Source of the DNA: Deltaproteobacteria bacterium
GTDB lineage: Bacteria > Myxococcota_A > Polyangia > JAAYKL01
Length of the DNA stretch: 64,000 bases
Assembly (NCBI GenBank): GCA_016935665.1
Contig: JAFGQN010000238.1
Span: forward strand, 1 to 64,000
Reading direction: 5' to 3'
Part shown: piece after piece, positions 1 to 64,000 of the stretch
Layout of the letters: each line of letters begins with the position of its first letter
Numbering within the stretch: position 1 is the first letter of the stretch
Position numbers and translations under genes: made by a program
The notes under the pieces: model-generated
Told to the model about the DNA's origin: nothing
What the model saw: only the letters and a program-made list of their open reading frames with translations
The model's database searches: none

Positions 1-85
1 TCCCCGGCCGAAAACTGGTTGCGGCGGCAGATAAACTACCGCCCTACAATTTTTTTCTATCAATTTCGACTTTGCGATTGCCCTG
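1..85. repeat. Partial copy A of a dispersed inverted-repeat element
   Basis: This stretch is homologous to 60431-60512. An 8-bp block (3-10), a 25-bp core (23-47), a T7 run (50-56) and an 11-bp end block (75-85) recur there. The spacings are 12 nt between the first two blocks and 18 nt between the T run and the end block in both copies; one base is inserted just before the T run here. The core contains GGCGG...CCGCC followed by the T run, so it can act as a plus-strand intrinsic terminator. The left end of this copy lies outside the window. The homology is read directly; calling it a mobile or MITE-like element is inference. Confidence 0.7.
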
Positions 86-441
86 GGGACACCCAGCCAG
101 TGGTTCCCAAATCGACGATTTTCTGTAAGAACGTTCAGATTTTGCATCAGAACGCACCGATTTTTCGCCGGGACGCCCATTGACGCGTTTGGAAATCAAA
201 AAATCTGGCGCCAGAATCCCGGATTTTGTTAAGGGACGTTCAATCGGTGTATTTTGGAGTTATGAATTTTGTATAGGACGGTACGCTTTTTTGCCAGGAA
301 CGGTGAGATGGGGCTTGAGGACGGCAAGCCGGCGTGTTGGCGGGCAGCAAATTGGGCCTTTGAAGGTGATGTCAGCGGTTGTATTCATTCGGATACACTG
401 TGGGCCTGATACACCGGAGCTTCCGATTCGTTGAAACAGAC
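86..441. other. Non-coding or degenerate stretch
   Basis: I found no credible gene here. An open frame at 180-434 on the plus strand has an arginine-rich, low-complexity translation with no domain, and no ribosome-binding site precedes it. The region lies beyond the 3' end of the amidase gene and next to the repeat fragment, so it may be decayed sequence. Confidence 0.4.
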
Positions 442-1017
442 TCAACATTGATTGTTCTGGATTTTTGTAAACACTCTTCGGCGGAAGTCATCCATTGTCC
501 AGTCGTGCTTTTTTAGCCATGTATGCGGGTCACCATGGTCTGAGGCGAAGCCCTGCCTGAATGCTTCTTTATGTGAAACGATACGTTCCACGCTGATGCC
601 GAACGTGTCGCACAGGTGCGCGCAGAGATCGATGGCCAGGGAAAATGCATCATTAAAGTAGTCGCCGTCGAGGAGATCATCTTCGCAGATTTCAAACTGG
701 ATATGACTTTTGTTGAATGAACCTTTGGGGCCTTTGGCGCACCCCCACGAACGATAGTGCCAGGGGAGTGTGTTGTAACAGCGTACCTGTTTATCTTTGT
801 CATACCCAATAAAACCATGAACGCATTTTTTTATGTTCGGTTGATTCCAGTGGTTGGCGCCAGGGTTGGGACCCAGTACGCCGTCGTCCGGGCCGATATA
901 ACGCCTGAGATACGGATTGTTGACGCCAGTACTGTGAACCACGATGCCGGTTGGGGTCATTTCCTTTTCTCTTTTGAAGCATTCATTGTTCGTCAGATAA
1001 AGTTTCTGGTATTCCAT
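442..1017 (-). CDS. N-acetylmuramoyl-L-alanine amidase (Amidase_2/PGRP fold)
   Basis: This 191-residue protein has the pattern of zinc-dependent amidases that cleave the MurNAc-L-Ala bond of peptidoglycan. The first zinc ligand fits His in GIVVHSTG near the N-terminus, the second fits IVSHKEA, and the third lies in SDHGDPHTW. The central part carries the HFxI/EICEDD-like strand typical of the fold. The closest relatives I recall are phage-type and Firmicute-type endolysins, but no holin, tail or other phage gene is adjacent. There is no signal peptide, so it is either cytosolic or exported by another route. The start at 1017 is chosen because GGAG lies 8 nt upstream; an upstream ATG at 1068 would fall inside the probable promoter. 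Confidence 0.8.
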   Translation of the reverse strand: MEYQKLYLTNNECFKREKEMTPTGIVVHSTGVNNPYLRRYIGPDDGVLGPNPGANHWNQPNIKKCVHGFIGYDKDKQVRCYNTLPWHYRSWGCAKGPKGSFNKSHIQFEICEDDLLDGDYFNDAFSLAIDLCAHLCDTFGISVERIVSHKEAFRQGFASDHGDPHTWLKKHDWTMDDFRRRVFTKIQNNQC

Positions 1018-1049
1018 GATACTCTCCGTCTCGTTGTTTGTTTGGTTTA

Positions 1050-1077
1050 AAGATACCGAACCGCTCAAAAATTACAA
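1050..1077 (-). promoter_or_regulatory. Candidate sigma-70 promoter of the amidase gene
   Basis: Read on the minus strand, TTGTAA (1077-1072) and TATCTT (1055-1050) are separated by 16 nt. Transcription would begin near 1043 and give a leader of about 26 nt before the start codon at 1017. The match is moderate and rests on sequence only. Confidence 0.4.
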
Positions 1078-1311
1078 TCCTTTCCTTTCCCAAAGCCCTT
1101 TCATATCGGGTCATATTCGTCCCGCCAGGTCATTTTTTTTTTACTCAAAATCAACCATTCCTCTGTACGCTGGGTGTTGTCGATTCGTTGCATTGCGGCG
1201 CTTAAAAATCTCAATGACATGAATGACGGAGTGATTCCGGCCACGCATACCCAGTGCATGTATGACATGGGGTATCCGGCGCCGACCGTGGTGTGTGCAA
1301 CGTATCGGCCT

Positions 1312-1322
1312 GGGGGGGGGGG
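1312..1322 (+). repeat. G11 homopolymer in the leader of the chloride-channel gene
   Basis: Eleven consecutive G residues lie 117 bases before the chosen start of the CLC gene. The reading frame of that gene stays open through the tract back to an ATG at 1262, so slippage could alter an N-terminal extension if translation ever began there. The remainder of 1078-1438 holds no gene I can support. Confidence 0.6.
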
Positions 1323-1438
1323 AGATAGCCGGAAGCCTTATAAAAATCCCAGTCGTTCTGCCCATTTCGCTGTATACGGACTATTCGTTTTGGTGTAGAA
1401 GGCGGTCGTATGGAACGCGGACCGAAGGAGTGGCATCT

Positions 1439-3490
1439 ATGACGGAGAATACCTTTAAAACACCCGAGAAAATCAGTATGCGCCTGGAGCGTTTTTTTGG
1501 GGAAAAAGTGTATCTCCTGATTCTGGCGGCCATCATTGGCGTTCTGGGGGGACTTGGAGCGGTTCTGTTTCGGGAGATGATTGAGGGTATTCGGTTCGCT
1601 GCGTTCTATGGGGGCTTTTCCAACGATGTGTTGTCCCAAACACCATGGTATCGTCTGGTTTTGCCACCGGCCATAGGAGGCCTGGTGGTGGGACCACTGA
1701 TTTATTTTCTCGCCAGAGAAGCCAAAGGGCACGGTATCCCCGAAGTGATGAACGCCGTCTCCAACCGAGGGGGAAAAATTCGCAGACGGGTGATGATGGT
1801 GAAAACGCTGGCCTCCGCCATCACGATTGGTTCGGGTGGATCGGTGGGACGCGAAGGTCCCATTGTGCAGATTGGCGCTGGAGTGGGCTCCTCCATCGGT
1901 CAGGCGCTGGGCTTCGATGGCAACAAGCTGATTATTCTGCTGGGATGTGGCGCCGCTGCCGGTATGGCAGCAACCTTCAATGCGCCCATCGCCGGCGTCA
2001 TACTCGCGGTTGAGGTGATTATCGGGTCGGCCACTATCAGCGTGTTCAGTCCGCTGGTGGTGGCTTCTGTTATGGGGACAGTGGTCACCCGACTGATTTA
2101 CGGGGATGAAACGTTCATCGAAGTACCCCAGTATACGATGGAGAATCCGTGGCTGGAGCTGCCTTTGTATCTAGGATTGGGAGTGGCAGCGGGGGGTGTA
2201 GCCACCATTTTTACCCGCGGCATTGTGTTCTTCGAAGACTTGTGGGATCGGTTTCGCATTCCCCAGTGGTTGTCGCCTGCGGTTGGCGGAGCAATCGTTG
2301 GCGGAATGGCCATTTTTTTTCCACAGGTGCTGGGCGTGGGATACGAGACGGTGTACAAGGCCGCCCACGGACAGGAAGCCTTGTGGGTGTTGGCTGCGTT
2401 GGTGTTTTTGAAAATTATTGCATCCGGCACGTCTCTTGGTTCCGGCGGTTCCGGTGGTGTGTTTGCGCCATCTCTGTTTGTGGGCGCCTGTCTGGGGGGC
2501 GCGTTTGGGTTGATGGTGGAGCAGCTGTTTCCCGGGCAAACCGCCCATTCGGGTGCGTATGCGCTTGTGGGCATGGGGGCAGTACTGGCGGGAACCACAC
2601 ATGCGCCCATCACCGCGATTTTGATGCTGTTTGAGATTACCTCCAACTACACAATTATATTGCCACTGATGTTCGCCTGCATCATATCGCTGGTGCTGTC
2701 CACCCGGCTGTTCCCCACGTCCATTTTTACAACCCGGTTAAAGCGCAGAGGCGTGCGTTTAAGAAGTTCTGCCGAAGCGGAGTTGATGCGTCGCACGCGG
2801 GTTCGGCGATTGCTCAAACCATTTCCCGAAACCATGCTGCCGGTGACACCCGCCAGCAAAGTGGTGGAGGGGGCGCTGAGCAGTCCCTCCGGGCATCAGT
2901 ACGTGGTCGATGCATCTGACAAGCTGCTGGGAGAAATCAGCCTCCAGCGCATCAAGGCGATTTTGCGGGAACAGTCGCTGGATGACGCCCTGATGCTGGC
3001 GGTGGATATGATGGATTCTCCGGTGACGTCCGTTGCGTTGGACGACACGCTGGATGTGGCCATGGGACATATTTCACGGCTGGATACGGAGATGCTTCCG
3101 GTGCTGGATAAAAACGATAAGCTGGTGGGGACCATTACACGGCACGATATAATGGTGTTTTTTGACCACGAGATTTTGCGCAACGAAGCGGCCTCCATGA
3201 AATTTTTACCCGAGCAGGTCAAAGACGATATGTCCCTGGTGGAGTTGCCCAGTAGCGAAACAATCACTGAAGTGCGGGTAACAGAAAAATTATCCGGAGA
3301 AACACTGAAATCATTGGATTTGAGAGCGGCATTCGGCTTGAATGCCATTGGTATTCAGCGCTCGAGCGCTGCGGGGGTGATTAAGCTTTCGGCAGAACCC
3401 CACATTCCATTCCAGAAAGGCGACGTTCTTTCCCTGGTGGGGACTCAGGAAGCGGTGGAACGGTTCAGACAGCATTTTGGATTGCAGTAA
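1439..3490 (+). CDS. CLC-family chloride channel/transporter with CBS pair and TrkA-C domain
   Basis: This 683-residue inner-membrane protein has the CLC signatures in order: GHGIPE (normally GSGIPE), GREGP with the gating glutamate at E139, GSGGSGGVFAP, and SNYTIILP carrying the anion-coordinating tyrosine. Two CBS repeats follow (about residues 455-590), then a TrkA-C/RCK-C domain at the C-terminus, suggesting nucleotide or ligand control. In NAPIAGVILAVEV the position equivalent to the internal proton glutamate of E. coli ClcA (E203) is V193, as in vertebrate channel-type CLCs, so passive chloride conduction is possible. The start at 1439 follows AAGGAG at good spacing. The gene appears to be transcribed alone; a soluble chemoreceptor-like gene follows 122 bp later. 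Confidence 0.9.
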   Translation: MTENTFKTPEKISMRLERFFGEKVYLLILAAIIGVLGGLGAVLFREMIEGIRFAAFYGGFSNDVLSQTPWYRLVLPPAIGGLVVGPLIYFLAREAKGHGIPEVMNAVSNRGGKIRRRVMMVKTLASAITIGSGGSVGREGPIVQIGAGVGSSIGQALGFDGNKLIILLGCGAAAGMAATFNAPIAGVILAVEVIIGSATISVFSPLVVASVMGTVVTRLIYGDETFIEVPQYTMENPWLELPLYLGLGVAAGGVATIFTRGIVFFEDLWDRFRIPQWLSPAVGGAIVGGMAIFFPQVLGVGYETVYKAAHGQEALWVLAALVFLKIIASGTSLGSGGSGGVFAPSLFVGACLGGAFGLMVEQLFPGQTAHSGAYALVGMGAVLAGTTHAPITAILMLFEITSNYTIILPLMFACIISLVLSTRLFPTSIFTTRLKRRGVRLRSSAEAELMRRTRVRRLLKPFPETMLPVTPASKVVEGALSSPSGHQYVVDASDKLLGEISLQRIKAILREQSLDDALMLAVDMMDSPVTSVALDDTLDVAMGHISRLDTEMLPVLDKNDKLVGTITRHDIMVFFDHEILRNEAASMKFLPEQVKDDMSLVELPSSETITEVRVTEKLSGETLKSLDLRAAFGLNAIGIQRSSAAGVIKLSAEPHIPFQKGDVLSLVGTQEAVERFRQHFGLQ

Positions 3491-3612
3491 TCTGTCCACC
3501 TGGCGAATCCCAACTGTTAATTTTTTTTACCGGACGTCGTTATATCAGATGATTCAATTGGAACGCGAGCGGGCGAAGACTGCACTGTCCGCTCTTAACG
3601 GCGAGGTAAAAG

Positions 3613-4689
3613 ATGACCCGAGCAAAGAGTACCGTCAAAACAAATGAGCCTCTCAGCATTGCTGTGCAGATAGTCACCGCTGCGCTCTCAGAAATCGCCC
3701 AGGGAACATTGCCCCATCCCATCGAATTGCCAAAGGATGGTGATTTGCCGGCGCTTGAAATGGCGTTTAATGCCGCTCTGGCCAGCATACAGGAACAGCG
3801 GACTCCAAAAAACGCCGGCTCGAAGTTGCTCGCCAGCGCGCAGAGTTTCGTGAGTCTGTTAAGCGAAAGTCAAACCAATGCCGATAAAATTGGGGAATTA
3901 AAGCTTAATCTGAGTTCCGGGCTGGACGGAGTGGAATCCGCCGGTGCGGTGTTGGATGAAACCCTGAAGGAAGTGATTAAAGCCACTGAACGTTCGGGGC
4001 AAAATGTGGCCTCCATTGCGGTGTCTACCGAGGAGATGACCTCAACGGTTGCGGAAATCGCGCAAAGTGCGGAGCAGGCGCGTGGTGTGGCCAATAATGC
4101 GGTGCGCAGCGTGAATACCGCGTCCCACAGGGTGGATTCTTTGGGGAAAGCGGCGAAGCAAATCAGCAATGTGACCGAAACGATAGTGGAAATTGCCGAG
4201 CAAACCAAGCTGTTGGCGCTGAATGCCACCATCGAAGCGGCGCGAGCGGGAGAAGCGGGAAAAGGATTTGCCGTGGTGGCCAACGAAGTGAAGGAACTGG
4301 CTCAACAAACCAATAGCGCTACCTCGGATATCAGGGAGAAAATCAGCGCCATTCAGGAAGCTACCCAGGGGACGATTGAGGAGATCAACGGCATCACGCG
4401 GGTCATCGCAGAGGTCAGTGATTATGTGGCGGCCATCGCCACTGCCACAGAGGAACAGAGTGTGACCACAAGAGAAATTACCGAAATGATCACAACGGCG
4501 TCCACCGAAATGAACGATGTGGGACGTTCTGCCCGCGAGACCGGTTCCGCTGTGGAGCAAATGACAATTTTCATTAAGGAAGTTCATGGGTATGCTCAGG
4601 GGATTGAGAATCCCCTGGATACGTTGAAGTCCCTGCATGATTCCCTGACGGCAAAATCAAATGAACTGTTGCAGGCCCTGCAAGACTGA
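3613..4689 (+). CDS. Soluble methyl-accepting chemotaxis-like signalling protein
   Basis: The 358-residue protein has no signal peptide or membrane segment. A short N-terminal part (about 1-75) of unknown fold is followed by a long helical MCP signalling domain. The highly conserved hairpin tip around residues 195-235 is clear: IAEQTKLLALNATIEAARAGE followed by GFAVVANEVKELA. There is no C-terminal CheR/CheB-tethering pentapeptide. It should act in the cytoplasm on a CheA/CheW array or a related pathway; no che genes lie in this window. GAGGT precedes the ATG. It ends 53 bp from the convergent anti-sigma gene. Confidence 0.85.
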   Translation: MTRAKSTVKTNEPLSIAVQIVTAALSEIAQGTLPHPIELPKDGDLPALEMAFNAALASIQEQRTPKNAGSKLLASAQSFVSLLSESQTNADKIGELKLNLSSGLDGVESAGAVLDETLKEVIKATERSGQNVASIAVSTEEMTSTVAEIAQSAEQARGVANNAVRSVNTASHRVDSLGKAAKQISNVTETIVEIAEQTKLLALNATIEAARAGEAGKGFAVVANEVKELAQQTNSATSDIREKISAIQEATQGTIEEINGITRVIAEVSDYVAAIATATEEQSVTTREITEMITTASTEMNDVGRSARETGSAVEQMTIFIKEVHGYAQGIENPLDTLKSLHDSLTAKSNELLQALQD

Positions 4690-4741
4690 GCATCTCCCAA
4701 AGTGTGTTCCCTACCAGAGCGTTTCGGAAAAAAACAGTAGG

Positions 4742-5503
4742 TTATCTTCGGTCGATTAGCAGTTGTACCAGTCTTTTGACGGGGAGATCCGAGGAGACGG
4801 CGTAAATCATATCGCCTTCTTTGGACATGGCTACATTGTAACCGTTTTTTCGGCCGGTCAGTATTTCCTTGCCACGAACGGTCAGCATATTTCCGCCGGC
4901 AACGGAGATGCGATGGGCAGGGAAGACCATGAATGTGACCTTTTTGCCATCGACAGTGTACACCATTTGTGCCGCCTGATTTTCTCGGACATTGGACACT
5001 CTTGCGCCCTGGAATGTGGTGTTTTTGAGTCCAGGTCCAAGGGGGCGAACCGGGAAATCGATTTTTCCCTGGAACCACGATGCGGCTCTTAACTGGTTGG
5101 AATCATTTATTTCCATGGGGAGATCCCGAACGTGCCTATCGACAACATCCTGCACCACCAGTGCCACTTCCTGTTTGGAACTGTCCGGGATGCCGGGTTG
5201 GTCGGTACTCCAGAAAAGCAGCATCAATGCAGCAGCGGCGGCCATCGGGGCAACCACAACCGGTTTGGGCCACCAGACGCGTCCGGCGCGAGTACCGAGA
5301 GTGGAAATTTGAGCACGCAAATGATCCGGCGCCTGAATCTGACTAAAATGGTGTAACGCGGATTTCAAATCTCTTTTAACTCGCAGGTAGCCGGAACAGT
5401 CCGTGCATTGCCCCAGATGATTTTCAATCTCGAGCATCATTCCGGCTTCCAGTTCCCCGTCCATGTAGGCGTCGATGAATTTCTTATTATTGACGCAATT
5501 CAT
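4742..5503 (-). CDS. Zinc-finger anti-sigma factor (membrane-anchored)
   Basis: This 253-residue protein opens with a ZAS domain: H29, C33 and C36 form the HxxxCxxC zinc motif (HLGQCTDC). One transmembrane helix follows at about residues 81-98. The C-terminal domain would lie outside the cytoplasm and has no motif I recognise beyond an all-beta look. It overlaps the upstream sigma gene by four bases (ATGA), the classical arrangement for an ECF sigma factor and its inhibitor. The N-terminal domain would bind the sigma factor; zinc ligation suggests redox sensitivity, as in RsrA/ChrR-type proteins, or a purely structural role. The inducing signal cannot be read from the sequence. Confidence 0.85.
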   Translation of the reverse strand: MNCVNNKKFIDAYMDGELEAGMMLEIENHLGQCTDCSGYLRVKRDLKSALHHFSQIQAPDHLRAQISTLGTRAGRVWWPKPVVVAPMAAAAALMLLFWSTDQPGIPDSSKQEVALVVQDVVDRHVRDLPMEINDSNQLRAASWFQGKIDFPVRPLGPGLKNTTFQGARVSNVRENQAAQMVYTVDGKKVTFMVFPAHRISVAGGNMLTVRGKEILTGRKNGYNVAMSKEGDMIYAVSSDLPVKRLVQLLIDRR

Positions 5504-6141
5504 TGGTTCGCCTCCTTCTTGTGGCGCAAATGAGTGACGTTTTTCGGGGCGTCACTCTCTTTTGATTCCTTTGGAATCACTCCGGCCTCCACTGCGTAAT
5601 CCACGAGACTTCGTTGCAGCAGCTTGCGGCCACGATGGAGTCGGGACATGACCGTACCGATGGGGGCATCCAGCATCTCAGAGATTTCCTTATAGGAAAA
5701 ACCTTCTATATCGCTGAGCACCACTACCATGCGAAAATCGTCCGGCAGCTCTTCGAGCGCCTGTTCGAGTTCCTCTTTAAAAAACTTCGTGAACACGTGA
5801 TTTTCCGGATTGGAGCAGTATTCGGCTGAGTGTCGATTCAGCACTTCGTCATACAACGGTTCTACCGCAGCCCGTTCCACATATCGCTGTTCGTGCTTTT
5901 TATGACGATAATCATTAATAAATGTGTTTGTTAAAATCCGAAACAACCATGCCTTGAGGTTTGTTCCCCACTCGAAGTTTTTCTTGAATCGAAACGCCCG
6001 AACAAACGTGTCCTGAACCAGCTCTTCCGCCTCCGTCTGATTTCTTGTCATTTTGAGAGCTGATGCGTAAAGGCTATCGATGTATTCCATACATGCGCTC
6101 TCAAACTGTTTTGTCCTGGCCTTTTGCCGACTTCCAAACAT
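5500..6141 (-). CDS. ECF-family RNA polymerase sigma factor (RpoE-like)
   Basis: The 213-residue protein has region 2 (about residues 15-85, including AEELVQDTFVRAF and LKAWLFRILTNTFINDYR) and region 4 (about 125-185, including FSYKEISEMLDAPIGTVMSR, a helix-turn-helix). The spacer between them is longer than minimal. A basic tail of about 25 residues follows region 4. It is translationally coupled to the zinc-finger anti-sigma gene. A hairpin-forming inverted repeat lies about 50 bp upstream of the start. GGAAAACA precedes the ATG. Confidence 0.92.
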   Translation of the reverse strand: MFGSRQKARTKQFESACMEYIDSLYASALKMTRNQTEAEELVQDTFVRAFRFKKNFEWGTNLKAWLFRILTNTFINDYRHKKHEQRYVERAAVEPLYDEVLNRHSAEYCSNPENHVFTKFFKEELEQALEELPDDFRMVVVLSDIEGFSYKEISEMLDAPIGTVMSRLHRGRKLLQRSLVDYAVEAGVIPKESKESDAPKNVTHLRHKKEANQ

Positions 6142-6189
6142 TTGTTTTCCTTTTTGCGTTGCGCCACGCGGTTCACCTGTTCAACCTCG

Positions 6190-6210
6190 CTGGGCGAATA
6201 TTATTCCCAG
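6190..6210. promoter_or_regulatory. Inverted repeat upstream of the ECF sigma gene
   Basis: CTGG-gc-GAATA-t-TATTC-CCAG is a near-perfect palindrome, 49-69 bp before the sigma start codon. The two arms differ only by a two-base bulge. It could be an operator or a leader hairpin. Function is inferred from position only. Confidence 0.35.
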
Positions 6211-6289
6211 GTCAAACGGACTTTTTTTGAAGATTTCATATTTTCTTTTGAACAGTACCCTCGATTGGTCAGACTGCAAGTCGTTTGAG

Positions 6290-6329
6290 GGAAACCTGGA
6301 CTGCATTTGGCAGGTTTCCGTGCTATATT
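6290..6329 (+). promoter_or_regulatory. Perfect 9-bp inverted repeat and -10 box upstream of grpE-dnaK-dnaJ
   Basis: GGAAACCTG (6290-6298) and CAGGTTTCC (6311-6319) are exact inverted copies with a 12-nt spacer. A TATATT box lies five bases downstream (6324-6329). No CIRCE element (TTAGCACTC inverted repeat) and no clear sigma-32 box are present, so this is the best candidate heat-shock operator here. The leader between it and grpE also has a GC hairpin (GGGGC 6383-6387 with GCCCC 6401-6405). Confidence 0.5.
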
Positions 6330-6433
6330 GCCCCAAAATATCAGATTACCCTTTTACAAATACGCTTTTGTGATTATGTAAAGGGGCGCCCGCAGGGGAG
6401 GCCCCGTAAACCGATTTTTGGAGTTCAGGAGTA

Positions 6434-7135
6434 ATGACAGTGAGTGAACACGAGAAAAATCAAGAGCACGAAACTACAGGTGTATCGATGTCGGAGAACG
6501 ATGAGAATATAGAGATGGTGGACGACGATCAGGCAATGGAAGCGGAAGTGGAAGTGATGGATCCGCAGCAGCAGGTTGCTCAATTGACCGAGGAAATGGC
6601 CAGGGAGCGGGAAAAATATTTGCGTGCCCTCGCCGATCTCGACAATTTGAGAAAGCGCAGCCGCCGGGACGTGGAAGAGGCGAGAGTTAAAGGGCAAATG
6701 AGTGTTCTGGAGGAACTTTTACCTGCATTGGACAGCATTGATATGGCGCTGAAATCCATTGAGCCCAATGATGCGAACCAGGCCGTGTATGACGGCATGC
6801 TCATGGTGCACAAGCAGTTTTTAACCTCCATGGAACGATTTCATTTGAAACGCGTTCAGTCTTTGGGGCAGAAATTTGATCCGTCGATGCACGAAGCTGT
6901 ATCTTATGTACCATCGCCAGACCACGATACGGGAGCCATTATTGACGAGATGCGCAGCGGATACACGCTTGGCGAAAGACTGTTGCGTGCCGCCATGGTG
7001 GTGGTATCTTCGGGGCGCCCACCGGAAACGGCCGACGCCACGGGCCAGAATGTCGATGGCGCAGGGGAAGTCGACGCAGAGCGCGTTCAGGAAACAGGTG
7101 AATCGGCAGACACCGCGTCTAAAGATGGGAACTAA
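6434..7135 (+). CDS. grpE: GrpE nucleotide exchange factor
   Basis: The 233-residue protein opens with an acidic, Met/Glu-rich region (1-40). A long coiled coil follows ([25 protein letters not shown]... with the [11 protein letters not shown] stretch), then the beta domain with [17 protein letters not shown], the standard C-terminal GrpE motif. It releases ADP from DnaK. A hydrophilic tail of about 45 residues beyond the beta domain is longer than in E. coli GrpE. It is the first gene of a grpE-dnaK-dnaJ operon, with 16 bp to dnaK. GGAG lies upstream of the ATG. Confidence 0.95.
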
Positions 7136-7151
7136 TCAAGGGGGCCAGTCG

Positions 7152-9065
7152 ATGTCCGACGAAACAGTCATTGGGATAGATCTCGGAACCACGAATTCCT
7201 GTGTTGCTGTTGTGGAAGGTAATGATGCAGTAGTTATTCCCAATGCGGAAGGCAGTCGCACAACGCCGTCGTTCATCGGTTTTACCCAGAACGGGGAGCG
7301 GCTGGTGGGACATGTGGCCAAGCGACAGGCCGTAACCAATGCCGAAAATACCGTTTATTCCATGAAACGGCTTATGGGGCGAACATTTGATTCAGAAGAA
7401 TCGGTTCGCCAGCGCGAGATGTGTCCATACAAAATTGTGGCGCACCGCAATGGCGATGCATGGGTGGAGGTTCGGGGAAAGAAGATGAGTCCTCCGGAGT
7501 TGTCTTCCATGATTCTGACCGAGATGCGTTCGGTGGCGGAATCCTACCTGGGTCGAAAAGTGAGCCGCGCAGTAGTCACGGTGCCGGCGTATTTTAATGA
7601 TGCGCAGCGGCAGGCCACGAAGGATGCCGGTAAAATTGCCGGTCTGGAAGTGGAGCGGATAATAAATGAGCCCACAGCCGCAGCTCTGGCGTTCGGCGTG
7701 GATTTGGAACCCGGCTCCCGGCGATGCATGGCGGTATACGATCTTGGTGGCGGTACGTTCGATATTTCCATCCTTGAGATGGAAGATGGTGTGTTTTCCG
7801 TAAAAAGCACCAGTGGCGATACGTTCCTTGGCGGCGAGGATTTCGACCAGAAAATCATCAACTATCTGGCGGCAAAATTCAAAGAGGATCATCAATACGA
7901 TCTAATGAGCGACAGCATGGCGCTTCAGCGATTGAAAGAGGCGTCGGAGCGTGCAAAACACGAATTGTCGTCGTCACTTACAACCGAAATAAATCTGCCG
8001 TTTATTGCCGCCGACGCCTCCGGTCCCAAGCATTTGGTATACACCATGGAACGCGGTGAGCTGGAGGATTTGGTGGAGGATTTGGTAGTGCGCACTTTTG
8101 GGCCCTGCGAACAGGCGCTGACAGATGCGGGAATCGCCAAAAGCGAGCTGAATGACATTTTGCTGGTCGGCGGAATGACTCGAATGCCGCTGGTACAGAA
8201 AATGGTGGAGGAATTTTTTGGCAAACCACCGCTGCGCGGTGTGAATCCCGATGAAGTGGTGGCAGTTGGCGCCGCGGTTCAGGGCGCTGTGCTCAGCGGT
8301 CAGGTGGATGAGGTGCTCCTGCTGGATGTCACCCCTCTCAGTCTGGGGGTGGAAACTGGTGGTGGCGTGTTCACAAAACTTATCGAACGCAATACAACGG
8401 TGCCCACGCAGAAGCGCCAGGTATTTACCACCAGCGTGGATAATCAGAACTTTGTTCCCATTCACGTGCTGCAGGGAGAGCGGCAGATGGCCCAGGACAA
8501 TACCACTCTCGCCCGTTTTGAATTGTCGGGGATTCCCCCGGCGCCCCGTGGCGTACCACAGATTCAGGTGACGTTTGACATCGATTCCAACGGTATCGTG
8601 TCGGTTTCCGCCAGGGATTTGGGCACCGGGCGGGAACAGGTGGTGCGAGTGACCGCTGCCGGTGGGTTAAAGGATGCCGACATCGAGAGAATCATTGCCG
8701 AAGCAGAAATGCAGCGCCAGGAAGACTCCCAGCGAAAGGAACTGGCGGAAGCCCGGGTTCAGGCGGAATCTCTCATCTATACATCGCAAAAAGCGGTGGA
8801 AGAATATGGCAGTGCTGTCGATAAACAGGATTTGGACATTATTCGTGCAGATATCGTTGAATTGCAAATGCGGATTCAGGGAAGCGATATTGAGAAAATT
8901 AACGAATGCCGAATTCGGCTGGAGGAATCCGCATATCGCATTGCCGAGGCGATGTACGCCGGAGTGGCGCCCATAGGCGATGAAACGGATGCCTTCTCAT
9001 CCGGCACGGATTTTTCCGATGCCATCTCCGAAACTCTGGACGGGGAATCTCCAGATGAATCATAG
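7152..9065 (+). CDS. dnaK: DnaK Hsp70 chaperone
   Basis: This 637-residue protein has the complete Hsp70 ATPase domain: [17 protein letters not shown] at the N-terminus, [30 protein letters not shown] and [15 protein letters not shown]. The substrate domain includes [13 protein letters not shown] and [15 protein letters not shown]. The C-terminal tail ends in [12 protein letters not shown] and lacks the usual proteobacterial EEVKD-type end. The start at 7152 gives the canonical [12 protein letters not shown] beginning; the frame is open further upstream inside grpE, but those residues do not resemble DnaK. It sits between grpE and dnaJ, with 8 bp to dnaJ, so the three are co-transcribed. Confidence 0.97.
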
Positions 9066-9073
9066 TTGAATTC

Positions 9074-10189
9074 ATGTCTCAAAAACGCGATTATTATGAA
9101 GTTCTCGAGGTGGCTAAAGACGCTTCGGAGCAGGATTTAAAAAAAGCCTATCGACGCCTGGCCATGAAGTATCACCCGGATCAAAATCCGGATGACGATA
9201 CTGCAGCAGAGCGTTTTAAAGAACTCACAGAGGCGTATCGGGTACTCTCCAATTCTGAGACCCGGGCCCGCTATGACCGTTTCGGTCACCAGGGCGCCAC
9301 TTCGGGGGGTGCGGGGTATACGGGGATGGATTTCGATATGGATTTGGGCTCAATGACCGATTTTTTCGAGTCCATTTTCGGGTCCATGTTCGGGGGCGCC
9401 ACACGGCGCAGGCGGGTGCGACGCGGAAACGATTTGCAATATGATTTGAAGGTGACACTGGAGCAGGTCATTAGTGGCGCGGACTTGCGCATTACCATTC
9501 CGCGCGCGGTATCCTGTGATGAGTGTGGTGGCACCGGCGCACTCAAGGGAACGTCGCCCAGAGTGTGTTCCCGCTGCGGTGGACATGGGCAAATTCGATT
9601 GCAACAGGGGATTTTCATGATGAGTTCCACCTGTCCCAGTTGCAATGGTTCCGGGCAGGAAGTGGCAGAACCGTGTCCCTCCTGTGATCGCGGTTTGGTT
9701 GAAAAGGAAGAGGAATTTAATGTCTCCATCCCTCCAGGGATAGAGGATGGCAAAGTGAAAGTGATTCGCGGTGCGGGTGAACATGGCCGCAACGGCGCGC
9801 CTCCAGGGGATTTGAATATCCGTGTGTTTATTGAACGGCATTCGGTGTTTGAGAGGGATGGTGACGACCTCGTGTGCGAACAGGCGATTACCTGGCCGCA
9901 GGCTGTGCTCGGTGACGAGGTGGAAGTCAAAACCATTGACTCCACCGTGCGTATGAAGGTGAAACCGGGAACGCGTTCGGGTCAGGTCTACCTGCTTCGG
10001 GGCAAAGGTGTTCCGCATTTCTACAGCAGCGGTCGCGGGGATTTGCGCGTAAAAATTGATATTGACGTCCCCACCAAACTCAATGACGCGCAGGTGGAAC
10101 TGGTTGAGCAACTGGGTAAGGCGCTGGGCACTGCTGTCAAAATGAAACGGCACTCCCTTGTGGACAAAGTGAAAAGCCTTTTTGACTGA
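9074..10189 (+). CDS. dnaJ: DnaJ Hsp40 co-chaperone
   Basis: The 371-residue protein has an N-terminal J domain with HPD at 34-36. A Gly/Phe/Met/Asp-rich linker (about 75-112) follows. Four zinc-binding repeats come next: CDECGGTG, CSRCGGHG, CPSCNGSG and CPSCDRG, the last one degenerate at its end. The C-terminal substrate-binding beta domains follow (IPPGIEDGKVKVIRGAGEHG...). It stimulates DnaK ATPase and delivers clients. It is the third gene of the operon. Its stop is only 3 bp from the end of a convergent lipoprotein gene, and no terminator is evident between them. Confidence 0.96.
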   Translation: MSQKRDYYEVLEVAKDASEQDLKKAYRRLAMKYHPDQNPDDDTAAERFKELTEAYRVLSNSETRARYDRFGHQGATSGGAGYTGMDFDMDLGSMTDFFESIFGSMFGGATRRRRVRRGNDLQYDLKVTLEQVISGADLRITIPRAVSCDECGGTGALKGTSPRVCSRCGGHGQIRLQQGIFMMSSTCPSCNGSGQEVAEPCPSCDRGLVEKEEEFNVSIPPGIEDGKVKVIRGAGEHGRNGAPPGDLNIRVFIERHSVFERDGDDLVCEQAITWPQAVLGDEVEVKTIDSTVRMKVKPGTRSGQVYLLRGKGVPHFYSSGRGDLRVKIDIDVPTKLNDAQVELVEQLGKALGTAVKMKRHSLVDKVKSLFD

Positions 10190-10192
10190 AAA

Positions 10193-10915
10193 TCAGTACC
10201 CGGCGCGACATTTGTCGTAGTCGGCGATTTCTGCGTCAGAGCAGGTTGCTGTCGCAGGTACACAACCCGCCAAAAGTTCAATGACCACTGAAAGTTGATC
10301 CTGGAGTGCGGATTCTGTCGTCAGCATGCACGTACTATAATATTCATCTTCGGTCAGCAGTGGATTTTCCCCCAAAAAACATGTGGTGTTGTAGGCGCAG
10401 ATCGTTTCTAACGCTTCGGCGGTCGTGATACTGCTGCTGTCGCTGAGGCATTGCGTCATGGCGGCGTCGGAAGTCGTGTCGTTTTCCCATGTGATACATG
10501 GCAGGGATGCGGCGCAAGTGAACAGGCTCCTGATAGTCGCTTCGTCCAGCACGGTAAGCGTCATGCAAGTATTCTGGATGCTATCTGTTCGTGTGCTGTC
10601 CCACCTGCAAATACCCCCAATGCTCTGCATGCCCTGGATACATGCAGCTATAGCGGGCGGATAGTCGGTGCTGCTTTCGGTATCCGACAAAAACGTATCG
10701 TCAGAGCCGTCGGTGCTCTGTGGTGCGTCGGAATGTGTGGATGAAATCCCCGCTGAATCACCATTGGTCGAGCTGGTGTCACCCGTTTGAGTACTGGAAT
10801 CAACATAGACCGAAGTGTCTGTGGTATTGGCGTGACTGCCGGAGTTGTCGCCGCACGATGCGAGTAAACACAGAACCAGGATGCAACTGAAAACAAAAAC
10901 AGATGGGGGTGGCAT
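10193..10915 (-). CDS. Putative lipoprotein, Cys-rich, unknown function
   Basis: This 240-residue protein has a lipoprotein signal peptide (VFVFSCILVLCLLASC, lipid Cys at 21). A Ser/Thr/Asp-rich stalk (about 22-80) follows, then a domain of about 150 residues with roughly ten cysteines, probably disulfide-bonded in the periplasm or at the surface. I recognise no family. It shares its layout (lipobox, acidic low-complexity stalk, C-terminal domain) with the products at 18648-19295 and 30562-32304. GGAGG lies upstream of the ATG. It converges with dnaJ. Confidence 0.75.
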   Translation of the reverse strand: MPPPSVFVFSCILVLCLLASCGDNSGSHANTTDTSVYVDSSTQTGDTSSTNGDSAGISSTHSDAPQSTDGSDDTFLSDTESSTDYPPAIAACIQGMQSIGGICRWDSTRTDSIQNTCMTLTVLDEATIRSLFTCAASLPCITWENDTTSDAAMTQCLSDSSSITTAEALETICAYNTTCFLGENPLLTEDEYYSTCMLTTESALQDQLSVVIELLAGCVPATATCSDAEIADYDKCRAGY

Positions 10916-11054
10916 GAATGTCCTCCGGTGTGTCGTTATTCAACGGACTTCCTCATCTCTTTTACTATTTCGGCAATTGAGAACAATTGTTTATCCGGAA
11001 GTGAGATTTTTCCGTGACAACGGAGGACCCAAACGGGGATTATCGGCTGCCATG

Positions 11055-11582
11055 CTATTTCATCGGCGTAAATTCCAGCACCAGCGCCATGTCCTCACAG
11101 ATTTCTTCGAGGTTATCTCGAAGCAAAGTGGCGTCCATTGTTTCCGGTATGTTCAGCTCGCCTTTGATGCGGAACATGGGGGTGCCAATAAATGCCATGT
11201 TGGCCATGCTGGTGTCCATCGTGATAACGCTCACGCCCTGACCGGCCATCGCGGTGGTGAGTCGGCTAACGATGCCGGGCCTATCGTGGCCAGTGGCTTC
11301 GAATTGCCAGGTGTTGCGCACAACTTCCTTTGACTTCTCGCTGGGTTTTTTGAAATGGCAGCTGATAGCCATTTCCCCCTCCAGCGCAGCGCATTCGGTC
11401 TGGATTTGCGCCATGGCGTCCGCAGATGCCGCAAACAGGATAATCAGCGCAAAATCGCCGGCCAGCGTGGTCATGCGACTATCTTCAAAGTTTCCGCCAT
11501 TGTCGTGAATAATTGAAGATATTCTGGATACAAGTCCCGGGCGGTCGGGACCAATTGCAAAAAGCACCATTTGCGTCGTCAT
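11055..11582 (-). CDS. Double ACT-domain regulator, GcvR-like
   Basis: The 175-residue protein is two ACT domains in tandem. Each opens with the signature of amino-acid-binding ACT modules: IGPDRPGLVSRISSII (about 10-25) and GHDRPGIVSRLTTAMA (about 95-110). This is the architecture of GcvR, which represses the glycine cleavage regulator GcvA in enterobacteria. No gcvA or gcv operon is visible here, so a broader amino-acid-sensing role is equally possible. The start at 11582 follows AAGGAGG. An upstream in-frame codon at 11612 has no ribosome-binding site. Confidence 0.8.
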   Translation of the reverse strand: MTTQMVLFAIGPDRPGLVSRISSIIHDNGGNFEDSRMTTLAGDFALIILFAASADAMAQIQTECAALEGEMAISCHFKKPSEKSKEVVRNTWQFEATGHDRPGIVSRLTTAMAGQGVSVITMDTSMANMAFIGTPMFRIKGELNIPETMDATLLRDNLEEICEDMALVLEFTPMK

Positions 11583-11684
11583 GGCTTTCCTCCTTGTCCC
11601 AGCTGGGAACAATTCATTGGACGCTGTACGTTATCACAACCGCTGGGGTTTCAAAAATTCCTGGCGATTTGCGGCTGGAGCTGC

Positions 11685-11737
11685 AAAAAAAAAGACGGGT
11701 CCCTAAAAGAGCCATCACTGTTCTTTAGCTAGGGACC
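11685..11737 (-). terminator. Intrinsic terminator, minus strand, no upstream gene
   Basis: On the minus strand GGTCCCTA (11737-11730) pairs perfectly with TAGGGACC (11705-11698). The inner stem continues with AAAGA/TCTTT around an 11-nt loop, and the hairpin is followed after CGTC by nine T residues (11693-11685). The nearest minus-strand gene, the ACT regulator, starts downstream of it at 11582, and no minus-strand gene lies upstream. It therefore ends some other transcript. Confidence 0.6.
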
Positions 11738-11901
11738 GGAGGGTGGGGTAGTCCTTGAGCGTCTATTGCAAAAACACCAGGCAGGTTACGGTGTTTCTGC
11801 GCCTGACAAAAGTAGGTTGATTGGCTTTACAAGCAGGGTTCGTGCCAGGTTTTGCAAAATTGGGAAAATCGGTATTTACCGAGGGTTGAAGGTAAAAAAT
11901 A
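11698..11901 (-). ncRNA. Candidate structured small RNA
   Basis: A transcript starting near 11901 and ending at the terminator above would be about 205-215 nt. A weak promoter is present on the minus strand: TCGAAA (11937-11932), 18-nt spacer, TATAAA (11913-11908). The interior can form a 7-bp stem (11772-11778 with 11790-11796) that competes with a bulged 7-bp stem (11778-11784 with 11797-11805). A GGAC/GGTCC hairpin lies just before the terminator. It does not match 6S, SRP, RNase P or tmRNA signatures that I know. A 68-residue open frame on this strand is unconvincing. Confidence 0.3.
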
Positions 11902-11915
11902 TGTTTTTTTATACT
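11886..11915 (+). promoter_or_regulatory. Candidate sigma-70 promoter for the transglycosylase gene
   Basis: TTGAAG (11886-11891) and TATACT (11910-11915) are separated by 18 nt, about 95 bp before the TTG start at 12010. It overlaps the weak opposing promoter proposed for the candidate small RNA, so the two could interfere. Confidence 0.45.
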
Positions 11916-12009
11916 CAGTGTGATATCGCTGTTTCGATTATGAAATATAGTTCTTTCTAAAGCGAACAAAGAACCATGGGGTCATTATTTACCGGGAAGA
12001 GGAAAATCT

Positions 12010-14385
12010 TTGAAACACGACTGTCATAATTGTTCACTTTTCAGATTGGAGTTTCACCTGGTGGTTGTAGTGTGCGTTTTCGCCCTGTTTCATATGGGGT
12101 GTGGCGCCGGATGCAGTTGTGCGCAGAAGGAAAGCGCTTCACCCAACGAGAACCCCCAAACGGCCAAAGCACCCACCGCTCAACCCGTATCCCAGAGACC
12201 ATCTTCCCCCCAAAAAACGGCTATCAATCTGGTGGACGTGGGGAGAGATGTGGAGTTCGGCCGCTATGCAGATGCGCTTCAAAAACTGAAGGGGCATATC
12301 GAAGACTCGGACAAAACGCGATATTTGGCAGCCCGTGCCATGTTTGCTCAAAAAAAATTCAAGTCGGTTGTCCGCGTGCTGGCCGGACCATATGCGTTCA
12401 GTCATTCCGAGCTGCAGCACAAATCCCTGGAGTTGCGCCTTGATGCGCTGATTGTACTGAAGCGATTCAGCGATGCTGTGAAAGAACTGAATGCGCTCCT
12501 CGAGAATCCTCATTTGAGCAAGGGCGAAAAGCGGGATTTGCTGGTCAAACGCGGGGAGTGCCAAATGACCAATGCGCAGTTTGGTGAGGCGTTGGCCAGT
12601 TTTGAGCACGCGCGAAAATGGGCAGGGCCTAAACTGCGCGAAAAACTTGCCGTTCAGATGGGCGCCGCTTTAATGGGAGAAAAAAGACGCAGTGAAGCGG
12701 TGACGCTGCTGGCGCCTCTGGCGCTGTCCAGTGGACGTGAGGATGTGATGAATGACGCGTATCAGTTGCTGGTCGATAATGACAGTTTGCCCGACTGGTC
12801 CGCCAAAGAAAAACTGGGGCGTATCCGCCAGCTCATTGCCAATAAAAGCTGGTCTTTGGCACTGGGCGACATTGCCGCATTGGAAAAGGATTCAGGCCCG
12901 GATACTCAAAAGGAGTTGCGCTGGAATCGGGCACAGGTTCAGTTCAAGCGCCGCCGACACTACAAAGAAGCCATCTCCGCACTGGCGCTGGTGGAAAAAG
13001 ACGGTGCGCCGTATGCGGATGATGCAGCGTTTCTTAAGGCCAGAGCACTGGCCCGTTTGGACAGGGATGAAGAATCCATTGGGGCGTTTCGCACATATGC
13101 CAAAAAAACGCGCAATAAGGCGCGGGCTGATGAGGCGCGGTTTCATGCTGCCCGACTGGAGTTTTATCTGGGAAAACATGCTGCTGCGCTGAAAAATTTC
13201 AAATTGCTGGTGGGGGATACAAAACATCAGCGCCGCACGGGCCTGGATGGCGGCACCACAAGAGATGCCTGGTTTCTGATGGGGATGTCCGCGTTTTTGC
13301 AAAAACGGTACAACGAAGCCACAAAAATGTTTGCGGCGTCATCTGTTGGGTCTAAAAGCCAGGAAGCCATTTTACGCAATCAGTACTGGGCCGCAGCCGC
13401 CCAATTGTTCACCGACGTTAAAGCAGGCCAAACTGCGCTGGAAGAGGTTTGCCAGGACGATGGCACCAGCTGGTATGCGGCGTTTGCTGCCGTTCGCCTG
13501 CAGCAGGCGGGACTCGCATCAGAGGTATGCCGTGTTCTATTGCCGGCGTACTCAACCGCCCCATCGGCGAATCACAGTGACGGCGCAAAGCCGCAGAAAT
13601 CGGCGCAATCGGAAGACAATGGCGAGCTGATTGAACCGAACATGTCACTGGAGCAAATATCCAGCAAAGCGGCGCTATATGCATCCATGGGGCTGTATCG
13701 CCCGGCGGCGGAGGCGCTGCAGCAGGTGGAAAACGGAAAAAAATCACCGGCGGACAGGCGGGATTTCATTGCGCATTACCTGCGTCTCGACGCGCCACAA
13801 TATGCCATTCGTAGCGCCAGCATTGGGCTTGAATGGAATTTCGATAATTCCGATTTTCCATGGTTGGCTCATACCGCATATCCCGTCCCGTATCGCTCAC
13901 TGGTGCATGAACAGGAGCAACGGCATAATTTGCCTCCCTATCTGATATATGCCATCGCGCGCAAGGAAAGTCTCTTTGATCCACTGGCAGTCTCGTATGT
14001 TGGCGCCATGGGGATGATGCAGATGATGCCAGCGACATACGAGACCAATCGCAAACGAGCGGGATTGCCCCGATTGGTCGACGGCGCGCTGCCAACGGCG
14101 GCACAGTCCGTTGTAGCCGGTGGGTTTGAGCTGGCGCATTTACTTGAAAAGTTCAATGGCAGCATTCCACTGGCCGTTATGGCATACAATGGTGGCAGCG
14201 GTGCAGTGGAGCGCTGGCTGACACGTTCGGGCGAATTTACCATGGACGTGTTTGTGGAAAAGGCCGGCTTCGCCCAGACACGCAATTATGTTCGTCGCGT
14301 CTACCAGAATCTGATTCGATATACACAGCTTTACAACGCGCCACTGCCATCTCTTCCCCGCTTCGCACAACCGAAAGACAAATAA
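12010..14385 (+). CDS. slt: Lytic murein transglycosylase with TPR-like N-terminal region (Slt70-type)
   Basis: The 791-residue protein has an N-terminal hydrophobic export segment ending in GCGAGCSCA, possibly a non-canonical lipobox. A long helical TPR-like superhelix (about 75-600) follows, then a C-terminal SLT domain. The catalytic glutamate is E653 in IARKESLFDP, followed by GAMGMMQMMPAT and MAYNGGSGAVERW, all standard family-1 motifs. It cleaves the MurNAc-GlcNAc bond to 1,6-anhydro products during wall remodelling. The start codon is TTG, preceded by AGAGG; the TTG is needed to keep the export signal. A strong hairpin lies just after the stop. Confidence 0.9.
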   Translation: MKHDCHNCSLFRLEFHLVVVVCVFALFHMGCGAGCSCAQKESASPNENPQTAKAPTAQPVSQRPSSPQKTAINLVDVGRDVEFGRYADALQKLKGHIEDSDKTRYLAARAMFAQKKFKSVVRVLAGPYAFSHSELQHKSLELRLDALIVLKRFSDAVKELNALLENPHLSKGEKRDLLVKRGECQMTNAQFGEALASFEHARKWAGPKLREKLAVQMGAALMGEKRRSEAVTLLAPLALSSGREDVMNDAYQLLVDNDSLPDWSAKEKLGRIRQLIANKSWSLALGDIAALEKDSGPDTQKELRWNRAQVQFKRRRHYKEAISALALVEKDGAPYADDAAFLKARALARLDRDEESIGAFRTYAKKTRNKARADEARFHAARLEFYLGKHAAALKNFKLLVGDTKHQRRTGLDGGTTRDAWFLMGMSAFLQKRYNEATKMFAASSVGSKSQEAILRNQYWAAAAQLFTDVKAGQTALEEVCQDDGTSWYAAFAAVRLQQAGLASEVCRVLLPAYSTAPSANHSDGAKPQKSAQSEDNGELIEPNMSLEQISSKAALYASMGLYRPAAEALQQVENGKKSPADRRDFIAHYLRLDAPQYAIRSASIGLEWNFDNSDFPWLAHTAYPVPYRSLVHEQEQRHNLPPYLIYAIARKESLFDPLAVSYVGAMGMMQMMPATYETNRKRAGLPRLVDGALPTAAQSVVAGGFELAHLLEKFNGSIPLAVMAYNGGSGAVERWLTRSGEFTMDVFVEKAGFAQTRNYVRRVYQNLIRYTQLYNAPLPSLPRFAQPKDK

Positions 14386-14402
14386 ATGACGACAGAATAA
14401 CC

Positions 14403-14423
14403 GGCCCAAAGTCCTTTGGGGCC
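14403..14423. terminator. Hairpin after slt
   Basis: GGCCCAAAG and CTTTGGGGCC form a 9-bp stem with one bulged G and a 2-nt loop, 18 bp after the slt stop. It is followed by an AT-rich rather than T-rich stretch, so terminator function is likely but not certain. Confidence 0.45.
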
Positions 14424-14561
14424 ATAAATATTGTTCATTATAATTGGAATTGTGCATTTTCTTTTTTGGAATTCCGTCGGGCAGGTTTTGAGATGAACGT
14501 CAGGCTGTGTTATGGTTGGTCCTGAAAACAAGAACTGCAATCGAAGCGAGAGGAGTATTTC

Positions 14562-15611
14562 ATGCACAAAAACTGTCATTTCGGATGGCCATTGATGATT
14601 CTATTATTCACTTTGCCAGTCCGCGTTGGAATTGCTGCCAGTCCTCAGGCGGGCGGAAACGATGATGCAAAGGTGGAATCATTGAAAAAGACAGAGCCGG
14701 ATGCGCAAAAGTCCAATGATGACGACTCCAGTCAAGCCGCCGGAGATGAATCAGCCAAAGAATCCGATGCGCCAGCGGCTGCAGAGACGAAAAAGGAGAA
14801 GAAAGTAAAAAAAGAAAAAACCAATTCTTCGAAGGAAGCGGCTGTCCCATCGGATGATACGCCCCAAAAGGTCGTTGAGAAGGCAAAAAAACAGGAACAT
14901 ATCACTGCTGCCAAAGCCGAAAAAGAACAGCGAAAGGCTGCAAAACAAGCAGAAAATGCGCAGCGTATTGCCACTGTCAAGGCTGAAAAAGCCAGGCAAA
15001 AAGAGTTGCGAAAGAAAATCAGAGACGCACGTCAAGCGGCCATGACGGCATACGACGGGTTTGCACCGGCGAGAGAGAAAAAGAAATCCGCCAAAATACA
15101 GGCAACCATGGCAACCGCGCAATTGACCCGAAAACAGGAGAAACTTGCGGAGCGAAAAGAGGAGTTGTCAACGCTTGAGGCGGAATTGGCCAGGGTGCAG
15201 CCGGAATTCACCGTAGCAGAAGCCGCGCTGCAGACTGCCGTTGCCGAAGTAAAGAAACTGGAAGAGGCCCGACCTGATTTCACAAAGGAAAAAGATACTG
15301 AAAAAAGAAAACAGATGAGAAGCGACTACACCACACAGTTGTATGAAGCGAAGCGGGTTGTCAAAAAAGCCAAAAAGGTGTGGGATGAGAAAAAACCATC
15401 CGTCGAATATCGGCTTTTGCAAAAAGCCAAACTTGAAAAGCAGATTGCCAACCTCACCGAAAAAGTGACCGAAGCGACCGCCCAAAAAGCCGAAGCCGAC
15501 AAGCTCGCCGCCGAAGCGGAGGCCGCTTTCAAATCGGCCTCGGAACAAAAGACATCCACCGCCGCCGCGCTGCAACAACTGATGGAATCTGAGAAGGCGC
15601 AGACTCCGTGA
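14562..15611 (+). CDS. Exported Lys/Ala/Glu-rich coiled-coil protein
   Basis: This 349-residue protein has a signal peptide (about 1-27, MILLFTLPVRVGIAA). A low-complexity stretch rich in Asp, Ser, Lys and Ala follows, then an extended coiled coil from about residue 110 to the end with heptad-like AEKEQRKAAKQAENAQ patterns. I recognise no family; TolA-like or periplasmic-spanning structural proteins look similar by composition only. GAGGAG lies upstream of the ATG. It follows slt after a hairpin, so it may have its own promoter. Confidence 0.75.
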   Translation: MHKNCHFGWPLMILLFTLPVRVGIAASPQAGGNDDAKVESLKKTEPDAQKSNDDDSSQAAGDESAKESDAPAAAETKKEKKVKKEKTNSSKEAAVPSDDTPQKVVEKAKKQEHITAAKAEKEQRKAAKQAENAQRIATVKAEKARQKELRKKIRDARQAAMTAYDGFAPAREKKKSAKIQATMATAQLTRKQEKLAERKEELSTLEAELARVQPEFTVAEAALQTAVAEVKKLEEARPDFTKEKDTEKRKQMRSDYTTQLYEAKRVVKKAKKVWDEKKPSVEYRLLQKAKLEKQIANLTEKVTEATAQKAEADKLAAEAEAAFKSASEQKTSTAAALQQLMESEKAQTP

Positions 15612-15655
15612 CGCCTCGGGAACATCGAGTCAGAAGATTATCATTCTCTCTATTT

Positions 15656-16804
15656 TTATTTTGACAAATAGCCGGTACGGACCAGGTAATTGTGATAGTT
15701 TTCCCTGGTTTTGTAGAATCGCGCTTCCAGCTGGTATCGGTATTCTTCCAGCGTTTTTCCTCTGGCATTTCGGTACTCATCAGCCTGCCAAGCGTCTTTG
15801 ACTAAATCGTAATATTTATCCAAACAGGGCAACATGTTTTCGGGCGTGAGCCGATTGTGAATGAATTGAATATATTGCTCAAAAAGACTGCGGTAGGGGG
15901 CATCAACATAAAAAAATCTGCGCATCATGTGATTTGTTTCGAAAATGGTACCGTCGTCTGGTGAGGCATTTCCGAAAAATGTGACATCCAAATCCCAGGG
16001 CAGAATGTGGAAGCGGGGGTGAAGCGCAGTCGAAACGAAGAAAAAGTTGTTATTGATACCATCTCGGTGCATCAGGTACTGGGTCATTGCCATATAGAGC
16101 AGAATCTGATTTACATCGCCCAGCTCTTCGATGCGCTGTCGTCCTTCATCCGATGGCGCACTGGCGAGGCGCCGGATAAACTCTTCGAGACCCACATACT
16201 CTTTGGAGCCATACTTGGCGGAAAACTTCTGGTCCAGGTTGGCATATATTTCGGCTCCGCTTCCCATTAGCGCTTTGCTGGCCTGGTACATAAATTGTGG
16301 TGGCAGCCCGTCGGGCGCCGCATTTTTCCAGTAACATGAATCTGTGAAAAGCTGTTGAAGGTGGTAAACGCCATAATATTCGTCGTTTACCCACAACGCC
16401 ACCGGTTCGTATCTGGGCATTTTAAAACCCACCAATTCGTAAGCGTGATATGCCAGGGTGGCGTTCATTGTGGAGTAGTCGCCAACCATGGCATTGAGGC
16501 GAAAGACGCGCATACACTCAAACGGTTTGTCCAGATAGAGCTCGTAACTTCTTCGAAAATTTTTAATGCTGGTCGCTCCGGAGTGCAGGATTTTTGCGTC
16601 AAAAACGTCGTCGTTTATCCATATTCGCGCCGGAACTTTGGGTTTGACGTGTAACCCCGTTCGCATTGCAGAGAGTTCACCTTCGTCAACATAGATGGCA
16701 AAAGTGAACGGAAGACCATAGCCGGGCAGATGCGGTGATTCGTTGCAACTCGATACCATTAATAAAGCAAAGAGTAACGATACGAAGATACACAATGTCT
16801 TCAT
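15656..16804 (-). CDS. CotH-like kinase family lipoprotein
   Basis: The 382-residue protein starts with a lipoprotein signal (MKTLCIFVSLLFALLMVSSC, lipid Cys at 20). The rest matches the CotH family, atypical protein kinases first known from Bacillus spore coats. FRRSYELYLDKPF resembles the lysine-bearing region, VNDEYYGVYHLQQLF the following strands, and HILPWDLDVTFF the metal-binding DxD-like region. The start at 16804 is one base after the upstream gene's stop, so the two are translationally coupled; an upstream ATG at 16906 would overlap that gene by 100 bp and hide the signal peptide. Substrates are unknown; extracytoplasmic location is inferred from the lipobox. Confidence 0.75.
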   Translation of the reverse strand: MKTLCIFVSLLFALLMVSSCNESPHLPGYGLPFTFAIYVDEGELSAMRTGLHVKPKVPARIWINDDVFDAKILHSGATSIKNFRRSYELYLDKPFECMRVFRLNAMVGDYSTMNATLAYHAYELVGFKMPRYEPVALWVNDEYYGVYHLQQLFTDSCYWKNAAPDGLPPQFMYQASKALMGSGAEIYANLDQKFSAKYGSKEYVGLEEFIRRLASAPSDEGRQRIEELGDVNQILLYMAMTQYLMHRDGINNNFFFVSTALHPRFHILPWDLDVTFFGNASPDDGTIFETNHMMRRFFYVDAPYRSLFEQYIQFIHNRLTPENMLPCLDKYYDLVKDAWQADEYRNARGKTLEEYRYQLEARFYKTRENYHNYLVRTGYLSK

Positions 16805-16805
16805 T

Positions 16806-17828
16806 TTAAAAAAAGTAAACCAGTTCTGCATAAATACACTTTTGCTCATATCGCCGCTCATCAATGGATTTTGGGGAACTGACTCCGATGGTTTCAGCAT
16901 TAACACTCAAAAAGATTTTTTGAATCTGCAGACGCAGTCCCAAAAGAAACTGGAGACTGTTGCTTCTCAGATGATGCAAGTCGTCAAATATCAGCGAAGA
17001 ATGAAACAGGGGTTGCAGGGAAACTCTGCCAGTAAGCCGATACCGGTACGCCGCCTCCACCCGTGGGCTCAGAAAATGGACTTTGCGGCTGTTTCGAAAC
17101 AGCATTTCAAAATGACTGCCATCGGGGTCGATGCCGTGAATGATTTCCAGGGCCAGACGAGACGATTTGTGCCCATACCACATGGCCAGAGCGTTTGCGA
17201 ACATATTCAATCTGCCTACGGTTTTAAACGACCGCATCTCAAATATTCCCCATAATCCAGCGTGAAGTCCGTTTATGCCTGAAATAGCGTGAATGGCAGA
17301 CCAGGTAAAATTGGTGTTGTGGCTGCCGTCATGGGAAAAAGCCAGAGAGAATGTGTTTGCTTTATTTTTGTCAGGGCGCCATCGAACATTAACGGCCAAC
17401 TGCCGTCCCACCAAACCGCTACGGCTCATTTTCTGATAGATTTGCGCTCTGTGAATGGTGAGTCGTTCGTCCTTGTTCCGTTCGTAATCGAGCCCAATGA
17501 TTTTTTTTGAATATCCGATACGCAAACGCCATGTTTTGTTGGGTTTATAGTCGACATAAAGACGGGACGGAATGACTTCTCTGTCGTAGGCAGATGCGTC
17601 CAGTGCGAACACGCCCCGAATGTGCTTTTGAATTTTTAGTTTGAGTTTGAGTCGGCCCTCCATGTTGGCTTCGTTATCAAATGTATATCCTTCCGGAAGC
17701 GGGCCAATGGTGCTGTCACAAGTTGCGTTCAAGTACCCGGTGGCTTTCAGTGCGATGGCGTATCCGCTTTGTAAAATGGACGTCAGAAGAATGGCAGTTG
17801 CCGACAATAGAGTGAGTTGTGTACGCAT
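16806..17828 (-). CDS. Exported protein, candidate outer-membrane beta-barrel
   Basis: This 340-residue protein has a signal peptide (MRTQLTLLSATAILLTSILQ..., cleavage near residue 25). The mature part shows many alternating polar/aromatic strands and ends in YAELVYFF, a terminal Phe as in BAM-assembled outer-membrane proteins. I cannot place it in a named family. AGGA precedes the ATG. It is immediately followed, with coupling, by the CotH-like kinase gene, which suggests a joint function at the outer membrane or a shared surface structure. Confidence 0.65.
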   Translation of the reverse strand: MRTQLTLLSATAILLTSILQSGYAIALKATGYLNATCDSTIGPLPEGYTFDNEANMEGRLKLKLKIQKHIRGVFALDASAYDREVIPSRLYVDYKPNKTWRLRIGYSKKIIGLDYERNKDERLTIHRAQIYQKMSRSGLVGRQLAVNVRWRPDKNKANTFSLAFSHDGSHNTNFTWSAIHAISGINGLHAGLWGIFEMRSFKTVGRLNMFANALAMWYGHKSSRLALEIIHGIDPDGSHFEMLFRNSRKVHFLSPRVEAAYRYRLTGRVSLQPLFHSSLIFDDLHHLRSNSLQFLLGLRLQIQKIFLSVNAETIGVSSPKSIDERRYEQKCIYAELVYFF

Positions 17829-17867
17829 GTTGTTCCTGCGGTGTAAACGTTAAAGAAATTTACTGTA

Positions 17868-18131
17868 TCAAATCAGAGACGTATTGTCATCGACCACGGC
17901 GCCATCAGATTTGTAAATTTTCCCACCCTGTGAATATTCGTGATAGAGGCTGTTGTTGCAGTCTCTGGGATGATTGTCTGTGCCCAGGAAGTCGATGCGG
18001 TCTACGTTGTTCCCCCAGTATTTATAGTAACCCGCCACGTATCCCACCGTGTCGGTAGCCGTCAGACGTCCATCGAATTTGTAGATCGCGCCATCATCGT
18101 CGGAAACTATGAAGTGTGGACTGGTTTCCAT
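17868..18131 (-). CDS. Small hypothetical protein with (I/V)YK-DG repeats
   Basis: The 87-residue product contains two copies of an IYKxDG motif (AIYKFDGRL near 15 and KIYKSDGAV near 71) around a Gly/Tyr-rich middle. It ends 39 bp before the barrel-like gene on the same strand and could be the first gene of that operon. No signal peptide and no strong ribosome-binding site are seen. It may be real, or a remnant of a longer repeat protein. Confidence 0.45.
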   Translation of the reverse strand: METSPHFIVSDDDGAIYKFDGRLTATDTVGYVAGYYKYWGNNVDRIDFLGTDNHPRDCNNSLYHEYSQGGKIYKSDGAVVDDNTSLI

Positions 18132-18226
18132 ATGAAAGAAAATTAACTCAACGCATGCCAGAAAAGGGCAGACGTGTCACAATGCCCATCGGGGAAAACT
18201 AAAACGGATTGCACAAGAGACAAATA

Positions 18227-18604
18227 ATGACTTTTTTACTGAACCTTTTATGGATTGTTTTTGGGGGCGGCATCATTCTTTTTATCGAGTATCTTCTGAG
18301 TGGTATCGCGCTGTGTGTCACCATTATTGGAATCCCATTTGGCGTTCAATGTTTTAAGTTGGCGATATTCGCGCTTGCGCCATTTGGGTCCGAGGCCGTT
18401 GAGGCATCACCAGGCGGCGGCTGTCTACAGGTGATTTTCAACATTATCTGGATATTGCTGGGGGGCGTCTGGATAGCACTGACTCACCTGGCGCTGGCGG
18501 TGCTTTTTGCCATTACCATTATCGGCATTCCCTTTGCGGTGCAGCACATGAAAATGGCAGGCCTGGCGCTAACGCCATTTGGTAAAGTGATTGGATCAGA
18601 TTGA
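18227..18604 (+). CDS. yccF: YccF-family inner-membrane protein
   Basis: This 125-residue protein has four hydrophobic segments arranged as two similar halves. Each contains the VTIIGIPFGVQ / ITIIGIPFAVQ motif typical of the YccF/DUF307 family. The biochemical role of the family is unknown. The ATG at 18227 gives the usual N-terminus (MTFLLNLLWIVFGGG); a TTG at 18209 in frame is less likely. It stands alone between oppositely oriented genes. Confidence 0.85.
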   Translation: MTFLLNLLWIVFGGGIILFIEYLLSGIALCVTIIGIPFGVQCFKLAIFALAPFGSEAVEASPGGGCLQVIFNIIWILLGGVWIALTHLALAVLFAITIIGIPFAVQHMKMAGLALTPFGKVIGSD

Positions 18605-18647
18605 CATGGAGATTGACAGAAATCGAAAAAGGACTGATTTACAACAG

Positions 18648-19295
18648 TCAGGGAACGAAGGCTTCTTCCGGTGTACAGCCGTCGGGTTGGGGGTCTTGAG
18701 ATTCCACGTCGGCAGCGAAATCGGGGGTAATATCCGGGGCCGGTTCAAAGCCGTTGTTTACCGAGCCTCGCATGGCCATTCCTTTGTATCCAACCGTATT
18801 TATATGCGCGCGAATAATGATGACATCATCGGCCGAAACGGTGACCGGTCCACCGCCTCTGGCCACGGGATTGCCGGTGAGTGGCGGGGTATGCGGATGC
18901 ACCAGAATGCGGCGATACAAAAGGTCGCCATCCTCGGTGAGTACCTCCAGCCAGTTGGCGTACTCGGTGCAGTCGATGTCTGTGCTTTGAAATGTGGCCA
19001 TCACCTCGTAGTTGCCATCGCTTCCCGTCATCTCCACTTCGATGACATCCGCCCATGGGGGCTGACGGTCCGTGTCCGTGGCGGGGGGGTCGGAATCGGA
19101 GTCCTGGGGTTCCTGTCCGTCCGAATCGGCATCACCGTCGCCCTCCGCATCCGAGTCTGTATCTGTATCGCTGTCCGTGTTACCTTCCGATGTGTTTTGA
19201 CTGTCTTCATTGGTATTGTTGTTATTGCCGCCGCATGCGACCACTATACTCCAAAGCAGGAATATCAGCGACCAGATGATGTTTGCAGCCTTCAT
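18648..19295 (-). CDS. Lipoprotein with Asp/Ser/Thr-rich stalk, unknown C-terminal domain
   Basis: The 215-residue protein has a lipobox (LLWSIVVAC, lipid Cys at 21). An acidic repeat stalk of alternating Asp with Ser, Thr or Gly spans about residues 22-75. A beta-rich domain of about 125 residues with two cysteines follows. The family is not recognised. The stalk is similar to those of the lipoproteins at 10193-10915 and 30562-32304, a style common in deltaproteobacterial surface lipoproteins. AGGAGG precedes the ATG. Confidence 0.75.
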   Translation of the reverse strand: MKAANIIWSLIFLLWSIVVACGGNNNNTNEDSQNTSEGNTDSDTDTDSDAEGDGDADSDGQEPQDSDSDPPATDTDRQPPWADVIEVEMTGSDGNYEVMATFQSTDIDCTEYANWLEVLTEDGDLLYRRILVHPHTPPLTGNPVARGGGPVTVSADDVIIIRAHINTVGYKGMAMRGSVNNGFEPAPDITPDFAADVESQDPQPDGCTPEEAFVP

Positions 19296-19478
19296 GTTTT
19301 CCTCCTTTTTTTTTAGATGTTCCTTATCCTGCGGTCATGCTACCACTCGCTGGAAAAACTGTGCAGCATAAAGTTGCCGGCGCCTGGGTTTTGGCGTTTG
19401 TGGCGAAATGTGATTGAGCGGCAAAAGAGTATTTAATTTTCAGCGCATGGTACAGGTGAATTCGTATCGGAGTGAAAA

Positions 19479-19988
19479 ATGGCAATTATAAAAAAATTTG
19501 GCAACTTTGAACCCGAGGTGGATGGAAGTGCATTTGTAGCGGGAGACGCTGTTGTTATTGGCGATGTGAAAATCGGCCCCAATGCGGGTATCTGGTACGG
19601 GGCCATTTTGCGCGGGGATATGGGACGCATTGAAATTGGCGCACGCAGCAATATTCAGGATGGCACGGTGGTGCATTGCACGTCCAATTATTCTGTCACG
19701 GTTGTGGGTGAGGATGTCACCGTTGGGCATCGGGCAGTGCTGCATGGCTGCACGCTCAAAAACAAATGTCTTATTGGCATGGGCGCCATCGTGATGGATA
19801 ACGCCGTTGTCGAAGAGAATGTGATTGTGGCTGCGGGTTCAGTAGTGCTGGAAAACAACGTGCTCGAAAAAGGGCATCTTTACGCGGGCACCCCGGTTCG
19901 AAAAATCAAGCCACTCACCGAAGCGCAAATCAGGAATCTGTCTGAGCACGCACTGCACTATGTCGAGCTACTCGAAAAGTACAGATAA
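19479..19988 (+). CDS. Gamma-class carbonic anhydrase family protein
   Basis: This 169-residue left-handed beta-helix protein carries hexapeptide repeats (IGDVKIGPNAGIWYGAILRGD...). Three zinc-ligand histidines fit the Cam/CamH pattern: VVHCTS, and both in TVGHRAVLHG. The RxDxxxIxIG and NIQDGT motifs are present. It probably binds zinc or iron and hydrates CO2 reversibly, though many relatives (YrdA, PaaY) lack proven activity. CGGAG lies upstream of the ATG. It converges with the Old Yellow Enzyme gene, whose stop is 12 bp away. Confidence 0.9.
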   Translation: MAIIKKFGNFEPEVDGSAFVAGDAVVIGDVKIGPNAGIWYGAILRGDMGRIEIGARSNIQDGTVVHCTSNYSVTVVGEDVTVGHRAVLHGCTLKNKCLIGMGAIVMDNAVVEENVIVAAGSVVLENNVLEKGHLYAGTPVRKIKPLTEAQIRNLSEHALHYVELLEKYR

Positions 19989-20000
19989 TCGGGTCCACTC

Positions 20001-21089
20001 CTAAGCGCCCACCGCCACGTTTGGATAATCCACATAGCCTTTGGGGCCGGGGGTATAGAACGAATCAAAATCAGGCTGGGCCAGTTGCGCTTTCTTTTCA
20101 AAGGCTGTCACCAGATTGGGATTGGCGATAAAAGGACGTCCAAAGGCCACCAAATCACCATTGTCCGCCTGTAAATCCCCTTCGGCGCGCGCCGCATCGT
20201 ACCCGCCGGATAAAATAAACGTTCCGTCAAATTTTTCACGCATTTCTGCAATCAACTGTCCATCGGGAGCGGGAGCTCCCATGCTGCTGTGGTCCACCAC
20301 ATGAATATAGGCAATTTTCAGTTTGGACAGCTGTTCGGTAAGATACAGATACAATGCGTTCATTTGGTCGTCGGGAGCCATGTCGTTGAAGACGCCATAG
20401 GGCGACAGGCGAATACCGGTTTTATCCCGGCCAATGCGTGCGGCCACTCGTTTGGTTACTTCCAGGGCGAAACGGGTTCGGTTTTCAATGCTGCCTCCCC
20501 ACTTGTCGGAACGCTGATTGGATGCTGTGTTTAAAAACTGGTCAATCAGGTAGCCGTTGGCGCCATGGAGTTCCACGCCGTCCATGTCTGCCCGCTCCAC
20601 CGCATTGACAGCCGCATCAACATACTCTGAAATCGTGCGCTCAATGTCTTCATCGGTCATCTCCAGCGGTACCGGATATGATTTGGGGCCTTCCGCATCC
20701 GTGTACATCTCCCCGGACAACGGGATGGCGGATGGTGCTTTCACCTTCGCATCTTTGGGAAGATTCAGGGGGTGGCCCACTCTGCCGGTATGCATCAGTT
20801 GTAAGAATATAATTGCGTTTTTTTCGTGAACCGCTTTGGCCACGCTTTTCCATCCGGCCACCTGGCCTTCCGAAAAAATGCCTGGGATGCGCGGATACCC
20901 CAACCCATTGGGACTGGGAGAAGTCCCTTCGGTGATAATGAGTCCGGCCTCGGCCCGCTGGCGGTAATACTGCGCCACCAGCTCTCCTGGAATATTGTCG
21001 ATGCAGCGACTTCGCGTCATCGGGGCCATTACCACGCGGTTTTTCAGTGTAAAATTACCCATTTGATACGGGGACAACAGTTTTTCCAT
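20001..21089 (-). CDS. Old Yellow Enzyme family alkene reductase
   Basis: The 362-residue TIM-barrel flavoprotein begins SPYQMGNFTLKNRVVMAPMTRSR, the standard FMN-binding start. It also has GVELHGANGYLIDQFL, the RSDKWGGSIENRTRF stretch, and late SGGYD and VAFGRPFIANPNLV motifs that bind FMN phosphate. It reduces activated C=C bonds or nitro compounds with NAD(P)H, as in NemA/XenA. The start at 21089 follows GGAGG in ATGGAGGTTCCC; the upstream ATG at 21101 contains this ribosome-binding site. Confidence 0.92.
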   Translation of the reverse strand: MEKLLSPYQMGNFTLKNRVVMAPMTRSRCIDNIPGELVAQYYRQRAEAGLIITEGTSPSPNGLGYPRIPGIFSEGQVAGWKSVAKAVHEKNAIIFLQLMHTGRVGHPLNLPKDAKVKAPSAIPLSGEMYTDAEGPKSYPVPLEMTDEDIERTISEYVDAAVNAVERADMDGVELHGANGYLIDQFLNTASNQRSDKWGGSIENRTRFALEVTKRVAARIGRDKTGIRLSPYGVFNDMAPDDQMNALYLYLTEQLSKLKIAYIHVVDHSSMGAPAPDGQLIAEMREKFDGTFILSGGYDAARAEGDLQADNGDLVAFGRPFIANPNLVTAFEKKAQLAQPDFDSFYTPGPKGYVDYPNVAVGA

Positions 21090-21264
21090 GGGAACCTCCA
21101 TTTCTCAAGTTTCCGCAAACAATCTAATAACTGGTATTGGGATGTCAATTTAGTGCGGGCCAATAAGGCAATTGACGGCGGTGTGTTGATGAGGGTCTTG
21201 ACAGGGGGCGTTTTTTCCTTTCAGAGTGTTTGTCGAAATGACAGGAAGAACACAGGACTCATAA

Positions 21265-22488
21265 ATGAAGAACAAACCGGAATTACTGGCACCCGTCGGA
21301 GATTTTGTATCGTTACGCGCTGCGCTTAAGGGGGGATGTGATGCGGTATATTTGGGTGTCGCGGGTATGAATATGCGGCAGAATGCGACAAATTTTTCGC
21401 TTTCAGATATAAGTGAGGTTCATCGCATTTGTCGAGATGCGAATATTCGCATTTATTTAACTTTGAACACCATTGTGTATCCGCACGAACATGCAAAGAT
21501 CTGTGAAATTCTGGAAGTCGCCAAAAGTAAAGTGGATGGCGTCATCTGTTGGGATCCGCTGGTTATCTGTGAGTGTCGTCGTCGGCAGATGCCGATACAC
21601 GTGTCCACGCAGGCGTCCGTGAGCAATCCGGAAGCGGCGCGCATGTACGCGGACCTCGGGGCGGTGCGCGTGGTTCCCGCCCGGGAGTGTACTCTGGATG
21701 AATTGCAGACGATTCGCTCCGAGTCGGGGCTTGAGTTGGAAGTTTTTGTGCATGGCGCCATGTGCGTAAGTGTCTCGGGACGGTGCTTTCTCTCGGATTT
21801 TGTCTGTGGAAAATCCGGCAACCGGGGCGAATGCACACAGAACTGTCGCCGCCAGTATGAAATCAGAGATGTGGAAGATGGTCACGAATTCACCATTGGG
21901 AATCACTTCGTCATGTCCGCAAAGGATTTGTGTACATTGCCTTTTATCGATGTGATTTGCGACACAGGCGTGGATGCCCTGAAGATTGAAGGTCGGGGTC
22001 GCAATCCGGAATATGTGCAGACGGTGGTCTCTGCGTATCGGCGCGCCATTGATGCGTGGGCAGATGACGCTCTTTGCAGTGAATTGAAAAAGGAGCTGCT
22101 GGCAAAGGTTGAGGGCGTTTACAATCGAACTTTTTGCAAGGGATTCTTTTTTGGGCGACCCATTTCGGATTTCATCGATGCGTCCGGAAGTCAGGCTCGG
22201 TATACAAAGGAATTTGTGGGCCGTATCACCAATTACTATCGCAAGTTGAATGTGGCGGAAGTGGAGGTGCTCGACAACACATTTGGCAAAGGGGACCCGC
22301 TGTTGATTATTGGCGAAACGACCGGCGTGGTGTCTGTTTGGCCAAAGGAGATTCGACAATGCGAAACGGATGTAGATGTGGTCGAGCGGGGAAAAGTGAC
22401 GATTCCTTTGGCGTCGCGGGTGCGCGTCGGGGACAGGGTGTATCGCCAGGTGGAACGACCTGTGGATGTATCTCGAACTCGAGGGTGA
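21265..22488 (+). CDS. U32 family protein, TrhP/YegQ-like (tRNA hydroxylation)
   Basis: The 407-residue protein carries the U32 signature EVFVHGAMCVSVSGRCFLS. A cysteine set (CGKSGNRGECTQNCRRQYE) follows, which in this group is linked to an iron-sulfur cluster. YegQ/TrhP members make 5-hydroxyuridine at tRNA position 34, using prephenate-derived chemistry; older annotations call them collagenase-like peptidases. Length and motifs fit TrhP better than the short PrtC/UbiU forms. A TTGACA box lies about 65 bp upstream, but without a clear -10 hexamer. Transcription is monocistronic. Confidence 0.85.
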   Translation: MKNKPELLAPVGDFVSLRAALKGGCDAVYLGVAGMNMRQNATNFSLSDISEVHRICRDANIRIYLTLNTIVYPHEHAKICEILEVAKSKVDGVICWDPLVICECRRRQMPIHVSTQASVSNPEAARMYADLGAVRVVPARECTLDELQTIRSESGLELEVFVHGAMCVSVSGRCFLSDFVCGKSGNRGECTQNCRRQYEIRDVEDGHEFTIGNHFVMSAKDLCTLPFIDVICDTGVDALKIEGRGRNPEYVQTVVSAYRRAIDAWADDALCSELKKELLAKVEGVYNRTFCKGFFFGRPISDFIDASGSQARYTKEFVGRITNYYRKLNVAEVEVLDNTFGKGDPLLIIGETTGVVSVWPKEIRQCETDVDVVERGKVTIPLASRVRVGDRVYRQVERPVDVSRTRG

Positions 22489-22621
22489 CTACTGACCGGG
22501 TTTGGCGGGATGCGGATTAGGGCCTTTTTTTTGCTGCATACAAATAGCATAATTCCGGCAGCGACGAACAGCAAGCTTAAGATACTGCCCCATGGACAGG
22601 CCGTGCGCCGCGCATCACAGT

Positions 22622-24637
22622 TCATCTTGGATGCCATGTAATATTGAGCATGGTGTCCGGAGCAATATGCTGTGGTCGATGGGCGGCAGTGATGGATGCG
22701 GTGAGGCAGCGACAACTGGAGGCGAATTCGATGCTGTAACTAAGGGCGCTCAGAGATATTCCGGGCCACAGTTCAAACTGGGGGCTGATGTGCAGCTGAA
22801 TCTGATGGGTGAGAATCAGACGCAACTGGTGACTCAGAATGGTATGCGTTTGCGTGCTGTGGGGAAGTGCCACCGGCCAGATGTCTGTGGTCAGGGGGAC
22901 ATGCGAGAGAAAGGACGCAGTGCTGGTGTCCCGAAAATAAAGTGCCGATGTAAAGCTGCTGCTTTGAGACGATGCGACGGATAACGCGAATAGCCCCTGG
23001 TTCAATTTGAATGGCTGGATGTGCCACAATGCATTTGCCTGTGCCGAAAACCAGCGGTACTCACTCTGAACTCGAATGGATGCCAAAGGTTCCCATTCGG
23101 CCTTTTTTACCATCATTTTGCGCAGGTGTATTGTTGGATGTAACTGAAGCCATGGATGTGACAATTGATGTCCCAAAGTGTTCAAGACCGTGAACATGAA
23201 GTGGGCGCCCGAAGTGGCGGCATCAAATTGGTCACTGGGAAAGCGGGGCGCGTTACCACTTTCAACTGGTGCCAGCTGCATGACCACAATGGGATGCAAC
23301 AGATGGGAAACGTGCCCTTTTTTTTTCACCAGAGGCAACCCCGCGCTCAGACTGGCGCCGGGAAGCAGACGTGAGTGCCCGGTGGATGTGGCGTCAATCT
23401 GATACTGCTGTGCCAGTGCTCCAAGTTGCAACTCAGTATGTAAATGGAAAATCTGAAAAGGAAGCATCACGACAGGCATGGCCTGAAACCGGGTTCGATT
23501 CTGAGTTGGCGTTTGTGTATCTGCCAGAGCACGATCGATGGAAAGCGCGAGCCGGGGTTGAATGTGATTAAACCCGTTTGGCAGCGGATACCAGTGTGTC
23601 CCAATATGGAGTTGTCCAGTGTGACGGATTTGCGTGTCTCCCGGTAAGTGCTGGAAGTAAATGAGTTGACTTTCAAAGGCGGCTTCGGGATTCTCCACGC
23701 CAAACCGAAAACGGCTTTCCGTGTGGTTTATCGCGCGGTCCCCCGGAAAAAAAGCGAGTTGATCGATAATTTGTTTATTGGATGCAATATGAACATCTGT
23801 TGCCAGACCCCCTTTTTGCGGTGCGAAGTAACCGCGCGATTTCACCTGGAACATATTTTGTGAGGATTGATAAAGATGGTTCAACAGCATATATCCGTGA
23901 CGCCCTGTGCCACTTAGCGAATTGTCCAGCCCTCTGGTGCCGCGAATGGCGGTATGGGCGATAAAATGCTGTCTGTTCGAAATTGGAAAATACAACCGGG
24001 GGCCCAGGCGCACGCCAAATTCAGGTGACCATCCCATTACCGGCAGAAGGAATCCAGGTCTGGAAGGCGGCACCAGTTTGAGGTGTGGTAGCCCGAATAC
24101 CGGAATTTTCCCAATATAGATGCGCGGAGACTGCAGCCGGATGGTGTTGTTTTCCAAATGGATTCGCCTGGCACGAAAAGAAAGAAACCGCGCATCCCGC
24201 GGACAGGGGAAAAGGCGCGGTCTAAAAAGCGTGCAGTGATTTCGGCGACATTTTGCTCGCGTGGCACTGAGTTCGACGACCCCCGGCGATATTTGGAACT
24301 GGCCATTAAAGTTCAGAATCGTCAACGTGAACGGCCAAAGAAGAATGCGTGCAAAAGAAGCGTGCACACGCAGATCGGGAAGCGACAGCTCTGTAATATT
24401 TTTTAGCTCAAGGGTTTCGTTCGGTATCACGTATCGAATGCTGTCCGCTGTGACATTTAAAACCGAAATGTTTGATGAGGGGATTTGCGGGACGACCTTT
24501 GGCGGATGCAGGCCGAGGTGGGGTGACATTTTGGCATTGGATGTCTCTTTATGAACGCGCGCATTGAGTGAAACGCACAAAAGAAGCGTTCCAAAAAGCA
24601 GAAAAAATGTCAGCTTGTGGCAAAATGGTTGAAACAC
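22622..24637 (-). CDS. lptD: LptD-like outer-membrane LPS assembly protein
   Basis: This 671-residue protein has a signal peptide (LLFGTLLLCVSLNA) and a beta-jellyroll-like N-terminal part (about 60-150). The LptD transition follows: FLSFRARRIHLENNTIRL, IYIGKIPVFGLPHLKLVPPSRPGFLLP, then the long beta-barrel region. The usual disulfide pattern is not obvious; Cys residues occur near positions 134, 139 and 149. LptD with the lipoprotein LptE inserts LPS in the outer leaflet. No lptE or surA is adjacent. The next gene on the strand encodes an AMIN-like exported protein, separated by 58 bp from lptD's start, so a shared operon is likely. The family call rests on recalled patterns. Confidence 0.7.
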   Translation of the reverse strand: MFQPFCHKLTFFLLFGTLLLCVSLNARVHKETSNAKMSPHLGLHPPKVVPQIPSSNISVLNVTADSIRYVIPNETLELKNITELSLPDLRVHASFARILLWPFTLTILNFNGQFQISPGVVELSATRAKCRRNHCTLFRPRLFPCPRDARFLSFRARRIHLENNTIRLQSPRIYIGKIPVFGLPHLKLVPPSRPGFLLPVMGWSPEFGVRLGPRLYFPISNRQHFIAHTAIRGTRGLDNSLSGTGRHGYMLLNHLYQSSQNMFQVKSRGYFAPQKGGLATDVHIASNKQIIDQLAFFPGDRAINHTESRFRFGVENPEAAFESQLIYFQHLPGDTQIRHTGQLHIGTHWYPLPNGFNHIQPRLALSIDRALADTQTPTQNRTRFQAMPVVMLPFQIFHLHTELQLGALAQQYQIDATSTGHSRLLPGASLSAGLPLVKKKGHVSHLLHPIVVMQLAPVESGNAPRFPSDQFDAATSGAHFMFTVLNTLGHQLSHPWLQLHPTIHLRKMMVKKAEWEPLASIRVQSEYRWFSAQANALWHIQPFKLNQGLFALSVASSQSSSFTSALYFRDTSTASFLSHVPLTTDIWPVALPHSTQTHTILSHQLRLILTHQIQLHISPQFELWPGISLSALSYSIEFASSCRCLTASITAAHRPQHIAPDTMLNITWHPR

Positions 24638-24695
24638 GCCGATGTCATATCACATCGTGAATTGCGGGGATATGGGGAGCGGCGCTCTATTGAAT

Positions 24696-25343
24696 TTATT
24701 CTTCCTGGGCGGGTTGCTCGGCGTCGTAGTTGGTCATATTGGGATGCCCATTGCTGCTGAATGATGGTCGGTTTCCCGGTTGCTCGTTTTGTATGGGATA
24801 TTGTCCCTGTGGGAAATCCACAAACAGATAGTTGTAGCCATCCGCATCTGTCATTTGAGAAATGTTGGGTGTGGATTCTGTTTTCAGGTTTAGTATAAGC
24901 TCTGAATTTTTGCCTCTTCGTTTTAAATTAATGCGCGAGACCGGCGTGTTGAAATGGCTTGTTACCAGCGGATTTCGGTTGTTGGAAAGATGAATGCGCG
25001 TTTTTTTAAACGTTAGTACAATCTTCTTTTTTTGTGTTTTTGTTTTGTATTTCAACGGTCCAGTGGTTTGCAAAAAAACACGGGAGCCACCATCGTCTGT
25101 CATCATGAAACCCGGCCATGTGATCCACAGACCTTTTTTTTCTTTCAGTTCCGTCACTTGCGGGAGTTTGTTTCCCTCCCCTGGTTTGGTGCCTGCGTAA
25201 CTCTGGTTCAACTGCAGGCGTGGTGCCGTATTTTCTGTGGCTTGCCGCCATTCATCCTGTGACTGCGCAGCGGCGAAGCCCATGAAAAAAAAGGTGGTGA
25301 TCATAGTGCCAGCAGCAATAAGAAAGCGTGGTTTATTCGTCAT
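24696..25343 (-). CDS. AMIN-domain-like exported protein
   Basis: The 215-residue protein has a signal peptide (MTNKPRFLIAAGTMITTFFF..., cleavage after AAA near 26). A beta-rich domain of about 110 residues follows. Its pattern (SRVFLQTTGPLKYKT, KKIVLTFKKTRIHLSNNRNPLVTSHF, VSRINLKRRG) resembles AMIN domains, which bind peptidoglycan or partner proteins in the envelope. The tail is Pro/Asn-rich. The start at 25343 follows GGAG inside an upstream ATGGAG. It probably precedes lptD in one transcript. Confidence 0.55.
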   Translation of the reverse strand: MTNKPRFLIAAGTMITTFFFMGFAAAQSQDEWRQATENTAPRLQLNQSYAGTKPGEGNKLPQVTELKEKKGLWITWPGFMMTDDGGSRVFLQTTGPLKYKTKTQKKKIVLTFKKTRIHLSNNRNPLVTSHFNTPVSRINLKRRGKNSELILNLKTESTPNISQMTDADGYNYLFVDFPQGQYPIQNEQPGNRPSFSSNGHPNMTNYDAEQPAQEE

Positions 25344-25616
25344 GAATATTTTCTCCATCTTCGACAACGATTATCGAAAGTGCATGGGGATATAGAAATT
25401 TATACCAATATTAACCAATCCGCCTGGAAAGGTGAAAAAAATGGCGAGATCGAACCAATGTTAAGTTGATGGTATCGGATAGGTTTTAATGCCAAATGGT
25501 TTGGTTGGACGAAAAGCGTTGACAACGTCAATTTAAGATAGCACGGTTTTAAAGTTGATGGCGTGAATATGCGGGGAAACCGCAGCGGCTTTGAAAGTAT
25601 TGTGGAATATTGAATC

Positions 25617-26957
25617 TTAGAAACCGAGAAGACGTTCCAGCGCTTCAACCTTGCCGCGCACCGCAGCGTCTTCTTTCATTTGCTTTTCAATTTTTCGGCA
25701 TGCGGCCAATGCAGTGGTGTGATCTTTGCCGCCAAACTGATTGCCAATCTCGGGATATGATGAATTCAGCCCTTTGCGACACAGGTACATGGCCACTTGT
25801 CTTGGAAACGCGATGGAACGATGGCGCTTGCTTCCTGTCAAATCATCCATGGCCACATTGAAATGCTTGCAAACGGCATTTTGAATGCTGTCAACGGACA
25901 ATGCGGCTTCGTGAAGGGCCACAACTTTTTTCAATGTCTGTGTGGCAAAATCGAGATCGATGGGCCGGCCATCCAGTGACGCGTGCGCCGCCAGATTGAT
26001 GAGCGACCCCTCCAGTTCCCGAACATTGTTTTTGATGGATGTGGCCAAAAATAAAGCGACATCGTCCGGTAGCGGAATCCCTTCGTCTTCTGCCTTTCTC
26101 TTTAATATGGCTAAACGGGTTTCCATTTCCGGAACCTGGATATCTGCAATCAGCCCCCATTGAAATCGGGAACGCAGCCGTTCTTCGAGGTCTGGAATTT
26201 CCTGAGGGTATTTATCTGAGGTAAGAACGATTTGCTTGTTCTCTTCGTACAGCGCGTTGAATGTATGAAAAAATTCATCCTGCGTTCCATCTTTGCCGGC
26301 GATAAACTGAATGTCGTCGATGAGCAGAACATCACAGTTTTTTCGAAACTTTTTGCGGAACGCATCCATTTTGTTGGTTCGAAGCGATGCAACGAATTCG
26401 TTCATGAATTCTTCTGATGACAGGTAGCATATTTTTGCCGATGGCCTTGTGGAAAGCACCTGGTTGCCAATGGCGTGAAGTAGATGGGTTTTTCCAAGAC
26501 CAACACCTCCATAAATGAAGAGCGGATTAAACCGGGTACCTATTTGCGTGGCGATGGCCATGGATGCCGCATGGGGCAATTGATTGGATGCACCCACAAT
26601 AAAGTTTGAGAAGTTGTATTTGGGATTTATCCGTGACTGATATTCATTATGACGCGGTTGGGTCTGGGGCAATGGCAGTGCGATGGAGGTAAGCGGCTGT
26701 GTGTTGGGGGTTCCTTTGGAATCCTGAATGGCAATGTCAACATCCAATCGATTGCCGCTTTCGATGTAAACAGCCTCTTTTATGAGATCGATATAGTTGT
26801 TGGTTATCCATTCTTTGAAAAAGGTGTTAGGTACTTCGAGTACCACCTTCTCTTCTGAAAAATGAGCAGTTGAAATTGGGGCAAACCACGTATCAAATAC
26901 TTGGCCGCTCAGTTTTTCACGCATCCAGGTCAGCGAATTTTTCCAGGCATCTGTCAT
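25617..26957 (-). CDS. dnaA: Chromosomal replication initiator DnaA
   Basis: The 446-residue protein has DnaA domain I (about 1-75) and a short linker. The AAA+ domain has Walker A GGVGLGKT (150-157), Walker B VLLIDDIQF and the sensor region. Domain IV has GSKRHRSIAFPRQVAMYL and the DnaA signature FGGKDHTTALAACRKIEK, which contacts DnaA boxes. It binds and unwinds the origin in ATP form. dnaN is not next to it: the downstream genes on this strand are the AMIN-like and lptD-like genes, and the divergent neighbour is an outer-membrane protein gene. Confidence 0.97.
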   Translation of the reverse strand: MTDAWKNSLTWMREKLSGQVFDTWFAPISTAHFSEEKVVLEVPNTFFKEWITNNYIDLIKEAVYIESGNRLDVDIAIQDSKGTPNTQPLTSIALPLPQTQPRHNEYQSRINPKYNFSNFIVGASNQLPHAASMAIATQIGTRFNPLFIYGGVGLGKTHLLHAIGNQVLSTRPSAKICYLSSEEFMNEFVASLRTNKMDAFRKKFRKNCDVLLIDDIQFIAGKDGTQDEFFHTFNALYEENKQIVLTSDKYPQEIPDLEERLRSRFQWGLIADIQVPEMETRLAILKRKAEDEGIPLPDDVALFLATSIKNNVRELEGSLINLAAHASLDGRPIDLDFATQTLKKVVALHEAALSVDSIQNAVCKHFNVAMDDLTGSKRHRSIAFPRQVAMYLCRKGLNSSYPEIGNQFGGKDHTTALAACRKIEKQMKEDAAVRGKVEALERLLGF

Positions 26958-27514
26958 AAATTATGTTTTCTCTCGTTAACAGTTAAACAATGAATTTGTG
27001 TTTGGTTTTGAGTGTTTCGAAAAAAAAGTGTTTTTCCTTTTTTGACGACAACTCGCCGTGAGGCTCATCAAGTAAATTGCTATGGCCTAGTTGTGTAGCG
27101 GGTTGTAGCCGACGGGTTCCTAACTAGCAGAATTTCTCGGACGGCGTAAAGCGTAAAAAAAAAATAAATTCTCAACCCCGGTTTTATTGCGTTTTTCGGC
27201 CCAAAATGCCGGGTTTGGAAAGAAAAAAAAACTTTTTTTACAAAATAAAAAAAGGTTGAAAAGTTGTAACATATTGAAATTACAGTGTGATTTCGTCGTT
27301 TTTTGAGTATTGATGAAACATTAGTATGAAATTTGTTCATTTATTAGTGGTACACTTTTGTATTATTGAAACCAGCGACTTTTCGGTGGTTTGATTGTTT
27401 GGTCACGAAGGTTGCATGCCAAAAACGAGAGAAATGGTGCTAATCTGTTCAGGAAATGCAGGTCAATTGCGCTGGAAATTGGACTTTCAGCGGGTAGTTA
27501 AGGATAGTGGCTCC
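26958..27514. other. AT-rich divergent intergenic region between dnaA and an outer-membrane protein gene
   Basis: This 557-bp stretch holds no credible gene. It contains long A and T runs, an A-run/T-run palindrome near 27222-27239, and a CTAGTT...AACTAG inverted repeat near 27085-27130. On the minus strand a hairpin (27218-27174) is followed by a T-rich run and could attenuate or terminate transcription before dnaA. I find no consensus DnaA box in it, although the position would suit an origin. Confidence 0.5.
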
Positions 27515-28465
27515 ATGATGTTGGGAAGAGAAGTAAAAAAAATTATATTTTTCGCGGTGTTGGCGATGACGCTGACAATGCCGATGGTGAGCATGGCGCA
27601 AAGTTCACTGGATGGCCGTCTGGTGGGAACGGAAAAACAGGGGGACGCACGAATGCTGGCCATGGGTGGAGCGCTTAGGGCATCCAACTCGAATACCAGC
27701 GCAGTTTATCTGAACCCGGCGGCCATGGGAATGGCTCATGTGTATCACCTCAACGTGAAATATCAGTATACCGGGCTGGATAAACTTCATAATGGCGGCC
27801 TGGCGATAGTGGATTCAATAACGCACCATATTTTATCGGCGGGCGTATCTTTGGATTACCTGCGGGCGGCCAGAGAGGATTCCGACTTCAAATCGCTGGA
27901 CATCCGTCTGGCCGGTGCCGTCAACATTCGCGAGGTGTTTTTCGTTGGCGTGACCGGGCGTTTTCTTCGCGTGGCCCACGATGTCGAGTCCGGTTCGGTT
28001 GGCCCAAACCGGTTGCCGGCGCTACCAAAGAATGGTGATGCGATGCAGGCGTCGGGATTGACGCTGGATGTGGGACTCGCGGCGAAACTCGGTGATATTG
28101 TCAGTATTGGACTGACGGCTTCAAATATTTCAGATACCGGTTCCCTGTATGCGCCGATTGAGCTGGGGGGGGGGATCGCCGCATTGATTAAAAACATATG
28201 GCTTTTGGAACTGGACCTTATTGCGGATTTCACCAGTTATGAAAAAACGGAAATGGCGCTTCAATTGGGCACAGAGTTTATTTTGAAGCAGCAGTTTTCT
28301 TTCCGTGGCGGCTTTGACCGCGAGTTTCATTTTGATGTTAGCAGTTACAGTCTGGGATTTGGTTATGCGACGACGCGGTTTGCGGTGGACCTGGGCTTTA
28401 AACAGGATATTGAATACATTGAGCGATTCAGGATTGCGCTTGGATTCCGCTTTTTCATCGGTTAG
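27515..28465 (+). CDS. Outer-membrane protein, PorV/FadL-like barrel with internal G10 tract
   Basis: This 316-residue protein has a signal peptide (KKIIFFAVLAMTLTMPMVSMA). ARMLAMGGALRASNSNTSAVYLNPAAMG then resembles the start of PorV/UPF0164 and FadL-like barrels. The body shows repeated beta strands and ends in RIALGFRFFIG, typical of a barrel C-terminus. Transport or adhesion roles are possible; the substrate is unknown. AAGGA precedes the tandem ATG codons at 27515 and 27518. Ten consecutive Gs (28165-28174) encode LGGGI near residue 218; slippage there would truncate the protein. The ECF sigma gene follows 32 bp after its stop. Confidence 0.75.
   Translation: MMLGREVKKIIFFAVLAMTLTMPMVSMAQSSLDGRLVGTEKQGDARMLAMGGALRASNSNTSAVYLNPAAMGMAHVYHLNVKYQYTGLDKLHNGGLAIVDSITHHILSAGVSLDYLRAAREDSDFKSLDIRLAGAVNIREVFFVGVTGRFLRVAHDVESGSVGPNRLPALPKNGDAMQASGLTLDVGLAAKLGDIVSIGLTASNISDTGSLYAPIELGGGIAALIKNIWLLELDLIADFTSYEKTEMALQLGTEFILKQQFSFRGGFDREFHFDVSSYSLGFGYATTRFAVDLGFKQDIEYIERFRIALGFRFFIG
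28165..28174 (+). repeat. G10 homopolymer inside the barrel gene
   Basis: Ten Gs in a row lie inside codons 217-220 of the outer-membrane protein gene. The frame is intact as given. Such tracts are typical of slipped-strand phase variation, but a chance run or an assembly error is possible. Confidence 0.6.
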
Positions 28466-28497
28466 TATTTGTTTTGTTTAGATGAAGGCGATGCGGA

Positions 28498-29082
28498 GTG
28501 AATGATTCCCGACAAAATAAATTGATTCGTAAACTTCAGGCCAGGGATACTCGTGCGTTCGAGATGCTGATTGAGGAGCATCAGTCGCGAATATACAACC
28601 TCATTTTTCGCATGATCGGAAATCATGAGGAAGCCGAAGATTTACTGCAGGAAGTTTTTATTACCGTTTTCAAGAAGATTGACAGCTTCCGCGGGGAGTC
28701 GAGTCTGTCGACCTGGATTTATCGGATTGCCACCAATCATTGCATTAACCGCAAAAAATATCTGTCACGTCGTAAGCATTATGCAAAGAGCTCTTTTTCA
28801 GAATTGACCGAAAAGGAGCAATCGGAAACCGGTAGCGGCATCACGCAGAATCTTCCCCGTCCAGACGAAATGGCTGAAGGAAAGCAGATGGAGCTGCTGA
28901 TACAGCATGCGATTTCGTCATTGGATGATGAATACAAGGTGGTGCTCATTTTGAGAGACGTTCAGAATTTAAGCTATGAGGAAATTGAACAGATTTTAAA
29001 TGTGCCGGCGGGAACGGTGAAAAGCCGCCTGCACCGCGCGCGTATGGCGCTGAAAGAAAAATTGGCCCCATACCTGAGGTAA
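28498..29082 (+). CDS. ECF-family RNA polymerase sigma factor
   Basis: The 194-residue protein has region 2 (AFEMLIEEHQSRIYNLIFRM, AEDLLQEVFITVFKKIDSF, LSTWIYRIATNHCINRKKY). Region 4 follows (VVLILRDVQNLSYEEIEQILNVPAGTVKSRLHRARM). The likely start is GTG at 28498 after GAAGG. The anti-sigma gene begins 2 bp after its stop, so the pair is co-translated. Together with the downstream lipoprotein it looks like an envelope-stress module. It may also share a transcript with the barrel gene just upstream. Confidence 0.92.
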   Translation: MNDSRQNKLIRKLQARDTRAFEMLIEEHQSRIYNLIFRMIGNHEEAEDLLQEVFITVFKKIDSFRGESSLSTWIYRIATNHCINRKKYLSRRKHYAKSSFSELTEKEQSETGSGITQNLPRPDEMAEGKQMELLIQHAISSLDDEYKVVLILRDVQNLSYEEIEQILNVPAGTVKSRLHRARMALKEKLAPYLR

Positions 29083-29084
29083 AC

Positions 29085-29483
29085 ATGGATCATCAGGAAA
29101 CCAGGGATTTGTTTACGGAATATCACGATGGTGATCTGTCCGATGCACAGCTGCAGGAGCTGGAGAAGCATCTGTTGAATTGTTCTGAATGTGACGCGGA
29201 ATGGCAGACATTCAAAAAAACGATGAATGAAATATCCGGATTACTTAGTCTGGAGCCCCCCAAAGATGTGGCTCTCGCTGTGGAACGGAAAATCCACCGT
29301 CGCAGTCGAGGCAAATTTTTTGGGCGGGGTAAAGGATCCAATATTCAATATGCCATTGTGTCCTTCATTCTTGTGCTGTTTTTCATGCTGGCATGGCTGA
29401 TGCTGACTGCGGTAAACGAAATTGTGGTTCTGGACGCCGAAGCCGATGCCGGCTCCCCTGCCGCTCAAAAAACAGACCCCTGA
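29085..29483 (+). CDS. Zinc-finger anti-sigma factor, short membrane-anchored
   Basis: The 132-residue protein carries an HxxxCxxC zinc motif (H29, C33, C36; EKHLLNCSEC), a basic stretch and one transmembrane helix (about 88-108). Only about 24 residues remain outside, so it has almost no external sensor domain. It should hold the adjacent sigma factor at the membrane until released. The short outside tail suggests sensing by the cytoplasmic zinc site or by a partner such as the downstream lipoprotein. Confidence 0.88.
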   Translation: MDHQETRDLFTEYHDGDLSDAQLQELEKHLLNCSECDAEWQTFKKTMNEISGLLSLEPPKDVALAVERKIHRRSRGKFFGRGKGSNIQYAIVSFILVLFFMLAWLMLTAVNEIVVLDAEADAGSPAAQKTDP

Positions 29484-29691
29484 ACATCAAACCTCACAGC
29501 CGTGCACTCAGTACCCATGTCGCTGATGGTGATGTCGTCGTCGAAGTGGTTTCGCAAAAAAATAACGATGCCCTCCTTGGCAAGTAGCGAAATGTCAGTA
29601 TGTTTGTAAAAATGCAGATTTCATTTCTGTTGGAGTGTGGAGTTCACAATGTACGGCTGCGTCCGATACCAGGGCGCCAGGAGAAGGACCA

Positions 29692-30552
29692 ATGAAAAGA
29701 CAATTTTCTATTTTTTCAATTCTGTTGTTTGGGGTGTTTGTATTTGTCAGCAGCTGTCAGGGCTGCGGCGCGAAGATCCCCGATAGTCCCGAAGGAACCG
29801 TTGATGTGGTGGCAAAGGAGATTGAAAAGGGAAATCCGCAAATCGTATGGGAGGCGCTTCCCCCCAGTTATCAGCAGGACATAAATGGGCTCGTGCAGCA
29901 GGCGGCGGGAAAATTTGACAAGGAATTGTGGGATAAAGGGGTATCGGTTTTAAAAAAAGGAACGGACATTGCCGGTTCGAAAAAAGAATTCATCCTGGGA
30001 ACTCCAATGATGGGGCAACTGAAAGTTGATCAGAAACAGCTGGCAGAAAGTTGGGATGCAGTAGTGGGATTGCTCAAAGTGATCGCTGAGAGTGAATTGG
30101 CCAGTGTTGATGACTTAAAGAAATTTGATGGGGGAAAATTTCTTTCGGGAACGGGTAAAAAGTTGGTTGAGAAGGGAAAAGAACTTCGAAAGCTGGCTCC
30201 GGAAGATGCGCCGAAATCCTTTGCGGATTTGAAAGTTGAAAAGGTCAGTGAAAGTGGTGACAAGGCCAGCTTGAAAGTGACGGTGGATGGTAAGACAGAT
30301 ACAGTTGAAATGGTAAAAGTGGAGGGTCGCTGGGTTCCAGCGGAGATGGCAAAGGAATGGAAAGAGATGATTGCCGAGGCCAAAAAGAGCATTGAAGAGA
30401 TGTCCACTGAGACAATGGCCAAACAAAAGCCGCAACTAATGATGATGATGGCAGGTATCGAGGCAGGTATGGATCAGCTCAAAAACGCCAGCTCACAGGC
30501 AGAATTCGATACGACTGTTCAAGGGCTTTTTATGGGAATGATGCCTCACTGA
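29692..30552 (+). CDS. Putative lipoprotein downstream of the ECF pair
   Basis: The 286-residue protein has a lipoprotein signal (MKRQFSIFSILLFGVFVFVSSC, lipid Cys at 22) followed by CQGCG. The mature part is mostly helical and rich in Lys, Glu and Met, with a small central beta region (KASLKVTVDGKTDTVEMVKVEGRWVP) that resembles DUF4878/NTF2-like lumazine-binding folds. No named family is assigned. GAAGGA precedes the ATG at 29692. It follows the anti-sigma gene by about 200 bp and may belong to the same regulon. Confidence 0.7.
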   Translation: MKRQFSIFSILLFGVFVFVSSCQGCGAKIPDSPEGTVDVVAKEIEKGNPQIVWEALPPSYQQDINGLVQQAAGKFDKELWDKGVSVLKKGTDIAGSKKEFILGTPMMGQLKVDQKQLAESWDAVVGLLKVIAESELASVDDLKKFDGGKFLSGTGKKLVEKGKELRKLAPEDAPKSFADLKVEKVSESGDKASLKVTVDGKTDTVEMVKVEGRWVPAEMAKEWKEMIAEAKKSIEEMSTETMAKQKPQLMMMMAGIEAGMDQLKNASSQAEFDTTVQGLFMGMMPH

Positions 30553-30561
30553 ATCAATATT

Positions 30562-32304
30562 TCACGGACAAAATTCAAAAGCACCTGGTTCCGGGGCGTC
30601 GCCGCAGGGGACGGGATTTCCAGCGAAATCGACCCAGTCGTTTTTGAATGCGTCCGGGCTTCCCACATCGATGAGGGGGCTGTCACTTGCCAGGGTCAAT
30701 TCGTCCACCAGCAGTTTGGGGTCGGTAATTTCGATGGTATCCGCGTCCACCCCCCATGGCGTTTTGGGGACGAATACATTGTTGTAAAAATCATCGGAAT
30801 CTGGGGGAATTGTCATCATGGCCATTCCCTCTGCGTCTTCTTTCACGATGAACAGATTGTTGCGCACAGTAATGTCACCGGCCTCGATGAATCCCTCGTA
30901 GTGACACAAAGCACCGTTGCCGCGATTCCCTTCGAAACAGCGCAGTCCTTCGTCGCAGTCATCATCGGTTTCGCATGATTCGTGTGGGTATTTGGGGTCC
31001 TGATCAAAGAAAAGTCCAAAAGAGCCGGCGCCTCCCTGAGGAATATCGTCATTGGCTGCGCCATGAATCAGGGTGTTGTGCTCAAAAACCAGATTTTCGA
31101 AATCTGTGTTAACCGGTTGCAGCAGGTACATCCACATGGCGTCCACCACCAGATTGTAGGCAACATACGAATTTTTAACCACAGCGTGATTGAACTGAAT
31201 CGGGTCGGGACCATTGCCGAAATTTCCAGCGCATGCTTCAAAAAGTCCCACACTGCGTTCGCAGTAGTTATGATGGAAAAAGACATTTTCAACGACTTTT
31301 AATGATTCATTGACAATGATTTCCAGGCAACCTCCCTCCGCGCCATTGAGGGTGGTGTTTGGGCCCCAGCAGTTAACTGCGGCGTTCCAGGCCACTTCGT
31401 TGTTGGAGCTGTTCACCACGTAAGCCTCAGAACCGCCGGAGGTGTTCACGTCGCCACTATCGCCGCTCATACCTGAGAGATCATGAACGTAATTGCCAAT
31501 AATCAGATTATTTTCACCGCTGATGGACATGCCGATTTCGAAATCACCGTATTCTTCCCCTTCGATGGCGCCGTCCACCTCGCAATCCCGTATGATGTTA
31601 TTGTCCGTGGAAATCACAAATCCAAGGCGCGCTTCCCCTTTGATTTTAATGCCTTCGATAAGATTGTCGCCCCCAGGGGAAACTGCGGCCATACCACCCC
31701 GGCCGGGATTTTCCCCCGGTTTGATATAAATAACTGGACGCGGTCCCTCGCCGTATGTGGTAATCACGCTGCCCGGGCTCGGACGCAGGCCGCCTGCCAG
31801 TGTCCACTGTCCACCTCGTTCGAAATGTATCGCCACTGCACCGTTTCGCGGAATATTTTCTGTGGTCGCCCATGCTGCATCGGGGGTCTCTCCACTGTTG
31901 CTGTCGTCACCGCTGTTGGAAATGTAGTAATGCGTTGCCAGCTGGTCGGCATTCCTGTCGATGGGAATATTGGAGTGCCCCGTAAAATTATTGATGTATC
32001 CCCACTCATCATTCCCATCACTGTCCGAATTGCCGTCTGAATCACTGTCTGAATTACTGTCTGAATCACTGTCTGAATCGCCGTCTGAATCACTGTCTGA
32101 ATCGCCGTCTGAATCGCCGTCTGAATCCGAATCGCCGTTTGAATCACTGTCTGAATCGCCGTCCGAATCGCCATCGGCATCCGTTTCTCCGTTTTGCGCT
32201 GAATCCGACTCCGTGTCGGCATTTTTTTGAGACTGAGCATTTTGAGAGCATGCACAAAGGGCGATGCCTGCGCACCCAAAAATCGCGTAAAGTATCGCTT
32301 TCAT
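30562..32304 (-). CDS. Surface lipoprotein: Ser-Asp stalk plus right-handed beta-helix domain
   Basis: This 580-residue protein has a lipobox (IFGCAGIALCAC, lipid Cys near 19). An acidic stalk of about 70 residues built from SD, GD and ND dipeptides follows, then a parallel beta-helix domain (about 120-490). Typical features are THYYISNSGDDSNSGE, NIIRDCEVDG, NLIIGNYVHD and VKNSYVAYNLVVDA. A Cys-rich insert (CETDDDCDEGLRCFEGNRG) resembles Dickkopf-like or EGF-like repeats seen in myxobacterial surface proteins. Beta-helix proteins of this type often bind or cleave polysaccharides; no catalytic site can be named. AGGAGGAG precedes the ATG. It converges with the gene ending at 30552. Confidence 0.75.
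   Translation of the reverse strand: MKAILYAIFGCAGIALCACSQNAQSQKNADTESDSAQNGETDADGDSDGDSDSDSNGDSDSDGDSDGDSDSDSDGDSDSDSDSNSDSDSDGNSDSDGNDEWGYINNFTGHSNIPIDRNADQLATHYYISNSGDDSNSGETPDAAWATTENIPRNGAVAIHFERGGQWTLAGGLRPSPGSVITTYGEGPRPVIYIKPGENPGRGGMAAVSPGGDNLIEGIKIKGEARLGFVISTDNNIIRDCEVDGAIEGEEYGDFEIGMSISGENNLIIGNYVHDLSGMSGDSGDVNTSGGSEAYVVNSSNNEVAWNAAVNCWGPNTTLNGAEGGCLEIIVNESLKVVENVFFHHNYCERSVGLFEACAGNFGNGPDPIQFNHAVVKNSYVAYNLVVDAMWMYLLQPVNTDFENLVFEHNTLIHGAANDDIPQGGAGSFGLFFDQDPKYPHESCETDDDCDEGLRCFEGNRGNGALCHYEGFIEAGDITVRNNLFIVKEDAEGMAMMTIPPDSDDFYNNVFVPKTPWGVDADTIEITDPKLLVDELTLASDSPLIDVGSPDAFKNDWVDFAGNPVPCGDAPEPGAFEFCP
32014..32196 (-). repeat. Degenerate tandem repeats encoding the Ser-Asp stalk
   Basis: Units such as GAATCACTGTCTGAATCGCC recur with small changes on the plus strand and encode SDSDSDGD-type residues on the minus strand. 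The array is in frame. Its length can be expected to vary between strains. Confidence 0.7.
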
Positions 32305-32546
32305 TTACTCCTCCTCCTTTTTTTATTCTGTGAAATGGCGCCAGATTCTGTCAGAAATGAATCCAGACACCGCAATCGCTTAATCGTACTGTTTAAGCCG
32401 CCCCGGGAAGCGGAAGAATGAATAAGTCAGATATTAAATGATTATCAACAACAGAGTGATTGGCTCGCTCTTCTTTGGGGGGAAAATTCATATAAAAACT
32501 GGATTGGGGCATTCATATCGAATTTACAATTACCATTGATGGGTAA

Positions 32547-32576
32547 AAGAGATATAACTCCAAGAGATATAACTCC
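32547..32576 (+). repeat. Two tandem copies of a 15-bp repeat upstream of the methyltransferase
   Basis: AAGAGATATAACTCC occurs twice in direct succession (32547-32561 and 32562-32576), 52 bp before the start at 32628. The rest of the 323-bp gap (32305-32627) holds no gene I can support. The repeats could be protein-binding sites or a recent duplication. Confidence 0.6.
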
Positions 32577-32627
32577 ATCCTTGGGAATGGAGGTTGTGGA
32601 AAGGCAACAAGGCATGATGGATTGGTT

Positions 32628-33626
32628 ATGACAGAACCAGTAAAATTGAGTGTTCAACGGGCCATTGCGGCTCGCCACCATTTGGTAACTTCTTCTTTCA
32701 ATACTGCGTTTCGCGTTTTTAACGGCTTTACCGAAGGCGACAAACAGTTCGTGATCGAGGTTTTCGGTCGAACGGTAGTCATTAACGATTATCGAGACAT
32801 TCTTACGGATGACGATGTCGGTAAGCGGCCGGATGCGCTGATGGCGATTGTTTTGGATGAGCTGCCTTTTGTGCGCACCGTTGTTTGGAAACAGCGCAAA
32901 TCATCAGACGCGAATCTGCGCAACGGCGTTTTGCTGCTGGGGGATAAACCGGACACGCGAATCGTTGAAAATGGAATCCAATACGCACTGGACATTACCA
33001 TGAACCGGGATGCCGGCTTTTACGTGGACACCCGTCTCCTGCGACAATGGACCGCCCGTAATCTTTGCTCAAAACGTGTACTGAATACATTCGCATATAC
33101 TGGCAGTATCGGTATCGCCGCCATGACTGTGGGCGCGAAAGTGGTACAGACGGACCTGAACCGACGGTTTTTAAATCTGGCCAAGCAGTCGTGCAGCATA
33201 AACAGGCTTCCCATTGTGAAACGGGATTATATTTTCGGTGATTTTTTTCTGGTGGTGAAACAGTTGCAACGACAAAGGGAATTATTTGACTGCGTATTTC
33301 TGGATCCCCCTTTTTTTTCGCAAACACAGCGGGGGAGGGTGGATTTGGAACAGAATATGACTCGATTAATTAACAAGGTGCGTCCGTTGGTCGCAAGTGG
33401 GGGCCATATTGTGGCCGTGAACAATGCGCTGTATGTGAGCGGTGAGGAGTACATGGCGTCTTTGCACAAAATGTGTTTGGACGGATGCGTTTCTGTGGAA
33501 GGAACGATTGATATTCCACAGGACTGCATTGGGTACTCGGATACTATTCGAAATGAATTGCCGGTTTCTCCAGCCCCCTTTAATCATGCGACCAAAATCG
33601 CTATACTGAACATCCGTCACCGGTAA
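32628..33626 (+). CDS. Class I SAM-dependent rRNA methyltransferase, RlmI/RlmK-like
   Basis: This 332-residue protein has a divergent N-terminal half and a C-terminal Rossmann methyltransferase domain. Motif I is VLNTFAYTGSIGIAAMTVGA, the acidic loop QTDLN follows, and motif IV is FDCVFLDPPFFS. These match the YccW/RlmI/RlmK group that makes m5C or m7G in 23S rRNA. The PUA domain of RlmI is not evident. An in-frame TTG at 32622 is an alternative start. Its end overlaps the weak opposing frame at 33617 by 10 bp. Confidence 0.82.
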   Translation: MTEPVKLSVQRAIAARHHLVTSSFNTAFRVFNGFTEGDKQFVIEVFGRTVVINDYRDILTDDDVGKRPDALMAIVLDELPFVRTVVWKQRKSSDANLRNGVLLLGDKPDTRIVENGIQYALDITMNRDAGFYVDTRLLRQWTARNLCSKRVLNTFAYTGSIGIAAMTVGAKVVQTDLNRRFLNLAKQSCSINRLPIVKRDYIFGDFFLVVKQLQRQRELFDCVFLDPPFFSQTQRGRVDLEQNMTRLINKVRPLVASGGHIVAVNNALYVSGEEYMASLHKMCLDGCVSVEGTIDIPQDCIGYSDTIRNELPVSPAPFNHATKIAILNIRHR

Positions 33627-34030
33627 TGACTGTTGTTTGGTGAAAAGGGCCTGTGCTTCGCTCGCGTGTTTACAGCATTTTTCGGTGGCATATCAAAAAA
33701 GCAGTACGCTCCCGTCTCTAACTGGTTGCAGAACAGAAAAAAATCGCTCAAACTCCATCGCAGGGACAATTGCACACCGAGCATTTGCCGAACGCCAGAC
33801 CGATTCCTGTTAGCGTTGATAGTGTCAGACTGCAGGGAACTCAAGAGAATCGGTGGGACGAAAAGCGCTGACCAGGTCATCTGGCGCCGAAATCGGTCCA
33901 GTCCTGGCTCAAACGGGTATTCGTTGAAAGAATATCTACTTTCAAAGTGGTGTGTATCAAAAAATGCGTCGGGCGTCTCGACCTTAAATTCGCAATTGTC
34001 CGGGCACAAAAGTAAAACGGCAGCAAACAT
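33617..34030 (-). CDS. Uncertain open frame, possibly a small exported or barrel fragment
   Basis: The 137-codon frame fills the gap between two plus-strand genes. Its translation has amphipathic stretches (FRRQMTWSALFVPPILLSS, GVQLSLRWSLSDFFLF) that could be barrel strands, but no signal peptide or family match. The plus strand has a competing 174-codon frame with a less protein-like composition. The apparent GAAGGA before its ATG lies too close. It may be a relic or non-coding. Confidence 0.25.
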   Translation of the reverse strand: MFAAVLLLCPDNCEFKVETPDAFFDTHHFESRYSFNEYPFEPGLDRFRRQMTWSALFVPPILLSSLQSDTINANRNRSGVRQMLGVQLSLRWSLSDFFLFCNQLETGAYCFFDMPPKNAVNTRAKHRPFSPNNSHYR

Positions 34031-34050
34031 TCCTTCAAAGGAGGTGTGGA

Positions 34051-34920
34051 ATGAACTCCAAATCCTTTCCGGTAAGACTTCATGTTTTATATGCCCGCGA
34101 TGCCCGGCGTGCTCTGGTGATACGCAGGGATGCGTCCCGGTACACTTGCGTTGTTGACTGGCATAGAGACACTGGCGCGTTTACGATTTCCCAATGGTTT
34201 ATGGGGCAGATATATGAACGCCGGTCTGACATTTCTCCCGATGGTGTGCACTGGATTTACTTTGCCATGAATGGGAAATGGCAGGCCGAAACCCGGGGCG
34301 CCTGGACAACGGTGGCTCGAACGCCCTGGCTCAAAGCCGTTTCTCTGTATGGCAAGGGGAACTGTCGCGGAGGAGGAGGCCTCTTTTTGTCAAACCGCAC
34401 ATTCTGGCTCAACGATGCCTTCGATCACTTCTCTCTGTTTGAGGATACCCGTGTGCATCGCTCCCAGGGATATCATCCTGAGCAGCACTTCGGCGGGGAA
34501 TGCCCCCATGTGTATTACAACCGCCTCATGCGGGATGGCTGGACGTTGCTTAAGTTGCGTGAGGGCACCGACGGCGACCTGGTCACCTGGTTTGAAAAAA
34601 CCTTATCCAATGAGTGGCGTCTTCGAAAAATCTGTCATGAAGACGCGTCTTTCAAGGTCAGCAGGGAACGCTACCGGGATGAACATGAACTGCTCCATAT
34701 GGATGCAATTATACCCGTAACCGATTGGGAGTGGGCGGACTGGCTGGACGAAACGTTGGTTTTCTGTAGAGCGGGCGGCCTTTATCGTCAGCAATTGAGC
34801 GCCTCTCAAACGCTTGCAGAGCCGGTGCTCATTCACGATTTCAACCCGTACACATACCGGGAACGCATCCTGCCATTGGCATCCGAAGGCGAAGACGATT
34901 TATTGAGTCATCCTCTATGA
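34051..34920 (+). CDS. Conserved hypothetical protein
   Basis: The 289-residue cytoplasmic protein is rich in Trp, Arg and His. It has a recognisable pattern, VLYARDARRALVIRRDASRY, DTGAFTISQWFMGQIYERR, SDISPDGVHWIYFAMNGKW. I recall it as a family of uncharacterised bacterial proteins with the same YERRxDxSPDG core. No function is known to me. AAAGGAGGTG precedes the ATG, the strongest ribosome-binding site in this region, so it is likely well translated. It stands alone; its neighbours give no hint. Confidence 0.75.
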   Translation: MNSKSFPVRLHVLYARDARRALVIRRDASRYTCVVDWHRDTGAFTISQWFMGQIYERRSDISPDGVHWIYFAMNGKWQAETRGAWTTVARTPWLKAVSLYGKGNCRGGGGLFLSNRTFWLNDAFDHFSLFEDTRVHRSQGYHPEQHFGGECPHVYYNRLMRDGWTLLKLREGTDGDLVTWFEKTLSNEWRLRKICHEDASFKVSRERYRDEHELLHMDAIIPVTDWEWADWLDETLVFCRAGGLYRQQLSASQTLAEPVLIHDFNPYTYRERILPLASEGEDDLLSHPL

Positions 34921-35015
34921 AACTGAGTGTGTCAAGACTCCCTTTCAAAGCAGATATTCCGGTGTATTTTTCTGTGAGTTTCAGGCAGCAGGAGATGTAA
35001 GGGGGTGACGCCGAA

Positions 35016-35906
35016 TCAGTCTTCTTTTTTATGATCGTCCCGCCACATGCGCAGTTTCAGCTCGGCAGCGCGAATTCGCGCGTTGCGATAGTACTGACTT
35101 TCGGGGTGACGGCGCATGAGGGCTTTGAGTACTGAGAGCGCTTCATCTTTCTGGTGGGCATCTTCATGACTTTTGGAAAGAAACCACAGGGCGTCGTCGG
35201 ACAACTCTCGATTTAAATGCTCCTCAATTACTTTCTGCAAAATCGCGATGGCTTCGCGGGGTTTGCCCTGTAGTCTGAGTGCGTTGGCCATTTCGATGCG
35301 TGCCGCTTTGGCATGACCGGCATCATCCTTGTATCGCAGACTTTCCTTAAACTCCTGCACTGCTTCCGGATATTTTTCCGCGTTCATTAAATCCAGCGCT
35401 TTAACATAGTGCTCCATGGACAAATCATTGCGAAATCGTTCCACAACATCGTTAAGGAGTTTTTGTTCAAGATATGTTAGCGCAGATACGTTCAGCTTGT
35501 CGTATGCGTCCAGAGTCGCCTGCCGTTCACCTTCGCTGATAAGCTGGTAAATGGCCACCAGATCTTTGTCACTTTGTGGAACATCCTCGGTGCCTTCCAC
35601 CTTTTTGAGGGCCGCCAATTCCGCGGTTGCTTTTTCGGATTCTTTAGTTACTCGCGCCAGCTCTCCTTCGAGAGACGCCTGTCTGGCGCTATACGCCAGT
35701 TGTGCCCCCAGAACTGCGAGCGCCGCGATGATCAGGTAAACCACAAACGAGTTGGCCGACAGACTTCGCTCGTAAGCGGATTGACGCTTTGCAATGGACC
35801 TCATATCGGAACTGAGGGAATTGGTCAGGTTGTTTGATTTTATTATCAGCGCCCTGGCTTCAATGATTTCCTTTTCGATTTTTCTTAGTTCGTTCGATCC
35901 ATCCAT
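35016..35906 (-). CDS. Membrane-anchored TPR protein with coiled coil
   Basis: The 296-residue protein has a cytoplasmic helical start (1-50), one transmembrane helix (about 53-72, FVVYLIIAALAVLGAQLAYS) and a coiled coil (75-105). A TPR-like C-terminal domain (about 150-290) follows, with EFKESLRYKDDAGHAKAARIEMANALRLQGKPREAIAILQ, the pattern of YbgF/BamD-like repeat proteins. A scaffold role in the envelope is likely. It lies 50 bp beyond the start-side of no other gene on its strand; the flippase gene upstream-left runs the same way, after it. Confidence 0.65.
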   Translation of the reverse strand: MDGSNELRKIEKEIIEARALIIKSNNLTNSLSSDMRSIAKRQSAYERSLSANSFVVYLIIAALAVLGAQLAYSARQASLEGELARVTKESEKATAELAALKKVEGTEDVPQSDKDLVAIYQLISEGERQATLDAYDKLNVSALTYLEQKLLNDVVERFRNDLSMEHYVKALDLMNAEKYPEAVQEFKESLRYKDDAGHAKAARIEMANALRLQGKPREAIAILQKVIEEHLNRELSDDALWFLSKSHEDAHQKDEALSVLKALMRRHPESQYYRNARIRAAELKLRMWRDDHKKED

Positions 35907-35956
35907 GCCACACCAATTATCAGAAGTTCCATGCTACGTCCATGCGCAGGTGAAAT

Positions 35957-37555
35957 TTATTTCGCACTTACTGCGCTTGAACGCGTTTGTTTTGGGTTTC
36001 TGTTGAGAACCTGTTTGAGCTGCGTCAAATCTTCCCCGTTAAACTCCCGGGTAACGCCTAAAATTCCAAAGAATATAATCAACACGCCAATACAGTGCAC
36101 CAGCGTCATCATTTTTCCGTCTCCCGGGAAAAATTGGGCCGCACCAATAGCTGTGGCTGCGGCCAGTATCACTCGCAACAGCGACAAGGGGGGGATGAAC
36201 GCTTTAAATTCCCGATATATGAACACCAGACTGAGGCTCAGCGCGATACCCATCCCAATGGAAGTGCCAGAGGCGGTTCGCGTCAGAATTTCGGTATCGG
36301 CATTTTTTGCTGTTGAAAGGAAAAAGATGTTGAGCCCGAGTACTGCGCCCATGCCAATCAGCACGGTGGTCAGCGCATGCCACTTTCTTCCTGCCGCATT
36401 GAGAACTGTGTTGGAAATAACCAGCAGACCAAATGCGATGATACCGATAGACAGGATTTGCAATGCCGGAGAGGCGACGTCGTACCCCGCTGGAAAAACC
36501 AGACGCATTGCTCCTTCAGCCACACCGCAGAATACAGAGGCCAATCCCGCCAGCAGAATCAGCGTGAACCGAAATGTGCGTCCGATGTAGCGACGGGCCA
36601 CCGACATGTCTGCTTCCCGGACCACTTTTGAAATGAGAGGGAATACAACAAATGCAATGGATATGACGGCCTGATAGGGAATAAATGCCAGCTGCTGAAC
36701 GGCTTTATACAGACCCGCCTGAATATTCATCCATTCTCCCGCCGCTGCTTCGGACATCCCGGAGGCGCAGGCCAAATCCGGTGCAAATCCCGAGAGTACG
36801 TATAAATCCGCCATCATTACCAGATTTAGAACGAACGTGTACGTAATGATGACCCAGGCGAAGGAAATGAATTTTTTTCCTTCAAACGGAGCGGTTCCCG
36901 GAGTGTTCCGGGTGACGAATGCAGCGGATGCAGCGATTAGCACAGCGGCGCAAACGAATCCCAAAACGGTTCCCAGCACTTCAAATCCTGCAACCACAAA
37001 GCCTATCATCAACACCATTTTTATGGCTGTATATGCCACATCGAACAGTGCCTGAGCCCGAAACCGGCGTAACCCGTTGAGGCTGCCGATAAAAACGGAA
37101 TAGCAGGAGTATGCCAGAATTATCACCGCGCTCAGATGCATGTATCGCGTGATAGTATCGTCGGTGCTGTTAAACCAGTATTTGGAAATGATGCCGCTAA
37201 GCAGAGCGTACAGCAGCGCGATTGCAAATCCCGCCACCCCCATTATCCGCAATGCCTGGTATCGTACCGATGCTGCAGTGGCCTCATTTTCGGCAGTGAA
37301 TTTTGAGACGGATTGAATTGTTCCGGTTACAATTCCATTATTTACGAAGGACACGCCTGTCAACACAAGCGCATATACCCCGTACATGGCTTTTCCTTTT
37401 TCAGCGTCTCCGGCAGCAGCCCATTCAAACAGCCTTGGGAGCACAAATACCAGCACCCATCCCATTACCAAAAACCACAATTTGGCAAAGGTAATGTAGA
37501 TGACTCCCATGCCTGTGTTTTTCACAATATCGCTGTTTGATTTGGTTTCCGCCAT
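35957..37555 (-). CDS. MOP-superfamily polysaccharide/oligosaccharide flippase
   Basis: This protein of about 532 residues has some 14 hydrophobic helices and the layout of Wzx/RfbX- or MurJ-type flippases. Evidence is the N-terminal GVIYITFAKLWFLVMGWVLVFVLPRLF, the ALVLTGVSFVNNGIVTGTIQSVSKFTAE segment and the C-terminal IGMGIALSLSLVFIYREF. It should translocate a lipid-linked glycan from the inner to the outer face of the membrane. Whether it acts on O-antigen, exopolysaccharide or lipid II cannot be told. No glycosyltransferase cluster surrounds it. A TTG at 37576 is an alternative start; neither has a strong ribosome-binding site. Confidence 0.8.
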   Translation of the reverse strand: MAETKSNSDIVKNTGMGVIYITFAKLWFLVMGWVLVFVLPRLFEWAAAGDAEKGKAMYGVYALVLTGVSFVNNGIVTGTIQSVSKFTAENEATAASVRYQALRIMGVAGFAIALLYALLSGIISKYWFNSTDDTITRYMHLSAVIILAYSCYSVFIGSLNGLRRFRAQALFDVAYTAIKMVLMIGFVVAGFEVLGTVLGFVCAAVLIAASAAFVTRNTPGTAPFEGKKFISFAWVIITYTFVLNLVMMADLYVLSGFAPDLACASGMSEAAAGEWMNIQAGLYKAVQQLAFIPYQAVISIAFVVFPLISKVVREADMSVARRYIGRTFRFTLILLAGLASVFCGVAEGAMRLVFPAGYDVASPALQILSIGIIAFGLLVISNTVLNAAGRKWHALTTVLIGMGAVLGLNIFFLSTAKNADTEILTRTASGTSIGMGIALSLSLVFIYREFKAFIPPLSLLRVILAAATAIGAAQFFPGDGKMMTLVHCIGVLIIFFGILGVTREFNGEDLTQLKQVLNRNPKQTRSSAVSAK

Positions 37556-37786
37556 GGCGGGAATAAATAACAGCAATTATGGGATTTCCAAACAAATTTT
37601 AAATAGCTAAATCCGATAGTTTTATAACTGGTGCCCAATGCTCTTAAGACACTAAAAAAATAGAATAAAATAAAATTAAAATGTTGATTTAAGTTGTAGT
37701 GATTTCATTTTTCTATAATTGCTATAGTAAAGAAGAATGCCTCTTCTCTAATTTGAGATTGATTAATAGGGGCAGTAAAATATTTC

Positions 37787-39931
37787 ATGGCACAAATCGA
37801 CCACGTTCTACAAAGTTTCACTTTCCATCATGCGGACGGAAACACCGATCTTGTAATGGAGGCATATCAGTACTCCCTCGAAAAACACAAGGGGCAAAAG
37901 CGGCGTTCCGGGGAGCCATATATTGTTCATCCCATGTCTGTGGCCAAAATTGCGGCAGACATGGGCCTGTGTGAACCCTCCATCTGTGCGGCGCTGCTGC
38001 ACGATGTGGTGGAGGACACCGACACTACCAAAGAAGAAATTCGTGAAAAGTTTGGCAAAGATGTGGCCCTGCTGGTGGACGGCCTTACCAAGCTCGACAA
38101 TGTCCATTTTGTACATAAGGAAGAGCGACAGGCGGAGAGTTTCCGCAAGATGCTCATTGCCACCGTGGACGACATTCGCATTCTTCTGATAAAGCTCGCC
38201 GACAGACTGCACAATATGTCCACACTCGCGGCGCTGCCTCCGGAAAAACAGGAACGCATTTCCCAGGAAACGCGCGATATTTATGCGCCATTGGCTGGCA
38301 GACTGGGATTGGCCTGGCTCAAAGCAGATTTGGATGACTTGTCGTTCAAATATCTTGAACCGGATAAATATTACCAGTTGGCCACGGCGGTCAAGAAAAC
38401 GCGTAAAGAACGCATGCTTTTTATTAATAATGTCAAGAAGGAGCTGGAGGCGGTGTTGCACAGTCGCGGATTCGAAGCGGAGGTCTCTGGCCGTTTGAAG
38501 AATCTGCATTCCATCCATATGAAGATGGTGCGCAAGGATTTGGAGTTCGATAAAATTCACGATGCCATCGCGTTCAGAGTGCTTTGCGACACGGTGGAAC
38601 AATGCTATGCCATTTTTGGCGTCATCCACTCCAAATGGATCCCGGTTCCCGGATATATCAAAGATTACATTGCCATGCCCAAGCCGAATCATTATCAATC
38701 GTTGCATACAACGGTGGTCTGGGATGGCGGCGAACGGATGGAGATACAGATTCGCACGCGCGAAATGCACCAGATCAATGAATATGGCATCGCCGCCCAC
38801 TGGGCGTACAAAGAAGGCACCCAGGCGAACGAAAAAGATGTGTATCAGTGGTTGCGCGAAATTCTTGAAAATCAGAGCGACCTCGATGACTCCAGGGAAT
38901 TTTTCGATTCGGTTAAAGTCGACTTGCTTCACGAGGACGTCTTTGTGTTTACGCCGGCCGGCGAAATTAAAACACTGAGTGCCGGCGCCACACCACTGGA
39001 TTTTGCCTATGCCATTCACACCGAAGTGGGACACCAATGTCGTGGCGCACGCGTCAACGGCGTGATGGTGCCATTCGATACCACGCTTCAGAGTGGTGAC
39101 CATGTGGAAATCCTTACTTCCAACGAGCAGAGACCATCTCTAGCTTGGCTGGATATTGCCAGGACGAGTCGGGCCCGCAATAAAATCAAGGCGTTTTTAC
39201 GCACTGAGCAGCGGGAGCAGTCGTTACAGGTGGGCAAACGACTACTTGAAAAAGCACTTCGACGCGAAGGTATTTCATATTCAAGAATGATGAAAACCGG
39301 TGAACTGGATAAGCTGGCTCCCCGATACAAACTTGCCAATGCCAACGATGTGATCGCCGCTATCGGTTATGGAAAACTCGACGAGAATTCCGTTGTGTAC
39401 GATTTACTTCCGGAGGATGCCAAAGAGGAAGTCAAATCTCACATTAAGGAAACCGCATTTGAAAAGCTGATTCGCAAGGTGAAATGGCAGGACGATGGCA
39501 TTGTCATTGACGGTGTCGACAACATGCTGGTTCATTTTGCCAAATGCTGCAGCCCGCTGCCCGGTGAAGCCGTTATCGGATACATCAGTCGTGGCAGAGG
39601 GATAATTGTTCATCGCCAGGGGTGCCAGCAGGCTGCTTACCTGGAGAAGGACAGGCAAACCAAAGTGAGGTGGAGCGAACACGCCACCAATAAGCGTCCG
39701 GTAAAACTTCAGATAGTCTCGGGGGATCGTCCCGGTATTCTCGCAACTCTAAGCAACTCCTTTCAGAGCCGACACATTAACATTTCGACTGTGCACTGCG
39801 ACACCAGTGATCCGGCGGGCGCCGTGAGCACATTCACCTTTCCCATTGATAACGCTGCGCAGCTGAAGGATCTCATCCGAACCCTGAAACAGACCAAAGG
39901 GGTTTACGAGGTGACGCGTCTGCAAAGCTGA
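37787..39931 (+). CDS. rsh: Bifunctional RelA/SpoT homologue, (p)ppGpp synthetase/hydrolase
   Basis: This 714-residue protein shows all RSH domains. The HD hydrolase region has IVHPMSVAKIAADMG, LLHDVVEDTD and LIKLADRLHNM. The synthetase has HDAIAFRVLC, YIKDYIAMPKPNHYQSLHTTV and MEIQIRTREMHQINEYGIAAHW. Then come TGS (VFVFTPAGEIKTLSAGATPLDFAYAIH), a middle region with CCSPLPGE and VHRQGC, and a C-terminal ACT domain (LQIVSGDRPGILATLSN). The intact HD residues suggest that it both makes and degrades the alarmone. It stands alone, with a TATAAT box at 37714-37719 whose -35 partner is weak. Cys and ACT motifs indicate ribosome or metabolite control. Confidence 0.95.
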   Translation: MAQIDHVLQSFTFHHADGNTDLVMEAYQYSLEKHKGQKRRSGEPYIVHPMSVAKIAADMGLCEPSICAALLHDVVEDTDTTKEEIREKFGKDVALLVDGLTKLDNVHFVHKEERQAESFRKMLIATVDDIRILLIKLADRLHNMSTLAALPPEKQERISQETRDIYAPLAGRLGLAWLKADLDDLSFKYLEPDKYYQLATAVKKTRKERMLFINNVKKELEAVLHSRGFEAEVSGRLKNLHSIHMKMVRKDLEFDKIHDAIAFRVLCDTVEQCYAIFGVIHSKWIPVPGYIKDYIAMPKPNHYQSLHTTVVWDGGERMEIQIRTREMHQINEYGIAAHWAYKEGTQANEKDVYQWLREILENQSDLDDSREFFDSVKVDLLHEDVFVFTPAGEIKTLSAGATPLDFAYAIHTEVGHQCRGARVNGVMVPFDTTLQSGDHVEILTSNEQRPSLAWLDIARTSRARNKIKAFLRTEQREQSLQVGKRLLEKALRREGISYSRMMKTGELDKLAPRYKLANANDVIAAIGYGKLDENSVVYDLLPEDAKEEVKSHIKETAFEKLIRKVKWQDDGIVIDGVDNMLVHFAKCCSPLPGEAVIGYISRGRGIIVHRQGCQQAAYLEKDRQTKVRWSEHATNKRPVKLQIVSGDRPGILATLSNSFQSRHINISTVHCDTSDPAGAVSTFTFPIDNAAQLKDLIRTLKQTKGVYEVTRLQS

Positions 39932-40026
39932 GCGGACGGGATAATATTCGTCTCACCGATGTTTTTTCCTTTGTGCTGTTTTCCGAATAGTAAGATTTTT
40001 GCAGAACCTGTGATATATTTGCCTCT

Positions 40027-40389
40027 ATGAGACATCACTTCGCGGCATTATTGGTAGTTTTTGCGTTCATTGCCGGTCCCGGGTGCTCTGGCAAAGGTGG
40101 CGAGGTTGCCGCTGTTGTGGCGACCGGCGCGACACTGAAAGCCGTTCAGGTTGCCAGAGAGAAAAAATCGCCCCAACGGCTTTCGGCATCTTCTCAGGGT
40201 GACTGCTGTGTCGTGTGTGGGGAGTGCACTTTTCCGTGCGGCAATCGGTGTGTTGCAAACGGTACACTTTGTACACGTCCCAAAGGCTGCGCCTGCACTG
40301 CGGATGAATCCGTTCCAGAGGGAACTCCCAGACCTGAACCCAATCCAATTGACTGCAATCAGCACGGAATGTACACCATCGAACCGTAA
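40027..40389 (+). CDS. Small Cys-rich putative lipoprotein
   Basis: This 120-residue protein has an export signal ending in FAFIAGPGC (lipid Cys at 20 if processed as a lipoprotein). A short Ala/Val-rich segment follows, then a compact domain with about ten cysteines (CCVVCGECTFPCGNRC...C...CACT). Similar Cys-rich domains occur in myxobacterial lipoproteins of unknown role. The ribosome-binding site is weak. It lies between rsh and the convergent pseudo-receiver gene. Confidence 0.65.
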   Translation: MRHHFAALLVVFAFIAGPGCSGKGGEVAAVVATGATLKAVQVAREKKSPQRLSASSQGDCCVVCGECTFPCGNRCVANGTLCTRPKGCACTADESVPEGTPRPEPNPIDCNQHGMYTIEP

Positions 40390-40440
40390 ATGTCGTGGAT
40401 ATTTTCAGTTTAAGAAAAAAGTGGGTGTCTGAAGCAAGAC

Positions 40441-42951
40441 TTATCTTGCCAGCATCTTACAGTTGCGGACGTAATCGGCTGGGCCTTCACACTCGGAACA
40501 TTTTTTGTACGCTGCTTTGGATTCATCTGTTTTATTCTGCAGCTGGTAGATGTACCCAATGGCCAACCAGGCTCTCGCATTGCCGGGATCAAGGGCTGTG
40601 GCCTTAAGGGCATAGCTGAGCGCCTCCTTCTGAAACTTTCGCCGTTCCATGGCTGCCAACGCATATTCAGTCATTGCTTCAACTCCGTTTGGATTCAGCG
40701 CGATAGCCGATTCAAGAACCTTTAGCTGTTTCGGACGGGGCAGGTTGGACGCTTTTTTCAGTAGCTTTTTGTATTCAGCCATCGTCGCTTCATCAATGGG
40801 CGCCGGCGTTGCGCTGGAATCCGCAAACGCAACATGAGAAACTGTTTCCGAGTCAACAACATTTTCCGGCTCTTTTATTGCCTCTGTCTCATTGTCCGCA
40901 ATGGTTTCGCTATCCGTCTTTGGACCTGAATCCGTCGCAGAGCCGATAAGTTCTTCGGGTTTCTCCTCAGAGGGGCTGGACTTCGATTCAGGTTTTCCAT
41001 TTGCCTGACCGGTCTTATCTGCGGTGGATACCTTCGCGTCACCGTCGCCTGGTTTGAGTACAAGGTGGGTTCCAAAAATAACCGCTGCACCACCGCCCAA
41101 TACAATTACCAATGCTGCTGCAATCAGTATCTTTGTGAGCGTTCCCCGGGATGCGGCACTGTCCAGTTCCGCCCACTCATCCTCGAGCGCGTCTTCTTCC
41201 TCGTCCGCCAATTCGTCCGCCGGCGCCGACTCCTGTGCGCCACTATCCGTCTGTTTGTCTTCAGACTCTTTGTTCGCAGCATCGACATCTGTGGATTTTG
41301 CTGCCTGCTGCTCGGCATTGGCATCTGAAATGATTTTCTCGGCCAGTTTTCCGGTAACCGTAGTTGTTTCTTCGTCGGGAGCAAATGACTCGTCGCTCTT
41401 TTCAAATTCATCCTCATCAACAACGGAGGTTGGTGTGGTCATATCCACATCACCAGTGCCGGTGACCATCTCGTCAAAATCAGTGGGGGCGGCCATTCCT
41501 GTGACTGTCATCGCCTGATCTGCAATGGTTGTCTCGACTGCGGCGCTGGTGTCTTTGGGGCCCGCGTCCCTTTTTTTAGCCTGCCCATCGGAAATATCAA
41601 CATTTGGTGATGCACCGGCCTCGTTGGCCTGTTTCTGCATCGGTACTCGATTGGAAGCCTCCACAGGTTGATTCGATTGATTCGCCTCAATTGTCGGCGG
41701 TGGATTTGTGGGCGTCCTTGAGACATGGAGCATCATTGTTTGATGCTCAGACGGCACCGCAGCATTGACCCCGGATGGCGGAATCGTGGTCCTTTGACGC
41801 TCGGCACCTGGCGGTGGTGATAATCTATACTCGTCTGCCTGGGGGGGGGACGGTGGTCGGGTTTTCCGTTCATTTTCCTCAGACAATGCAATGTCTGAAG
41901 AATCCGCTGGAATGACTGTATCTTCCAGATTGTCGTCGGGAGAAATGGACTCGTCGTCCGTTTCGTAAGGGGCCCGTTTCGGAGGAGCCGTTTCAACTTC
42001 CTCTGGCCGCATCCCCATATCGTAGATAAGTCCTTCAAAATATAATTTGGTGATAATGGTCAGCGCTTCCAAATCCCCAAGCGGACAAAGATTAACCACT
42101 TCCATTAAGGAACGACGACCATCGAAATGTTTGAGCAGTGTGTTGATTTCATCCGGAATCTCTCCCAGTCGTTCCGCGAGAAGCTGATCGTCAATGTCAA
42201 AAATCGAGTTCAATGACGGCAACTGCTCCTGCAACCGGCCCCACTCATCAAGACGTCGCATCCCTTCCATTAGCAGGCCCTGTGTCGAAAGGGATATGGA
42301 GTCTTTGTGGGTCACGTTTTTAAACTCGATGTGAAAATGTCCATCCGACCACACCAGCATTCGATATACGGCTTCTTCTCCTTTTCGACTGGAAGTGGAA
42401 GCGTCTATCACCTTGCCGTTTCTGAAGAAAATGTCGCCCGCGTCGCCTTCTCTCTCCACGTGAATCACACCGGATTTTTGGCTGATATCGATAGTTTGAA
42501 TGAGATCGATAATCCCCATATCGCTGAGATTGCCGGCAAATTCCGTTTTAGAACCACGGGTTTCCAGTTTCTCCCGCTGACGGCGCTGCATCACCAGGGA
42601 GACCCGTGCCAGAATTTCGCGAATAAAAATAGGCTTGGTCAGATAGTCTTCCACGCCCTGTTCCAGCCCGCGAATCTTGTCTTCTATGGATTTTTGAGCG
42701 GTCAGAAACATCACCGGAATATCCTGCCATTCCGAGTTGTCACGCAGTCGTTCAATCAATTCAAACCCATTCATCTCCGGCATTGTAGTTTCAGTGATGA
42801 TCATATCCGGAACCGAAATTTGTATTTTTTCAATGGCATCAAGGCCATTCGCAGCGCGCGTTACGCTGAAACCCGCTTTTTTGAGGCTGACTTCAAGCAC
42901 TCGCAAACTTTTCGGATCTGAATCAACAATTAACAGATGTTGTTTTGCCAC
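40441..42951 (-). CDS. Pseudo-receiver/DUF4388/TPR membrane signalling protein
   Basis: This 836-residue protein has an N-terminal response-regulator receiver (1-120). The acidic pocket has D10 and D12, and T84 and K106 are present, but the phospho-acceptor position is E54 (IITETTMPEMNG) instead of Asp. A DUF4388/PatA-type domain (about 140-235) follows, then a winged-helix-like region and a long, low-complexity linker with many Thr, Pro and acidic residues. One transmembrane helix (about 605-627, ILIAAALVIVLGGGAAVIF) leads to a C-terminal TPR domain (about 720-836) outside the cytoplasm. The layout suggests linkage of cytoplasmic signalling to an envelope protein complex. A G9/C9 tract (41841-41849) lies within the linker. 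Confidence 0.8.
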   Translation of the reverse strand: MAKQHLLIVDSDPKSLRVLEVSLKKAGFSVTRAANGLDAIEKIQISVPDMIITETTMPEMNGFELIERLRDNSEWQDIPVMFLTAQKSIEDKIRGLEQGVEDYLTKPIFIREILARVSLVMQRRQREKLETRGSKTEFAGNLSDMGIIDLIQTIDISQKSGVIHVEREGDAGDIFFRNGKVIDASTSSRKGEEAVYRMLVWSDGHFHIEFKNVTHKDSISLSTQGLLMEGMRRLDEWGRLQEQLPSLNSIFDIDDQLLAERLGEIPDEINTLLKHFDGRRSLMEVVNLCPLGDLEALTIITKLYFEGLIYDMGMRPEEVETAPPKRAPYETDDESISPDDNLEDTVIPADSSDIALSEENERKTRPPSPPQADEYRLSPPPGAERQRTTIPPSGVNAAVPSEHQTMMLHVSRTPTNPPPTIEANQSNQPVEASNRVPMQKQANEAGASPNVDISDGQAKKRDAGPKDTSAAVETTIADQAMTVTGMAAPTDFDEMVTGTGDVDMTTPTSVVDEDEFEKSDESFAPDEETTTVTGKLAEKIISDANAEQQAAKSTDVDAANKESEDKQTDSGAQESAPADELADEEEDALEDEWAELDSAASRGTLTKILIAAALVIVLGGGAAVIFGTHLVLKPGDGDAKVSTADKTGQANGKPESKSSPSEEKPEELIGSATDSGPKTDSETIADNETEAIKEPENVVDSETVSHVAFADSSATPAPIDEATMAEYKKLLKKASNLPRPKQLKVLESAIALNPNGVEAMTEYALAAMERRKFQKEALSYALKATALDPGNARAWLAIGYIYQLQNKTDESKAAYKKCSECEGPADYVRNCKMLAR
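41841..41849 (-). repeat. C9 tract (coding strand) in the pseudo-receiver gene
   Basis: Nine Gs on the plus strand encode PP in the linker RPPSPPQADE of the minus-strand gene, about 370 codons into it. The frame is intact as given. Confidence 0.5.
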
Positions 42952-43308
42952 AGTTAACCCTACCTGATTTTATCGCTCGATTAATAAAGGCTAAGTATTG
43001 TCTTTAGATAGTCATTTTTCAAGTATTAGTTAAAACACTTTTAGAAAATTTACAATACATCCTGTTTCGAAATAAAAGAATAACCAGCATCACCCTTGGC
43101 AAAATGCTGTTTGCGTTCTGTCAGAAAGAATACTGACAATCTACTGAAAATATATTATAAATAGATATATTGTCGGTGCAATCACATCGATATTTCAGCT
43201 ATTGTGGAAAACCCTTGACTTTAACACCTACACTCGAGTACCACAAAACGTGGAAAACAAACAAAGAATTAACAGTCAACCTACTTTAAAATCTAAGGAG
43301 TGAGCGCT
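42952..43308. other. Divergent AT-rich control region
   Basis: This 357-bp gap separates the pseudo-receiver gene (minus) from the IPT/TIG lipoprotein gene (plus) and holds no gene. An inverted repeat AATATAT-N9-ATATATT lies at 43149-43171. GTCAG...CTGAC lies near 43120-43137, and GTGGAAAAC occurs twice (near 43204 and 43250). A TTGACT box near 43215 could be a -35 for the plus-strand gene, but no good -10 follows. Confidence 0.4.
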
Positions 43309-43704
43309 GTGAAAAAAATCTCTTGGATAATTGGAATCATGGTTCTGGCGATAGCATTGTTCGGTTGTGACAAATCACTCGCTGTAAAGGACATTTCTCC
43401 CAAAACCGGCAATGTGGCGGGGGGCGAACCGCTGGAAATAATCGGCACCGGGTTTAACAACAACATGGGGATCTCGGTGTACGTTGGTGGCAACAAAGCC
43501 GACAATGTTTCCATTCAAGGCAGCGAAAAACTGATAATCAGTACACCACCTGGAAATGAGCCAGGGCCAGTTGACGTTCGCATCACATTTGATAACGGCA
43601 CTGATGATTTTATTATCTCAGGCGGTTTCACTTATGTGAAAGAGAGCGCTGGCGCAATGGATATTCGAGAATTGGGCTCCCGTAAAAGCCAGCGGGAAAA
43701 ATAG
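43309..43704 (+). CDS. IPT/TIG-domain lipoprotein
   Basis: The 131-residue protein has a lipobox (IMVLAIALFGC, Cys at 20). One IPT/TIG immunoglobulin-like domain (about 27-112) follows: VKDISPKTGNVAGGEPLEIIGTGF and VDVRITFDNGT with GGFTYV. The tail is short and basic. Such domains bind proteins or sugars at the cell surface. The start is GTG at 43309, nine bases after AAGGAG; the GTG at 43300 directly abuts that ribosome-binding site. Confidence 0.8.
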   Translation: MKKISWIIGIMVLAIALFGCDKSLAVKDISPKTGNVAGGEPLEIIGTGFNNNMGISVYVGGNKADNVSIQGSEKLIISTPPGNEPGPVDVRITFDNGTDDFIISGGFTYVKESAGAMDIRELGSRKSQREK

Positions 43705-43789
43705 GTATCAACCTGTTTTGTCGAATTACCAATCTATTTTTTCTACACAGTTATTACATGTTCCCGGACAGGATTGTCTTGTCAGGTTT

Positions 43790-44686
43790 CTAACCCACGA
43801 CACAGTTTCGGCCGTCTGATTTTGCAGCATAAAGCTTCTCATCGGCGAGAGCGATCAGTGTTTCTGCGTTACAATGTTCTTTGTCCAGGGTTGCAACCCC
43901 AACGCTTACCGTAACGGGAATAATCACATTTTCAAAGCGAAACACCGTTTCAGATACCAGTCGTCGTAATTGCTCTCCAAATTTCATCGCACCTGCCTTG
44001 GGTGTCTCCGGCAGCAATATGACAAATTCCTCGCCACCGTAGCGGGCGAATAACTCACCTGAGCGAATCCGATTCGAAATTTCACGGGCCATCTGGTACA
44101 GGATTGTATCGCCAGCGAGATGCCCATACGTGTCATTGATGTTTTTAAATCTATCGATGTCGAACAAAATCAGTGAAAGTGGGCGACTATGGCGCACCGC
44201 TCGTGCGGTTTCCCGTTCAATTTCTCCCATGAAAAAGCGCTTGTTGTTGATATTGGTGAGACCATCAACAATTGCCATCCTGTAAATTTCTTCGTGATAC
44301 GCGGTTTCCACATTGGAGCCGACAAGATATTTGAAAATAGTCCCGCCAATTTTAATTTGGTCGCCCTGATTCAATGGGGCGGAAATGATTGGACGTCCAT
44401 TCAGGTACGATCCATTTGTGCTTTGTAAATCCGTCAGAATCCGGGTTTTTCCCTCCAGTGATACTTTGGCGTGCTTTCTGGAAACCGCATTTTTAGGAAT
44501 CACAATATGATTCGACGAATCCCTTCCAATGGTTATGGCATCCTCTCCCAGCTCCCATTTGCGTCCCAACTGTGGGCCGGGGGGATATATCTGAACCAAT
44601 GCATCGTGGCGTTCCATTGCGCCAACAAATGTAACGTCCTTGGTTGACACTGTTGTCATTTCATGATCATCAATAAAAGAACTCAT
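43790..44686 (-). CDS. FHA-GGDEF protein (diguanylate cyclase)
   Basis: The 298-residue protein joins an FHA domain (about 35-110, with ITIGRDSSNHIVIP, VSRKHAKV and LQSTNGSYLNG) to a GGDEF domain (about 135-295). The active motif is RYGGEEF, preceded by FDIDRFKNINDTYGHLAGD, so cyclase activity is likely. The inhibitory-site motif RxxD reads RSGE, so feedback by c-di-GMP may be weak. FHA domains read phospho-threonine, which would couple Ser/Thr kinase signalling to c-di-GMP. AAGGA lies before ATG 44686. Confidence 0.88.
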   Translation of the reverse strand: MSSFIDDHEMTTVSTKDVTFVGAMERHDALVQIYPPGPQLGRKWELGEDAITIGRDSSNHIVIPKNAVSRKHAKVSLEGKTRILTDLQSTNGSYLNGRPIISAPLNQGDQIKIGGTIFKYLVGSNVETAYHEEIYRMAIVDGLTNINNKRFFMGEIERETARAVRHSRPLSLILFDIDRFKNINDTYGHLAGDTILYQMAREISNRIRSGELFARYGGEEFVILLPETPKAGAMKFGEQLRRLVSETVFRFENVIIPVTVSVGVATLDKEHCNAETLIALADEKLYAAKSDGRNCVVG

Positions 44687-44854
44687 CAATATCCTTTTTT
44701 CAACTGCTCACCCTGGCAAAATCCTTCAGTCATTCAACAAAGTTAAAGACGCCGATTTGTTTATACAGTTTAGATTTAATGTTTTTTTTGTGCAACCGGG
44801 ATTAATTTTTTGTGCAGCAGGATTACATCGCAGCGGAACTTCTGATAAAAAAAA

Positions 44855-45862
44855 ATGATGCACATTGGTAATTTACCCCCAAATTGGCACTTCTTAAGCA
44901 AGGCTGTTCAAAAGGAAGGTGCCATTGCGGTAGGCGTTTCAGCGTCCAATTTAATTCCTGACTGGATAAAAGAGCGGTTTATGAGTTGGGTGAGTTCGCC
45001 TCATTCGGGAAACCTTCATTACTTGAAAAAAAATATCGATGTTCGTTTGAATCCGCGTCTGGAAGGCATATTAAAAGATTCCCAGGCTGTTGTCAGCATC
45101 GCCTTTCCTTATGGTAAGCCAATGGCTTTGCCCCCCATCTGGAATTATGTTGCCACACATGCAAGGGGACGTGACTACCATAATACCCTCCGCAATAAAT
45201 TGACCCGTATCGCAACTCAAATTGCAAGCGTATACCCAGGGTTAAAATGGAGAGTGTTTGTCGATAGTGGCCCCGTTATGGAGAGAACCTGGGCAGTATT
45301 GTCTGAGCTGGGCGTTATTGGCAGAAACGGCATGATAATCGTTCCTGGTTATGGTGTGAAAGTATTGCTTGGCGAAATCTTTATATCCAACGCTCCTTTG
45401 GACAGAGTGGCGTTTTCGACAATACCTCGTGAACCGTTCTCTCTTTGCGATGCCAGTTGCCGCCGATGTCAGCGTGCCTGTCCTACCGGTGCATTGAGTG
45501 AAGATGGATTGGTCGATGCAGGGAAATGCCTTTCTTGTCTCACTGTGGAAAGACGAACGTACACAATTCCCGAGAATATACGTCTCCACCTGGACAAATT
45601 TTTCGGTTGTGATCGCTGTATTGATGCCTGTCCTCACAATCGCGCTCAGTTCAGTATTCTTGAACCACCAGCTATCGCTAACATTGCAAATTCATTGGAG
45701 GAATTTGTCTATGCTCCTGCTGAGTCGCTGCAGCAGCTTTTGGCGGGCACCTGCCTTTATCGAACGGGTGCGGTTCAGTTGCAACAACAGGCACAGTTTC
45801 TTTTGGACAATTCTTCATACCGTTGTTTGGGGTATAATAGTGATGGGAAGGAAGTGAAATAG
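44855..45862 (+). CDS. queG: Epoxyqueuosine reductase QueG
   Basis: The 335-residue protein fits QueG, which reduces epoxyqueuosine in tRNA to queuosine with cobalamin and two 4Fe-4S clusters. VDSGPVMERTWA carries the proposed catalytic Asp. The two cluster motifs are CDASCRRCQRACPTGA with CLSCLTVE, and GCDRCIDACPHN. The C-terminus after the second ferredoxin module is short, without HEAT repeats, as in many QueG. Tandem ATGs at 44855/44858 lack a good ribosome-binding site. ybeY follows about 95 bp later. Confidence 0.92.
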   Translation: MMHIGNLPPNWHFLSKAVQKEGAIAVGVSASNLIPDWIKERFMSWVSSPHSGNLHYLKKNIDVRLNPRLEGILKDSQAVVSIAFPYGKPMALPPIWNYVATHARGRDYHNTLRNKLTRIATQIASVYPGLKWRVFVDSGPVMERTWAVLSELGVIGRNGMIIVPGYGVKVLLGEIFISNAPLDRVAFSTIPREPFSLCDASCRRCQRACPTGALSEDGLVDAGKCLSCLTVERRTYTIPENIRLHLDKFFGCDRCIDACPHNRAQFSILEPPAIANIANSLEEFVYAPAESLQQLLAGTCLYRTGAVQLQQQAQFLLDNSSYRCLGYNSDGKEVK

Positions 45863-45957
45863 AAATGTGGGGGTGAGCATCCGAGCAATGTAATGTTCCG
45901 GCTGAATTGTGTGTCTTTTAGTCAGTTTCAATTGCGTTGTCTTTTTTTTCGTGGACA

Positions 45958-46452
45958 ATGGCGCCCATGACGGAATCATCACCTAAAATAAAATCGTATT
46001 CATCAAATTCCAACATCGTGGACGTGGCTTGCAAAGGCATTGATATTGATGCTGCATTTGATGTCGACGAAATTGAGGAGCGCGCTCAGCAGATTCTGGC
46101 GTTCATGGGGTGCAATAGATGTGAACTTTCAGTGGTTCTATGCAATGATTCGTTTATTCAGGAGTTGAATCAGGAATATCGACAAAAAAATATGGCAACA
46201 GATGTTTTGTCATTTCCGTTGTCCGAAATACCGCTTGAGAAACCGTTGGATACTTTGCTTGGCGATGTTGTTGTATCCGTTGATACCGCCCTCCGGCAGG
46301 CGACCGAGTTTAATGATTCTCTTATGAATGAAATGACTTCGCTCATCGTACATGGTATTTTACATCTTTTAGGATACAGTCATGAAAACGATGAAAATGA
46401 AGCCAAAATGAAGGCGATGGCGTTTGAGCTGCTAAACCTGTTTAAAAATTAA
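45958..46452 (+). CDS. ybeY: YbeY endoribonuclease/16S rRNA maturation factor
   Basis: This protein of about 164 residues carries the zinc motif HGILHLLGYSH (H3xH5xH) and the conserved MATDVLSFPLSE and LLGDVVVS stretches of YbeY. It acts in 16S 3'-end processing and ribosome quality control. The N-terminus is about 20 residues longer than in E. coli; the real start may be ATG 45958 or 45967, neither with a clear ribosome-binding site. Confidence 0.93.
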   Translation: MAPMTESSPKIKSYSSNSNIVDVACKGIDIDAAFDVDEIEERAQQILAFMGCNRCELSVVLCNDSFIQELNQEYRQKNMATDVLSFPLSEIPLEKPLDTLLGDVVVSVDTALRQATEFNDSLMNEMTSLIVHGILHLLGYSHENDENEAKMKAMAFELLNLFKN

Positions 46453-46513
46453 ATTCCATTCTTGACACTTTTCTCCACCTGCCGTAATCATCCGCTCGAA
46501 ATACTGTTTTGAC

Positions 46514-46725
46514 TGTGAATAAAAAGTTTGCACTGTCTCCAGTTACACTGAGTCTTTATCTACCTCCAGATGAACAGAATCCAAGTTGATTTTATCGGCG
46601 TATTGCTCCAAAGTTATGTGATTATAATGTGTTAGGTCGTTTGGTCGCAAGGTGTGTCAGAATTGACACGTTTATGTGTCGTCGTGCGAAATAATCGTTT
46701 TTCCCTGTGAATAAATGGTGGATAA
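46514..46725. other. Cluster of DnaA-box-like sites in a large gap
   Basis: Inside the 525-bp gene-free gap 46453-46977, two exact TGTGAATAA boxes (46514-46522, 46706-46714) and one GGTGGATAA (46717-46725, one mismatch to TGTGGATAA) lie in the same orientation. The region is AT-rich, with a TTAACGTTAA palindrome near 46914. It may be an origin, a DnaA-controlled promoter of the following ECF sigma gene, or chance. A 69-codon hydrophobic frame at 46776-46985 is not convincing. Confidence 0.3.
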
Positions 46726-46977
46726 ATCGGGGAAGAGCAGCTCCAAGTGGCTGAATTCATTGTTGTGCCACATTTATGATTTTTTTTATGGCGATTGGTT
46801 TTTGGACGGTTTTAGCTTGCCTGCTCATCTGCTATTCTGCTGATTTTGTTTTCTCGCTTTTTCGATTAGTTGCGATAACGTTTGATATAGTGATAAAGTG
46901 CAAAGCATTCTATTTAACGTTAATAGTTGAGGAATTTGTTCGTCTATTAACCAGACAGCTTTTTGAACGAAGTGGGA

Positions 46978-47625
46978 ATGAATAAAAGCAATAGTGAGGT
47001 GTCCATCTCAATGGCAGCGGCTAATCCCAAAGAATATTCCGATATTGAGCTGGTAAATCGCTGCAGAAATGGCGATGAGATGGCCTTTAGTCAATTAGTA
47101 CAGCGATACCAGAGAAAAGTGTACACAATCGCGCTTGGTATGGTGAAGAATCCGGACGATGCAATGGATATCGCTCAGGAAGGGTTTGTAAAAGTCCATC
47201 GCTATATAGGCAATTTCCAGGGAAGCAGCAGTTTTTACACATGGCTATATCGAATTGTGGTTAATTTATGCATAGATCATTTGAGAAAAAATGGAAGATA
47301 TGCCAGCGATGAATACGATGAACGGACGCACAATAGAGAGGGCGGACAGGGCCGAGGCGTTTTGTCTTCCAATCTGGGAAACAATCCTTCAGCAAATTTG
47401 GGCAGGAAAGAATTGGCGGCCTATCTGCAAAGGGCGATTGAGGATCTGCCTCCCTATCACAGAGCAGTTATTCTAATGCGAGAAATCGAAGGAATGTCGT
47501 ACTCCGACATGGCTGATACACTCAATATTTCCAAAGGGACAGTGATGTCCAGATTGCATCATGCACGACAAAAACTCCAGGCTGCACTGCAACTCTACCT
47601 GGAGGGAGACTTATCGGTGGACTAA
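46978..47625 (+). CDS. ECF-family RNA polymerase sigma factor (RpoE-like)
   Basis: The 215-residue protein has region 2 (FSQLVQRYQRKVYTIALGMV, AMDIAQEGFVKVHRYI, FYTWLYRIVVNLCIDHLRK), an Arg/Gly/Asn-rich spacer, and region 4 (ILMREIEGMSYSDMADTLNISKGTVMSRLHHARQ). It is coupled to an anti-sigma gene that starts 1 bp after its stop. A TTGATA element about 95 bp upstream and the DnaA-box-like sites lie in its long leader. An in-frame TTG at 46963 is an alternative start. Confidence 0.92.
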   Translation: MNKSNSEVSISMAAANPKEYSDIELVNRCRNGDEMAFSQLVQRYQRKVYTIALGMVKNPDDAMDIAQEGFVKVHRYIGNFQGSSSFYTWLYRIVVNLCIDHLRKNGRYASDEYDERTHNREGGQGRGVLSSNLGNNPSANLGRKELAAYLQRAIEDLPPYHRAVILMREIEGMSYSDMADTLNISKGTVMSRLHHARQKLQAALQLYLEGDLSVD

Positions 47626-47626
47626 G

Positions 47627-48172
47627 ATGAAGCAAGACGAAAAAATCCTGGCACAATATTACGACGGCGAGCTAAACGAGAGAAAAAGTGCTGAAGTAAA
47701 GAAACAGCTCGACTCCTCTCATGAAGGCGCATTGGCACTTGAGAATATGACGAAAATAAGTCAGTTGTTTCAGGTGTTGCATGAACAATCACAGGAATCG
47801 ACTTCATTCGAGGGATTCGACAAACGTGTTATCAATGCCATCCGTTCTCAAAAAACACCTGTACCATTTTCAGAGAAATTAAGAGTTTGGGCGACGGAGT
47901 TTTTCGCACATAGAAAACTCGTATGGATTCCAGCTGCATCCGTCGCAGGCGCGGCCTGTGTTGCAGTTTTGGCCGTTGGCCTTCAAAACAGCAAGCAAAT
48001 GATTCCTACTATGCCCGATAGAACGGATTCGAGTACATGGCAAGCAAGTGGAACTACCGATTCGATTGTATCTACTGTGGCGGTGACGGCTCCCAGTGAA
48101 ATGAATGTAGAAGAATTCAGTCTTGAAACGGATAATGGACAACGTATTGCAGTTGTCTGGATCGACGAATAG
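47627..48172 (+). CDS. Anti-sigma factor lacking zinc ligands
   Basis: The 181-residue protein sits where an anti-sigma factor belongs. It begins QYYDGELNERKSAEVKKQLDSS, the same layout as zinc-finger anti-sigma domains, but no HxxxCxxC motif is present; its only Cys is in the membrane helix (about 99-119). It is thus RseA-like or a degenerate ZAS domain. About 60 residues lie outside the membrane. The start at 47627 is preceded by GGTGG and one base from the sigma stop. Two exported-protein genes follow on the same strand. Confidence 0.8.
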   Translation: MKQDEKILAQYYDGELNERKSAEVKKQLDSSHEGALALENMTKISQLFQVLHEQSQESTSFEGFDKRVINAIRSQKTPVPFSEKLRVWATEFFAHRKLVWIPAASVAGAACVAVLAVGLQNSKQMIPTMPDRTDSSTWQASGTTDSIVSTVAVTAPSEMNVEEFSLETDNGQRIAVVWIDE

Positions 48173-48179
48173 GCGCGAC

Positions 48180-48653
48180 ATGAAAAAAGCGACTTCTATG
48201 CATATTGTAAATGTCTCCACCATAGTTTTCTTTTTAGCTGCTTCGTTCATTTCATTTCGAGCGGATGCGGCGGATGAACAAATTGTTTGCAAGGTGTTTA
48301 CCATCGAAGCCACAAATAGCGGTCTCGGCCTGGACGACAGTCTGAAGCAGTACGCATCCATATTTACTCAAAAGCCATTCAATGCGTTTAACAGTTTCAA
48401 ACTTGTCAGTGAAAAAGAATATCGCCTTGCCCCAAACCAACCCCTTAAGTTGACACTCCCTGAGCAATTGATTGGAACTCTCGAATATCGAGGAATGAGT
48501 GGCACCAGGCTGAAGTTGAATTTGAAGCTTTCGAGGCAGGACTGTTCCCCCATTTTGATTGAAGGAACCGCAGGAAATGGCGTTCCTTTCATGGCTGCCG
48601 GGTTGAAAAGTCCCAACGGCCGCTGGGTGCTTGCCGTAAAATGTAAGGATTGA
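48180..48653 (+). CDS. Exported hypothetical protein
   Basis: The 157-residue protein has a signal peptide (MHIVNVSTIVFFLAASFISFRADA). A beta-rich domain with three cysteines follows (FTIEATNSGLGLDDSLKQY, LKLNLKLSRQDCSPILIEGTA, RWVLAVKCKD). Only 7 bp separate it from the anti-sigma gene, so it belongs to the sigma operon. Relatives with the same GLGLDxSL pattern exist in deltaproteobacteria as unknown proteins, as far as I recall. Confidence 0.7.
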   Translation: MKKATSMHIVNVSTIVFFLAASFISFRADAADEQIVCKVFTIEATNSGLGLDDSLKQYASIFTQKPFNAFNSFKLVSEKEYRLAPNQPLKLTLPEQLIGTLEYRGMSGTRLKLNLKLSRQDCSPILIEGTAGNGVPFMAAGLKSPNGRWVLAVKCKD

Positions 48654-48684
48654 CAGCTCTTTCGCATGTGAGAGAACAGCACAT

Positions 48685-50013
48685 TTGGTACATAAACACC
48701 TAATTTCATTCTTTTCTACAATACTGCTGACGGCGTTTATTGTCTGTACGTCTGCCGCATTTGATACGGATAATCGAGACACACCAAATGTTCGCATTGG
48801 TGCGGATTCGGGCATTACCTTGCTGGATGAAGACTTGTTCATATCTGTTCTGGTGGAATTTGAGCTTGGTGTGGATGGATTTGAAGTGGTTCTGTTGGCG
48901 CCTTTTCGATTTCGTGTGTTCGATAACGCTCCTTCTGACAACGGGGTGCTTAGGAGCCAGGACTGGGACGATTCCTCCGATTGGGCCAGAATCGTTCGAA
49001 CGTTGCGATTTGAACATCATTTTTCCCACGGATCTTTGGAACTATATGCCGGGGAGTTGAATGGCGTACATCTGGGGCATGGAGAAATCGTCAGCCATTA
49101 TTACAATTCTGTAGACATGGATGCTTATCACGGAGGTATCAAATTTTTTGCTGATTACCGTGGTAATGGAATTGAGTTTCTCATGGATGATGTTGTTGAC
49201 CCCTCCATTTTCGCGGGGCGTGTAGTTATCGCTCCTTTTTCATGGTTTTCCAGTAAACGACTGGCAGAGCGATTCCAGTTAGGCTTGTATTTTTTTGCAG
49301 ATAGAGACGCTCCCAGTAGAACCATACGTTACAGTAGGTCGGCGCTGTATTCGATTGGTGCCGATGCGTCTTTCATGTTTGCTGAAACAAAAAAAGCTGG
49401 TTTTAGTACATATGTATCTGCAGGCGTGATGGATGGGGACGCAGGATTTCATTGTGGACTTATCGCCGATGTATTATTTTCTGAACGGACGCAACGGGGA
49501 ATGCATTTTCAGTCCGAATTTCGCTATTCTGGTGAAGACTACTACCCTGCAGTGGTTAATCCCTATTACAACTATAACAGAAGGTATTTCACCAAAGATC
49601 CAGTGACTGGGGTATCGAATACGTTTACAGATCATTTGGCCAATACCTCTATGGGGGCGCAATCGGGACCCGGTTTTATGGCAGATATCGAGTTGCAACC
49701 TGGCGAAAAATTTACAATGGGAGTCCGATACGATTATCAATCCCGGAATCGTCCCCACTGGATGCTGCTGCGGATTCGCCTCGCTCCAACTGAAAAGATT
49801 TCCCTGTCGGTGTTTTACGCGGGACAAGATATAGAGGGGGGTTCGAAGATTTTTTCGTTGGATGCACTAATGGGTGTCGCTTACCATCACCAAATCATGG
49901 GCCCGCTTCGTTTCTTTTCAGAGTTCACCAGGCGGCTTCGAGGGATCGATAGCCAGGATGCCGATTGGGCAAATGAAACCATTCTGGGCATTGGTTTGAT
50001 TGTCAATTTGTAG
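48685..50013 (+). CDS. Exported protein, candidate outer-membrane protein
   Basis: This 442-residue protein has a signal peptide (LISFFSTILLTAFIVCTSAA). Alternating polar/aromatic segments follow to the end (NETILGIGLIVNL), consistent with a beta-barrel. No named family is assigned. The start is TTG at 48685; its ribosome-binding site is poor. It lies 31 bp after the preceding gene and may be a target or part of the third ECF module. Confidence 0.7.
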   Translation: MVHKHLISFFSTILLTAFIVCTSAAFDTDNRDTPNVRIGADSGITLLDEDLFISVLVEFELGVDGFEVVLLAPFRFRVFDNAPSDNGVLRSQDWDDSSDWARIVRTLRFEHHFSHGSLELYAGELNGVHLGHGEIVSHYYNSVDMDAYHGGIKFFADYRGNGIEFLMDDVVDPSIFAGRVVIAPFSWFSSKRLAERFQLGLYFFADRDAPSRTIRYSRSALYSIGADASFMFAETKKAGFSTYVSAGVMDGDAGFHCGLIADVLFSERTQRGMHFQSEFRYSGEDYYPAVVNPYYNYNRRYFTKDPVTGVSNTFTDHLANTSMGAQSGPGFMADIELQPGEKFTMGVRYDYQSRNRPHWMLLRIRLAPTEKISLSVFYAGQDIEGGSKIFSLDALMGVAYHHQIMGPLRFFSEFTRRLRGIDSQDADWANETILGIGLIVNL

Positions 50014-50171
50014 AAAACCATTCTTCTTACTTTTCAGGCGAATACATTCAGTTGGCAAATTACCGGTTCTTTATCGATAAAAAATCGAATTTTGGTTAAA
50101 ACATCGTTAAAGCGCACATCGAATTATATATTCTCTCGAAAAGTTGTTCGCTTTCTGCTAAACAGAGGCCC

Positions 50172-50567
50172 ATGCATAATTTGAATACGTTTATTTCGGT
50201 AGGGAAATGGTTACGAAAATACGCTGTTCTTTTGATTCTGCTGATAACACTCAGTTGGGAAGTGGGTTCAACATTGCTATATGGAATGCCTCCTGTTCCA
50301 CAACTGCCGCCTGCGGGATATGTATTGGAACAGGGAGCAGTGACGCTGCAATGGAACAGAGGCAATATCGAGGAGCCCATTACTCTCCAGATTTCAACCA
50401 CTGAAGACTTTAATGAACCCGTATTTGACAAGGTAGTCAGTGGAATTACGCAGCGGTATGCTGATAATCTTGAGCGCGGTCAGGTGTATTACTGGCGACT
50501 GATTCAAAACGATATACCAGGACCCGTTTCCAACTTTGTTGTGTCAGAGCAACACGTCAATTTATAG
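50172..50567 (+). CDS. Membrane-anchored FN3-like protein
   Basis: The 131-residue protein has an N-terminal transmembrane helix (about 18-38, AVLLILLITLSWEVGSTLLYG). A fibronectin-III-like beta domain follows (VTLQWNRGNIEEPITLQIS, VFDKVVSGITQRYADNL, QVYYWRLIQNDIPGPVSNF). Only 8 bp separate it from the large membrane protein gene, so the two are co-translated and probably work together at the outer face of the inner membrane. Confidence 0.7.
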   Translation: MHNLNTFISVGKWLRKYAVLLILLITLSWEVGSTLLYGMPPVPQLPPAGYVLEQGAVTLQWNRGNIEEPITLQISTTEDFNEPVFDKVVSGITQRYADNLERGQVYYWRLIQNDIPGPVSNFVVSEQHVNL

Positions 50568-50575
50568 AGCCAGCA

Positions 50576-53074
50576 ATGAAAACAATACAGAATATTTTTG
50601 CTTACATGAGTTATTGGATGCATCGGTACGGGCATCTTCTGTTGCCAGCCAGCGCTGCGGTATTAACTTTTGTCTCAACCTGGATTCTTTTTGGACCCGT
50701 ATTGAACCGCAGCGGCGACAATATTTATCACCTGATGAACGAGTATGCGATGGCTAATGGTGCTCTGGCCGGTGACAATATACTGGGCCCACTGGGGATG
50801 GAATTCGGCCAGCCGGTACTTCGTTTCTATCAATCTTTGTTTTATATGTTCAATGTGGCTGTGCACCTGATAACGGGGATCGATTTGCGCATGGTTCACA
50901 ATGTGACGTTATGTATCTGTTTTGGTCTTTCTCCGTTCACGCTGTATTACTTCATGCGAAAGCTGGGCATGAATAAATGGACAGCAGGACTGGCTTCGTA
51001 TCTCAGTATGGTATCTGTCGCTGCGTTTGGTAACTCTTACGAGGCCTTTTATCAGGCGGGAATTGTTACCCAGTCTATGGGTGGATTGTTTTTTCCATGG
51101 TTTATGGGGGCGTTTATTGGAATGCTTCGCGGAGAAAACAGTCCGATCAGCGCTGCGCTTTTATTCGCGCTCGCATTTTTGTCACATGCAATTATGGCCG
51201 TTTACGCTACTTTTGGCGGCGCCCTCTATTTCCTTATGAGCGAGACCAGCGTTCGGGCGAACGTGAAAAAAGTCGTTATTTTCGGGACACTGGGAATTGC
51301 GTTGGTGTCCTTCTGGGTATTACCGTTCATCGAACACAATAAAACCATGCGACCGGTACCCGATCCAATATTTCGAGGAAGCGGTGTGCATTGGTATACC
51401 AGTGTGTCGACTGCAGAGTTGATTGATGTGGCCAGCGCCGGGTACATGCTCGACGATGCGCGCCATCAGGGAGATGAACGCAATGATGTTGAGAAGTTCA
51501 TGGATAAAATCAACATTATTGGGAGTCTTAGCCATCGACCGCCCATTTTCAGCATAATGACTGCCTTTGGTATTATCTGTGCGCTATTCCAACTTCGCAA
51601 ACTTTCAGTAAGGTTCCTCCTTGGCGGTTTTGCCTTTTCAATTATGCTTTTTGCCGGACCGGATGATTTTCGCTGGACAGGATACCTGCCGTTTATGGAC
51701 AAAGTGCAGGCGTTTCGCTGTACTTATTTGTATGAGATTTTCGCGTTTGGACTATCCGCGTTGGGTGTGGAGAGTATTATAGCGCCGATATACACGTTTG
51801 CCCGCAAGCGAGTTCACTGGTGGGGTAAGGTGCCATTTTTTCTTGTATGGCTGGCTCTGGTCGCTGCAGTGCTGGGCTGGGGGGGATATGAGAGTGTGAA
51901 GCTTGGACAGAAGCATCTTGTTATTCGTGAACCCGATATTTTAAACACGGATCTGGATGCGCTTCAAAATATTCCTGATCGGGGATATCCGTTTAAAGTG
52001 GAAGTTCGGACCCCGGGACGCCCCAAAATCAGACAGGCGTGGTTTGCCATGAATGGTTATATGCCATTTTGTACGCATTGGAAGGGCACCGGACCCGAAA
52101 TTACGTTTAAACATTGCGGATATTTGGGAACGCCTAAAAACAGTATTCCAATGTTGGCTATCTCAGGCGTTCGCTGGTGGACAGGGTGGGGCGCTGAAAT
52201 AAAGCCCATTATCAAAGAAAAAGACGAAGACGGATTGCCCACCACGTTCCGCATCGAAACCGGTAACACCAGAGATGGCAAACCCAATACGTCCCGAGTG
52301 ACGATGGATACCGGCGCGGAGCAGTTCCTGCGTCCTCTGGTGGGAAGCCCATTACCGGTGGTCTGCAACGACAAGCAGTGGCTGTGGCTGGCCGAAAGCT
52401 GGCTGAAAACCTATAGATACAAGTTGTGGGAAGAATCCATGCCGGTCACAATGCGAATCAAGGGCGGTGCGTTGGCGGAAAGCGGGCTCCTGAACCGGGC
52501 CAGAGCAATTTTTTATTTTGATCATTCACATGTGAATGAAGATTATGCAGCACTGGAAAGCTTCATTGAAAGCGGCGGCGTTGTGATTTCCCCATTGCCG
52601 GTGGAAGGGCTGGATGTCAGAGAGCTCGGTCTGTCTGAAGATCCCTGGCCGGCATTGCCAAAGGGCATTAACAGCGCCGGTGTCAACATGCGGATAACGT
52701 TGCGGGAAGAAGTGGATCCGGGGCTGGAAATCGCTCAGATTGAACATGTGAAGCCTGAAAAACATACGTATCAGCAATTTGTTTTTGATGTGGAAAACGT
52801 CGAACCTGTTATCGCGGTGCTTCCCATGAACCTTTATCCCGGTTGGAAGGCGTATCTCAACGGAGAAGAAATACCAACTTTTTCCACCGGTCCCGATCTT
52901 GTGGGCGTTCATTTGGAAAAAGGTGTTCATCGACTAAAATTTCGCTGGGAAATGCCTGTGCATCATCGTCTGTTTGTTTATCTTTCCATTTTGGCAATGC
53001 TGATAATTATCGGATTCTGGATTCGTAGAGTGATTCTGTGCACCAGAAATGAGCGCTGCCAGCCAATGCTGTAA
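50576..53074 (+). CDS. Large multi-helix membrane protein, PTPS-related/GT-C-like with YfhO-type end
   Basis: This 832-residue inner-membrane protein has about 10-12 hydrophobic helices in its first 450 residues and an external domain (about 450-780). The C-terminus contains PMNLYPGWKAYLNGEEI and VHRLKFRWEMP before a last helix, as in YfhO-type proteins. The N-terminal part matches the 6-pyruvoyl-tetrahydropterin-synthase-related membrane family, which is GT-C-like in topology. The GDNIYHL acidic motif after the first helix may be the GT-C catalytic site. It could transfer a sugar from a polyprenyl-phosphate donor. A GT2 donor-synthase gene converges with it. Confidence 0.75.
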   Translation: MKTIQNIFAYMSYWMHRYGHLLLPASAAVLTFVSTWILFGPVLNRSGDNIYHLMNEYAMANGALAGDNILGPLGMEFGQPVLRFYQSLFYMFNVAVHLITGIDLRMVHNVTLCICFGLSPFTLYYFMRKLGMNKWTAGLASYLSMVSVAAFGNSYEAFYQAGIVTQSMGGLFFPWFMGAFIGMLRGENSPISAALLFALAFLSHAIMAVYATFGGALYFLMSETSVRANVKKVVIFGTLGIALVSFWVLPFIEHNKTMRPVPDPIFRGSGVHWYTSVSTAELIDVASAGYMLDDARHQGDERNDVEKFMDKINIIGSLSHRPPIFSIMTAFGIICALFQLRKLSVRFLLGGFAFSIMLFAGPDDFRWTGYLPFMDKVQAFRCTYLYEIFAFGLSALGVESIIAPIYTFARKRVHWWGKVPFFLVWLALVAAVLGWGGYESVKLGQKHLVIREPDILNTDLDALQNIPDRGYPFKVEVRTPGRPKIRQAWFAMNGYMPFCTHWKGTGPEITFKHCGYLGTPKNSIPMLAISGVRWWTGWGAEIKPIIKEKDEDGLPTTFRIETGNTRDGKPNTSRVTMDTGAEQFLRPLVGSPLPVVCNDKQWLWLAESWLKTYRYKLWEESMPVTMRIKGGALAESGLLNRARAIFYFDHSHVNEDYAALESFIESGGVVISPLPVEGLDVRELGLSEDPWPALPKGINSAGVNMRITLREEVDPGLEIAQIEHVKPEKHTYQQFVFDVENVEPVIAVLPMNLYPGWKAYLNGEEIPTFSTGPDLVGVHLEKGVHRLKFRWEMPVHHRLFVYLSILAMLIIIGFWIRRVILCTRNERCQPML

Positions 53075-53181
53075 ATAACCTATTTGATAGACACTCCGAT
53101 TGGGCGCAATTCAGTTGGGTTTGCTGTGTTGATTTGTGATGCTGATACGGAGGATGCGCTCGGATTGAAAAGGGAATCGGT

Positions 53182-54132
53182 CTATTGACCGGGGCTGTTT
53201 TCAAAGCCAACTTTTTCATCCACAATAAATGTGGGTTGGTTGCGAACTATCTCAAACAGAACCGCGATGTACTCTCCCAGAATGCCGATAACCAGCAGCT
53301 GGACACCGCCCAGCAGCGCCATGAGTCCTGTTACGGTTGCCCATCCGGGAACGACAGTTTCGGGGAAAAACAGTCGCATTACCACACTATAAACCAGTTG
53401 TGCCAGCGCAAAAAAGCAGGTGAGCATACCTAGAACCATGGACAAACGAAGCGGTTTCACTGAGAAACCAATAATACCATGGCGTGCAAGCCCAATCATT
53501 TTTTTCGTGGTGAACTTGGATACTCCAGCGGCACGGTGTCCCTGTTCAAACTCGATATATTCTGTCTGAAAACCGGTCCAGGGGATAAATCCTCTCAAAA
53601 ATCCGCTGGCATTCGGATGCGTCAGCAGCACATTGACCACCTCGCGGTCCAGTAACCTGAAATCGGCCATTCCTGGCTGGATGTTGGTCTCGGCCAACCA
53701 TGAGAAAAGCCGATAAAAACTCCTGGAGGATGTTCTCTTGGCGAGGGACAGTTTTTTGGATTCGGCGCGGACAGTTTGTACAATTTTTGCGCCCGAACGC
53801 CATTTCATGAGCATTTTGGGGACAAGCGTCGGTGGATGCTCACCGTCTGAATCCATGGAAATCACGGCGTTCCCCGATGCATGTGCAATGCCGGCGCGCA
53901 GAGCGGCCTGATGACCAAAATTTCGTGTAAACTTTACGCCTTTGACCTGGGAATATCTTTGTCCCAGCGAAGCAATATGCGTCCACGTATCGTCCTTTGA
54001 ACCGTCGTCAACCAGGACGACCTCATATCGACTCTCATTTTTAAGTGCATCGATCAGTTGTTCGACTGTTCGAACAATCAGCTCCCCTTCATTGAATACC
54101 GGCATCACCACTGAAAATTCTGGTCTATCCAC
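53182..54132 (-). CDS. GT2 family glycosyltransferase, polyprenyl-phosphate type
   Basis: This 316-residue protein is a DPM1/GtrB/ArnC-like GT2 enzyme. Evidence is FSVVMPVFNEGELIVRTVEQL, VVLVDDGSKDDTW, AVISMDSDGEHPP (the DxD metal site) and RTSSRSFYRLFSWLAE. Two C-terminal transmembrane helices follow (about 232-254 and 266-288), as in GtrB. It should make a polyprenyl-phosphate sugar at the inner leaflet. The convergent GT-C-like protein could use this donor on the outer face. The gene appears monocistronic. Confidence 0.9.
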   Translation of the reverse strand: MDRPEFSVVMPVFNEGELIVRTVEQLIDALKNESRYEVVLVDDGSKDDTWTHIASLGQRYSQVKGVKFTRNFGHQAALRAGIAHASGNAVISMDSDGEHPPTLVPKMLMKWRSGAKIVQTVRAESKKLSLAKRTSSRSFYRLFSWLAETNIQPGMADFRLLDREVVNVLLTHPNASGFLRGFIPWTGFQTEYIEFEQGHRAAGVSKFTTKKMIGLARHGIIGFSVKPLRLSMVLGMLTCFFALAQLVYSVVMRLFFPETVVPGWATVTGLMALLGGVQLLVIGILGEYIAVLFEIVRNQPTFIVDEKVGFENSPGQ

Positions 54133-54307
54133 GAGACAATCCTTTCAATAAAACCTTAAGGAACGTGTTTGGTTATAATACATTGTCTACTTTAAGTTCC
54201 ATATCGTTTGCGCAATTGTTGACCGAAGGCCATCTTTCCATTGTGCGCGTGTATGTTTTTTCGTATAGCCGAAAGCTGGAATACATATCAAACAGAAAGA
54301 GGAACAA

Positions 54308-55684
54308 ATGACAAAACGTTATTTAATACTGTTCATGCTGCATTTTGCACTGCTCCTGTTCGGTTGTGAAGATGACAATAAAGCGGGCAACAAAGCGGGC
54401 AACGACGGTAAGGATACCAACGTCGATAGCGATTCCGGCACCGGAACCGATAGTATGGGACCGGAGTTCAATGCCGCGCACCTGCAGAACGTGGAGCTGC
54501 TCCGAACACTTTCAACGACGGACATTCAGGGGACTTTCACGCTGTTTAAACTGGTGGCTCCCGAGGTGGCTCAGGTAGTGCCCCAGCAGCCAACCAGTGT
54601 TTCAATATACCGCATGACGTATCAAACGCTGTATCAGAACAGTATGGTGTCCGCCTCCGCATTGGTTGCCATCCCTGAAAATACAACTCCTGTTCCCGTT
54701 CTGGCGTTTCAAAACGGCACAAATACGGTGGATGCGGATGCTCCGACAGTGCTTGCAGCTGCGCCCCTTGATGTGAACAATTCATCCAGTATGTTTATGC
54801 AAATATTAAGCGCATCGGCTTCGATGGGGTATGTCATTGTAGTGGCTGACTATCTTGGTTTCGGGGCATCGGCACAATTGCCCCATCCATACCTTTGTCG
54901 CGAAATTACCATCTCCTCCCTGGCCGATACCCTTCGGGCAGTAGTGGAATTGGAAGATGGCGTGAACGCAGCAGAGGCCGGCGCTGCTTCGGTATCGAGT
55001 TTTGCGTTGAGTGGCGATTTGTACCTGCTTGGGTATTCTCAGGGCGCACATTCAACCATGGCCCTTCACGAATATCTGGAGAGAACACCGGATTTTCCAC
55101 TGGTTCTCAGAGCGACGGCCGCCGGAGCCGGTCCGTATGATTTAATGGCAATTAATCAATATATGCTGGCACAGGCCAATTATCCCATGCCGTACCTGGG
55201 ACCGTATACCGTTTTGGGATTCCAGTCGATGGGCTTTATTGCCAATGACCTTTCACTGTTTTTTACAACGCCGTATGCCGGGCTCATTCCCGGTTTATTC
55301 GATGGCATCAAAGACAAGGATGAAATCAACGCGTCGCTTACCACCAGTATGGGACAACTCTTTACTGCATCGGTGCAGACCGCCATCAGTGGTGATGCTT
55401 CAACAGACCCAACCGCAGCGGCGCTGCAAGCCACTTTGATCGCCAACAGTATTCCCCCGTTCGTGGCGACGACCCCTATTCGTTTGACACATGGAACAAC
55501 TGACGAATATATCCCGCCCTCCATGACGCAGGCGTTCCAGCAGGCATTGATTGCGGCCGGGACTCCCGCCGCCAGTGTGACGGTAGTGGATATTCCGGAT
55601 AAAGACCACGAGCAAGCCGCGCCAGGCGCAGTCGTGGACGCCATGATTTGGTTCGAGACCATTAAAAACGGCACTGTTCAATAG
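54308..55684 (+). CDS. Lipase/esterase-like alpha/beta-hydrolase lipoprotein
   Basis: The 458-residue protein has a lipobox (MLHFALLLFGC, Cys at 20). A Gly/Asp/Asn-rich stalk (about 21-55) and an alpha/beta-hydrolase domain follow. The nucleophile is S244 in LLGYSQGAHS, a candidate acid lies in THGTTDEYIPP, and the His in DKDHEQAAPG. It resembles fungal-type secretory lipases (LIP family) that also occur in bacteria. It should act at the cell surface on esters. RBS AGAGG precedes the ATG. Confidence 0.82.
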   Translation: MTKRYLILFMLHFALLLFGCEDDNKAGNKAGNDGKDTNVDSDSGTGTDSMGPEFNAAHLQNVELLRTLSTTDIQGTFTLFKLVAPEVAQVVPQQPTSVSIYRMTYQTLYQNSMVSASALVAIPENTTPVPVLAFQNGTNTVDADAPTVLAAAPLDVNNSSSMFMQILSASASMGYVIVVADYLGFGASAQLPHPYLCREITISSLADTLRAVVELEDGVNAAEAGAASVSSFALSGDLYLLGYSQGAHSTMALHEYLERTPDFPLVLRATAAGAGPYDLMAINQYMLAQANYPMPYLGPYTVLGFQSMGFIANDLSLFFTTPYAGLIPGLFDGIKDKDEINASLTTSMGQLFTASVQTAISGDASTDPTAAALQATLIANSIPPFVATTPIRLTHGTTDEYIPPSMTQAFQQALIAAGTPAASVTVVDIPDKDHEQAAPGAVVDAMIWFETIKNGTVQ

Positions 55685-55817
55685 CGCTTTTGCCCTCTGG
55701 TGCTGCTTCAAGTGTAAAAATCCATTGTTTCTCGACATTGTATTGTCCCCCGACCCGTGTGGGATGACTCTTTATTTCGGTTGCGTCGATTTACGAAAAT
55801 AATGTAGATTCCCGTGC

Positions 55818-56786
55818 ATGATGGATATCGATGTATACAGACCCAAAGACGTTGATTTGTCGGAATTTGCACATATGCAGCAGAAGGCGTTCGAAGAACT
55901 TCTCAAAAGCATGGGTGTTGATGGTTCCTTCATGACGCCTGCGTTTTATAACTGGAAGTATAATGGACCATTTGGCGGCGCGAAAATGGTCCTCGCTAAA
56001 GATAATGGACGGATTGTTGCCTCCACAGTGAATCATGCACTCGAGATTCAATGTGATGGAGAGACATATCGACTCTGGCAGAATGGGGATTCCGCGATGT
56101 TGCCGGAGTATCGAGGGCAGGGGTTGTACCACAAGTGTGTGGCCAAAGCGGTTGAAGCCCTTTTAGACAATGAGCTGATTTACGGCTTTCCCAACGCCAA
56201 TTCAAAGCGTGGATTCTCGGCTCATGTGCCAACGGACAAGGGGATTATTCCGTTGCTGGCAGCGCCATCGGTGCATCCTTTATGGGCATCAGATAAAAAT
56301 ATTGCTGAGGTGAACAGCTTTAAGGACGTGGCATTGAATCATACGGCCTTTTTTCGAAGCAACAAAGCGGCGCTGACGAAAAGCAGGGACTATTTGGAAT
56401 GGCGTTATGGGACGCATCCCGTGAATCGCTACGTGTCGTATCGTTATAACGATGTGGCCACTGGCAGCGAGGCAGTTGTTGTCACTCGAAAAGCCGATAT
56501 TGGTGGTCGGCGGGTTTTGGTTGTCATGGAACTTTTGGGAACGTGTTTTAAAGCCATGCGCAAAGCTGTGCACTATGCGATTCGAAGACAGCGCACGGGG
56601 CTGGCCACATTGATGTTTAACAATTCACTGGGAATAACCGAAATGATGAGACTTGGGTTTGTTAAAGTGCCACCACGGTTTTTGCCCAAGACGCAGCTGC
56701 TCTTTGTTCACGCCAATTCGGGACGCGCCAGAGAGCTGCTGAACGTTCCATGGCAGATACAGATGGGAGATTGGGATGGCTTTTGA
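55818..56786 (+). CDS. GNAT-family N-acetyltransferase-like protein
   Basis: This 322-residue cytoplasmic protein has a GNAT core in its first half: LAKDNGRIVASTVNHALE, then MLPEYRGQGLYHKCVAKAV, the acetyl-CoA loop (R/Q-x-x-G). The second half may be a second, degenerate GNAT-like module. It overlaps the next gene (YdjC-like deacetylase) by 11 bp, so the two are coupled. An acetyltransferase beside a carbohydrate deacetylase suggests modification of a cell-envelope glycan or a small sugar metabolite. The substrate is unknown. Confidence 0.7.
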   Translation: MMDIDVYRPKDVDLSEFAHMQQKAFEELLKSMGVDGSFMTPAFYNWKYNGPFGGAKMVLAKDNGRIVASTVNHALEIQCDGETYRLWQNGDSAMLPEYRGQGLYHKCVAKAVEALLDNELIYGFPNANSKRGFSAHVPTDKGIIPLLAAPSVHPLWASDKNIAEVNSFKDVALNHTAFFRSNKAALTKSRDYLEWRYGTHPVNRYVSYRYNDVATGSEAVVVTRKADIGGRRVLVVMELLGTCFKAMRKAVHYAIRRQRTGLATLMFNNSLGITEMMRLGFVKVPPRFLPKTQLLFVHANSGRARELLNVPWQIQMGDWDGF

Positions 56787-57660
56787 GAAGAATAATGGCA
56801 AGGCTCGAAAAATAATTATCAATGCGGATGATCTTGGGCTCAGTCCAGGCAACAATACAGGTATTGTCAATGCGCTAAAGAACGGATTGGTTTCCAGTAC
56901 AAGTTTGATGGCGTGCGGCAGCGCGTTTGATCATGCGGTGACGTTGTTGAAACAGAATCAGCTGCCTGGGGTAGGGGTGCATCTGGTATTGGATGAGGAA
57001 CATCCGGTGTGTTTGCCCAGTCAGATTCCCTCCATTACCACGGCTGACGGTGCGTTTATGGCAAGGGGAACTCTGCTCAAAAAACTGATTTTTTCCAATC
57101 AGATAAAAGCAGAACACGTTTATGCGGAGTTTAAAGCCCAAATTCAGAAAATCCTTGATGCGGGATTGTCCATCACGCATCTCGACGGCCACGGGCACGT
57201 TCATGTGTACCCCAAAATTCATCCGATTGTCAGTGAATTGGCATTGGAGTTTGGGATTACACGGGTCCGGGTTCCGGCTGAGCGATTTTTTTATATGGAT
57301 CCTGGAACCTTCAATCTGAAAAAGTACATTAACAAAGTCATTGTGACATCGTTTTCACTATTGGCGCGAAAACAGTTTTTGAAACACAATCATGTGATGC
57401 CAGATGATTTTATGGGGATGATTTTCGGGGGGAATTTGAACAGGCGCAATCTCGAAAAGGTTTTAGCCAACATGCCAGATGCCAGATGTGTGGAAATCAT
57501 GGCGCATCCGGGAGATATTGATAATCAGCGAGAGGAGCAATATCGCCATTGGCAATATCATTGGGCCGAAGAGCTGGATGCGTTATTGGCCAACAGTAAA
57601 GAGGATATCCGGGAAAAATATCAGTATGAAATTGTGTCCTGGGCTGAAGTGGGCAATTGA
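56776..57660 (+). CDS. ChbG/YdjC-family carbohydrate deacetylase
   Basis: The 294-residue protein matches the YdjC/ChbG/HpnK family. IIINADDLGLSPGNNTGI carries the metal-binding Asp pair, GVGVHLVLDEEHPV the following site, and HLDGHGHVHVYPKI the two His ligands; VEIMAHPGD follows near the end. Members remove N-acetyl groups from sugars, such as chitooligosaccharides, or from hopanoid glucosamine (HpnK). It starts inside the preceding GNAT gene. No hopanoid genes are in the window. Confidence 0.87.
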   Translation: MAFEKNNGKARKIIINADDLGLSPGNNTGIVNALKNGLVSSTSLMACGSAFDHAVTLLKQNQLPGVGVHLVLDEEHPVCLPSQIPSITTADGAFMARGTLLKKLIFSNQIKAEHVYAEFKAQIQKILDAGLSITHLDGHGHVHVYPKIHPIVSELALEFGITRVRVPAERFFYMDPGTFNLKKYINKVIVTSFSLLARKQFLKHNHVMPDDFMGMIFGGNLNRRNLEKVLANMPDARCVEIMAHPGDIDNQREEQYRHWQYHWAEELDALLANSKEDIREKYQYEIVSWAEVGN

Positions 57661-57787
57661 TTTCCGCGGTGCGCGGCAGCGTTTACGGCTGAAGTCTGGA
57701 GCGCCTTCCAACCAGGTATTGGCCTGTGACTGCCAACGGTTTCGCTTTTTTGCAATGGGGATTTAAAATAGTTAAGGACAAATTCAT

Positions 57788-59104
57788 ATGCAAATCAATA
57801 CAGTAACAATAATTGGCGCCAATGGGGCTATTGGGTCGAAAATCGGAGGACTCCTCGCCGCTTTTACGGATGCCCGAATATTTATGATGGCGCGCAGTAT
57901 CGAGTCTGCGCAGCGCGGCGTGAAAAAAGCCATGTCCAGTATTCGAAGCAGCGTTGTTGAAAAAAAACTGATTCCCTGCACACTGGAACAGGCCGAAGAA
58001 ATACTTGGTGAATCGGATTGGGTATTTGAAAGTGTTGTGGAAGAATTGCAGGTTAAAAAGAGCATTTACGCCATGATTGACAGCTATGCAGCCACGAACT
58101 GTATCGTTACCACAGGGACATCGGGGATTTCGGTGAATGCACTCGCAGAAGCGTTTTCAGAGCAGCGGCGAAGAAACTTCTGGTGCACTCATTTTTTTAA
58201 TCCACCCATGAAGCTGACCGCGTGCGAAATCATTAAATCGAAGTATTCGGATGCCTCAAGGGTTGATGAATTCAATCAATTTCTCGAGAAATCGCTTTGT
58301 CGCACCATCGTGCCCATCAATAGCGATCGCGCCGCATTTGCCGGAAATTACGTGGGATTCAGACTTTTTGAAATGGCGGCAAATTCTTGTGAACAGAATG
58401 CAGATAAAGGCGGCATTGATTATGTGGATTACGTTCTGGGCAATGCCGCCGGAAACACGATGGCCCCTATGACCACGCTGGATTATGTGGGCCTTGATGT
58501 GTATCAGTCAATCGTTGAAAACATTCATGACAACGTTCCGGCAGCGCCTGGAAAAACATCCGGCTTTATTCGACAGCTCATTCAAAACGGATTTACGGGA
58601 AAAAAGAAATTGCAGGGACTCTACGATTATACGACGGGAACCAGCACGGCACCACCCGTTTGGGACTTGCGTGATTTTGCGTATCGCCCTGCTAAAAAAT
58701 ACAATATCGCAGAGATTGAATGTGTCAGGGAGTTTGTGCGTCATGGTCGATACGAAAAAATATTGCCGCACCTTCTTTGTGTGGACAGCAATGAATCTCA
58801 TATAGTGCTGTCATACATACTGTCATACATTTTACACTCCTTTGAACTGATTCCGGATGTGGTCAGCGATATTCGTCACGTTGATGCGGTGATGATGTAC
58901 GGTTTTGCCTGGGCGCCACCCACTTTCTGGCTGTCACAGATTGCCCGGTTGACGCAAAAGAATGCCTTTACTGCGCTTTGTGAAAAATTCGATGTAATTC
59001 TTTCTCAAAACGTACTTGCCAATATTAATACGTATATCGAAAACGACGAAGCGCCCGACGACGGCGGTTTTCGATATTTTGCAGTGGATGGAAATAGCCA
59101 ATGA
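57788..59104 (+). CDS. 3-Hydroxyacyl-CoA dehydrogenase family protein
   Basis: This 438-residue protein has an N-terminal NAD-binding Rossmann fold (VTIIGANGAIGSKIGGLLA, a variant GxxGxxG). The 3HCDH N domain follows with SDWVFESVVEELQVKKSIY and TTGTSGISVNAL, then THFFNPPMKLTACEI with the catalytic His, and the C-terminal helical domain. It oxidises 3-hydroxyacyl-CoA in fatty-acid breakdown, or the reverse in synthesis. The thiolase gene overlaps its stop by four bases (ATGA), so the two enzymes should act in sequence. There is no crotonase domain or gene beside them. Confidence 0.85.
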   Translation: MQINTVTIIGANGAIGSKIGGLLAAFTDARIFMMARSIESAQRGVKKAMSSIRSSVVEKKLIPCTLEQAEEILGESDWVFESVVEELQVKKSIYAMIDSYAATNCIVTTGTSGISVNALAEAFSEQRRRNFWCTHFFNPPMKLTACEIIKSKYSDASRVDEFNQFLEKSLCRTIVPINSDRAAFAGNYVGFRLFEMAANSCEQNADKGGIDYVDYVLGNAAGNTMAPMTTLDYVGLDVYQSIVENIHDNVPAAPGKTSGFIRQLIQNGFTGKKKLQGLYDYTTGTSTAPPVWDLRDFAYRPAKKYNIAEIECVREFVRHGRYEKILPHLLCVDSNESHIVLSYILSYILHSFELIPDVVSDIRHVDAVMMYGFAWAPPTFWLSQIARLTQKNAFTALCEKFDVILSQNVLANINTYIENDEAPDDGGFRYFAVDGNSQ

Positions 59105-60360
59105 ACAGAGTTTATATACTGGGCGGTGCACAAACGGACTTTGAGCGCAATTGGACCAAAGAGGGAAAAAGCATTGTGGCCATGATGACCGAAGTGACAT
59201 CTGCGGCATTGCAGACTGTACACATCGATATGACGGAAATCAGACGGCTGAATGCCGAAAATACGATTGCAGGATATCTGGGCAACTTTGGTGCGGAGAG
59301 ATATTTGAAACAGGGGCATCTGAACGCATTTTTTGACGAAGTGGATGACGCGTTTATGGGCATGCCGGCTGTGCGATATGAGTCCGCCTGCGCTTCCGGA
59401 TCGGCCGCGATACTGGCGGCCATTCATCAGCTGAATACCAGTTTCGAAGTGGGGATTGTGCTTGGTGTTGAAATCATGAAATCGCTTAGTGCCTTAAGAG
59501 GCGCCGATGTGTTGGGTGGCGCCGCATTTTATGAGCAGGAGGCCGAAGGGAAAAAATATCCGTTCCCCGAGCTGTTTGGTCAACTGGCGCTGGATACCAT
59601 TCGAAAGTACCACTTGAGTGAATCAAAATACATGGATCACCTCGCCATGCTGGCAAACAAGAACTATGGAAACGCAAAGCGAAATAAAAACGCACAGACG
59701 CGTAAATGGTACATGAGTCTGGCCCACGCTCAAACCAGAGGGGTGAAATACAACTCTCTTGTTGGCGCGGGTCTCGCTGTATCAGATTGCTCTCAGGTTA
59801 CCGATGGGGGCGCCTGTCTGATTTTATGTTCAAAAAAATATGCACAGGAATACTGCCTTCGCAATGATATGCATTTGGATGAATTGCCGTACATTGCCGG
59901 ATGGGGGCATCGCCATGCGCCCATCAGTTATAAGAAAAAAATCGAGTATGCCAAATCCCATGATTGTATTCTTCCGTTTACGAAAATGGCGGTGGAAGAC
60001 GCGTACCGCATGGCTGGCGTCACAGTGAATGATGTGGACGTGATTGAGACACACGATTGCTTTACATCCAGCGAGTATGCCGCAATTTCCTGCTTTGGAA
60101 TTACACAACCGGGCAGAGAGTTTGAAGCCATCGATTCGGGGCGTATTTTTTTTGATGGTGATTTGCCGGTGAATCCAAGTGGTGGGCTGATTGGCGGCGG
60201 ACATCCGGTGGGGGCGAGTGGTGTTCGAATGATGCTGGATTTGGAAAAGCAGGTTCTGGGCAAGGCGGGGGGGTATCAGGTAGCAAATGCCGAAGTCGCC
60301 GCCATGTTGAATTTGGGAGGCTCTGCAACCAGTAACTTCTCTTTTGTGGTCCGCCGTTAA
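59101..60360 (+). CDS. SCP-x/thiolase family acetyltransferase
   Basis: This 419-residue thiolase-fold protein has the nucleophilic Cys (C97) in YESACASGSAA. Its second active region has HDCFTSSE and the C-terminal GGLIGGGHPVGASGV, which carries the catalytic His. The length and HDCF motif fit SCP-x-like rather than FadA-like thiolases. It is coupled to the dehydrogenase gene upstream. Typical partner DUF35 (OB-fold) genes are not present here. A terminator-like hairpin follows within the repeat element at 60389-60512. Confidence 0.87.
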   Translation: MNRVYILGGAQTDFERNWTKEGKSIVAMMTEVTSAALQTVHIDMTEIRRLNAENTIAGYLGNFGAERYLKQGHLNAFFDEVDDAFMGMPAVRYESACASGSAAILAAIHQLNTSFEVGIVLGVEIMKSLSALRGADVLGGAAFYEQEAEGKKYPFPELFGQLALDTIRKYHLSESKYMDHLAMLANKNYGNAKRNKNAQTRKWYMSLAHAQTRGVKYNSLVGAGLAVSDCSQVTDGGACLILCSKKYAQEYCLRNDMHLDELPYIAGWGHRHAPISYKKKIEYAKSHDCILPFTKMAVEDAYRMAGVTVNDVDVIETHDCFTSSEYAAISCFGITQPGREFEAIDSGRIFFDGDLPVNPSGGLIGGGHPVGASGVRMMLDLEKQVLGKAGGYQVANAEVAAMLNLGGSATSNFSFVVRR

Positions 60361-60388
60361 ATCAGGATATCGCGGTTTACTTCTGGTC

Positions 60389-60512
60389 CAGGGCAATTGA
60401 GTTCTCGAAATGCAGGGTCCGGGCTTTATGCCCGGCCGCTGCCAGGGCAAGGCGGCAGATAAACTACCGCCCTACGTTTTTTTCTTTCCTTCGGCAGAAT
60501 TCGATTGCCCTG
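60389..60512. repeat. Copy B of a MITE-like inverted-repeat element
   Basis: Ends: CAGGGCAATTGAGTTCT (60389-60405) and, inverted, CAGGGCAATCGAATTCT (60496-60512), 15 of 17 identical. Inside are a CCGGGC-TTTAT-GCCCGG hairpin (60419-60435), a further CAGGGCAA (60443-60450), and a core with GGCGG...CCGCC plus T7 (60451-60483) shared with 1-85. The element is 124 bp, has no coding capacity of its own, and covers the last 13 codons and stop of the rqcH-like gene. A clean target-site duplication is not seen. Confidence 0.65.
60451..60483 (+). terminator. Intrinsic terminator within copy B
   Basis: GGCGG (60451-60455) pairs with CCGCC (60467-60471) and is followed by CTACG and seven Ts. It would end the dehydrogenase-thiolase transcript 90 bp after the thiolase stop. 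Confidence 0.5.
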
Positions 60513-61944
60513 ACCACTGGTCAGACAGGAGTTGCCGCAAACGGTTGGGTTCCACTTTTAAAACGAACGTCTTTTCTTTTAGCAGGCGCACTGACCCCGG
60601 TGCGGCGCCTTTGGGTTTTTGCACGTATTTACGGCGCGTATATATGATTTCCACATGGTCGTCGTTTCGGGCGGATGAAAAATGCGCCGCCAGGTGTGCC
60701 GCATCCACCAGTAAATCGGGGGTGGGATCTTCCCCCCGTCCCAGCGGAACCACCACATGACTGCCTGGCACACCGCGAACATGCAGCCACAAATCATTGG
60801 GTGTGGCATGGCGCAGTGTGAGCGCATCGTTGTCTTTGGAACTTTTGCCCACACGAGCTGTATGCGCACCAAAAATGGGATACTGCCGGTATGGCAGACG
60901 CACCGGCGTTTGCGTTCGCTTCCGGGCCCGTTGAACCACCTGTCGGTTGATTTGCGACAAACGTCCGAGCAGATCATCAAGCGCATCCGGTGGCGCGTCC
61001 ACAATTTCGCGTTTAATCGATTCGAGGTTCTCCTCTTCAATCATGGCGTTTTGCAAACGTTCGTCTATCTTTGCGGTGGCACGGCCCAAACGACCGGCTT
61101 TTTCAAACATCGCCTGCATGTTTTCCACCGCACTCAATATCGGGTTAAGCGTAATGGAAATTGGATTGCCCTCAAAATCTGTTGTGTCGAAGCGTTTAGT
61201 CCCCCGGGCGATCTTTTGCAGATTTGCCTGTACAATATAGGCATCGCTTTTCAGATTGTCGGCCTGTGCGGCTTTTTGCTGGTCCCGGGTGAGATTTTCA
61301 ACCAATGCTTTTTGTTTTTTCAACAGAGCGGTCACCGCACGATTGGCAGCTATTCGCTTTTGGGATATGACGGCATCGCGTTCTATTTGGGCGTACAGCG
61401 TCATTAGTTTTATGTCGGCCCCGTCCCCGGATTCCACGCGACTGTTTTGTTTGGTTTGTGGCGGTGGACTTGCGGGCAGCTGATAGGGTTCCTTTGCAAT
61501 CAAATGGCGACGATGGGATTGGTTGGCGTGGAGCATGCCCAGTATCACTCCGTTGGTATCCAGCAAAAACAGGTTGGCATGTCGCCCCGCCAGTTCGCAA
61601 AGCAGCACCAAATCAACGTTGTTGCGCGTCAGCGTAATGGAAACGATGCGGTCGTTATTCAACTGTGCCACACGGGTTACAGCACAGTTAATACACATCT
61701 TGCGAAGCAGCATGACAAATGCCACGGGAACCTCAGCGGCTTTGGGCTTTTGTTCAACACGTCCAATCGAACAGAATGAATGGGCGACACAAATCTGCAG
61801 ATAATGATTTTTTCCAGGTCCGCGCAACTCCAGACAGATTCGATTTCCTGCAGCAGGCGAAATCACTTTGCGCACAAGAGTGTTCGACAGCGCGTGATTC
61901 AGAGTGTCTGTGACAACGTTGATTTCAGATGTAGAAAAACTCAT
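60472..61944 (-). CDS. rqcH: RqcH/NFACT-family ribosome quality control protein
   Basis: This 490-residue protein has NFACT-N (1-175), long coiled-coil helices (about 190-350) and NFACT-R (about 355-480: YPIFGAHTARVGKSSKDND, LWLHVRGVPGSHVVVPLGRG, VDAAHLAAHFSSAR and VEIIYTRRKYVQKPKGAAPG). Bacterial RqcH binds stalled 50S subunits and adds Ala tails. The start at 61944 follows GGAG. The last 13 codons and the stop lie in the repeat element, so the native C-terminus was probably replaced; the NFACT-R domain itself is complete. It has no partner gene on this strand here. Confidence 0.88.
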   Translation of the reverse strand: MSFSTSEINVVTDTLNHALSNTLVRKVISPAAGNRICLELRGPGKNHYLQICVAHSFCSIGRVEQKPKAAEVPVAFVMLLRKMCINCAVTRVAQLNNDRIVSITLTRNNVDLVLLCELAGRHANLFLLDTNGVILGMLHANQSHRRHLIAKEPYQLPASPPPQTKQNSRVESGDGADIKLMTLYAQIERDAVISQKRIAANRAVTALLKKQKALVENLTRDQQKAAQADNLKSDAYIVQANLQKIARGTKRFDTTDFEGNPISITLNPILSAVENMQAMFEKAGRLGRATAKIDERLQNAMIEEENLESIKREIVDAPPDALDDLLGRLSQINRQVVQRARKRTQTPVRLPYRQYPIFGAHTARVGKSSKDNDALTLRHATPNDLWLHVRGVPGSHVVVPLGRGEDPTPDLLVDAAHLAAHFSSARNDDHVEIIYTRRKYVQKPKGAAPGSVRLLKEKTFVLKVEPNRLRQLLSDQWSGQSNSAEGKKKT

Positions 61945-62135
61945 TACGCTCCGTTCGTTCGATGGCACCGGAGAAAAGTCCGGATACTACGGACCTGGAT
62001 TTTGTACCTGTTTGGTTTGGTTTTGCCAAACAAAACACGGAAGGCCGCCCCTATTCCTTGTGCGCTGTCTTCAAATTGCGAACAATCCCCAAATTGTCGC
62101 TTGTGATTAAAGTTCCATAAACGTAAAGTCGGCTC

Positions 62136-63035
62136 ATGAGCGACCTGAATGTTTTGGTCATACATCGAATGACTTCATATCAACAGATGTTGTCTGGCGA
62201 GTCCCGCGCCACCGTGGAAGCGTTGCGCGAACAGCATGATCCCCTGATTCAGCGGATGGTGTTGGCGGATTCCACCCACAGCCTATCGATGGAAAAAATT
62301 CACAACGAGCTGGAAAAGCGGCATATCAACGCCATATGGCGCCATGATTTCAGCGGACTGATACCGGACAGTTTTGATTTGGTGATTACCGTGGGGGGCG
62401 ATGGCACGGTGCTTCACGCGTCTCACGCCATTGGAAAAGTGCCAGTGCTGTCCATTAATTCCTCGCCGGAAACGTCCACCGGATATTTTTCCTCGGGAGA
62501 TGCAACCGAGTTTCCCCGGATTCTCGATGCCGTTTTGGATAACACTCTGAAGTTGCAACAGCTTTTTCGAATGGAAGTGACAGTGAATGGTGAGGTGGTC
62601 AACAACCGGGTGCTCAACGATGTGCTTTTTTGCAATGACTGTCCGGCAATGACCACACGATATCATTTATCGCTGAACGCCAGGTGGGAACACCAGATTT
62701 CGTCGGGGGTGTGGGTTTCCACTGCGGCAGGTAGCACTGCGGCTGTCAAAGCGGCCGGTGGCGTTCCCATGGATCCCGGAATGACCACGTTGCAGTATGT
62801 GGTGCGGGAGCCTTGTCCTGGCGGTGGGCGAGACGAAATGGCGCTTCCAACACTGATAAGCGGCCTGTTTGGTCGGGAAGATTCGTTTGCTATTCGGTCA
62901 AAATCGTTATCCGCAACATTATTTATCGATGGTCCGCACGTGGTTGTTCCCGTGAAATATGGCGATATCATTACGTTTTGTGGCGGGGCTGCACCCCTGT
63001 TTTTATATGGGAAACTTGATGAAAATAAAACTTGA
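62136..63035 (+). CDS. nadK: NAD kinase
   Basis: The 299-residue protein has the NAD kinase motif VITVGGDGTVL (GGDGT at 87-91). A variant of the NE/D motif (LNDVLFCNDCPA) and VSTAAGSTAAVKAAGG, the Gly-rich nucleotide site (usual STPTGSTAY), follow. It phosphorylates NAD to NADP. The fold looks closer to the shorter plant/eukaryote NADK3-type than to E. coli NadK, with a truncated C-terminus. Its stop overlaps the rplU promoter. Confidence 0.85.
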   Translation: MSDLNVLVIHRMTSYQQMLSGESRATVEALREQHDPLIQRMVLADSTHSLSMEKIHNELEKRHINAIWRHDFSGLIPDSFDLVITVGGDGTVLHASHAIGKVPVLSINSSPETSTGYFSSGDATEFPRILDAVLDNTLKLQQLFRMEVTVNGEVVNNRVLNDVLFCNDCPAMTTRYHLSLNARWEHQISSGVWVSTAAGSTAAVKAAGGVPMDPGMTTLQYVVREPCPGGGRDEMALPTLISGLFGREDSFAIRSKSLSATLFIDGPHVVVPVKYGDIITFCGGAAPLFLYGKLDENKT

Positions 63036-63059
63036 TCCAAATCTCTGTCTGGGTACAAT
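63032..63059 (+). promoter_or_regulatory. Sigma-70 promoter of rplU-rpmA
   Basis: TTGATC (63032-63037), 16-nt spacer, TACAAT (63054-63059). The -35 box overlaps the nadK stop codon. A leader of about 55 nt follows, with a CCGCC (63061-63065)/GGCGG (63086-63090) hairpin that may be part of an L21-type leader. Confidence 0.65.
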
Positions 63060-63120
63060 ACCGCCCTCTCGCCATATCATTTAAAGGCGGGGTTATTTTG
63101 GAAGAGGAAGAGGTTAGAAT

Positions 63121-63432
63121 ATGTATGCTGTGATTGCTACAGGCGGAAAACAATACCGCGTATCAGAAGGCGACAAAGTTCGCGTGGAAAAACTGAGCGG
63201 AGATGCCGGCGCCAAAGTTGTTTTGGACAACGTACTGATGCTGGGCGACGGGGAAAAATCTAAAATTGGTGCTCCCGTTGTGAAAGGCGCCACTGTGGAA
63301 GCAGAAATTCTTGAGCAGGGTCGCGATAAGAAAGTGATCGTGTTCAAATACAAAAAACGCAAACAGTTCCGCAAGAAAAATGGGCATCGCCAGAGTTTCA
63401 CTGATTTGCGTATCACCAAAATTACAGGCTAG
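63121..63432 (+). CDS. rplU: 50S ribosomal protein L21
   Basis: The 103-residue protein matches bL21: MYAVIATGGKQYRVSEGDKVRVEKL at the start, GAKVVLDNVLMLGD and the KYKKRKQFRKKNGHRQSFTDLRI end. AAGAGGAAGAGG precedes the ATG. It lies 12 bp before rpmA, the conserved order in most bacteria. Confidence 0.98.
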   Translation: MYAVIATGGKQYRVSEGDKVRVEKLSGDAGAKVVLDNVLMLGDGEKSKIGAPVVKGATVEAEILEQGRDKKVIVFKYKKRKQFRKKNGHRQSFTDLRITKITG

Positions 63433-63444
63433 GAGAGTTACGCC

Positions 63445-63696
63445 ATGGCTCATAAAAAAGGTCAAGGTTCGACCAGTAACGGTCGCGACAGTATTGGAAA
63501 AAGGCTCGGCATTAAAAAATTTGCCGGTGAGCATGTTATTCCCGGAAACATTCTGGTTCGCCAGAGAGGTACCACATTTCATGCCGGTCACGGTGTGAAA
63601 ACCGGTAATGACTATACGCTGTTTGCAGTTGAAGAAGGCGTTGTTGAGTTCTACACCAGAAACAACCGAAAATATATCGGCGTTTCTGCTCAGTAG
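63445..63696 (+). CDS. rpmA: 50S ribosomal protein L27
   Basis: The 83-residue protein is bL27: [26 protein letters not shown] and [15 protein letters not shown]. It starts directly with AHKKGQGS, without the N-terminal extension that Prp removes in Firmicutes. The usual next gene, obgE, is replaced by a cysteine desulfurase gene. Confidence 0.98.
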
Positions 63697-63750
63697 TCAC
63701 GCTTCCTTTTTTCAGCGAACAGCTGTTCCTTCCCCATCAATTTTCTATAA

Positions 63751-63773
63751 CCAATCGCTTTCGTTGCGATTGG
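63751..63773 (+). promoter_or_regulatory. Hairpin before the cysteine desulfurase gene
   Basis: CCAATCGC and GCGATTGG form a perfect 8-bp stem with a 7-nt loop, 20 bp before the start at 63793. A 12-bp palindrome GAACAGCTGTTC lies at 63717-63728. They may end the rpmA transcript or control the desulfurase. There is no T run. Confidence 0.4.
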
Positions 63774-63792
63774 ATGGTGGTTTATTGCGCCT

Positions 63793-64000
63793 ATGACGGA
63801 AATCTATCTGGACAACGCCGCCACCACACGTCCATACCCCAAGGTATGCAACGTGGTGTTGTCGGCCATGCAGGATGGATTTGGCAATACGGCATCGCTG
63901 CATCGGCGAGGTGTGATGGCGGAGCGTCAGGTGGCCATTGCCAGACAGCATATTCGTCAGCTGATTGGCACCAGCAACTGGGATGTATTGTTTACATCCG
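63793..64000 (+). CDS. Cysteine desulfurase (NifS/IscS-like), 5' part
   Basis: The first 69 codons are present; the gene runs off the window. The start MTEIYLDNAATTRPYPKV is the hallmark of class V aminotransferase cysteine desulfurases, followed by a GNTASLHRRGV segment (usual GNPSSxHxxG) and the substrate loop up to VLFTS. It supplies sulfur for Fe-S cluster or tRNA thiolation. Confidence 0.88.
   Translation, partial: MTEIYLDNAATTRPYPKVCNVVLSAMQDGFGNTASLHRRGVMAERQVAIARQHIRQLIGTSNWDVLFTS

Follow-up and report, generated by a model that had tools for sequence, protein, structure and literature searches.

Positions 60389 to 60512 of the window, a 64,000-nucleotide stretch corresponding to bases 1 to 64000 of C76, a contig of the draft genome G000 (8.16 Mb, 249 contigs), very probably hold a non-autonomous mini-transposon (MITE) of the ISAs1 family that carries two GTAG-type REPs in inverted orientation (a REPIN). 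The composite nature of the element, in which ISAs1 ends are packed around the REP pair, is well supported. MITEs, moved by DDE transposases, and REPINs, moved by HUH transposases, are usually regarded as distinct kinds of small bacterial repeat; in the present element, one unit bears the recognition sites of both kinds of transposase. Its position at the end of an rqcH-like gene, a gene of ribosome rescue, also provides a clean case of a mobile element rewriting the stop and the tail of a gene.

Anatomy and copies of the element

The element is a type A composite MITE of 124 bp (no strand assigned), as defined by the alignment of 11 near-full-length copies and by the fold. The left terminal inverted repeat, CAGGGCAATTGAGTTCT, lies at 60389 to 60405 on the plus strand, and the right one, read as CAGGGCAATCGAATTCT on the minus strand, at 60496 to 60512. 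Each is identical at 16 of 17 positions to the end of a complete ISAs1 element (L100, described below), and each departs at one position from the type A consensus, CAGGGCAATCGAGTTCT. The two 17-bp ends match as inverted copies at 15 of 17 positions (88%), as stated in an earlier sequence-only reading of this DNA. When the element was dinucleotide-shuffled 3,000 times, such ends never arose; the surrounding 324 bp, shuffled 300 times, likewise yielded no comparable inverted pair at a spacing of 40 to 130 bp. The target-site duplications, ACTTCTGGTC at 60379 to 60388 and ACCACTGGTC at 60513 to 60522 (no strand assigned to either), are identical at 8 of 10 positions, and the right one is located within the rqcH-like gene. 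Since the duplication matches at only 8 of 10 positions, this copy is no recent insertion. Between the ends are REP palindrome ‘a’ (GCAGGGTCCGGGCTTTATGCCCGGCC; 60412 to 60437, plus strand), a close variant of which flanks a RAYT gene elsewhere in the genome (locus L040), and palindrome ‘b’ (GTAGGGCGGTAGTTTATCTGCCGCC; 60451 to 60475, minus strand), which is inverted relative to ‘a’ and was recognized from its genome copies and the fold. The 124-bp element folds strongly on both strands (z = −5.4 for plus and −7.5 for minus).

The sequence-only reading had called the segment MITE-like, and had pointed to further copies in the genome, their target duplications, a transposase with similar ends, and rqcH in close relatives as the places to look. 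The search of G000 with the 124 bp gave at least 40 scored matches, including at least 11 full or near-full-length copies, and the 11 that were aligned show 77 to 100% identity. The pattern CAGGGCAATCG followed by A or C and then by A or G has 56 exact matches in G000 and none in its reversed control, while end patterns of this type have 1 to 10 matches per related genome of the same family, many of which are probably due to chance. An exact pattern requiring both paired ends found no match in the genome search, because both ends are rarely perfect within one copy. In the 12 copies with both ends recognizable, the flanking 10 bp agree at a mean of 6.6 of 10 positions. The mean is 2.9 of 10, with a maximum of 5.4, when the flanks of different copies are paired, and 0 of 20,000 shuffles reach 6.6. 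Two copies, L009 (ATTGTGCCAG) and L024 (GACCATTAAT), have perfect 10-bp duplications. The element is short and non-coding, possesses terminal inverted repeats and a target-site duplication, and occurs in many copies, all of which are marks of MITEs. The earlier designation is therefore borne out by the multiple copies, the 10-bp duplications, and the matching transposon.

A second element is found at positions 1 to 85 (no strand assigned), with its outer end, of type B1, at position 85; the same sequence ends many other contigs. The second copy noticed earlier is thus real, but what had been taken for truncation is a cut by the contig start, not a biological one. Its end type differs from that of the copy at 60389 to 60512, though the composite is the same. 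Together with this copy, at least 37 further contig ends of G000 lie inside B1, B2, or B3 element copies. Because contigs end inside elements, the assembly is fragmented and intact copies are under-counted. This matters to assemblers of such genomes, the elements breaking the assembly at at least 38 contig ends. A 37-bp unit, CAGGGCAATCGAGATAAAACAGAACTCGACACCCCTG, near position 30971 of contig C224 (L071), is apparently a type A element with the core deleted.

ISAs1 ends and transposase

No intact ISAs1 transposase was found in the G000 assembly by PF13808 or NF033564 searches. A complete 1,320-bp ISAs1 element, L100 (positions 1384 to 2703), is present in the same-genus genome G002, and its transposase scores 364.7 bits against NF033564. 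The 17-bp end of L100, CAGGGCAATCGAGTTCT, has the sequence of the type A consensus. The element lies in an ATPase-like gene that is split, with a perfect 10-bp duplication (GCACTTTCTG) on its two sides. The earlier statement that no transposase in the window explains the element holds for the window itself, whereas a transposase with the same ends does exist in this sister genome. When ISAs1 elements from other phyla were examined without using the MITE sequence, 10 of 22 loci showed CAGG-type ends and perfect 9- to 10-bp duplications; these 10 include L118, which is the element of L100, and one of the 10 has TAGGG instead of the CAGG end. The 10-bp duplication of the MITE fits the ISAs1 family in length (10 bp in L100 and 9 to 10 bp elsewhere).

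A trace of the transposase should also be noted in G000. The peptide KKRKRCAYDPDYILEVLAA is encoded at the very start of contig C43, and a type B end comes after it. This 19-residue fragment aligns to the last positions of the ISAs1 profile with a weak match (2.4 bits), and is apparently, from its sequence, an ISAs1 C-terminus beside the end type used by the copy at 1 to 85. The lack of ISAs1 copies in the G000 assembly is probably due to its breaking at repeats.

These comparisons suggest that the MITE is mobilized in trans by an ISAs1 transposase, which would cut at the CAGGGCAATCG ends and insert the unit via a 10-bp staggered cut. If so, REP pairs, including a class of REPs reported without a transposase of its own, have a second route of spreading. 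The element resembles ISAs1-family insertion sequences (NF033564; PF13808 and PF01609) and their derived MITEs in its CAGGGCAATCG ends and 10-bp target duplications, but it is 124 bp instead of about 1.3 kb in length, has no transposase, and carries a REP pair. A 56-bp near-perfect palindrome with two ISAs1-type ends, CAGGGCAATCGCAT, observed in genome G011 (L204; contig C661, 2929 to 2984), seems to be a minimal MITE that lacks a REP pair.

REP pair and other cargo

The core consensus consists of two inverted palindromes, GTAGGGACCGGGCTTTATGCCCGGCC (‘a’) and, on the opposite strand, GTAGGGCGGTAGTTTATCTGCCGCC (‘b’). By the usage of PMC3733652, they belong to the GTAG type of REP, and they are arranged in a REPIN-like pair (PMC3116915), which the sequence-only reading had not recognized. 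The inverted pair is GTAG-tagged, with one exception in the copy at 60389 to 60512, where the tag of REP ‘a’ (60412 to 60437) is mutated to GCAG while the family consensus begins with GTAGGG. REP ‘b’ has 45 genome copies within two mismatches versus 0 in the control; the counts for REP ‘a’ come from individually read loci. In the Rfam search, no match reached the gathering score of any family.

The RAYT gene in locus L040 of G000 (NF047646, 97.5 bits, above the cut-off) is flanked by inverted REP ‘a’ palindromes of the close variant. Most Y1_Tnp loci are without a flanking REP, and L040 alone has one. At 1336 to 1990 of L040 (contig C118, near 40018), the inverted repeats flanking the RAYT gene extend past the REPs (GTATACC...), and the gene adjoins a remnant of a type B element. 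The inverted palindromes with outward GTAG tags, and the RAYT gene with REPs of this type on its flanks, are features shared with REPINs and GTAG REP dimers (Bertels and Rainey 2011, PMC3116915; PMC3733652). Unlike these, the pair in the element has ISAs1 ends at a fixed distance on both sides, with target duplications outside, and its two REPs differ from each other (a heterodimer). In the open-licence literature searched, no account was found of REP pairs lying within ISAs1-ended MITEs.

The same RAYT gene raises the question of whether the element is a REPIN moved by this tyrosine transposase, the outer inverted repeats being mere extensions of the REPIN. In favour of this are the inverted GTAG REP pair in the core, a RAYT gene in the genome whose REPs are of the same type, and about 10 copies without outer ends. 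However, the 10-bp duplications lie exactly at the outer ends, and a Y1 single-strand transposase is not expected to produce them; moreover, an ISAs1 element has matching ends, and in a sister genome the same ends enclose other cargo. Movement of the element as such an extended REPIN is largely refuted by where the duplications lie, and we consider it very unlikely; the ISAs1 MITE with REP cargo is the preferred interpretation.

Most of the examined REP ‘b’ copies sit 36 to 39 bp inside an ISAs1 end, and the intervening arms differ in sequence. About 10 copies have no ISAs1 end, and their ends may have decayed. This arrangement points to one old composite that would have had several ISAs1 partners (end types A, B1, B2, and B3), its arms diverging with them; repeated capture of REP pairs by ISAs1 ends is a possible alternative origin. 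In genome G004, four loci (L087, L092, L096, and L099) contain a repeated element that begins near AGGGTGTTGTAAAAGG and is cut at contig starts; a REP ‘a’ palindrome lies about 35 to 40 bp inside it, and it is perhaps a composite with different ends.

ISAs1 ends also enclose other hairpin pairs. Two contig ends of the same-genus genome G001 share a 67-bp overlap, implying a 134-bp element, reconstructed by this joining and not from a single contiguous read, in which 17-bp ISAs1 ends, both perfect, surround a CGTC/TGTC REP pair in inverted orientation. One arm of the pair has an 8-bp stem, a 4-bp loop, and a CCA tail, which are features of CGTC-1 repeats (PMC3733652). The dimer between these ISAs1 ends is like the CGTC-type REP dimers of the same report, with the differences that no such dimer is present in the 64-kb window and that the sister-genome element is joined from contig ends. 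A third hairpin pair, of the CTGGGAACGCGGAGCTCC type, lies between ISAs1-type ends in L207 of G001 and in L058 and L069 of G000. In five further loci of G001 (L205, L209, L210, L212, and L213), nearly all at contig ends, type A ends stand beside CGTC-type palindromes or other sequence, the CGTC type being clear in L205, L210, and L212.

It is conceivable, though rather doubtful, that ISAs1 transposases act generally as carriers of REP pairs across this bacterial family, with GTAG, CGTC, and the third hairpin pairs all packed between ISAs1 ends and amplified. CGTC REPs have been reported without a dedicated transposase (PMC3733652), and would gain a route to spread if this were true.

The end of the rqcH-like gene

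The rqcH-like gene, at 60472 to 61968 on the minus strand, encodes an NFACT protein of 498 aa (PF05833, 1e-39; PF05670, 2e-10), for which the NCBIfam RqcH/EfbA models score below their cut-offs. A search for RqcH over the genome contigs found no relative. As read from the sequence, its TAG stop (60472 to 60474, minus strand) comes from the GTAG tag of REP ‘b’. The preceding 13 codons, SGQSNSAEGKKKT (residues 486 to 498; 60475 to 60513, minus strand), are element DNA except for the first base, so that the earlier claim that the stop and the last 13 codons lie within the element is correct apart from one base.

The gene-side copy of the target duplication is, on the minus strand, GACCAGTGGT, and the far-side copy is GACCAGAAGT, which is followed by AA. 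With the flanks joined to reconstruct the empty site, the protein ends as ...LLSDQW* or ...LLSDQK* with 485 residues. The joined flanks thus place the insertion after the T of the gene's ancestral TAA, one base into that codon. Translation now continues 13 codons into the element and halts at the TAG of the REP tag. There is precedent for such a stop, since GTAG REP tags are reported to give TAG stops often to flanking ORFs (PMC3733652), a point in which the rqcH site is like known GTAG REPs and REPINs. In the 10 same-family genomes with a readable 3′ end, the rqcH homologues align to residues 467 to 482 and stop 1 to 25 residues later. The element is absent from the rqcH 3′ end in all 10, and the added 13 residues have no counterpart in any homologue compared. 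The joined flanks and these element-free relatives support the proposal that the element supplies the end of the gene.

The sequence-only reading had further regarded the element as co-opted as a terminator. The T7 run it described is present. On the plus strand, 5 nt separate this run from the ‘b’ hairpin before it, whose stem there contains a C-A mismatch; on the minus strand, which is that of rqcH, the ‘b’ hairpin is intact and no T run follows. A terminator scan on both strands gave zero terminator-like sites. The hairpin described as terminator-like thus exists in a weak form, but the gap, the mismatch, and the empty scan speak against a terminator. Co-option as a terminator is unsupported: the only T run is on the plus strand, and so could never terminate rqcH.

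More broadly, retention of the element may be owed to a benefit that it brings to the end of rqcH, in the form of a selected C-terminal tail, an mRNA-stabilizing hairpin, or a terminator. The strong hairpins on both strands would suit such a role, as would the several type A copies located within a few bases of ORF ends, a location often found for REPs (PMC3733652). However, these copies may equally reflect tolerance of insertion at gene ends; in addition, neither strand has a terminator-like site, and the added residues are without counterpart among homologues. We regard such a benefit as unlikely; most likely, the 13-residue tail arose as a neutral side effect of gene-end insertion. That the segment is instead a conserved, non-mobile feature of the rqcH 3′ end is refuted by the copies elsewhere in the genome and the relatives without the element at rqcH, and has practically no probability. 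The mobile composite MITE remains the preferred reading.

A convergent thiolase-like gene on the plus strand (59101 to 60360) ends 28 bp before the element. According to one survey, ISAs1 insertions are over-represented between convergent genes (PMC9208149). The rqcH site also resembles the RPE of Rickettsia, palindromic elements located in genes (described in PMC3733652), in that short repeat DNA is translated into protein. It differs from them in that only the C-terminal tail and the stop are affected, and in that the transposon family is identified here.
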